Source: Candidatus Cybelea palsarum
GTDB taxonomy: Bacteria; Vulcanimicrobiota; Vulcanimicrobiia; Vulcanimicrobiales; Vulcanimicrobiaceae
Direction of reading: 5' to 3'
DNA: 32,285 nucleotides
Assembly (NCBI GenBank): GCA_003166915.1
Contig: PMUK01000182.1
Span: 286 to 32,570, forward strand
Part shown: piece by piece, positions 1 to 32,285 of the stretch
Layout of the letters: the number at the start of each line of letters is the position of its first letter
Numbering within the stretch: the stretch's first letter is position 1
Position numbers and translations under genes: made by a program
Notes under the pieces: model-generated
Databases searched by the model: none
Told to the model about the DNA's origin: nothing
Seen by the model: only the letters and a program-made list of their open reading frames with translations

Positions 1-1
1 A

Positions 2-280
2 GACGTCGACGATGCCGCCGCGAACGGCCACCTCGCCGCGGTGCTCGACCTGATGCTCACGCCGGTAGCCGTGCTCGATCAACCGGCGCAGGAGGTCGCC
101 CTGCTCGATGCGATCGCCCTGCGCGACCACGATGGGGCGTCCGGCGTGGCGCCACGGCCCGAGCACCTGAGCGTAACGGGCGACGGCTTCGTTCCCGGCG
201 TTAACATCAACGCCGGCTCGTGCGTAGCTATCCGAACCCGTTTTTTCCTCCGAACGAGGATTCTCCCAGCTTTCTGCCAT
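2..280 (-). CDS. Partial chimeric ORF: PurM-like N-terminus joined to Mfd-like segment
   Basis: An open frame starts at ATG 280-278 and runs off the left edge (93 codons visible). Residues about 17-41 (SDSYARAGVDVNAGNEAVAR and on) read as the N-terminus of phosphoribosylformylglycinamidine cyclo-ligase (PurM; family pattern YAxAGVDxxAGNxAV). From about residue 50 onward, the segment with GDRIEQGDLLRRLIEHGYRR and EHRGEVAVRGGIVDV reads as the UvrB-like N-terminal module of the transcription-repair coupling factor Mfd. The two parts are in one frame with no stop between them. PurM itself would fit this purine-rich neighbourhood. The glycine-rich region that follows in normal PurM is absent. The chimera could be a real deletion or recombination, or an assembly join near a contig end. 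The frame is clear; the biological reality of the fusion is uncertain. Confidence 0.6.
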   Translation of the reverse strand, partial: MAESWENPRSEEKTGSDSYARAGVDVNAGNEAVARYAQVLGPWRHAGRPIVVAQGDRIEQGDLLRRLIEHGYRREHQVEHRGEVAVRGGIVDV

Positions 281-290
281 AGGCTGGCAG
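274..290. promoter_or_regulatory. Inverted repeat in the divergent intergenic region
   Basis: CTGCCA-taggc-TGGCAG is a perfect 6-bp-arm dyad. It lies between the divergently transcribed partial ORF (start codon 280-278, inside the dyad) and pepA (start 316). It could be an operator shared by both genes. A chance hairpin cannot be excluded. Confidence 0.3.
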
Positions 291-315
291 TAGTTCACCA
301 TCGGAAAGGTCCACC

Positions 316-1866
316 ATGCAAGTTCGTCTTACTAATGATGCGCCCAGTCACGTGCGTACCGGAGCGCTCGTCGTCCCCTTCTTCTCCGATAGTTCGCTCG
401 AAGGTGTCGCCAAAGAGATCGACGCCAAACTCGGCGGCGTAATCGCCGACGCGCTGGCCGCCAAAGAAATCCAAGGGCGTCTTGGCGAGCACGTCCTCGT
501 TTACGCGAAGGACGAGCCATATCGTCGCGTTCTCGCGATTTCGCTCGGCGAGCGTTCGCGCTTCGAACCGTACTTTCTCGCACGCTACGCGGGCAGCGCG
601 GTGCGTTACCTGGGTCGCCGCAACGTCGAGCAGATCGCTATCTCGCTGCCGATACAGGCGCAAGGCCAGGAAGTCGCATGCGCTTCATTTGTGAGCGAGG
701 GCGCCATCACCGGCGTCTTCGAGACGACGCTCTACCAGGAGAAGCCCGATCGCCGTAATGTAGCGACCGAAGTAACGGTTATCGCCGGCGATCTCAACGA
801 AGCCGAACTCGAGCGCGGAATCGCCCGTGGAACCGCGCTTGGCGACGCGGTGAACTTAGCCCGACGGCTGGCGATTACGCCGTCCAACTTGATGACGCCG
901 ACGCGCCTGGCCGAAGAAGCGGCGAAAGTCGCCGAGCAAAATGGACTCGAGATCGACGTCCTCGACGAAGCGCGCGCGAGCCGCGAAGGTATGGGATCTT
1001 TTCTCTCGGTAGCACAAGGCAGCGCGCAGCCGCCGAAGTTCATCGTGATGCGTTACACGGGCGATCCGTCGAGCAAAGAGCTACTCGCACTCGTCGGAAA
1101 GGGAATCACGTTCGATACAGGCGGCATCTCGATCAAACCGGCCGAGCGTATGGAGGACATGAAGTACGACATGTCCGGTGGCGCCGGCGTGATTGCGGCG
1201 ATGTACGCGATCGCGAAACTGAAACCGAAACTCAACGTGGTCGGCATCGTTCCGGCGACGGAGAACATGCCGGGAGGCAAGGCAACCAAACCGGGCGATA
1301 TCGTAACGGCTATGAACGGCAAGACGATCGAGGTCATCAATACCGATGCCGAGGGCCGATTGATCCTGGCCGATGCGCTCTGCTATGCGAACAAACTCGG
1401 CGCGACGAAGATCGTCGATGCCGCGACACTTACCGGGGCGTGCGTGATTGCGCTCGGCCACGCGTCGTCGGCCGCCGTCACGAACGACGATGCATTCGCC
1501 GCGCAGTTCTTAGCGGCCGCCAAGCCCACCGGCGAGCGTTACTGGCAAATGCCGTACTACGAAGATTACACGAGCGCGATGAAGAGCGACATTGCGGACT
1601 TGAAGAATACCGGTGGACGTCCCGCCGGCACATTAACCGCCGCCGCCTTCCTGCGCGAGTTCGTCGACAAGACGCCGTGGGTGCATCTCGACATCGCGGG
1701 GACTGCCTATCTCGACACCGACTCGCCCTGGCTGGCGAAGGGCCCGACCGGAACACCCGTTCGCGCGTTGCTCGCACTCGTCGAATCGCTCGCCGGTCAA
1801 CCCCTCATCGCCGACGGCAGCGTCGTGTCCAGCAACGGTGCGAGGTCTTCCGAGCTGAAGGTGTGA
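316..1866 (+). CDS. pepA: Leucyl aminopeptidase (M17 family)
   Basis: Cytosolic dizinc/dimanganese aminopeptidase that removes N-terminal residues from peptides. The 516-residue length is normal for PepA. The C-terminal catalytic domain has VGKGITFDTGGISIKP (260-275), MKYDMSGGAG (from 282) and the family signature NTDAEGRL (342-349). The expected metal ligands K262, D267, D285, D344 and E346 and the catalytic K274 and R348 are all present, at a constant offset of 8 from E. coli PepA. The ATG at 316 is preceded by a good ribosome binding site (GGAAAGG, 303-309). The stop codon overlaps the GTG start of panB by 4 nt, so the two genes are translationally coupled. The N-terminal third is less conserved, as usual for the family. 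Confidence 0.96.
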   Translation: MQVRLTNDAPSHVRTGALVVPFFSDSSLEGVAKEIDAKLGGVIADALAAKEIQGRLGEHVLVYAKDEPYRRVLAISLGERSRFEPYFLARYAGSAVRYLGRRNVEQIAISLPIQAQGQEVACASFVSEGAITGVFETTLYQEKPDRRNVATEVTVIAGDLNEAELERGIARGTALGDAVNLARRLAITPSNLMTPTRLAEEAAKVAEQNGLEIDVLDEARASREGMGSFLSVAQGSAQPPKFIVMRYTGDPSSKELLALVGKGITFDTGGISIKPAERMEDMKYDMSGGAGVIAAMYAIAKLKPKLNVVGIVPATENMPGGKATKPGDIVTAMNGKTIEVINTDAEGRLILADALCYANKLGATKIVDAATLTGACVIALGHASSAAVTNDDAFAAQFLAAAKPTGERYWQMPYYEDYTSAMKSDIADLKNTGGRPAGTLTAAAFLREFVDKTPWVHLDIAGTAYLDTDSPWLAKGPTGTPVRALLALVESLAGQPLIADGSVVSSNGARSSELKV

Positions 1867-2687
1867 AAGCGAGAAACGGCGTCGAAAGCGCTCGTCCGTA
1901 CGAGCCGGAGAAGAATCCGGCGATACGCCGTTTGACGGCGGGCGCCATCAAACGCCGGAAGGGAAAGACAACCTTTCCAGTTGCGACCGCCTACGATGCG
2001 CCGTTCGGGCAGTTTGTCGAACGAGCCGGCATCGACGTCATCTTGGTCGGCGACAGCGTCGGCAACGTCGTTTTAGGCTTCGACGAAACGACGCCGGTGA
2101 CGCTCGAAAGCATTCTCTATCACACGCAGGCCGTCGTGCGCGGAACGACGCGCGCGCACATCATGGCCGATATGCCGTTCGGTTCCTACCAGGTCAGCAA
2201 CGAAGACGCGTTGCGTTCCGCGATTCGACTGGTTAAAGAGGGCGGAGCGTGTTCGGTGAAGCTCGAGGGCGGGCGCGATCAAACCGATCGCATCCGCGCG
2301 ATCACCGGCGCCGGCATTCCCGTGGTCGGCCACATCGGCGTGACACCGCAGACGGCCGGGCTCGGTCCTGGCTTCAAAATGCGCACTCATCGCGACCGGT
2401 TAATCGATGATGCGCGCTCGGTCGAAGCCGGCGGCGCGTATGCGATCGTGCTCGAGGTGGTGGATTACGAGATCTCTCGCGAGATTACCGAGATGTTGTC
2501 CATTCCGACGATCGGCATCGGTTCCGGCCCGCACTGCGATTCACAAGTGCTCGTGCTCCACGATATCCTTGGCATGTATCCGCATTCACCGAGCTTCGCC
2601 AAGCGGTATGCCGAGATCGGGGAACTCGCGACGCAAGCCCTGGAGAGCTACGCACAAGAAGTCCGCGATCGAACCTTTCCGCCCTGA
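1863..2687 (+). CDS. panB: 3-methyl-2-oxobutanoate hydroxymethyltransferase (ketopantoate synthase)
   Basis: Transfers a hydroxymethyl group from methylene-tetrahydrofolate to alpha-ketoisovalerate, the first committed step of pantothenate/CoA synthesis. The product has 274 residues (E. coli 264). Family motifs are in order: VGDSVGNV with metal ligand D64, ADMPFGSY with D103, VKLEGG with E135, VVGHIGVTPQ, and the catalytic-type Glu in IVLEVVDYE (about 198), then IGIGSG. I chose the GTG at 1863 because it overlaps the pepA TGA as GTGA. The same frame is open further upstream inside pepA, but that part has no PanB similarity. No panC or panD follows in this window. Confidence 0.95.
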   Translation: MKARNGVESARPYEPEKNPAIRRLTAGAIKRRKGKTTFPVATAYDAPFGQFVERAGIDVILVGDSVGNVVLGFDETTPVTLESILYHTQAVVRGTTRAHIMADMPFGSYQVSNEDALRSAIRLVKEGGACSVKLEGGRDQTDRIRAITGAGIPVVGHIGVTPQTAGLGPGFKMRTHRDRLIDDARSVEAGGAYAIVLEVVDYEISREITEMLSIPTIGIGSGPHCDSQVLVLHDILGMYPHSPSFAKRYAEIGELATQALESYAQEVRDRTFPP

Positions 2688-2722
2688 GTCTTCCGTGCCC
2701 ACCAGTTGGCACTCTGCGGGGC

Positions 2723-2728
2723 TATAGT
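2723..2728 (+). promoter_or_regulatory. Possible -10 box (TATAGT) before a small ORF
   Basis: TATAGT lies 6 nt before an ATG at 2735, the same spacing as other possibly leaderless starts in this window. No acceptable -35 sits 16-18 bp upstream; the nearby TTGGCA at 2706-2711 is only 11 bp away. Confidence 0.25.
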
Positions 2729-2734
2729 GGCGGC

Positions 2735-2941
2735 ATGTTAGAAACGAACGACTGGTCCGACCCTTTGGTTATCGCGATGCGCGCTTTCGAACGCGTCCTT
2801 CTTGCGTCCGACGAAAGCCCTCGAGCGCGTCGAGCCGCCGCCGAATTGCGCGCAGTTCCTCTACGAGCGCAAGACCGCCCGTCGCTAAGTGACCGGCCTC
2901 CGCCGGCAACGGTGATTCCTTTGCGTCCTCGACGTCGCTAG
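2735..2941 (+). CDS. Small hypothetical ORF, antisense to the 3' end of the XRE gene
   Basis: A 68-codon ORF with ATG 6 nt after a TATAGT hexamer and no Shine-Dalgarno sequence. Its first ~40 residues (MLETNDWSDPLVIAMRAFER and on) look like an ordinary acidic/amphipathic protein. The tail is Pro/Arg-rich and typical of antisense reading in GC-rich DNA. From 2769 onward it lies opposite the last 173 nt of the XRE regulator gene. I recognise no family. It may be a real short leaderless gene, or only a shadow frame. Confidence 0.25.
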   Translation: MLETNDWSDPLVIAMRAFERVLLASDESPRARRAAAELRAVPLRAQDRPSLSDRPPPATVIPLRPRRR

Positions 2942-3299
2942 GCGGCGCCTCGCGAACGCGAGCACCGGCGCGCTCGAGCGCAGCGATGATAAAGCTTTGC
3001 GCGCGGGCCCGCGCGGCTTCGCCGGGCTTGCGCCCGAGCGGGCGAACATCCACAAACATCGCCGACTTGTTAGCCTCGACGAAGAGCCGCGCTTCTTCTC
3101 GCTCCAGGCCGTAGAGCGTTTCGGCGGTCGTTCCGAGTGCGCGTGCGATGCGAACGACGATGCTGATTGAGGGATTCAGCCGTTGATCGGCCTCGATCTT
3201 GAAAAGCGTCGGGTGATTAACCTCGGCGCGGCGAGCCAACTCGTTCTGGGACCATCCTAGAGCACGGCGTCGCGCGGCGATTCTCTTTCCCAGCGTCAC
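2769..3299 (-). CDS. XRE/Cro-family transcriptional regulator
   Basis: A 176-residue protein with an N-terminal helix-turn-helix (about residues 4-64: LGKRIAARRRALGWSQNELA, a recognition-helix region around NHPTLFKIEADQRL, then IVVRIARALGTTAETLYGL). The second half is rich in Ala, Arg and Glu, with a probable helical tail (EELRAIRRRLDALEGF) that may dimerise. I see no ligand-binding domain I can name. The start is GTG at 3299. A TACAGT hexamer 8 nt upstream suggests an own, possibly leaderless, transcript. It is the last minus-strand gene of the block, 64 nt beyond purF. Purine-responsive control is only a guess from position. Confidence 0.85.
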   Translation of the reverse strand: MTLGKRIAARRRALGWSQNELARRAEVNHPTLFKIEADQRLNPSISIVVRIARALGTTAETLYGLEREEARLFVEANKSAMFVDVRPLGRKPGEAARARAQSFIIAALERAGARVREAPPSDVEDAKESPLPAEAGHLATGGLALVEELRAIRRRLDALEGFRRTQEGRVRKRASR

Positions 3300-3307
3300 T
3301 CATCTGG

Positions 3308-3313
3308 ACTGTA
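3308..3313 (-). promoter_or_regulatory. Possible -10 box of the XRE gene (TACAGT)
   Basis: On the minus strand, TACAGT is followed by 8 nt and then the GTG start at 3299. There is no convincing -35 at 16-18 bp, so the call is weak. The spacing matches the leaderless arrangement at purF and ribBA. Confidence 0.3.
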
Positions 3314-3363
3314 AGCGCCGCAGCGCCTTGGCCCTTGAACCGTCTGGTCTTGACTCCTGGTAC

Positions 3364-4779
3364 CTAAGCTGGGGAAACCTGTGCTGAGCTTGTCGAAGCG
3401 ACCTGTGCTGAGCTTGTCGAAGCGCGGATCTGATGGGCGGCGGGCACGTTGGGGTATTCGCCGACGAAACAGCCGAGGCACATCTCGCTGCGATCTCGTC
3501 CAACCGAAGCAATCAATCCCGCGAGACTGAGATAGCCCAAGGAATCTGCGCCGGTCTTGGCTCGGATCTCTTCCACCGTGAAGTTGGCAGCGATGAGCTC
3601 GCCATAGGTCGCCATGTCGACGCCGAGATAGCAGGGGTGCTTGATCGGCGGCGAGGTGATTCGTAAATGCACTTCTAGGGCGCCGGCCTCGCGCAGCAGC
3701 GCGACGATCCGCGGCGTCGTCGTGCCGCGCACGATCGAGTCGTCCACGACGATCACGCGCCGGTCGCGCAGATTCTCAACGAGCGGATTAAATTTTAGAT
3801 GCACGCCGCGAGCGCGCATATTCTGATCCGGGCTGATGAAGGTACGGCCGATGTAGCGGTTTTTGATGAGGCCTTCGATATACGGAAGCCCGCTCTCGGC
3901 GGCATAACCGATGCCGCCCGCGACCGCTGAATCGGGCACCGCCATCACGACGTCCGCGTCGACGGGATGCTCCTTGGCCAACTGGCGCCCCATCGCATAG
4001 CGCGCCATGTAGACCGAGCGGTCGTTGAGCTGCGAATCGGGCCGCGCGAAGTAGATGTACTCGAACGTACAGAGTGCAGGCTGCGCGTCTTCAACCGGCG
4101 TTTGGTACGACTCCAAGCCGTCCGAGCTGATGCGCACGATCTCGCCGCGCTCGATCTCGCGCACGTACTGCGCGCCGATCGTACCGAGCGCGCACGACTC
4201 CGACGCTACGACGAAGCCGCCGTCGCCCAGTTTGCCCAGACATAGCGGCCGCACGCCCCAAGGATCGCGAAACGCATAAAGTTCGTCTTGCGTGCAGAGC
4301 ACGGTCGAGTAGGCGCCGCGCGCCTGGGCGAGCACCGACTCGATCCGTTGCAGCATCGTGCCCTTCGACTCGACGATCAGCTTGGCCATCACTTCGGAAT
4401 CCGAAGTAGCCTGCATCACCGTCGTCGGCGCGAGCGATTCGCGAAGCTCGTCGGTGTTGGTGAGGTTCCCGTTGTGCGCGAACGCAAAGTCGCCAAGCTC
4501 GGTGCGCTCGAGCAGCGGCTGCGCGTTGACGACGATCGAGGAGCCGGTCGTCGAGTAGCGCGTATGTCCGATCGCAACATAGCCGCTAAGATCGCTTAAG
4601 ATGTCTTCGTCGAAGATGGCGCCGAGCAGCCCCATCTCCTTGTGCGAGCGGATCGTGCCGCCATCGGCTGCGGCGATGCCGGCGGATTCTTGCCCGCGGT
4701 GCTGCAACGCGTATAGCGCGAAAAACGCGAGCCGCGCGGCGTCGCGTCCAGGTGCGAAGACCCCCGTTATCCCGCACAT
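3364..4779 (-). CDS. purF: Amidophosphoribosyltransferase (PurF)
   Basis: Committed step of purine synthesis: PRPP plus glutamine gives 5-phosphoribosylamine. The 471-residue protein has an Ntn glutaminase domain starting directly with MCGITGVF, so C2 becomes the N-terminal nucleophile after Met removal, with no propeptide. The phosphoribosyltransferase domain has the PRPP loop VIVVDDSIVRGTTT (342-355). C237, C383, C434 and C437 sit where the [4Fe-4S] ligands of the B. subtilis-type enzyme lie, so an oxygen-sensitive cluster is likely. The last ~17 residues (ASTSSAQV twice, then SPA) are encoded by an intruding repeat and are not native PurF sequence. An extended -10 promoter (TGGTATAAT) ends 8 nt before the ATG. 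Confidence 0.97.
   Translation of the reverse strand: MCGITGVFAPGRDAARLAFFALYALQHRGQESAGIAAADGGTIRSHKEMGLLGAIFDEDILSDLSGYVAIGHTRYSTTGSSIVVNAQPLLERTELGDFAFAHNGNLTNTDELRESLAPTTVMQATSDSEVMAKLIVESKGTMLQRIESVLAQARGAYSTVLCTQDELYAFRDPWGVRPLCLGKLGDGGFVVASESCALGTIGAQYVREIERGEIVRISSDGLESYQTPVEDAQPALCTFEYIYFARPDSQLNDRSVYMARYAMGRQLAKEHPVDADVVMAVPDSAVAGGIGYAAESGLPYIEGLIKNRYIGRTFISPDQNMRARGVHLKFNPLVENLRDRRVIVVDDSIVRGTTTPRIVALLREAGALEVHLRITSPPIKHPCYLGVDMATYGELIAANFTVEEIRAKTGADSLGYLSLAGLIASVGRDRSEMCLGCFVGEYPNVPAAHQIRASTSSAQVASTSSAQVSPA
3377..3424. repeat. Two exact 24-bp tandem units carrying the CTGAGCTTGTCGAAG element
   Basis: Positions 3377-3400 and 3401-3424 are identical 24-bp units. Each contains CTGAGCTTGTCGAAG (3384-3398 and 3408-3422), a core that recurs at 14698-14712. 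They lie at the 3' end of purF. Because 24 bp is 8 codons, they keep the frame and encode ASTSSAQV twice at the PurF C-terminus. This is a dispersed short repeat that has entered coding sequence. Confidence 0.85.
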
Positions 4780-4787
4780 CTTACGCC

Positions 4788-4796
4788 ATTATACCA
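4788..4796 (-). promoter_or_regulatory. Extended -10 promoter of purF (TGGTATAAT)
   Basis: On the minus strand TG-G-TATAAT (TATAAT = 4793-4788) ends 8 nt before the purF ATG (4779). Transcription should begin within about 2 nt of the start codon, giving a nearly leaderless mRNA. No strong -35 is visible, which is usual for extended -10 promoters. No Shine-Dalgarno sequence precedes the ATG. Confidence 0.6.
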
Positions 4797-4801
4797 GTCC
4801 G

Positions 4802-5473
4802 CTAGTCTGAAGAGCGCCTCCCCCCGAAAATCTGGAGCAAAGCGAGGAAGATATTTATCGCATCGAGGTAGATGCTGGTCGCCATCAGGACCGGCGTCAA
4901 TCCGTCGCCGCCGGCGCGCAGCCGCGCGAAGTCGATCAGGACCAAGCCCGAAAAAATGGCAAGCGTCAACCACGCGTAGACCTCCGGATGGATGAACTTC
5001 ACGAAGATCGAGATCACGCCGAGCACGACCAGGCCCAGCAGCGCGATCATGAAGATACCCTGGAAACGGCGCAGATCCAGCCCCGTAGCGTAGACGATGG
5101 CCGCAAGCGCGAACATGCCGAGCCCCGTCGTCAGGGCGGCGTTGACCACGACATCCGGACCGAAGGCGCGGACGTACTGGCCGATCACCGGAGCGATGCC
5201 GACGCCTTCGCAGAAGGTGAACGCATAAAAGAGCAGCAGCGATAGCGCCTCGTTGCGGCGCACCGCGTTGATAGAGATGAGCAGAACGAAGCCGACGATC
5301 ATCGCGATGAGGCCCACACCCGGCGCGAGATCCTGGAAGCGCCACGCCGCAAGCGCCGTTATGCATAAGCCGAGTGCCGTGATTCCGAGCACTTGTGCCA
5401 GCAGCGAGCGCGCGGGAACCGCCGGCGCGAGCGGTTGCCCGTATTGGTTTTGCGGTTGAAAGCCAAAAGCCAT
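4802..5473 (-). CDS. Bax inhibitor-1 / YccA-family integral membrane protein
   Basis: A 223-residue protein with about seven hydrophobic segments after a short polar N-terminus rich in Gln and Pro (MAFGFQPQNQYGQPLAP). The family signatures FYAFTFCEGVGIAPVI (about 82-97) and the C-terminal TSIYLDAINIFLALLQIFGG are clear. Members are pH-dependent Ca2+ leak channels or FtsH/HflKC-associated proteins of the inner membrane. The exact role here is unknown. It lies between purD and purF on the same strand, 11 nt after purD, so it is probably co-transcribed. The purF promoter sits just past its stop codon. Confidence 0.9.
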   Translation of the reverse strand: MAFGFQPQNQYGQPLAPAVPARSLLAQVLGITALGLCITALAAWRFQDLAPGVGLIAMIVGFVLLISINAVRRNEALSLLLFYAFTFCEGVGIAPVIGQYVRAFGPDVVVNAALTTGLGMFALAAIVYATGLDLRRFQGIFMIALLGLVVLGVISIFVKFIHPEVYAWLTLAIFSGLVLIDFARLRAGGDGLTPVLMATSIYLDAINIFLALLQIFGGRRSSD

Positions 5474-5484
5474 GACGTCTTCTA

Positions 5485-6777
5485 CTATCCCTTTCCCGGC
5501 CGCCAGGTTGCAGGGTCGGCCGCGATGTCCGTGCGGTAGGTCAACGCGGCGCTCCCTAAGCGCCCGGCCAGTCCCTTAACGCTCTCGTAGGCGCGCGACC
5601 GGGCTTCGTCGAGATTCTTGCCCAACGCGGTAACGGTAAGCACGCGACCACCGCCGCTGCTGACCCTTTCATCGACCAGCGTTGAGGCTCCCCAGAATGC
5701 CTGACAGCCGTCCGGGAGCGAAATGTCGGGATTGAGGGCCCGCAGCGGCGTGCTGCTTCGCGGGTAATCGCTGGTCGCGAGAACGACGCCGACGCAGCTT
5801 TCGCGCGAGATCGTCGCCAGCGAAAGATCCATCGCGCCCCGTGCGGCCGAGTGCAGGAGCAGCGCTAAATCTCCACCGACGCGCGGCACAAGCACTTGCG
5901 TCTCCGGATCTCCAAAACGCGCGTTGAACTCGATGACGTGCGGTCCATCGGCGTTCCACATCAGCCCGCAATACAAAACCCCGACGTACTCTTCTCCTTC
6001 CGCAAGAAGTCCTCGTAATAAGGGCGCGAGAATGCGCTCGCGCACACGAGCGTCGAGATCGTCGGGGAGGCCGGCGGGCGGGGAGTAGGCGCCCATGCCG
6101 CCGGTATTCGGTCCGGTGTCGCCGTCGCCGGCGCGCTTGTAATCGCAGGCAGCGGCGAACGGAACGATCGCGCGACCGTCGCAAATTGCGAAAACGCTCA
6201 CTTCGCGACCGGCAATCGGTTCTTCGAGCAGCACGTCGAGGCCGCCACCGGGAATCTTGCTGCTCCCGTACCAATCGGTTACCACGGCGCGCGCCGCATC
6301 GGCACTGGGCGTCACGATTACGCCCTTACCCGCGGCAAGTCCGTCAGCTTTAACGACGACGCCGCCCCTCCATTGCGCCAGCGCGTTGCGGGCCCCGTCG
6401 AGCGAATGAACCACCATCGCCTTGGCCGTTGGAATGTCGTGACGTTCCATAAAACGCTTGGCAAAGATCTTGCTCGATTCCAAACGTCCGGCGGACCGGT
6501 TGGGACCGAATACGGCGATTCCGGCCTCGCGCAAACGATCCCCAACGCCGGCGGCAATGGCCGTCTCCGGGCCAAGAACGACCAGGTCGATGCCTTCTCG
6601 AAGCGCGCGGTCCGCCAACCCTTTGCCGTCCGTCGCGGAAATCTCCCAGTTTGCTCCACGCGATGCCGTCCCCGCATTTCCGGGCGCAGAAAAAATCGCT
6701 TCACAAGACGGCGACTGCGCGAGCCGCCACGAGAGCGCGTCTTCGCGCGCGCCGTTACCGACGACGAGGATTCGCAC
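5485..6777 (-). CDS. purD: Phosphoribosylamine-glycine ligase (GAR synthetase)
   Basis: ATP-grasp ligase joining phosphoribosylamine and glycine, the second purine step. At 430 residues it has normal length. Visible blocks are an N-terminal Rossmann-like MRILVVGNGAREDALSW, APGNAGTA, the ATP-grasp VVVKADGLAAGKGVIV, LLEEPIAGREVSVF, DGDTGPNTGGMGAYSP, and the metal-binding EFNARFGDPETQ. The usual GGREHAL of the first loop reads NGAREDAL, so the conserved His is Asp. The start is GTG at 6777, 3 nt after the guaA stop, which implies translational coupling. Confidence 0.96.
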   Translation of the reverse strand: MRILVVGNGAREDALSWRLAQSPSCEAIFSAPGNAGTASRGANWEISATDGKGLADRALREGIDLVVLGPETAIAAGVGDRLREAGIAVFGPNRSAGRLESSKIFAKRFMERHDIPTAKAMVVHSLDGARNALAQWRGGVVVKADGLAAGKGVIVTPSADAARAVVTDWYGSSKIPGGGLDVLLEEPIAGREVSVFAICDGRAIVPFAAACDYKRAGDGDTGPNTGGMGAYSPPAGLPDDLDARVRERILAPLLRGLLAEGEEYVGVLYCGLMWNADGPHVIEFNARFGDPETQVLVPRVGGDLALLLHSAARGAMDLSLATISRESCVGVVLATSDYPRSSTPLRALNPDISLPDGCQAFWGASTLVDERVSSGGGRVLTVTALGKNLDEARSRAYESVKGLAGRLGSAALTYRTDIAADPATWRPGKG

Positions 6778-6780
6778 GCG

Positions 6781-8322
6781 TTACTCCCACTCGACGGTAG
6801 CGGGCGGCTTCGTCGTGATATCGTAGGCCACGCGATTGACGCCGCGCACTTCGTTGACGATCCGAGCCGACATGCGCTCCAAGAGCGCATGTGGTAGCCG
6901 CGCCCAATCGGCCGTCATCCCGTCCTCGCTGGTAATCGCTCTGATCGCGACGAGGTTCGCATACGTGCGCCCATCACCCATGACGCCGACGCTCTTGACC
7001 GGCGTCAGCACCGCAAAATACTGCCACGGGTGCGGATCGAGCTTGGCGGAATCAATCTCTGCACGAACGATCGCGTCGGCCTCGCGGACGACCGCGAGAC
7101 GCTCTTCAGTCACGTCGCCGATGATCCGCACCGCTAAGCCTGGACCGGGAAACGGCTGGCGGCCGACGATTGCAGGAGGGAGTCCGAGCGCTGCGCCGAG
7201 CTCGCGCACTTCGTCCTTAAAGAGCGCCCGCAACGGTTCGATCAGCGTGAGATTCATTTCATCGGGCAGGCCGCCGACATTGTGGTGCGATTTGATCTTT
7301 TGGCCGGCCTTGCTTTGCGGCGTCTTCGACTCGATCACATCGGGATAGAGCGTGCCCTGCACGAGATATTTGACGCCGGGAATCTTCGCAGCCTCCGAGT
7401 CGAAGACGGCGATGAACTCATGACCGATGGCCAGCCGCTTGCGTTCGGGATCCTCGATGCCGTCCAGTTTGTGAAGAAACCGCTCGCGCGCGTCGACCGC
7501 GACCACGTTGAGGTGCAGCACCTCTCGAAACGCGGCGACGACTTCTTCGGCCTCATTTTTTCTCAGCAAGCCGTGATCCACGAAGATGCAGGTGAGCTGT
7601 TCGCCGATCGCCCGTGCGACCAGCGTCGCAGCCACTGCGGAATCCACGCCACCGGAGAGCGCGCAGATCGCTTTGTCGCCGCCGACGCGTTCGCGGATGT
7701 CGCGCACCGAACTCTCGAGGAAGGAGTCCATCTTCCAATCGCGGCCCAAGCCGGCGACCTCGTGCAAGAAGTTGTCGAGAACGGTCCGTCCGTGCTCGGT
7801 GTGCACGACTTCGGGATGAAACTGCACGCCGTAGATCTTCTTCTCCGGGTTGCCTATCGCGGCGACGTGACAGCGCGCCGTAGAAGCCAACGCGCGATAC
7901 CCGTCAGGTAGCGCGACGACGGAATCGCCGTGTGACATCCACACCCGCGATTCTTCCGGGACGCCGTCGAAGAGCGGCGTCTCACGATCGGCGACCACGA
8001 GCGTGGCCGGACCGTACTCGGCCTGATCGAGCTGCACCAGCTCGGCGCCGATGTCGCGAGCCAGCAGCTGCATGCCGTAGCAGATGCCGAGAATCGGCAC
8101 GCCGGCCTCCACGATCTCGGGATCCATCTTCGGCGCACCCTCTGCCAGCGTGCTTTCGGGGCCGCCGGAGAGAATCAGCGCCGCGGGCCGGCGCAACGCT
8201 AGCGCGTTCCAGGTGACGTCGTACGGCACGATCTCGCAGTAGACGCCCAGCTCCCGCGTCCGGCGCGCAATCAACTGGCTGTATTGCGCGCCGAAATCCA
8301 GGATCAGAACGGTTTGCGGCAT
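6781..8322 (-). CDS. guaA: GMP synthase (glutamine-hydrolysing)
   Basis: Converts XMP to GMP with glutamine and ATP. The 513-residue protein has the full two-domain layout. The class I amidotransferase contains LILDFGAQYSQLIARR, the nucleophile C81 in GICYGMQL, and H169/E171 in QFHPEV. The ATP pyrophosphatase has the PP-loop SGGVDS (223-228). The C-terminal dimerisation domain ends in YDITTKPPATVEWE. The ATG at 8322 follows a good ribosome binding site (GGGAGGG, 4-5 nt away) placed in the short gap after tpx. It sits between tpx and purD on the same strand. Confidence 0.97.
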   Translation of the reverse strand: MPQTVLILDFGAQYSQLIARRTRELGVYCEIVPYDVTWNALALRRPAALILSGGPESTLAEGAPKMDPEIVEAGVPILGICYGMQLLARDIGAELVQLDQAEYGPATLVVADRETPLFDGVPEESRVWMSHGDSVVALPDGYRALASTARCHVAAIGNPEKKIYGVQFHPEVVHTEHGRTVLDNFLHEVAGLGRDWKMDSFLESSVRDIRERVGGDKAICALSGGVDSAVAATLVARAIGEQLTCIFVDHGLLRKNEAEEVVAAFREVLHLNVVAVDARERFLHKLDGIEDPERKRLAIGHEFIAVFDSEAAKIPGVKYLVQGTLYPDVIESKTPQSKAGQKIKSHHNVGGLPDEMNLTLIEPLRALFKDEVRELGAALGLPPAIVGRQPFPGPGLAVRIIGDVTEERLAVVREADAIVRAEIDSAKLDPHPWQYFAVLTPVKSVGVMGDGRTYANLVAIRAITSEDGMTADWARLPHALLERMSARIVNEVRGVNRVAYDITTKPPATVEWE

Positions 8323-8331
8323 CGCCCTCCC

Positions 8332-8874
8332 TTAGGCGCCAGCGGCGGCAGCGGCGTGAAGCGCGGCATCATAATCCGGTTCGTTGGCGATTTCCGGCAC
8401 GATCTCCACGTACGAGACCGTTCGGTCTTTACCGATCACGACGATGGCGCGCGCCAAGAGGCCTAGCTCGGCGATGAGCAGTCCGTAGTTCGTGCCGAAG
8501 TTGCGGCTACGATAATCGGAGAGCATCTCGAGCTGGACGTCGCCTTCGGCAGCGCACCACCGGGCCTGCGCGAACGGCAGATCCATGCTGACCACGGCGG
8601 CTTTCACTCCTTCGGGAAGCTCCCCCAAGCGCGCATTGAACTTCTTGGACTCGAGCGAGCAAACACCCGTGTCGAGGGAGGGCACGACGATGAGCATTGC
8701 GGCCCGCTTGCCTTCATCGAGCAGAATCTCCGGAGTAATGGTCGAGAGATCGCCGGAGGTCAGCGCAAAACTTGGGGCCGGATCGCCGCGGCGCAGCGCG
8801 GGACCCAGCAGCGTCATCGGTTGCCCTTTGAACGTTACCACTCCGGCACGCTCTTGGACGTTGTCAACTGTCAT
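8332..8874 (-). CDS. tpx: Thiol peroxidase (Tpx, atypical 2-Cys peroxiredoxin)
   Basis: Reduces peroxides with thioredoxin as donor. The 180-residue protein has the Tpx pattern: an N-terminal hairpin VTFKGQPMTLLG, the peroxidatic C72 in PSLDTGVCSLESKKFN, and the resolving C107 in PFAQARWCAAEG. The C-terminal ~12 residues are alanine-rich. The frame is open far upstream, but the match to Tpx starts at MTVDNVQERAG, so I take ATG 8874, preceded by GGAG at -8. It has its own promoter-like sequence and lies between the divergent purP copy and guaA. Co-occurrence with cytochrome bd genes nearby suggests an oxygen-stress theme, which is inference. Confidence 0.94.
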   Translation of the reverse strand: MTVDNVQERAGVVTFKGQPMTLLGPALRRGDPAPSFALTSGDLSTITPEILLDEGKRAAMLIVVPSLDTGVCSLESKKFNARLGELPEGVKAAVVSMDLPFAQARWCAAEGDVQLEMLSDYRSRNFGTNYGLLIAELGLLARAIVVIGKDRTVSYVEIVPEIANEPDYDAALHAAAAAGA

Positions 8875-8885
8875 GTACGATCTCC

Positions 8886-8915
8886 ATAAAAGCGAATTGA
8901 ATGAATTTACGTCAA
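8886..8915 (-). promoter_or_regulatory. Promoter-like sequence upstream of tpx
   Basis: On the minus strand TTGACG (8915-8910), an 18-bp spacer and TTTTAT (8891-8886) form a reasonable sigma-70-type promoter. It overlaps the last codon of the upstream purP-like gene. The tpx ATG (8874) follows 11 nt after the -10, so the leader would be very short and the GGAG motif would lie at or before the transcript start. Confidence 0.45.
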
Positions 8916-10049
8916 CACGTCTTGGAGTCGTTTGGTGTCGCGGGCCATTACGACTTCCATCGCAATCCGTTCGCCCACCGAGACGTCGCGGCCCCAGCGA
9001 TACGCCGAATATGGGGTGAATCGCGTCCCCGGCGAGCCCGGTACGCGCAGCGAAACGTCGTAGCAGACGAGCTCTTTGGGAGGCCCGGCGGCAACGATGC
9101 ATTGCAGCGCGAACGGCCCGATGACTCCGGGCGGCTGCGCCTCTCGCGCAGCCGCGACGAAACGCTCGCCCATTTCGAAGGCCGGCTCCAGCATTGACTC
9201 CACGACGGTTGTCGCGATGTGGCCCGCTTCTTCCAAGCGCATCGTTATTCCACGCACCGCCTCGAGTGCAGCCGGCGGTACGCTGCGAAAGCCCTCCAAG
9301 TTCGTCTGGCGTCGCGTATCGGTTCCGGAGAGCTCGAGCTCGCCGAGAATCGGCGAGTAGAAAAAATTGAGATTCACCGAGGGGCCTAGCACGTATTCCT
9401 CGATTCTCGCCGCGGCGAGCCCCGTGGCGCTCAAAATCCCTTCGTTCATCAGGTGATCGGCGGTCGCGCGGTACTCTTCCGGCGACGACGCGAGAAAGAA
9501 GGCGCGCTCGAACGAGACGCGCGCGTGCGGCGCCTTGACCATCACAAGACGGTCGATTTCGTCGGGTGACTGGAACCGGCGTGGATGACGAATCGCGGCG
9601 GCTCGCATCAGAGCATATTGATCGGTGCTGCCGGGCTCACGTTCTTCGGCACGCAAGAGATGCCGGTTCCCGAAAAACGGGACGAGCATGCGCCGTTCGA
9701 TCTCGTCGTACTCGAACCGCTGATGGAGGTAGACTTCGAACGAACGGTTCGCGACGAAGATCACGTTCTGCTCGAAAAGCCGCCGCTGCACGTCCTCGTT
9801 CAATATCTCGGGAAAGTTTTGCAGCTCGAGCACGCCGTCCACACAGCCGCGGCCCACCGGACTTTCGTCGCGGAAAAAGTAGCGTGCATAGGTTTTTTCG
9901 CGCCCCTTTGCCGTGACGATGAGATTGCGCAGTCCTTGCGCGCGCGCACCGGAGGCGACCTCCAGAGCCGAATGGCTCCCGATGGAGCAAAGTGTCAGAC
10001 GCAAAAGATCGTACGCGTCCAGTGCCCGGGCGACGTACTCCTCGCTCAT
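8907..10049 (-). CDS. Divergent PurP-family protein (FAICAR synthetase homologue)
   Basis: A 380-residue homologue of archaeal PurP, which makes FAICAR from AICAR, formate and ATP. Shared blocks are CSIGSHSALEVA (21-32), VPFFGNRHLLR (123-133), ARIEEYVLG, FFYSPILGELELSGTD, PPGVIGPFALQ and a TPYSAYRWG end block. Several motifs kept in the other copy (13488-14510) are altered: HGS is NRS (101-103), the Gly-rich ATP loop GAxGGxGY is HARVSFERAF (175-184), and the acidic MEISAR is YDVSLR. It may bind nucleotide differently, act as a partner subunit, or have a new function. I chose ATG 10049 (7 nt after the cydB stop) because PurP similarity begins there. A GTG at 10079 would overlap cydB. Confidence 0.85.
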   Translation of the reverse strand: MSEEYVARALDAYDLLRLTLCSIGSHSALEVASGARAQGLRNLIVTAKGREKTYARYFFRDESPVGRGCVDGVLELQNFPEILNEDVQRRLFEQNVIFVANRSFEVYLHQRFEYDEIERRMLVPFFGNRHLLRAEEREPGSTDQYALMRAAAIRHPRRFQSPDEIDRLVMVKAPHARVSFERAFFLASSPEEYRATADHLMNEGILSATGLAAARIEEYVLGPSVNLNFFYSPILGELELSGTDTRRQTNLEGFRSVPPAALEAVRGITMRLEEAGHIATTVVESMLEPAFEMGERFVAAAREAQPPGVIGPFALQCIVAAGPPKELVCYDVSLRVPGSPGTRFTPYSAYRWGRDVSVGERIAMEVVMARDTKRLQDVLT

Positions 10050-10056
10050 CGGCGGC

Positions 10057-11040
10057 TCATTCGGCGCGAAGCTTCCCACCCATGCGCCGCCAGACGATCG
10101 GCGTGTAGATGCCGACGATGACGATGCCGCCGAGCGTTACGGTCAGCGCGCACGTCAGGGCAACCGGCGATGGCGCCGTCGAAAAAATCGAGATGCCGCC
10201 GCGACCGGCCGGAAACGCGGGAAGCAAATACGGGAAGAGCGTGCCGGCCGCCGCGGTCACGAGCGTCGCGACGAAGGCCAGCGACATCGCGAAAGCGCCC
10301 TTCGCACGCTGCGATCGCGCAGCCCACCACACGCCCGCAAGCGCCGCAAGCGAAAGCAGCGGCATCGCAAGGAGCCAACGCGCGAGGCCGCCGTGCACTG
10401 CAAACGTCGCGGCCGTAACCGCGAGGTACAGCGCCAAAACGACCCACCACAGCGGGCGCAGCATTCGGGCGGCTCGCAAGCCAAGGTCGCCGTCGAGGCG
10501 CATCGCGGCGAAGGCGGCGCCGTGCTGGGCGAGTGTCGCCAGCGCGAAGACGCCGACGAGCACGGCGTACGGATTGAGGAGGAACGCGAACGTCCCCGCA
10601 AAGTAGCCGGCCGCGTCGAGCGGCACGCCGCGCAACAGATTCCCCAATGCGATCCCGAAAACGAAGATCAGGAGCGCGCTCGAGGCCGCGAACGCGGCAT
10701 CCCAAAACTGGTGCCACACCTCCGACGGAAAATGCTCCCGCAATTCTAGAGCGATGCCGCGCAACATCAGCAGCCACAGCACGATGATGAACGGCAGATA
10801 GAATCCCGAGAACGCTGCGGCGTAGGCTGCAGGAAAGAGCGCGAAGAGCGCCGCCGCGGCGGCGATGAGCCAGACCTCGTTGCCGTTCCAAAACGGGCCG
10901 ATGCTGGCCATGGCCGCGCTACGGTCGCGCTCTCCGCGTGCGATCAGCGCACCGACGGTTGCCACACCGAGGTCGTAGCCGTCGAGCATCACGTACATCG
11001 CGAACATGAACGCGATCGTGAGAAAGGCCGCGAGGCTCAC
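10057..11040 (-). CDS. cydB: Cytochrome bd ubiquinol oxidase subunit II
   Basis: Inner-membrane partner of CydA in the high-affinity bd-type terminal oxidase. The 327-residue protein has about eight or nine hydrophobic segments. Conserved family blocks are YVMLDGYDLGVATVGAL near the N-terminus and GPFWNGNEVWLIAAAAALFA, then FYLPFIIVLWLLMLRGIALE. The start is GTG at 11040, overlapping the cydA stop as GTGA. Frame upstream of this GTG lies inside cydA and does not belong. No cydX-like short ORF or cydCD genes are seen here. Confidence 0.95.
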   Translation of the reverse strand: MSLAAFLTIAFMFAMYVMLDGYDLGVATVGALIARGERDRSAAMASIGPFWNGNEVWLIAAAAALFALFPAAYAAAFSGFYLPFIIVLWLLMLRGIALELREHFPSEVWHQFWDAAFAASSALLIFVFGIALGNLLRGVPLDAAGYFAGTFAFLLNPYAVLVGVFALATLAQHGAAFAAMRLDGDLGLRAARMLRPLWWVVLALYLAVTAATFAVHGGLARWLLAMPLLSLAALAGVWWAARSQRAKGAFAMSLAFVATLVTAAAGTLFPYLLPAFPAGRGGISIFSTAPSPVALTCALTVTLGGIVIVGIYTPIVWRRMGGKLRAE

Positions 11041-12353
11041 GCGGGCCTCTCCCGCGATGGACCCAGCCCGATCTCCCGCAGCGTGAGATACAAGTAGAGA
11101 AAGCCGAGCAAGAAATACATGCCTGCAAAGCCGATCAGCGTAAAGATCGTCTCCCCGTTCGAAACGGTCGGCGAGCCTCCCGCCGCCGTCTTCATTAAAC
11201 CGTAAACGATCCACGGCTGACGCCCGACCTCGGTAGCCACCCAACCGGCTTCGTTGGCGATGAACGGAAACGGCATGAGCAGCATCAGAATCCAAAGCAT
11301 CCAGCGAGCGCTCCAAAGCCTTCCAAATGCTAACAATATAACCGCGATCGTTGCGGCCGCGGCGAAGATCGTACCGAGACCGACCATGATGTGATACGCA
11401 TAGTAGGTCAGTTCGACGGGCGGCCACAGTTCGCGCGCATACGCGTCGAGACCATTGACGTTGGCTTTGTAGTTTCCGTAGCTGAGAAAACTCAAGAAAT
11501 CGGGGACGAATATCGGATCTATCAAGCGCTTGCGCGCGACGTCGGGCATTCCGATGATCGCAAGCGGCGCCTCGCGCTCGGTCGTAAAGAGGCCCTCTTC
11601 GGCGGCCAGCTTGACCGGTTGATACTGCGTCACCTCTCGCCCGTTCCGATCGCCGGTCGGAAAGACCGCGATCAACGCAAAGGCGAAGGCAACGATCGTC
11701 CCAGCGCGAACGAGCCGCCGCCCGATCGCCTCATCCCGGCGTGAAAGCAAGTAATAAGCGCCGACGCCGGCCACGATGAAGCCTCCGGCAAGGAGCGCGC
11801 CGGAGAGCGCGTGCGCAAACTGCCAGTACGAAAACGGCGAAAAGAGCACGCGCCAAATGTTCTCCAAAAGAATCGTGCCGTCGGCTGCGATGCGATAGCC
11901 GACCGGGTGCTGCATCCACGCGTTGGTGGCAACGATGAAGAATCCCGAGAGCCAAGCGCCCGCGCAGACCATCACGCCGGCCCAGGCGACGAACGTTGAA
12001 GGCAAGCCGCGCCGGCGATAGAGCAGAGCGCCGAGAAAAACTGACTCGAGAAAGAAGGCAAACATGCCTTCCATCGCTAGTGGTTGACCGACAACCGCGC
12101 CGGTGTTGCGCGAAAAGGCCGCCCAGTTCGTTCCGAACTGAAACTCCATTGGAATGCCGGTGACGACGCCGGCGGCAAAGTTGATCGCAAAGATTTTAGT
12201 CCAGAAGGCGGCAATCCGCGCCGACTCTTCATCGCGTCTGCGCGCCGCCTTCCACGTGTACGCAGCTACGAATGGCGCCAGCCCCATCGTTCCGATCGGA
12301 AAGAGGTAATGGAACATGATCGTGAAGGCGAACTGCAGCCGATCGACGAGCAC
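11037..12353 (-). CDS. cydA: Cytochrome bd ubiquinol oxidase subunit I
   Basis: Haem-bearing, quinol-oxidising subunit of cytochrome bd, which reduces O2 to water without pumping protons. The 438 residues are typical of the short Q-loop type. Seen are RLQFAFTIMFHYLF with the haem-ligand-type H15, MEFQFGTNWA, PLAMEGMFAFFLES with E103, FAHALSGALLAGG with H181, and the signature NEAGWVATEVGRQPW. The start is GTG at 12353; an ATG just upstream is followed at once by a stop. It follows the secreted-protein gene by 35 nt and overlaps cydB by 4 nt. Confidence 0.96.
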   Translation of the reverse strand: MLVDRLQFAFTIMFHYLFPIGTMGLAPFVAAYTWKAARRRDEESARIAAFWTKIFAINFAAGVVTGIPMEFQFGTNWAAFSRNTGAVVGQPLAMEGMFAFFLESVFLGALLYRRRGLPSTFVAWAGVMVCAGAWLSGFFIVATNAWMQHPVGYRIAADGTILLENIWRVLFSPFSYWQFAHALSGALLAGGFIVAGVGAYYLLSRRDEAIGRRLVRAGTIVAFAFALIAVFPTGDRNGREVTQYQPVKLAAEEGLFTTEREAPLAIIGMPDVARKRLIDPIFVPDFLSFLSYGNYKANVNGLDAYARELWPPVELTYYAYHIMVGLGTIFAAAATIAVILLAFGRLWSARWMLWILMLLMPFPFIANEAGWVATEVGRQPWIVYGLMKTAAGGSPTVSNGETIFTLIGFAGMYFLLGFLYLYLTLREIGLGPSRERPA

Positions 12354-12388
12354 GGAATCTACGCCATTGCCTCGCGACTACCGCGCGA

Positions 12389-13507
12389 TCACGAACTGCG
12401 CAGCAGCTCTCGAGCCTGAGGGCTATCCTGGTATTCTACCGTCAAGATCGCCTTCAGTTGGCCGGCCGCGCGGCGAGACTGATCGTCCGTCATTCGCTGC
12501 AGCGTCGTGTAACATGAGTAGAGTAGCATCGGCAGGTCGCGATCGTGAGGATAGACCTCCTGCATGGCCACGATCGCCTTCGCGACGCCAAACGCCTCGT
12601 CGCTCTCACGATTCCCGTAATCGTAGTTCAACATGTAGTTGATCCGCTTGAGGCGGTTCTCGATCTCGAGAATCGACATACCCAGCGGTCCGAAGTACTC
12701 ATCGGCCGGCGCGAGTGTCGTAAGGTAGATGTCGTGCGGAATCGCGGTCACGGTCGCGATGACACGAATCGGGTCGACCGCCTTCAAACGCGCGAGGAAA
12801 GTCTGCGCGTTCGCGAGGTCGCCGGCGGTGTAGCCGTCGTTACCCGGCGATGCCCGTTGTGCCGAGGCAACGAGCTCGTTTCCCCAGTTCGTCGGGAGAT
12901 GCGCGACAGGAAAGCTCGGAGCGGCGGCCCGCTCGAAGGCCAGGCTTCGCCACGCCGGATCGTGCGTCAGCAGCCAGCCGCGCCAATCCGCTTCCACCCG
13001 GATCAGCAGCGCGTCGATATCGCCGGGATACGCCTTGATGCTTGCCGTCGCATCTTCGTCGGCGAATCGCGCGAGCGCTTCGGGATCGTCTTCGGAGTTC
13101 ACGCGGGTCAGCAGCGCCTGCGCCTGCGAGACCGTCGTAAAATCTTCCGAGTGCTTCATGGCCCAATCGGCCGCCTCTCGCACCCACCAAACCGCGCCGT
13201 CGTGGTTGGTTAGCGGATTGTAGTGCAGGCCGCTTCCGATCTGTACGGTCAAGGTTGCGAGCACGCCGTAGTTGGGATCGCTCGGATACTGCAGCGAGTA
13301 TGCGCGGCCGGCGTTGAAAATCGTCGCAAGGTAAATCTCCTGGGCGCGAAAGTTCCAGCCCGCGGCGGCATCCTTCGCGTAGGCGTCCTTCATCTGCGCG
13401 TAGAGGACCGCCGGATCTGCTTCAAGCGTTGCACCGGCCTTTGCGGGTAACGCGACGAGTCCGCACAGGACGGCGGCACCCACAACCCTAGACCACGCTT
13501 GAATCAT
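12389..13507 (-). CDS. Secreted protein of unknown function
   Basis: A 372-residue protein starting with a clear Sec signal peptide (MIQAWSRVVGAAVLCGLVAL, then a likely cleavage after AKA). The mature part is rich in Ala, Asp, Tyr and Trp and helical in character, with spaced segments such as AVWWVREAADWAMKHSED and PGDIDALLIRVEADWRGWLL that resemble TPR-like helices, without a clean repeat. I do not recognise a family. ATG 13507 is preferred over a TTG at 13522 because the signal peptide begins there. It overlaps the end of purP by 20 nt and precedes cydA, so it is embedded in the same transcription block. Confidence 0.75.
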   Translation of the reverse strand: MIQAWSRVVGAAVLCGLVALPAKAGATLEADPAVLYAQMKDAYAKDAAAGWNFRAQEIYLATIFNAGRAYSLQYPSDPNYGVLATLTVQIGSGLHYNPLTNHDGAVWWVREAADWAMKHSEDFTTVSQAQALLTRVNSEDDPEALARFADEDATASIKAYPGDIDALLIRVEADWRGWLLTHDPAWRSLAFERAAAPSFPVAHLPTNWGNELVASAQRASPGNDGYTAGDLANAQTFLARLKAVDPIRVIATVTAIPHDIYLTTLAPADEYFGPLGMSILEIENRLKRINYMLNYDYGNRESDEAFGVAKAIVAMQEVYPHDRDLPMLLYSCYTTLQRMTDDQSRRAAGQLKAILTVEYQDSPQARELLRSS

Positions 13508-14510
13508 CAAGCACCAAACCAAGATTGTTGGTCAGCAATGCGTTCTTGATCTCGCGGGCAATCCGGCGGCCCGTGGACATGGGTTCGGAGTAGTTCAGGT
13601 ACGAATAAGGAGAGCCGTCAATAAACAGATTCGTTCCAGCGACGATCCGTGCCGAGATCTCCATGACGTAGAAATGGATGTCCGGCGTGATGATGGTCTC
13701 GATGCAGAACGCGCCGAAGAGGCCCTTGGGGCCGCAGATTTCTTTGCTGACCCGCACCACGTCGTCGCCCATGCGCAGCGCTTCGGCAAGCATAGACTCA
13801 CGAAGCGAGACAGGCTGATTGCCGACCACGACGTATGAGGGACTAACGTCCATGCCTTCCTGCGCCGCCGCGGGAATGCGGCCCAGCGAATCCACGTTGG
13901 TCTCGTAACGGCGGTCCATCGACATAATTTCGAGCTTGTTCTGCAGCGGTGAATAGAAGTAATGAATGTAGAGCGGTACACCGATGATGTATTCCTGAAT
14001 GATGTAGGCTTCCTTGAGATGCGTGGCGCGCGCTTCGAAATCTTGGGCGTCTCTAATGAACATGTAGCCTTTTCCGCCCGCCGCCCCGTAAAGCTTGACG
14101 ATAACCGGCCGGTCGATTTCCGCGCCGGATCGAAACTGCCGCGGCAGCTTGAGGCCGGCCCGCGAGAGCCACTGCCGCTGCAGCTCGCGGCTGGCCTCCC
14201 AATCGAGCACCGCCTTGTTCCCGAAATAAGGAACCGTCATTTTCTTATGCTGCTCGAGCGAAAGATAGGCCACAAAGGACCCGTGCGGTACGATGATCGC
14301 TTTGCGACGCTCGAGCTCGTCCATCAGCGTCATGAACTCGGAGTAGCGCTCCAGCACGATGACTTCGTCGACGAACGCGAAAGATCGGTAGAGCCGCTCG
14401 GTATCGCGATTCGAGATCGCGAGCGTTTTGAACCCTTCATCGTGGGCACCCTTGAGAATCTGCAGAGCCGAATGGGAGCCCAGCGTCGCGATGGTGTACG
14501 GCCGGTTCAT
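13488..14510 (-). CDS. purP: FAICAR synthetase, archaeal-type PurP
   Basis: ATP-grasp enzyme that formylates AICAR using formate and ATP, replacing the folate-dependent transformylase half of PurH. The 340-residue protein carries the full PurP motif set: TIATLGSHSALQILKGA (6-22), VPHGSFVAYLSL (74-85), VPYFGNKAVLDWE (93-105), the ATP loop VIVKLYGAAGGKGYMF (136-151), IQEYIIGVPLYIHYFYSPL, MDRRYETNVDS, PSYVVVGN, and the C-terminal MEISARIVAGTN with GSPYSYLNYSEPMSTGRRIA. The motifs closely follow Methanocaldococcus PurP as I remember it. It lies 59 nt after the PurS-like gene, within the pur block, which supports a purine role. Characterised PurP enzymes are archaeal, so its presence in a bacterium is notable. 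Confidence 0.93.
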   Translation of the reverse strand: MNRPYTIATLGSHSALQILKGAHDEGFKTLAISNRDTERLYRSFAFVDEVIVLERYSEFMTLMDELERRKAIIVPHGSFVAYLSLEQHKKMTVPYFGNKAVLDWEASRELQRQWLSRAGLKLPRQFRSGAEIDRPVIVKLYGAAGGKGYMFIRDAQDFEARATHLKEAYIIQEYIIGVPLYIHYFYSPLQNKLEIMSMDRRYETNVDSLGRIPAAAQEGMDVSPSYVVVGNQPVSLRESMLAEALRMGDDVVRVSKEICGPKGLFGAFCIETIITPDIHFYVMEISARIVAGTNLFIDGSPYSYLNYSEPMSTGRRIAREIKNALLTNNLGLVLDDSSVV

Positions 14511-14569
14511 AAGCGCACTTTTAGACTACTCGCTCGCACGTGGAATGTCCCGTTCGAGCGTACCATGCA

Positions 14570-14980
14570 TTAATAAACGGCTCGTTCGATGGCCGGATTG
14601 CACAAGAGGCGTTCGACTGCGGCGCCGAGCGACTCGCGATCGAGGGTTGCTTCGTTCGGGCCGAAGAGGCGCCAGGCAGTGGCCCTTCGTCCTTCCCCTG
14701 AGCTTGTCGAAGGGTCAGGATGACGAGGCTCGAGCGGCTCGATCCAAACTTCACCGGAGCGCGGAACCGCTTCATCGAGCAAAGTTACACAATGTTTGTT
14801 CGGATTGAAGATCGTTTCGTCGGCCGTGATGCGCTCGATCAGCGCGCTCCCCTCCTCCTCGAAGAACCAAATCTCGCTGCGCTCGACTCGTTCCACACCA
14901 ATGCCGAGCCTGCGCAGCGCAACGGCTGCCGTAAACGCAGTATTGTCGGGTATTTTGAGGCTGATGGCGACGGCTCTCAT
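14570..14980 (-). CDS. PurS-like protein, FGAM synthase small subunit (divergent, repeat-containing)
   Basis: The protein has 136 residues against the usual 80-90 for PurS. The N-terminus (AISLKIPDNTAFTAAVALRR, then LGIGVERVERSEIWFF) fits the first PurS beta-alpha-beta unit. The end (LGAAVERLLCNPAIERAVY) matches the PurS ending LLANPVIE. In between, residues around DPSTSSGEGRR are encoded by the CTGAGCTTGTCGAAG repeat at 14698-14712, inserted in frame. It follows purQ by 14 nt, exactly where a PurS for the small-type PurL would be expected. Identity rests mainly on position and these two end motifs; similarity alone is weak. Confidence 0.6.
   Translation of the reverse strand: MRAVAISLKIPDNTAFTAAVALRRLGIGVERVERSEIWFFEEEGSALIERITADETIFNPNKHCVTLLDEAVPRSGEVWIEPLEPRHPDPSTSSGEGRRATAWRLFGPNEATLDRESLGAAVERLLCNPAIERAVY
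14691..14715. repeat. Dispersed CTGAGCTTGTCGAAG repeat inside the PurS-like gene
   Basis: CTGAGCTTGTCGAAG (14698-14712) is identical over 15 bp to the core of both units at 3377-3424. It is flanked by CCTTC and GAAGG inverted arms. It keeps the reading frame of the PurS-like gene and encodes a PSTSSGE-type peptide. Confidence 0.7.
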
Positions 14981-14994
14981 TCTTCGACTCGCGC

Positions 14995-15765
14995 TCAGGA
15001 CGACGCCAGCGCCTGGACGAAGCTGCGAAAGAGGACCGAGCCGCCGGAGGTTGCGAGCACGTCGTCGCCTTCGCGGCGGTCAAGATGGTTGAAGTTCCAA
15101 GCGTCTCGCTCGGGATGCGGCATGATTGCCAGCACGTTACCTGCGCGATTCACTAAGCCCGCGCAACCGAGGGCCGATCCGTTGGGGATCGCGGCTTGGT
15201 CCACCGCGCCGGTTGAATGTGCGTAGGTGAAAGCGAGATGGCCGCCCGCTACGATTTCGCGCAAATGCTCCGGCGTGGCAGCGAGGCGTCCCTCGGCATG
15301 CGCGGCCCAAGCCGGAACGATCGCATCCTCCGGCAAGGCCGCGGTAATCGCGCAACGTGCGGGCTCGATTGCGAGCTTCAGATAGACGTGCCGGCAGACA
15401 AAGTGCGGCGCCGGTGCGTTGCGAGTAAAAGCGGCAGTCGGCCGGCGGATGGAACCCGTCCCCGGCACCAGACCGGCTTCGAGCAGAATCTGCGCACCGT
15501 TGCAGATGCCGAAAACGAGTTTTCCACTTCCGGCCGCTTCAATGACGGAGTCCATCATGCGATCGTGGGCCGCAATTGCCCCGGCGCGAATGCGGTCCTC
15601 ATACGCAAAGCCGCCGGCGAGCACGTAGGCGTCGTAGTGCGCGAGGTTGCTCGCCTGCGACCAATGGACGAGCTCCGCGTTGCCGCCGCAGTCGCGCAGC
15701 AACCTCAGCGTTTCGTCTTCGGAGTTCGTCCCCGGAAAGACTGGAACCGCAATTCTGGCGCTCAT
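14995..15765 (-). CDS. purQ: Phosphoribosylformylglycinamidine synthase subunit PurQ (glutaminase)
   Basis: Class I amidotransferase that supplies ammonia to PurL. The 256-residue protein has VPVFPGTNSEDET (8-20), an oxyanion-type GGFAYEDRIRAGAIAA, the nucleophile C88 in VFGICNGAQIL, and the His-Glu pair in AIMPHPERDAW. It is some 25-30 residues longer than common PurQ, mainly around the segment after the nucleophile and at the C-terminus. The ATG at 15765 overlaps the purL stop as ATGA, showing coupling. The PurS-like gene follows 14 nt later. Confidence 0.95.
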   Translation of the reverse strand: MSARIAVPVFPGTNSEDETLRLLRDCGGNAELVHWSQASNLAHYDAYVLAGGFAYEDRIRAGAIAAHDRMMDSVIEAAGSGKLVFGICNGAQILLEAGLVPGTGSIRRPTAAFTRNAPAPHFVCRHVYLKLAIEPARCAITAALPEDAIVPAWAAHAEGRLAATPEHLREIVAGGHLAFTYAHSTGAVDQAAIPNGSALGCAGLVNRAGNVLAIMPHPERDAWNFNHLDRREGDDVLATSGGSVLFRSFVQALASS

Positions 15766-17942
15766 GGATAGAGCTGCGCCAACGGCTGCGACCAGGTCTC
15801 GTACAACCGCTCGACATCGAAGCGCGTGCCGTTGACGACCAGTTCGGGCGTATCGATCGTCGTGCCGATTTGAAGCGTTCCGGTTACATCCATTCCGCTA
15901 TCGCCACCGATTTCGCAGACGAATCCACCGGCTTCGCAGAGCGGATTGCCAAAGTCGATCTCGGCGCCGAGCTTGCGCCCCGCTAGCAAGGCATCGAAGG
16001 CCAGACGCGCAACTGCCGTGAGCATTCCGCCATCGGCGACAACGCGGCACGACCGCATAACTCCGCGCGCAATTCCATCTCTCACGATGGCTAGCGCGGC
16101 GCGTTCGGCATCGTACTCGATGTGCGGTAGCGTTCCTTTGTGCCCGAGCAACTCGGCCAGAACCGATCCACCCCCAACGAGCTCCCGGCTTCCGACCCAC
16201 AGCAGCGCCGAGCCGGCCGCCTTGAAACCCGGCGTGATGACGTTCGCGATATCGGCGATCGATCCGATGCAGGCCACGATCGCCGACGGCGGTATCGCGC
16301 GGCCGGTTGCCGCTTCGTTGTAGAGGCTGACGTTTCCGGAGACGAACGGCAAATCGAGCTCCGTTGCAGCACGTGCCAACGCCTCGATTGCCGCCACGAA
16401 CTCGCCGTACTGCTCTGCTTTGCGGGGATTGCCGAAGTTGAGACAATCGGTCAAGCCGATCGGATGCGCGCCGACGGCCACAACGCGCCGCATCGCTTCC
16501 AGTACGGCCTGCTCCGCGGCATACGCGGGGTCGATGCGCCCGTATCGAGGATTGCCTGCAACGGCGAGCGCCACCCCGAGGCGCGAACCCGGAACAGGTG
16601 CCAAGACGCCGGCGTCGGCTGCGCCGCGCGGCAGAACGGTACGGCCTCGAACGACGGAATCGTAACGCCGATAGAGCGGCTCGCGCGAGCAGACGTCGCG
16701 GTGCGCCAGCACGCGCGGAAAGATTCCCTCGATGTCAACGGCCGGAAGCTCCTGCGCGGACACGCCGTGATAGATCTTTTCCGTGTAGGGCAGCTCGTCG
16801 TTAATCGTTCCGGTGAGAAACTCGCTCTCGACGTCCATCACGACCCGCTCGCGATATTGCAGAACGTAACGCTGCTGCGCGGTCACCTCGCCGATGACGA
16901 CGGCGCGCGCGTTGTACGCCACCTCGGGCAGACTGAACTCCTCGTTATAAATACGCAGGAGATCCGGGACGAATTCCAGCGGCGCGACCCACATCATTCG
17001 TTCCTGCGTCTCGCCGACGGCGATGACTTCGGGCGCAATCCCCTCGACCGCAACGTTGACCCTGCTCAGCTCGATCTGCGCGCCGTAGCCGCCATGTGCC
17101 GTCATCTCCGCCGAACATCCCACGATTCCACCCGCGCCGAGATCTTTAAAAGCAGCCGCAATCCTGCGCTCGCGCAAGAGCGCAAAGACGCGATAGCTGG
17201 CGCGCATCAGGACGTTTTTTAAGAACGGATCGGGAACTTGCACCGCACCTTTGTTGAGCTCGGCGTCACGCGCATCCAACGTGAGTGACGAGAACGACGC
17301 TCCGCCAAATCCGCTCGGGTCCGTCGCCTTTCCGACGAGCACGATCTGCCAGCCCTCGGCTCCTTTGGGCACGTACGAGTGAATGACGTCCTTCTCGTTG
17401 ACGACTCCAAGTGCGACGACGTTGACCAAACAGTTTTCGTCGAACCCGTGCTCGAAGTAGACGTCGCCGGCGAGGTTGGGAACGCCGATCGCGTTTCCAT
17501 AGGCGCCGATTCCATCCACGGCTGCACGCGCGATGTGACTCTGATGCGACGCGAGGTCGTCGCATCGACCAAAGCGCAGCGGATCGGCGACCGCGACGAC
17601 CTCGGCACCCATGCAGAGAACGTCCCGAACGATCCCGCCGATTCCTGTCGCCGCGCCCTCGAAGGGAACGACTTGGGATGGATGGTTGTGCGACTCGTGC
17701 GCGACGACGACGGCATAGCGCTCGCCGTCGTGCGTGCCGAGATGCAGAATGCCGGCATCCTCTCCCGGCCCGAGCAGGACGCGGGAGCCGCTGGTGGGGA
17801 GATTCTTTAAGAAGCGGCGGCTCGATTTATAACTGCAATGCTCGCTCCAGGCCGCGTCGAAGGCGTGGAGTTCCACGACCGAAGGATCTCGGCCGAGCTG
17901 CTGGGCGATGCGCTGCAGCTCCTCGTCACGAAGATTAACCAA
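15762..17942 (-). CDS. purL: Phosphoribosylformylglycinamidine synthase subunit PurL (small type)
   Basis: ATP-dependent synthetase subunit converting FGAR to FGAM together with PurQ and PurS. The 726-residue length and start (LRDEELQRIAQQLGRDPSVVEL) fit the small, multi-subunit PurL. Motifs include WSEHCSYKSSR with H35, VVAHESHNHPSQVVPFEGAA, DPLRFG, FKDLGAGGIVGCSAEM, and in the second half GLTDCLNFGNP and FVSGNVSLYNE. I chose TTG 17942: it is preceded by AAGG at a 6-nt spacing, and PurL similarity begins right there. An ATG at 18014 would add 24 arginine-rich residues read inside purC. The TTG start overlaps the end of the purC gene by 8 nt. Confidence 0.94.
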   Translation of the reverse strand: MVNLRDEELQRIAQQLGRDPSVVELHAFDAAWSEHCSYKSSRRFLKNLPTSGSRVLLGPGEDAGILHLGTHDGERYAVVVAHESHNHPSQVVPFEGAATGIGGIVRDVLCMGAEVVAVADPLRFGRCDDLASHQSHIARAAVDGIGAYGNAIGVPNLAGDVYFEHGFDENCLVNVVALGVVNEKDVIHSYVPKGAEGWQIVLVGKATDPSGFGGASFSSLTLDARDAELNKGAVQVPDPFLKNVLMRASYRVFALLRERRIAAAFKDLGAGGIVGCSAEMTAHGGYGAQIELSRVNVAVEGIAPEVIAVGETQERMMWVAPLEFVPDLLRIYNEEFSLPEVAYNARAVVIGEVTAQQRYVLQYRERVVMDVESEFLTGTINDELPYTEKIYHGVSAQELPAVDIEGIFPRVLAHRDVCSREPLYRRYDSVVRGRTVLPRGAADAGVLAPVPGSRLGVALAVAGNPRYGRIDPAYAAEQAVLEAMRRVVAVGAHPIGLTDCLNFGNPRKAEQYGEFVAAIEALARAATELDLPFVSGNVSLYNEAATGRAIPPSAIVACIGSIADIANVITPGFKAAGSALLWVGSRELVGGGSVLAELLGHKGTLPHIEYDAERAALAIVRDGIARGVMRSCRVVADGGMLTAVARLAFDALLAGRKLGAEIDFGNPLCEAGGFVCEIGGDSGMDVTGTLQIGTTIDTPELVVNGTRFDVERLYETWSQPLAQLYP

Positions 17943-19134
17943 GCGCAGCCTTCGGCGACATCGGGGGCGCCTGCTGCAACGAAGCGTCGGCGTGAAGTAC
18001 GGCCGAGCGTGCATTGGCCTGCATCAGCAGCGTCCGTCCGAAAAGCACGGTGTCTTCGAGTCCAAAGAGCTTCGCGCACTGCATTACCACACGTCCGATC
18101 TCGTCGCGGCCGTCGACGACCGGCGCCGACGAGGCTGCGTCGAGCATCGACCGGAGCAACTCGTTTTCGCCGACCGGAATCACGATCAGACGCGCGAAGC
18201 TCGCCTCGAGCTGCTGCATCAACTGAAGCACGAAGCCCGGTGTCGACGCGGCGTTGGCCACGTGGCGCACGGTCGGGACGCCGAGCTGGCCGAGGGCCTT
18301 GACGATTTCGTTCGTGCGCTCGACTTGTGAAGCAGAATCGGCAATAACGGCGACCATCCCCGAGCGCATGACCGGAAACGTTCCAACGAAATCCGCGACC
18401 CGTTCGTATGCCTGCTTGACGATCTGCAATGCCGGCTCGTCGACCGTTTCAAGGTTCCGGTAGAGCTGTTTATCGAGCATCAGCTCCTCGCGGGCTTGCG
18501 GCCAAATCCGCCACGAGTCGTTGTCGATGACATCGGCGATCACGAGCTGACCCTGATTCTCGCCGCCCGCCAGCCGGCCGAACTCGATCTTGAGATCCAC
18601 CAGCATGACATCGCGCTTCCGCCATGCGTGCGAAAGAATGTCGAACGTCAATCGTGCGAGCTCCGTCATCGCACCGACCTCTTGCGGCGCGGCGATGTTG
18701 CGCGCGACGATTTGATCGGGTGCGATCATGGGGTCGTGCGCCGCATCGTCTTTAAAGAAGAATTCGATCACGTGCGGCACGAGCAAGGTACCTCGCGCGA
18801 GGCCGGGATTGCGTTTGGCAAACGATCCAGCCGCAACGCCGCGGGTCACCACTTCGAGCGGTATCATGTTGGCGCGCCGGACGACCATCTCGTTGTTGTC
18901 GTCGTCCTCGCCGCCGGTGAGATAATGCGTCGGCAGACCGCAGAGATTGAGCAAGCGAAAAACGCGCGCAGTCGTCTGCGCGGCCAGCCGCCCCTTGCCC
19001 GCAATCACGTTGCGCCGCACGCCGTCGCCCGAGGAGATCTGATCGGTTTGCGCGACGACGAGCTGATGCGGCTGCCCGGGATTCTCGTACAGCACCTTCG
19101 TCTTGCCGCGCGCTATCTCGATGCCCTTATTCAC
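17935..19134 (-). CDS. purC: SAICAR synthetase fused to a degenerate PurE-like domain (PAICS-like)
   Basis: Residues about 6-253 are SAICAR synthetase, which adds aspartate to CAIR: ARGKTKVLYE, TDQISSGDG, the GSFAKRNPG loop (103-111), EFFFKDDAAHDP, LVDLKIEFG and ADVIDNDSWRIWP (200-212). The KRNPG and DNDSWR-WP forms resemble animal PAICS more than E. coli PurC. Residues about 258-385 (MVAVIADSASQVERTNEIVK and on) follow the PurE fold order, but the hallmark GSxSD, SAH(R/K) and AGG/AGR loop motifs are replaced by ADSAS, NAAS and PVGEN. AIR carboxylase activity is therefore doubtful. The start is GTG at 19134, overlapping the purB stop as GTGA. Confidence 0.9.
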   Translation of the reverse strand: MNKGIEIARGKTKVLYENPGQPHQLVVAQTDQISSGDGVRRNVIAGKGRLAAQTTARVFRLLNLCGLPTHYLTGGEDDDNNEMVVRRANMIPLEVVTRGVAAGSFAKRNPGLARGTLLVPHVIEFFFKDDAAHDPMIAPDQIVARNIAAPQEVGAMTELARLTFDILSHAWRKRDVMLVDLKIEFGRLAGGENQGQLVIADVIDNDSWRIWPQAREELMLDKQLYRNLETVDEPALQIVKQAYERVADFVGTFPVMRSGMVAVIADSASQVERTNEIVKALGQLGVPTVRHVANAASTPGFVLQLMQQLEASFARLIVIPVGENELLRSMLDAASSAPVVDGRDEIGRVVMQCAKLFGLEDTVLFGRTLLMQANARSAVLHADASLQQAPPMSPKAALG

Positions 19135-20549
19135 GTCACGCGCACCTCGGTCTGACGCGGGAAGGGCTCCAAGGCGTCGATACGGTCGGCTAAGAGCCGC
19201 GCGCGCTGCGGCGCGGTACCGACGTGACTGCTCGGGTCGAGCAACCGCCGTATTTCGGCCGGCTCGACGAGTGCGGTCAACTCCGCCGGCTCGGTCAACA
19301 ATCGCGCAAGCGGATTCTCGTCACCGCGACGAACCGCTTCCCACGCTTCCATCGATGCATTGCGCAACGCTTCGTGCAAGAGCTGGCGGTCTCCGCCGGA
19401 ACGCACCGCTTCCATCATGACCGCCTGCGTGCCGGAGAAGGGGGCATACGTGCGGACATTTTGTGCGATACGCCGCTCCTCGACGCGCAGACCCTCGATC
19501 ACCGTGCGAGCGAGCGTTACTAACTCGTCCGCGCAGAGCAGCGCTTCGGGCAACACGACGCGGCGGTTCGCGCTATCGTCGAGCGTTCGCTCCAAGAGGT
19601 TCGTCGCTGCGTTTTGCCAGGTCACGTCGGCGTAGCCGGGTAACAATCGAGCCAGCGAGCCGATCCGCTCGGAGAGGATTGGATTCTGCTTGAACGGCAT
19701 GACGGAGCTTCCGACTTGCGTTTGCGCGAAGGGCTCGCCCAGCTCGCCGAAGCCCGGGCTTGCCAGAACGCGAACGTCGGCGGCGAACTTTGAGAGCGAT
19801 GCTCCGAGCCCGGCCAGCGCGGAGAGCAACAGGTAATCGAGCTTTCTTGGATAGGTCTGCGTGCTGATCTCGCGAGCGGTCAATCCAAACTGTTCGAGCA
19901 CATAGGCTTCCATCTCCGCCGAGCGACCGCTTTCGCCGAAGAGGCGCTCGTAGGACGCCGCGGTACCGACGGCTCCCCGCAGTCCCTTCGTCGTGAGATT
20001 GTTGAAGACAAAGCGCAACTGTTCGTTATCCACGAGCAAGTCTTGCGCGTAGCTCGCGAATCGATAACCCAGCGTCGTCGGCTCGGCCGGCTGCAGGTGC
20101 GTGTAGGCCATGCAGACGAGATCCGAATAGGCGCGGATCTTCACACCGAAGGCGCCAAGCAGCTCGCGAAGATTCGACCCCACGTACGAGAGCGCCAGCC
20201 GCAGTCGATAGGTTTCGACCGTGTCTTCGATATCCATCGACGTCGCGCCGAGGTGGAGCTTTCCGCCGCCTCGTTTTGCTTGGGACGCGAAGAGCCGGAT
20301 CTCCGCCATCAGGTCGTGATGGATTTCACGCTCGATGGCCAGCGCCGCTTCGATGTCGATGTCGCCGGCATGCGCGCGCAGATCGTCGAGCTCGGCCTGC
20401 GCGATCAAGCCGTGCGCGGCTTGCGCTTCCGCGAGCGCGACCCACACGGCACGCCAGAGTCGCCGCCGCCTTTGCTCCGAGAACAGCGAGCGAAGCTCCG
20501 CGCGGCCATATCGCCAGGAGAACGGCGAGGCGTACGTACGATGATCCAT
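19131..20549 (-). CDS. purB: Adenylosuccinate lyase (animal-ADSL-like type)
   Basis: Cleaves SAICAR and adenylosuccinate, releasing fumarate; needed for both IMP and AMP synthesis. At 472 residues it has HDLMAEI (78-84), LHLGATSMDIEDT (98-110), THLQPAEPTT with H151, and the flexible catalytic signature GSSVMPFKQNPILSER (280-295). YASPFSWRYG at the start, ERTLDDSANRR and LLDPSSHVGTAPQ are forms I associate with eukaryotic ADSL rather than the shorter B. subtilis or E. coli PurB. It starts the minus-strand pur block at ATG 20549. The 61-nt gap to the divergent binding-protein gene must hold both promoters, but I see no clear boxes. Confidence 0.95.
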   Translation of the reverse strand: MDHRTYASPFSWRYGRAELRSLFSEQRRRRLWRAVWVALAEAQAAHGLIAQAELDDLRAHAGDIDIEAALAIEREIHHDLMAEIRLFASQAKRGGGKLHLGATSMDIEDTVETYRLRLALSYVGSNLRELLGAFGVKIRAYSDLVCMAYTHLQPAEPTTLGYRFASYAQDLLVDNEQLRFVFNNLTTKGLRGAVGTAASYERLFGESGRSAEMEAYVLEQFGLTAREISTQTYPRKLDYLLLSALAGLGASLSKFAADVRVLASPGFGELGEPFAQTQVGSSVMPFKQNPILSERIGSLARLLPGYADVTWQNAATNLLERTLDDSANRRVVLPEALLCADELVTLARTVIEGLRVEERRIAQNVRTYAPFSGTQAVMMEAVRSGGDRQLLHEALRNASMEAWEAVRRGDENPLARLLTEPAELTALVEPAEIRRLLDPSSHVGTAPQRARLLADRIDALEPFPRQTEVRVT

Positions 20550-20610
20550 GGATTTGAAATGGCCTTCGCCTCACGGGAAGCCGCGGCCTCGTCACCGTAG
20601 AAGCAACGCA

Positions 20611-22239
20611 ATGAAAGCGGCCACGGCACTATTGGCAGCCGTCGTAGCATGCTTGGCGGGGTGCTCGAAGAACGACTCGGCGCCGGGCATGCGTCATCCG
20701 TGGACGCATGCGGGCGTGCTGCGCATCGCCGTCACCGAGGAGCCGAAGAGCCTCAATCCGTTGCTCGCCGGAACCACGATCGAGATATTCATCGACCGGT
20801 TGATGTTCGAGCCGCTGCTGTCGGCCGACGCGCGCGGCAATACCGTGCCCATGCTCGCTGCCGCCGTGCCGACGCTAGCTAACGGGGGCATCAGCGCGGA
20901 CGGCCTCACGATTACCTATCGTTTGCGCCGCGATGCGTATTGGAGCGACGGCGTGCCGGTAACCGCGCACGACGTCGTCTGGTCCTGGCAGGCGATCGAG
21001 AACCCGAACAACGATGCGGTCTCGCGCCACGGCTACGACGAGGTGCGGGCAATCGACACGCCGGATGCGCACACCCTCGTCGTGCACTTGAAGAAGCGCT
21101 TTTCGCCGTTCGTGAACACCTTTTTCGCGGAGAGCGATCAGCCGTACGATATCGTTCCGGCGCACGTTCTGGCGCGCTACCCCAACATCAACAACGTGGC
21201 ATTCAACGCGCGGCCAGACATTGGCGACGGACCCTTTCACTTCGCGGAATGGCGGCGCGCCGACCGCATCCTGCTCGACGCAAACCCTCGCTTCTTCGAG
21301 GGGGCGCCGGCATTGAAGCGTGTCGAGATACTCTTCGTCCCCAACGAGGACTCGGCAATCAATCTGCTGCGCGCGCATGCAATCGACTACATCTATCAGC
21401 CGTCGATTCAGACGTATCCGACGCTCCGTTCCGTGCCGGACGCGCGGATCGTATGGGTCAACGTCAACGGCTTCGAGGGGGTGGAGTTCAATCTATCCCA
21501 TGCCGCGCTGGCCGACGGTCGCGCACGGGCGGCAATCGCGGCCGCGCTCGACAAGCCTTCTCTCGCGCTGACGCTGACGCACGGACAGGCCGTCGCCGCG
21601 ACGGAGGATCTGCCGAACTGGATGTGGGCCTTCGACCCAGTCGTTCGATCCGTGCCGTTCGATATGGCGGGCGCGCGGCAGCTGCTCGCGCAGGCCGGAT
21701 GGGTCGCCGGCCCCGGCGGGATCGTTGCAAAGCAGGGGCGGCCGCTGGAGCTGCTGCTCGTCACCGATAATGCAACCGCGACGCACCGGTCGGAGAGCCT
21801 CTTGATCCAAGCTGCACTGCGGCGAATCGGCATCGCCGTCGACGTGAAGTATTATCCATTGGATCTTCTCTACGCCCCGCAAGCGATGGGCGGCATCCAG
21901 CACGATGGAAAGTTCGACATGCTGGTCTATAGCTGGTATGCCGGCATCGATCCGGACAACTCATCCGAGCTCACCTGCGATAACGTCCCGCCGCACGGCT
22001 ATAACGACCCACGCTATTGCAGCCGCGCGATGGACGCCGCGCAGCAAGCGGCGCTGTCGAACTACGATCGCGCCACCCGCAAAGCAGCGTATTCTAAAAT
22101 CGAGCACCTGCTGGCGCAAGATAATCCGATACTGTTCTTCTGGTGGCAGCGCCAGCAAGAAGCAATCTCCGTCGACTTCCACGGCTTCGATCCCAACCCG
22201 GTCGTCGAGTCGTGGGACGCATGGCGCTGGAGTACTTAG
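20611..22239 (+). CDS. ABC transporter substrate-binding lipoprotein, OppA/DppA family
   Basis: A 542-residue family 5 extracytoplasmic binding protein, predicted to capture peptides or other solutes for an ABC importer. The N-terminus is a lipoprotein signal with lipobox LAGC (lipid-modified C18 in MKAATALLAAVVACLAGCSK). Typical family blocks follow: LRIAVTEEPKSLNPLLAGTT, LTITYRLRRDAYWSDGVPVTAHDVVWSW, GDGPFHFAEW and the ending PILFFWWQRQQEAISVDFHGF. ATG 20611 is preferred over an in-frame ATG at 20548, because the latter would bury the signal peptide. No permease or ATPase genes adjoin it, so it is an orphan binding protein. Its stop overlaps that of the convergent MFS gene by 3 nt. Confidence 0.93.
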   Translation: MKAATALLAAVVACLAGCSKNDSAPGMRHPWTHAGVLRIAVTEEPKSLNPLLAGTTIEIFIDRLMFEPLLSADARGNTVPMLAAAVPTLANGGISADGLTITYRLRRDAYWSDGVPVTAHDVVWSWQAIENPNNDAVSRHGYDEVRAIDTPDAHTLVVHLKKRFSPFVNTFFAESDQPYDIVPAHVLARYPNINNVAFNARPDIGDGPFHFAEWRRADRILLDANPRFFEGAPALKRVEILFVPNEDSAINLLRAHAIDYIYQPSIQTYPTLRSVPDARIVWVNVNGFEGVEFNLSHAALADGRARAAIAAALDKPSLALTLTHGQAVAATEDLPNWMWAFDPVVRSVPFDMAGARQLLAQAGWVAGPGGIVAKQGRPLELLLVTDNATATHRSESLLIQAALRRIGIAVDVKYYPLDLLYAPQAMGGIQHDGKFDMLVYSWYAGIDPDNSSELTCDNVPPHGYNDPRYCSRAMDAAQQAALSNYDRATRKAAYSKIEHLLAQDNPILFFWWQRQQEAISVDFHGFDPNPVVESWDAWRWST

Positions 22240-23462
22240 CGGGATTCGTTTCGAACCGCCGGCGTGAATAACGCGGCCACCGCCACGACGGCCATGCCGA
22301 TGCACGCGATCGTCATCGCGGTGTGCGGCGAGCGATGGTCCGCGACCCAGCCGAAGAACATTACACTCGGCGCCATGCCGGCGAGCACGAGCAGCCGGAC
22401 GGCGCCCATCAGCCGTCCGACCATGTGCTCGGGAGTGACGCGCATCCGGAATCCGATGATCTGTGCGATCTCGAAATTGGCCAGGGCGTTTGAGCTCGCC
22501 CAGAAGAAAGCTGCCAGCCAAATATTCGAGACGAGCACGACGGGAATAAAGAACAGCGCGTCGAGCAGATAGGCCAGTGTTAGAGAGCGCCCGAGGGGCC
22601 AGCGATCCGCGTAGCGCGCCGCGACCGACGCTCCGCCGATCGCGCCGAGCGCCGAGATCGCGAAAAAGAACCCGACCTGCTGATCCGTGGCGTCGAATCC
22701 TTTCTTGAGAAATGGAATCAGAATCGCATAGCAGCCGAAGCCGAAGATGTTGATCGAGAATGCCACCAAGGCTTGTGCGCGCATGCCGAGGTCGGCCCAG
22801 AGCACGCGATACCCGAGCGCGATGTCACTGAGAAAATGGCGCAACGTCGGCAGGCCGGTGCTCTGCTCGGGGCCGAGCGACTGAATCGACACCAGCGAGA
22901 GCTGCGAAGCCAAATAGGTGAGCGCATTGATCGTAAGCGCCGGCAGCGGCCCTAGGTATGCGAAGAGCGCGCCGCCGATGGCCGGCGTCACGAGATTCGA
23001 CGTGCTCTCGGCCGCTAAAAGCATCGCGATCGCCTTGGTGGACTGCTTGCTGCCGAGAAGATACGGAATGCTCGACGACTGTCCGCCCAGAAAGCCGGCC
23101 GCACAGATCGAGATGATCACCAGGCCGCCGTAGATCATCGGCAACGTCAAGACGTGCATCGCGTACGCAATCGCGAAAAAGCTCATCACGACAAAGCGCA
23201 CGGCGTCGCAGCCGATCATCAGCTTACGGCGGTCGAGCCGGTCGGCCAGCGAACCTCCGACGAGCGCGAAGAGTGAAAACGGCGCGACTTCGCAGATCAG
23301 GGCCGTGCCGGTCGAAAGCGCCGAGTGCGTCAGGTGGTAGGCCAAGAGCGGAACGGAAAGCATGCGCAATCCATCCCCGACAAAGCTCAGGGATTGACCG
23401 GCAAAATACCGCCGAAACCCGCGCGAAGCAAAAATGCTCGGCGCGTTGACCTCGCTAACCAC
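22236..23462 (-). CDS. MFS transporter (EntS-like, MFS_3 type)
   Basis: A 408-residue membrane protein with about 12 hydrophobic segments. The N-terminus (FASRGFRRYFAGQSLSFVGD) and loop 2-3 (GGSLADRLDRRKLMI) match the MFS subgroup that includes EntS and macrolide exporters. The substrate cannot be read from sequence; drug or metabolite efflux is most likely. It starts with GTG at 23462, 9 nt after the holA stop, so it is the last gene of the ribBA-ribH-mtnA-holA operon. Confidence 0.88.
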   Translation of the reverse strand: MVSEVNAPSIFASRGFRRYFAGQSLSFVGDGLRMLSVPLLAYHLTHSALSTGTALICEVAPFSLFALVGGSLADRLDRRKLMIGCDAVRFVVMSFFAIAYAMHVLTLPMIYGGLVIISICAAGFLGGQSSSIPYLLGSKQSTKAIAMLLAAESTSNLVTPAIGGALFAYLGPLPALTINALTYLASQLSLVSIQSLGPEQSTGLPTLRHFLSDIALGYRVLWADLGMRAQALVAFSINIFGFGCYAILIPFLKKGFDATDQQVGFFFAISALGAIGGASVAARYADRWPLGRSLTLAYLLDALFFIPVVLVSNIWLAAFFWASSNALANFEIAQIIGFRMRVTPEHMVGRLMGAVRLLVLAGMAPSVMFFGWVADHRSPHTAMTIACIGMAVVAVAALFTPAVRNESR

Positions 23463-23471
23463 GATCGAGTA

Positions 23472-24455
23472 CTAGCGGCGCAAGAATTCGGAGAGTCCGA
23501 CGCTGATCCGGTCGACGAGGGCGCGATGGTCGTCCGGGTCGTTGCCGGCCCTGCCCGTAACGATGGATTCGATTCCGTGAACTGCGCCTTCAAAGGCGAT
23601 GCGAGCGCGCCGAGCGCCGATGCGCCTGGCGAGCGGACGCAGCGAACGCTCCCGCCAGCGCATCCGCTCGGGAATCTGGCCGCCCGGCCGCGCCGCCTCC
23701 CACAAGTAGCGGCTCTCGGCCGCCAGCGCCGAGAGGAGCGCGACGGCAGCGCCTCGGTCGCCCTCAAAGAGTTCGTGGGCAATGGCGAGCGCCTCGGCGG
23801 TGTCGCCGGCGGCGAGCGCACTTGCGTACTTGTAAGCCTTCGGATCTCCAATCGTCAGCGTTTCGCGTGCTAACTCTGGGAGCGTGATTTTCTTGCCGGC
23901 GAGCGCGAGTTTTTCGAGATCGTTGCGGATGGTCGTTAAGTCCGCCTCGCTTCGCGCGAGCTCGCCGACGGCACGCGGTTCGGCGGTCGCATGTAAGCGT
24001 TCGAGCGTTTCGGCGACAAAGCGCGCGCGCGTTTGTTCGTCGGCCGTGGTATCGATGCGCAAGGCCCCGCGCCCCGCTAGACTACCCAAGGATTGCGGGC
24101 GCGCGCTACGCGGCGAGAGCAGGTCGCTCACGACGAGCGTATTGCCCTCCGGCACGTCCTGCGTCACCGCAAACAGCGCGCGTCGCGGATCCGCGCGCAG
24201 CGTTTGCGCCTCGCTCACGACGACCACGCGCCGGTCGGCGAGGAACGGCATCGCGCGCACGGCTTCGCGAAGGTGCGCCATATCGCCAAGGTCGTCCGGT
24301 CCGAATCGCGCAAGGTTGAGATCGCGCACCTCGGCCGGCAGTAAACGATCGAGGAGGACTTCCATGGCGCGCTCGGCGAGAGCGCGCTCCGTTCCCTCGA
24401 CGATGACGAGCTTGCCGATCGCGGGCTGCTTATCAAGAAACTCGTAGAATTTCAT
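23472..24455 (-). CDS. holA: DNA polymerase III delta subunit
   Basis: Clamp-loader subunit that opens the beta clamp. The 327-residue protein has the HolA layout: KFYEFLDKQPAIGKLVIVEG, DLNLARFGPDDL, REAVRAMPFLADRRVVVVSEAQTL, a middle helical domain with SEADLTTIRNDLEKLALAGKK, and a C-terminal collar domain ending ISVGLSEFLRR. The usual Walker-like GxD loop near the N-terminus is weak (VEGTERALAE), as in many HolA. ATG 24455 overlaps the mtnA stop as ATGA. The frame is open further upstream, but that lies inside mtnA. Confidence 0.9.
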   Translation of the reverse strand: MKFYEFLDKQPAIGKLVIVEGTERALAERAMEVLLDRLLPAEVRDLNLARFGPDDLGDMAHLREAVRAMPFLADRRVVVVSEAQTLRADPRRALFAVTQDVPEGNTLVVSDLLSPRSARPQSLGSLAGRGALRIDTTADEQTRARFVAETLERLHATAEPRAVGELARSEADLTTIRNDLEKLALAGKKITLPELARETLTIGDPKAYKYASALAAGDTAEALAIAHELFEGDRGAAVALLSALAAESRYLWEAARPGGQIPERMRWRERSLRPLARRIGARRARIAFEGAVHGIESIVTGRAGNDPDDHRALVDRISVGLSEFLRR

Positions 24456-25462
24456 GCTGGGTAAGCAGGTACGCGAGGACGGAGTTCGAGGTCGGGTATC
24501 GACTCGACGTAGGGCGACCGGATGATGCCGCATTCGGTCACGAACGCGGTAATGAGATGCCCCGGCGTGACGTCGAACGCCGGATTGTAGACGGCTGCGC
24601 CTTCCGGCGCGACGCGAGTGCCGGCAAACGAGGTGACCTCTTCGGCGCTGCGTTCTTCGATGGGGATTTCGTCGCCGTTGGCGATCGTAAAGTCGAACGT
24701 CGAGCGGGGCGCGGCAATGTAGAAGGGAATCCCGTGATGCGCCGCGAGAATCGCGATCGCGTAGGTGCCGATCTTGTTCGCGGTGTCGCCGTTGCTCGCA
24801 ATGCGGTCGGCGCCGGCGATTACCAGGTCGATGCCCTTTCGCTTCATCGCGATGGCCGCTGCGGAGTCGGCCATCAACACGGCGTCCACACCGGCTTGGC
24901 TCAGCTCGAGATAGTTCAGCCGCGCACCCTGCAAGAGCGGCCGAGTCTCACAAGCGAAGACGTGGGGTTTTTTAGCGCCCCGCTGTGCGGCGATAATGAC
25001 GCCGAGCGCCGTGCCGCCGCCGGCGGTCGCAAGCGGCCCCGTGTTGCAGATCGTCACGATTCGCGCATTCTTTGGAATCAGTTCGAAGCCGTTTTCCGCG
25101 ATTGCTTCGTCGATGGCGATCTGTTCCTCGTGGATCGTCTGCGCTTCTTTGAGCGGGTCGTCTGCGCCAAGAACGCGGTCGACGGCCCACGCGAGATTAA
25201 CGGCAGTTGGGCGCGCTTCGCGGACGCGGCGGGCTGCGTCGAGAAAGCGCGCCTCATCGGCGATCGTCCTGCGAAGCAGCGCCACGCCGTAGCCAGCGAA
25301 GACGCCGATGCACGGTGCACCGCGGATCGCCAGACTCTTGATCGCGCCTTCGATCTCGGCAGCCGTGCGAGCGCGTTCGTAGCGTACTTCGTGCGGCAAC
25401 AAGCGTTGATCGAGATAGCGCACGCCGTCGCCGTCCCATGCGACGGGGATGAATTCGTTCAT
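24452..25462 (-). CDS. mtnA: S-methyl-5-thioribose-1-phosphate isomerase
   Basis: Isomerises methylthioribose-1-phosphate in methionine salvage; paralogues act on 5-deoxyribose phosphates. The 336-residue protein has RGAPCIGVFAGYGV (48-61), TICNTGPLATAGGGTALG with catalytic C139, and AGADRIASNGDTANKIGTY with D219. Both residues keep a constant offset to C160 and D240 of the B. subtilis enzyme. No other mtn genes are present here. The start lies 1 nt after the ribH stop, and its own stop overlaps holA. Confidence 0.95.
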   Translation of the reverse strand: MNEFIPVAWDGDGVRYLDQRLLPHEVRYERARTAAEIEGAIKSLAIRGAPCIGVFAGYGVALLRRTIADEARFLDAARRVREARPTAVNLAWAVDRVLGADDPLKEAQTIHEEQIAIDEAIAENGFELIPKNARIVTICNTGPLATAGGGTALGVIIAAQRGAKKPHVFACETRPLLQGARLNYLELSQAGVDAVLMADSAAAIAMKRKGIDLVIAGADRIASNGDTANKIGTYAIAILAAHHGIPFYIAAPRSTFDFTIANGDEIPIEERSAEEVTSFAGTRVAPEGAAVYNPAFDVTPGHLITAFVTECGIIRSPYVESIPDLELRPRVPAYPA

Positions 25463-25463
25463 G

Positions 25464-25958
25464 CTAGCTCCGAAAGCCGGCGCGGGGGATCCCGACCGCG
25501 AGCGTTACCAGCGAAGCCGCAGCCAAGGCAGCCGCATAGCCCTTATCTCCGCCGTTGGGGTTGGCGCGCTCCTCCGCTTGCAAGAGAGTATCGGTCGTGA
25601 GCACGCCGAAGCCGGTCGGGACGCCGCTCATCAGTTGAACGTCCATGATGCCGCGCGCGCATTGCGCCGCCACAAAGTCGAAGTGCGGCGTCTCCCCGCG
25701 AATGACGGCCCCCAGGGCGACCAGCCCGTCGAAGCGATCGGTTTCGATCAAGTTTAGGCACGCAAGCGGCAGCTCGAAACAACCGGGAACCTCAAAGAAG
25801 CTTACGTGATCGTCGCTGACGCGGCAGTCGCGCAATGCTCGCCGCGCGCCATCCACGAGATGATCGGCGATGTCGGCATGGAAGCGCGCCGAGACGATCG
25901 CAAAGCGTCGCCCCTCACAATCGGGTTTTGCCGTTTCCCGCGAGCCGTTGGACTTCAC
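25464..25958 (-). CDS. ribH: 6,7-dimethyl-8-ribityllumazine synthase
   Basis: Condenses the pyrimidine intermediate with 3,4-dihydroxy-2-butanone 4-phosphate, the penultimate riboflavin step. The 164-residue protein has FAIVSARFHADIADHLVDGA, EVPGCFELPLA and GAVIRGETPHFDFVA with the catalytic-type H92, then GVLTTDTLLQAEERA (family form GVLTxxxxxQAxxRA). The start is GTG at 25958, overlapping the ribBA stop as GTGA. It acts directly on the product of the RibB domain of the preceding gene. No ribD or ribE is seen in the window. Confidence 0.96.
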   Translation of the reverse strand: MKSNGSRETAKPDCEGRRFAIVSARFHADIADHLVDGARRALRDCRVSDDHVSFFEVPGCFELPLACLNLIETDRFDGLVALGAVIRGETPHFDFVAAQCARGIMDVQLMSGVPTGFGVLTTDTLLQAEERANPNGGDKGYAAALAAASLVTLAVGIPRAGFRS

Positions 25959-27364
25959 GATGCGACGACTTCGTCGAGCATGTGACCCAGCTTGGAGCGC
26001 TTCGTGTCGATGTAATGTTTGTTGTGAGCGGTAGGCGTCGTCTGCAACGGCATTCGTCCCACGATCTTGAGCCCGTACCCCTCGAGGCCGAAGATTTTCT
26101 TGGGATTGTTCGTGATCAGGCGCATCTCTTTGACGCCGAGGTCGGCGAGAACCTGGGAACCGATCCCGTAATCGCGCTTATCGATCGGCAAACCCAGAGC
26201 GAGATTCGCTTCGACAGTGTCGGCACCGCGATCTTGAAGCTCGTAGGCTCGCAGCTTATCGGCAAGCCCGATGCCGCGGCCTTCCTGTCGCAGATAGAGA
26301 AAGACGCCGCGCCCCTGTTGGGCGATCAGCTGCATCGCCGCATCGCGTTGGGCCGCGCAATCGCAGCGGATCGAGTGCAAGGCGTCGCCGGTCATGCATT
26401 CCGAGTGTACGCGGACAAGAATGTCCTTGCCGTCCCCGATCTCGCCCATAACCAACGCGACGTGCGTGTTCTCGTCAATGGCGGTGCCATACGCGATTCC
26501 CTTGAAGTTTCCGAACGCCGTGGGCAGATCGAACTCGGCGATTTTCCTGACGAGTTTCTCCGTGCGCATGCGGTACGCGATGAGATCCTTTACGGTAATC
26601 AGTTTGAGCTCGTGCCCGTCGGCGTAGCTGCGCAGGCCCTCCAAGCGTTCCATCGTTCCGTCGTCCGCCATAATTTCGCAGATGACGCCGGCGGGGTAGA
26701 GTCCCGCAAGGCGCGCCAAGTCGACGGCCGCTTCCGTCTGTCCGGCTCGGACCAAGACGCCGCCTTCACGGGCGCGTAACGGAAACGTGTGCCCGGGCCG
26801 CAGGAAGTCTGCCGGCTTCGCCTCGGGGTCGAGTAAACGTTTGATGGTAGCGGCGCGGTCGTGGGCCGAGATGCCCGTCGTCGTCATCCCTCGGGCCTCG
26901 ACGGAGACGGTGAACGCCGTTTCGTGGACGGCCGTGTTGTCGCGCACCATTTGCGGAATGTGAAGCTCGTCGAGCCGCGCGCCGGGCAGCGGCACGCAGA
27001 TCAAACCGCCGGCGTGCTTGCGCATGAAGTTGATCGCATCGGGCGTGACCATCGTTGCCGCCATCACGACGTCGCCTTCGTTCTCGCGGTCCTCGTCGTC
27101 GAGGACGACGACCATCTTTCCGGCCCGAATGTCCGCGATCGCGCCCTCAATCGAGTCGAACGGGCTGCCGACCCGACCCAACTGCTCGCCCAAGGAAGGG
27201 AAGACGTTGGCGAGGCGCTGTAGCGTGCGGTACGAGGGCTCCCGCCGGCCGGCCCGGAGCAGCGAGATCGCCGACTCCGTCAAGCCCGCGCTCTCGGCCA
27301 CCTCGGCGGCCGTGAGCCGCGCCTCATCGATAGCCGAGTTCAAAAGGTCCGCAAACTGCCCCAT
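25955..27364 (-). CDS. ribBA: HTH domain fused to bifunctional DHBP synthase / GTP cyclohydrolase II (XRE-RibBA)
   Basis: A 469-residue protein in three parts. Residues about 4-63 are an XRE-type helix-turn-helix (LTAAEVAESAGLTESAISLL, then RREPSYRTLQRLANVF). Residues about 70-268 are RibB (DHBP synthase) with DDEDRENEGD (89-98), TGISAHDRA and RPGHTFPL. Residues about 270-469 are RibA (GTP cyclohydrolase II) with RVHSECMTGD, zinc-type C323/C334/C336 and RQEGRGIGL. There is no alternative start at the HTH/RibB junction, so the fusion is real. Most RibBA start directly with RibB. The ATG at 27364 lies 6 nt after a -10 box, so the mRNA should be leaderless. A dyad over the -35 suggests autoregulation. 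Confidence 0.94.
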   Translation of the reverse strand: MGQFADLLNSAIDEARLTAAEVAESAGLTESAISLLRAGRREPSYRTLQRLANVFPSLGEQLGRVGSPFDSIEGAIADIRAGKMVVVLDDEDRENEGDVVMAATMVTPDAINFMRKHAGGLICVPLPGARLDELHIPQMVRDNTAVHETAFTVSVEARGMTTTGISAHDRAATIKRLLDPEAKPADFLRPGHTFPLRAREGGVLVRAGQTEAAVDLARLAGLYPAGVICEIMADDGTMERLEGLRSYADGHELKLITVKDLIAYRMRTEKLVRKIAEFDLPTAFGNFKGIAYGTAIDENTHVALVMGEIGDGKDILVRVHSECMTGDALHSIRCDCAAQRDAAMQLIAQQGRGVFLYLRQEGRGIGLADKLRAYELQDRGADTVEANLALGLPIDKRDYGIGSQVLADLGVKEMRLITNNPKKIFGLEGYGLKIVGRMPLQTTPTAHNKHYIDTKRSKLGHMLDEVVAS

Positions 27365-27370
27365 CCCTCC

Positions 27371-27398
27371 AGCCTATGCGGAACTTTACAAATGTCAA
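27371..27398 (-). promoter_or_regulatory. Promoter of the ribBA operon
   Basis: On the minus strand TTGACA (27398-27393), a 16-bp spacer and TAGGCT (27376-27371) form a good sigma-70 promoter. The -10 ends 6 nt before the ATG, which places the expected +1 at the A of the start codon. The GGAGG next to the ATG (1 nt spacing) is too close to act as a normal Shine-Dalgarno. Confidence 0.7.
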
Positions 27399-27399
27399 G
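27384..27399. promoter_or_regulatory. Dyad operator candidate over the ribBA -35 box
   Basis: CTTTACAAATGTCAAG reads CTTNACA-N2-TGTNAAG, with perfectly symmetric half-sites about a central AA/TT. It covers the whole -35 hexamer. ACA/TGT half-sites are common for XRE-type repressors. The HTH at the N-terminus of RibBA itself is the natural candidate to bind here; this is inference. Confidence 0.5.
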
Positions 27400-27542
27400 A
27401 TGCCTCAGGCGCACGGGGTTTTTCTCCCCAGGAAAGCGGCAGCCGCCCCTGCTGGTCCTCACGTATCATCGCGCGAAGGCTTACCTAAATGGACAGATGG
27501 GAGCACTTCCGGGCCATCCGAGACGAGTGGGGCCGCGCCGTG

Positions 27543-27566
27543 AACACCGGATGGTACTACGGTGTT
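27543..27566 (+). other. Hairpin in the 5' region of the small lipoprotein gene
   Basis: AACACCG (27543-27549) and CGGTGTT (27560-27566) form a perfect 7-bp stem with a 10-nt loop. It lies about 40 nt upstream of the lipoprotein start. No known riboswitch consensus fits. The surrounding 27365-27607 region (243 nt) otherwise holds the ribBA promoter and short GC hairpins. Confidence 0.3.
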
Positions 27567-27607
27567 ATCGGAACTCTCAGCATACCAGGTCGAAAGGGGA
27601 CATCGTA

Positions 27608-28059
27608 ATGTTTGATTTCCGTCGCGCTTTTGGGGCCTGCGTGGCTATCGGTATGCTTGCCGGGTGCGGCGGATCGCAGCCAATGACGGGTGCGCCGAGT
27701 ACGGGGGTTCAAGCCGCAACGCGCTCTCCAGAGCGATCTCTTCGGGGGTACTTCTGGCTAAATTCACTACTGAGGTCGGGAATAGTCTTCCCGAGTCTTC
27801 TTTTTGCTTTCGGTTCAAGTCCTCCGGGAGTTGGTCTAACACGGGCAGTGAAAGCTTTAACGGAACGTACCTTATCTCGGGCAAAGAATTATTCGCATCT
27901 GCCGTTTGGCTCCCGTCGCCAGCGGTCTATATGAGCTTGCAAGGGTCCGTCAACGCGAAGCAAGGCTCCGGCATATTTATCATCAGCGGTGTAAACGGCT
28001 ACGTATCCGGCGGCGGGACGTTCACCATGACGGGTAAGCAAAACAAGTCCTGTAGTTGA
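27608..28059 (+). pseudogene. Small lipoprotein gene interrupted by a -1 frameshift at a G5 run
   Basis: The ATG at 27608 follows a good ribosome binding site (AAAGGGG). The first frame encodes a lipoprotein signal with lipobox LAGC (C20) and the start of a mature region (GGSQPMTGAPSTGVQAATRS). After the GGGGG run at 27744-27748 the coding pattern moves to another frame. That frame continues as LAKFTTEVGNSLPESSFCFR and ends in a glycine- and serine-rich part (FNGTYLISGKELF, GSGIFIISGVNGYVSGGG) with a stop at 28059. One extra G in the run would restore a single ~150-residue protein. It could be a decayed gene, a phase-variable tract or a base-calling error. I do not recognise the family. Confidence 0.6.
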
Positions 28060-28225
28060 GGAACTGCGCGATCCCCTTTTATAGGCAAACGTCGGACTTT
28101 ATGGGCAGGAGCGATTAAAAGGGCAGAGCCTGACTCACCGACTCACCGGGGCTTTTGTCCGTTGAAGGCCGCCAGGAAATTGACTTGGCGCACCAAACGA
28201 CGTCAATTCAAAGGGGGTTACCTTC

Positions 28226-29209
28226 ATGCGGAACGCGTCGAGTCCCGGGTGCCTTATGGCGGTGCTCGGCGTTGTCTTTGCCGCGTCGTGCAACGGAGGG
28301 AATGCGTCGCCGGTTCCCGCCGGAACAGAGGCGCGCGTTATGCTCGGGCAAGCTCAGCCTGACGTGAGAATCAAAAAGCCCGCGTTGATCTCCATCAACG
28401 AAACGAACAGCGACCTCATCTACTGGCCGACGAAGAAGGGGCCAAGCGAGAATCCGATCGCGTTTACCGGACCGCTGGACATCTATCAAGCCGGCGCGAT
28501 GGCCGCCAACGGCGACGTCATCGTCATCGTGAACGCGGGGACGCCCGCGGCGATCGTCACCTACGACGTGAAGACCCGCAGCAAGAAGACCTACGCCGAC
28601 AACTACGGCAGCCCATACGACGTCGCCATCGACACGAAGGGCAACATCTACGCGATGAACGAGGCTAGCGTTACGGTGTACGCCGCGGGTTCGTACGCTG
28701 AGAAAGAGCTCACCTGTGCCGACATCACCCTGGCTGAGGCGATCGCCGTTGACAACGAGGGCGACGTCTTCGTCGACGGCTACGAGCCGAGCAACTCCAT
28801 GGGCATCGTCGAATATCCGAGCAAAGGCGGCCACTGCAAGCGGTTAAAGCTCCAGCCGGAGCAAGGCTATATCGGGGGCGTGGGCGTCGACCCGAAGACC
28901 GATGATCTCATCGTCGTCGACAACCCCGATCTCTGCGCGGGCGGCTACGAAGGGGTAATGCTGATCTATCCGCCGCCCTACCGCGAGAGCATGTTTACCG
29001 AGCAAAACCTCAACGCGCAGTATTGCGCCGGGATCTTCCGCTTGGACTCCGGCTCGAAAAACATCTACTTCTTCGACGCGACGGTTAGCGGTTTTCCGTT
29101 CATCGATTCGCGCACGTATCCCTACGCAACGGGCGGCGGCCCGTACGGCGACGGCTACAGTACATACATGGGTGGTTTCACGACAATCCCGAATACGCTA
29201 CCGAACTAA
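28226..29209 (+). CDS. Secreted NHL/beta-propeller-like lipoprotein of unknown function
   Basis: A 327-residue exported protein. The N-terminus (MRNASSPGCLMAVLGVVFAA, then SC) is a lipoprotein-type signal with C22. The mature part has repeating blade-like segments: SPYDVAIDTKGNIYAMNEAS, AEAIAVDNEGDVFVDGY and GGVGVDPKTDDLIVVDNP. Each follows the NHL/SMP-30-like pattern of a hydrophobic strand, then D-x-x-G-[ND]-[IV]-[YF]-V. Such proteins often serve as extracellular binding scaffolds. Enzymatic activity is not indicated. A strong AAGGGGG ribosome binding site precedes the ATG. The 166 nt upstream contain a short direct repeat (ACTCACCG twice, near 28133) and no clear promoter. Confidence 0.75.
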   Translation: MRNASSPGCLMAVLGVVFAASCNGGNASPVPAGTEARVMLGQAQPDVRIKKPALISINETNSDLIYWPTKKGPSENPIAFTGPLDIYQAGAMAANGDVIVIVNAGTPAAIVTYDVKTRSKKTYADNYGSPYDVAIDTKGNIYAMNEASVTVYAAGSYAEKELTCADITLAEAIAVDNEGDVFVDGYEPSNSMGIVEYPSKGGHCKRLKLQPEQGYIGGVGVDPKTDDLIVVDNPDLCAGGYEGVMLIYPPPYRESMFTEQNLNAQYCAGIFRLDSGSKNIYFFDATVSGFPFIDSRTYPYATGGGPYGDGYSTYMGGFTTIPNTLPN

Positions 29210-29287
29210 AACCCCTTGCGCGCGACCGCTGCCCTGCGGCGGCGGGTTCGCCTGGGTTACGGGCGGTCTTCAAAGTAACGCCATAGC

Positions 29288-29317
29288 GCATACTTGAAAC
29301 GACTGTTTCAAGTATGC
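29288..29317. promoter_or_regulatory. TetR-type operator, perfect 13-bp inverted repeat
   Basis: GCATACTTGAAAC (29288-29300), the spacer GACT, and GTTTCAAGTATGC (29305-29317) form a perfect dyad just upstream of the tetR-like gene. The -35 hexamer TTGAAA (29294-29299) lies inside the left arm, so a bound regulator would block RNA polymerase. Confidence 0.85.
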
Positions 29318-29323
29318 TAGGAT
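29294..29323 (+). promoter_or_regulatory. Promoter of the tetR-MFS operon
   Basis: TTGAAA (29294-29299), an 18-bp spacer and TAGGAT (29318-29323). The -10 ends 5 nt before the GTG start at 29329, so the transcript should begin at or beside the start codon. There is no Shine-Dalgarno in the gap. Confidence 0.6.
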
Positions 29324-29328
29324 AACGC

Positions 29329-29898
29329 GTGTCAAGAACTCCGGACGAGGCCCGCCGCAGGGAACTACTCGAGGCTTGCGTCGATTACGTTTGCCGGCAC
29401 GGTTTGGCCGATCTCTCGCTGCGCCCGCTGGCAAAGGCGGTGGGTTCGAGTCCCCGCGTCCTGCTTCACTACTTTGAGTCAAAGGAGAACCTGGTCGTTG
29501 AGATCGTCCTCCATGGCCGAGCCCGCCAGCAAGCGATGATGGCGCGGCTCAAGCTGACCGATCTCGCGCCGCGAGAGGTGGTGCGAAAGCTCTGGCGGGA
29601 GTGGAGCAAACCGGAGTGGGAAGCGCTGACGCGTCTCTCCTTTGAAATCTACGCGCTGGCGCTGCAAGATCGCACGCGTTTTCCCGGATATCTCCACCGC
29701 TCCGTGAACGAATGGCTCCGCGCGCTCGAAAAGTGCGCGCAGGCACCGGGCCGCAGCCGCAGCGAGGCCCGTTTGCGTGCAACGCTATTGGTTGCGGGAT
29801 TCCGCGGCTTCTTACTGGACCTCGTCGCGACGCACGACCGCGCCCGCATCGACCGCGCGGTCGAACGCTGGATTTCGCTGGTATATGCGGCAAGCTAA
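29329..29898 (+). CDS. TetR/AcrR-family transcriptional repressor
   Basis: A 189-residue regulator with an N-terminal TetR helix-turn-helix (about residues 8-55: RRRELLEACVDYVCRHGLAD, LSLRPLAKAVGSSPRVLLHYF, ESKENLVVEIV) and a helical ligand-binding C-terminal domain. The start is GTG at 29329. It most likely represses its own operon by binding the 13-bp-arm dyad over its promoter and is released by a ligand exported by the adjacent pump. The ligand cannot be inferred. Its 3' end overlaps the MFS gene by 14 nt. Confidence 0.92.
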   Translation: MSRTPDEARRRELLEACVDYVCRHGLADLSLRPLAKAVGSSPRVLLHYFESKENLVVEIVLHGRARQQAMMARLKLTDLAPREVVRKLWREWSKPEWEALTRLSFEIYALALQDRTRFPGYLHRSVNEWLRALEKCAQAPGRSRSEARLRATLLVAGFRGFLLDLVATHDRARIDRAVERWISLVYAAS

Positions 29899-31150
29899 GA
29901 GGCCGCGCAGCGGCGCGACGATCTTCATCTTCATCACCGTCCTGATCGATATGATGACGTTCGGCATGATCGGGCCGGTGCTGCCCAAACTGATCGCGAG
30001 CTTCGTCGGCAACAACTACGCTTTTGCAGCAGAGATCATCGGCCTCTTCGCAACGGCCTGGGCGCTGATGCAGTTCTTCTGCTCGCCGCTCTTGGGCATG
30101 CTCTCCGATCGCGTCGGCCGGCGTCCGGTCATCCTGATTTCGAACGCGGTAGCGGTGGTGGATTACGCCATCATGGCACTGGCGCCGAATCTCTGGTGGC
30201 TCTTCGCCGGGCGCGTACTCTCCGGCATCGCGACCGCCAACATGGCGACCGCCGGCGCCTACATCGCGGATGTTACACCGCCAGAAAAACGGGCTTCCGC
30301 CTTTGGCTTGATCGGCAGCGCGTTCGGGCTGGGATTCGTGCTCGGGCCGGCAATCGGCGGTTTGGTTGGAACGATCAATCCGCGCTTGACCTTCTGGGCG
30401 GCGGCGGCCTTCGCGTTGATCAACACGCTCTACGGAATCTTCGTCTTACCCGAATCGCTCTCGCGCGAGCGCCGCACCAAACGGCTGGAGTGGAAGCGCG
30501 CGAACCCGATTGGCTCGCTGCGGCTGCTTCGCTCGCATCACGAGCTGTGGGGCCTAACTTGGGTGAATCTCATCACCTACGTCGGGCACGAAGTCTTGCC
30601 GAATGTGTGGGTGATCTATTGCATCGCGGCGTTCGGCTGGAGCACGGGCAGCGTCGGCCTGACCCTCGCGCTGGTCGGCACGATTGCGGCGATCAATCAG
30701 GCCGCGATGGTTCGACCGGTCGTCGCGCGGCTGGGGGAACGCCGGACGTTACTTGCCAGCCTAGTCGTCGCCGCTCTTGGCCTCGCGCTGATGGGAATCA
30801 ATAATGGCTTCGTATTTCTGATCGCCGCGGTCATCATCTCGCTACCGATGTATCAAGCTTCGTCACAAGCGCTGATGACGCGGCGCGTCAAGGCGTCCGA
30901 ACAAGGCGAGCTCCAAGGCGCGCTCGGATCCGTTCGCGGCCTCTCGATGCTGATCGGACCGGCCATCTTTACGCTCACCTTCGCGCAGTTCGCGGGCCCG
31001 TGGCGCGGCTTGGGGCTCATCGGCGCTCCGTGGTACTTGGCGGCGACGCTCTACGGCATATCGTTCTGCGTCGCATGGCGAATCACGTCCCGCGCCGACG
31101 ACGTCGTGCTGCCGGTCGAGCCGATGCCACCGCAGTACGCCGAAAGCTAA
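29885..31150 (+). CDS. MFS efflux transporter, TetA-like (DHA1) family
   Basis: A 421-residue membrane protein with about 12 hydrophobic segments. MFS motif A is clear in GMLSDRVGRRPVIL (71-84), and a motif C-like glycine-rich region follows in TM5 (GSAFGLGFVLGPAIGGLVG). The first helix IFIFITVLIDMMTFGMIGPVLP is the TetA/DHA1 form. It probably exports a drug or toxic small molecule as a proton antiporter. ATG 29885 overlaps the regulator gene by 14 nt; the longer open frame lies inside that gene. Similarity to TetA does not show tetracycline is the substrate. Confidence 0.9.
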   Translation: MRQAKRPRSGATIFIFITVLIDMMTFGMIGPVLPKLIASFVGNNYAFAAEIIGLFATAWALMQFFCSPLLGMLSDRVGRRPVILISNAVAVVDYAIMALAPNLWWLFAGRVLSGIATANMATAGAYIADVTPPEKRASAFGLIGSAFGLGFVLGPAIGGLVGTINPRLTFWAAAAFALINTLYGIFVLPESLSRERRTKRLEWKRANPIGSLRLLRSHHELWGLTWVNLITYVGHEVLPNVWVIYCIAAFGWSTGSVGLTLALVGTIAAINQAAMVRPVVARLGERRTLLASLVVAALGLALMGINNGFVFLIAAVIISLPMYQASSQALMTRRVKASEQGELQGALGSVRGLSMLIGPAIFTLTFAQFAGPWRGLGLIGAPWYLAATLYGISFCVAWRITSRADDVVLPVEPMPPQYAES

Positions 31151-31174
31151 CGCGGCTCGGTGAAAAGGCGGGGG

Positions 31175-32179
31175 CTAATCGAAACAGACGATCGGTTTGA
31201 CGATCCGAGATTCCGCCAGTTCTCGATAGGCGCGCGGGACGTCGTCGAGGGAGATCAGGGCGGCGCCGACCTTTTCGGCCGTGACGACGCCGCGTTCGAT
31301 CAAGGCTAAGGCCTCGCGCGTGTCGTCGGGGCCACACGAATAACTTGCGACGAGTCGCAGATCGCCGAAGTAAAAACGCGTTGGATCCACGGTTACCGGA
31401 ACGTCGGGCGGAAAGGGGGTGAACATTACTACGGTGCCCCCGCCCGCCGCGGCGGCGACCGCGGCTTTCATCGCGGGAGCCGTGCCCGGACCGCAGATCA
31501 CGACATCGGCGCCGCCGAGGAGAATGCGGTCAACGTCGTCGGGAGTAAAGACCGTCGCGCCGTTGCGCTCCGCGATTTTGCGACGCTGCTCGATGAAATC
31601 GCTCGCGAAGACTTCGGCGCCAAGTGCTCCGGCAGCCAGGACGTGCAGCAATCCCATGACGCCCAAGCCGATCACGTAAAGCCGGTCGTTCTTTTTCACG
31701 CCGCTGCGCCGCAGCGATTTGACGACGCAAGCGAGCGGCTCGACCAGCGAAGCATCGCGAAACGGAACGCTCGCGGGCAGCGGCAGCGTGTCGCGCTGGT
31801 TTTCTCGCGACACGCGAAAGTATTCGGCGATGCCGCCTGGCTCGATCTTTGTGGCGCGCCAGGTCGCACATTGCACGTAATCGCCACGCGTGCAGGCGCG
31901 GCACTCGAAGCACGGCGCATGATGATGAACGAAAACGCGATCCCCGATGGAAAGCGCGCACTCGCCGGCGACCGCCGCCACGATGCCGGCCGGTTCGTGG
32001 CCGAGTACGAGCGGCGCCTTTCGCGCGATGTACCAACCCATGACGTCGCCGCTACAGATCCCGCTCGCCATCGTTCGCACGAGCAGTTCCCCGTCGCACA
32101 GCTCGGGCACGGCGCGTTCTTCGATGCGCACGTCGTTGACGTCGTAGAGTACCGCGGCTCGCATCGTTTTGGGCGTCAT
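31175..32179 (-). CDS. Zinc-dependent alcohol dehydrogenase family protein (MDR)
   Basis: A 334-residue medium-chain dehydrogenase. The catalytic-zinc ligands are C42 and the GHE pair H61/E62. The structural-zinc cysteines are C90, C93, C96 and C104 (CFECRACTRGDYVQC). The nucleotide fold has VIGLGVMGLLHVLAAGALGA with a following acidic D (FASDF), suggesting NAD(H). The pattern resembles sorbitol, threonine or polyol dehydrogenases; the substrate cannot be told. The ATG at 32179 overlaps the stop of an upstream paralogue as ATGA, so the two form an operon. It is convergent with the MFS gene across a 24-nt gap. Confidence 0.93.
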   Translation of the reverse strand: MTPKTMRAAVLYDVNDVRIEERAVPELCDGELLVRTMASGICSGDVMGWYIARKAPLVLGHEPAGIVAAVAGECALSIGDRVFVHHHAPCFECRACTRGDYVQCATWRATKIEPGGIAEYFRVSRENQRDTLPLPASVPFRDASLVEPLACVVKSLRRSGVKKNDRLYVIGLGVMGLLHVLAAGALGAEVFASDFIEQRRKIAERNGATVFTPDDVDRILLGGADVVICGPGTAPAMKAAVAAAAGGGTVVMFTPFPPDVPVTVDPTRFYFGDLRLVASYSCGPDDTREALALIERGVVTAEKVGAALISLDDVPRAYRELAESRIVKPIVCFD

Positions 32180-32285
32180 GGTTCGATCAATAACTTCAAA
32201 GCGTCGCCGGTGTCGAGCCTGTGGAAAGCGTCGCCGATTCGATCGAGTGAATAGGTATCCGAAATCAAACCGCTCAGCGGTAGCG
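32176..32285 (-). CDS. C-terminal end of a second zinc-type alcohol dehydrogenase (partial)
   Basis: Only the last ~36 codons are inside the window; the 5' part lies beyond 32285. The peptide (LPLSGLISDTYSLDRIGDAF, then HRLDTGDALKLLIEP and stop) matches the common MDR ending of the type F-x-L-x-x-I-x-x-A-F-x-x-L-x-x-G-x-x-L-K-x-x-I. The stop overlaps the start of the next dehydrogenase by 4 nt. Confidence 0.75.
   Translation of the reverse strand, partial: LPLSGLISDTYSLDRIGDAFHRLDTGDALKLLIEP

Follow-up and report, generated by a model that had tools for sequence, protein, structure and literature searches.

The bifunctional riboflavin enzyme RibBA of Candidatus Cybelea palsarum carries an XRE-type helix-turn-helix (HTH) domain at its N-terminus, and a palindrome lies over the -35 box of its own promoter. 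We consider it likely, with a probability of a little under four in five, that this protein is a trigger enzyme acting as its own single-target repressor at that palindrome, a reading drawn from sequence comparison. What can be read directly in the DNA is the fusion, the selection on the HTH, the conservation of the palindrome, the finding that within one order of Candidatus Eremiobacterota (families f1 and f2, hereafter the order) it lies almost nowhere but at ribBA, and the absence of HTH and palindrome together. The window referred to below is the whole stretch of DNA that was analysed, 32,285 nucleotides of contig PMUK01000182.1, and the features discussed are collected in Table 1.

Table 1. 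Features of the ribBA locus, in positions of the window.
Feature	Positions	Strand	Remarks
HTH-RibBA gene, 469 aa	25955..27364	-	single open frame; start ATG at 27364
XRE/HTH_3 DNA-binding domain, residues 1-62	27179..27364	-	recognition helix at residues 30-37
RibB domain (DHBP_synthase, 74-264)	26573..27145	-	invariant columns of 40 RibBA rows include the window
RibA (GTP cyclohydrolase II) domain, residues 274-439	26048..26545	-	invariant columns of 40 RibBA rows include the window
Imperfect palindrome of 16 bp, CTTGACATTTGTAAAG, predicted operator	27384..27399	-	from sequence conservation
-35 box TTGACA	27393..27398	-	inside predicted operator
-10-like box TAGGCT	27371..27376	-	transcript start inferred at or next to start codon (leaderless)
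Lumazine synthase (ribH) frame	25464..25958	-	first possible start GTG overlaps ribBA stop

A complete RibBA enzyme with an N-terminal XRE domain

A preliminary description of this DNA had proposed a 469-residue frame in which an HTH is followed by complete RibB and RibA domains. Pfam searches confirm this architecture, on the minus strand, which that description had left unstated: the protein matches HTH_3 at residues 14-55 (6.1e-7, 29.8 bits against a cut-off of 23), and DHBP_synthase (7.8e-86) and GTP_cyclohydro2 (2.8e-68) at the RibB and RibA positions of Table 1, both above their cut-offs. The enzyme part is recognised as a bifunctional RibBA by NCBIfam NF006803 (622.6 bits, cut-off 569), TIGR00506 and TIGR00505 also score above cut-off, and the protein is the sole RibB-family match in its own genome. 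DDEDRENEGD (residues 89-98) and C323, C334 and C336 are identical in 40/40 aligned RibBA rows; we take these residues to have catalytic and zinc-binding roles, and since the invariant columns include them, the RibB and RibA activities are probably both intact. RibBA of Mycobacterium tuberculosis (PDB 4i14) is the same two-domain enzyme, with 47% identity in Foldseek; its phmmer match (2.7e-139) spans residues 69-463 and stops short of the HTH, and no HTH-RibBA was found among the PDB matches listed.

The N-terminal domain belongs to the XRE/HTH_3 family both by its profile, which exceeds the curated cut-off, and by its multi-helix fold. In an AlphaFold2 model it consists of five helices (2-15, 19-26, 30-37, 45-54 and 56-61), of which helix 30-37 occupies the recognition position. 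The linker between the HTH and the RibBA part is weakly predicted (pLDDT below 50 at residues 64-66) and looks flexible in the model. Such a linker would offer no evident route from the active site to the HTH, which counts against our preferred reading.

Translation of the HTH and selection upon it

The HTH stretch is translated and under purifying selection. Across 91 pairs among 14 same-genus loci, pN/pS is 0.244 over HTH residues 6-55, 0.094 in RibB, 0.134 in RibA, 0.521 in the linker, 0.432 at residues 2-5 and 0.202 in the tail, ratios which are rough because of the large number of synonymous differences (median pS 0.55-0.60). The lowest value among the stretches measured, 0.053, falls in the recognition region (residues 28-45), a chosen stretch set here against whole-domain averages. 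G27, A32, S34, G39, R41 and P43 are invariant in 67 aligned proteins, a set from which L148 (short) and L137 (two N) were left out.

One would arrive at a different picture if the HTH lay outside the protein, with a TTG within the frame, ahead of RibB, serving as the start codon, or if the conservation were that of regulatory DNA. Codons 58 and 62 of the window protein are indeed TTG, but the low pN/pS of the HTH, the position of the start codon directly after the promoter, and the lack of an internal stop in all listed matches that reach the HTH and start no later than residue 5 all speak against this, as does the presence of HTH_3 in all 32 relatives of alignment A1 (each of which also matches DHBP_synthase); we regard it as extremely improbable. 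The preliminary description had named an untranslated HTH in related genomes as what would count against it, and the opposite was found, an in-frame HTH with low pN/pS. Because the HTH is in frame in two families and under purifying selection, the fusion is neither chance nor mis-annotation.

A conserved palindrome over the promoter

When the DNA before the start codons was aligned, a palindrome of 16 bp emerged, CTTGACAnnTGTnAAG, which overlaps the -35 box of the ribBA promoter. Each locus was scored by its best site, counted as matches to 14 consensus positions, and 67 of the 69 HTH-ribBA loci score at least 11 (14 in 12 loci, 13 in 36, 12 in 16, 11 in 3 and 9 in 2), against 42 of 13,800 regions in a shuffled control. 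The 69 rows leave out the window itself (the same as L002), L133 (the same as L032) and L166 (in genome G090), whose HTH lies in a shifted frame and which was kept out of both the HTH and the HTH-less sets; at L029 and L120 an upstream GTG was taken as the start, while the site scores used the later ATG. In 68 upstream regions, 13 of the 16 site positions carry 1.23-2.0 bits of information, whereas none of the 40 positions preceding the site exceeds 0.23 bit and none following it exceeds 0.54. The left arm of the palindrome doubles as the -35 hexamer, a role that accounts for part of its conservation; the right arm, which plays no such role, is about equally conserved.

A TANNNT box lies 16-18 bp past the -35 position in 54/69 loci and is followed after 6-9 nt by the start codon, and from this spacing we predict a leaderless ribBA message and an operator that takes in the -35 box and reaches into the spacer. 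At L032 the best site is 50 bp upstream of the start. Three loci (L125, L129 and L131) have the palindrome without the TTGACA hexamer and, given that absence, probably use another promoter element.

A site over the -35 hexamer is in a place typical of repression, and in most loci the palindrome extends over this hexamer and some of the spacer. Its placement thus argues against the fused protein binding the operator as an activator or a recruiter of RNA polymerase, which we judge improbable, although separate XRE proteins of Wolbachia do raise the activity of a reporter driven by the ribA (RibBA) promoter, according to the accessible part of PMC3518464.

Specificity of the site

All 149 phylum genomes were scanned for the exact pattern STTGACANNTGTNAAS. 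In the order's 103 genomes it occurs 70 times, and 68 of these sites, spread over 66 genomes, are 15-51 bp away from an HTH-ribBA N-terminus; a control pattern read backwards gave 3 matches in the same genomes. The 46 genomes outside the order gave 6 distinct exact sites versus 12 control matches, and no rib genes were recognised by eye at those 6 sites. Within the order, the conserved palindrome is thus found almost only at ribBA, which supports the ribBA promoter as the target proposed in the preliminary description; the fusion and the putative DNA-binding role described there are likewise well supported.

Of the 87 genomes that have an HTH N-terminus, 21 carry no exact site, a point against our preferred reading; among the 14 of these examined, 12 score 11-13 and 2 score 9. 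Where RibBA lacks the HTH, the site was found in none of 18 usable loci (best 10/14, by a laxer score), a set that leaves out L145 (contig end) and L147 (HTH on another contig, L275). At L146, the HTH-less copy of the f1 genome G035, TTGACA is kept and the right arm is missing. In these sequences, the HTH and the palindrome are absent together.

The order's only two exact sites elsewhere, in G096 (L270:4995-5010) and G128 (L271:5769-5784), are about 2 kb from ribBA, and close to each is a transposase-like frame that we take to be of the IS1595 type. G001, which belongs to another family and has no RibBA match, contains three pattern sites (L240, L272 and L273), in or beside frames unlike rib genes.

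Two further candidate targets were considered and rejected. Control of ribD by the operator site was rejected with the site upstream in 0 of 28 ribD-like loci (best 9/14); ribE is directly behind ribD in most of the genomes compared, and in the window's own genome ribD-ribE is on a contig other than that of ribBA. A loose pattern, TTNACRNNYGTNAA, has 9 distinct sites in the window's own genome versus 4 for the control, of which one is at ribBA, seven are inside mechanically called open frames and one is intergenic. The intergenic near-match, TTGACGTTTGTAAA (L178:1501-1514, contig 201), about 255 bp ahead of a frame that we label MraZ-like, was rejected as a second target and is perhaps due to chance.

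Covariation of the recognition helix with the operator

Residue 35 of the recognition helix is Tyr in 18/67 proteins and Leu in 49/67, and a T at operator base 13 accompanies 15 of the 18 Tyr-35 proteins versus 8 of the 49 Leu-35 proteins. The association (phi 0.63) has a tree-aware p of 0.002 one-sided and 0.003 two-sided, which is to be discounted because the residue and base were picked after seeing the data; the null was independent evolution simulated on the enzyme-core tree in 4,000 runs. The two traits undergo 6 and 7 changes on the tree.

This covariation bears on the idea that the palindrome is owned by a separate regulator, with the HTH of RibBA serving localisation, oligomerisation or other targets. 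XRE proteins are common in bacteria, and the site and the HTH could co-occur by shared descent. A separate owner would nevertheless have to be squared with the location of 68/70 exact sites within the order at HTH-ribBA, the loss of both HTH and site in G035, the minimum of pN/pS in the recognition region, and the pairing of residue 35 with base 13, and we rate it as unlikely.

Distribution of the fusion

A match to the HTH-RibBA protein was found in 122/149 phylum genomes, most of which are split into many contigs. In families f1 and f2 there are 89 HTH-reaching N-termini, in 87 of the 103 genomes; one genome (G102) has two HTH-RibBA copies (L115 and L116), each with its own operator site. 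In family f3, of the same class, 13 of 14 genomes match, with best matches that begin at residue 37 or later, and G020 has a further match from residue 19 with two stops inside. The 13 f3 loci encode RibBA with an ATG directly before the RibB domain and without an HTH. In the eight f3 genomes where ribD and ribE were located, ribBA, ribD and ribE share one contig and one strand, with gaps below 300 bp in five of the eight.

Within f1, G035 also has a RibBA without an HTH; it is placed beside HTH-bearing rows (97/71), though its branch is long. At least three changes in HTH presence are needed on the tree of 85 rows, in which deep forks are poorly resolved and from which L133, L145, L147, L148, L166 and L164 were left out. 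The HTH and the palindrome thus share few independent events, which counts against our preferred reading. One order offers a view of an enzyme with a putative repressor domain and a matching operator coming and going together.

The closest named relative among the best 80 listed is L032, a Candidatus Eremiobacterota MAG with 74% identity, and it is the only one of those 80 with an HTH (by eye, in upstream frames of more than 40 residues), in a list that may omit near kin. Outside the phylum, with the criterion that HTH and RibB share one stop-free frame, judged by the start position of the match, profile A1 retrieved no HTH-RibBA among the matches listed in 400 genomes around a Chloroflexi genome, in 396 genomes around an Actinomycete or in 16 single genomes. 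Eleven matches with low start positions, nine from the Chloroflexi set and two from the Actinomycete set, were checked by eye.

Proposed mechanism and relation to known systems

Since a DNA-binding domain is fused to the enzyme and a matching palindrome lies in its own promoter, the enzyme probably lowers the expression of its own gene. RibB and RibA enzymes are active as dimers, and two HTHs on such a dimer would face half-sites spaced by roughly one turn of the helix, as is usual for XRE proteins. Under our preferred reading HTH-RibBA would make both riboflavin precursors, and its dimerisation would pair the two HTHs, so that two XRE domains of one dimer could sit on one operator over the -35 region, the fused HTH being the part that binds it. 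Binding there would cover the -35 box, and repression is therefore the most likely outcome: the bound protein would exclude RNA polymerase and reduce transcription of ribBA and ribH. In its simplest form this would be level control, with more RibBA giving less ribBA transcription; in a bolder form a substrate or a flavin would gate DNA binding, with GTP, ribulose 5-phosphate, the products and FMN as candidate ligands. The preliminary description had suggested that such an enzyme could sense the flux through its pathway directly. Among the E. coli enzymes BirA, NadR and PutA, several are known to bind DNA under the control of a ligand.

The FMN riboswitch is the best-known means by which bacteria control riboflavin synthesis at the level of transcription. 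No Rfam match to the FMN riboswitch (RF00050) was found in the window, and none in the 149 phylum genomes under stricter filters, with scores for 20 candidates per genome in the 20 genomes listed. It is conceivable, at something short of even odds, that the order replaced or never had the riboswitch and that RibBA is a metabolite-gated single-target repressor, a one-protein flavin homeostat in which the substrate or flavin state of RibBA would decide the hold of the XRE domain on the -35 box. HTH-RibBA points to a protein-based alternative, with enzyme, candidate sensor and putative repressor in one chain and one main target, and with a defined predicted operator and a candidate specificity residue it is testable at once in E. 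coli.

By its sequence, selection and predicted fold, HTH-RibBA is a metabolic enzyme with its own DNA-binding domain, as a trigger enzyme is. The preliminary description had compared it to RbkR, reportedly an archaeal regulator in which an HTH is joined to a riboflavin kinase (Rodionova et al. 2017). The comparison is apt as an analogy, in that one protein is both a flavin-metabolism enzyme and a gene regulator, as proposed for HTH-RibBA. RbkR, however, is an archaeal riboflavin kinase with a different class of HTH and a multi-gene regulon, whereas here the enzyme is a bacterial RibBA with an XRE/HTH_3 domain and mostly one exact site per genome, and behind the window HTH there are only RibB and RibA domains, with no riboflavin kinase domain. 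RbkR is listed as bifunctional, with a related enzyme-only form that lacks the N-terminal HTH domain, in the accessible part of PMC8305020, and is thus a known flavin enzyme-regulator. Trigger enzymes are likewise a known kind, and BirA, NadR and PutA of E. coli are named among them, with PutA as a single-target case, in the accessible part of PMC8249747; none of these three is a riboflavin enzyme. The wBmxR1 and wBmxR2 proteins of Wolbachia are, in the accessible part of PMC3518464, XRE-type proteins reported as activators of the promoter of a bifunctional RibBA gene. They resemble HTH-RibBA as predicted here in being XRE-type proteins at a RibBA promoter and differ from it in being separate rather than fused, in being activators and in having a different site.

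The preliminary description knew of no HTH-RibBA regulator, and no description of HTH-RibBA or of its operator was found in the literature searched, which covered open-access journal papers. A term search of the main text of a 2026 riboflavin review (PMC13028884, accessible in part) gave no mention of RbkR or DNA-binding.

Because the first possible start of ribH, a GTG, overlaps the ribBA stop, the two genes are probably co-transcribed. After ribH, on the same strand, lie an IF-2B-family frame, presumably mtnA-like, and a DNA polymerase III delta-like frame.
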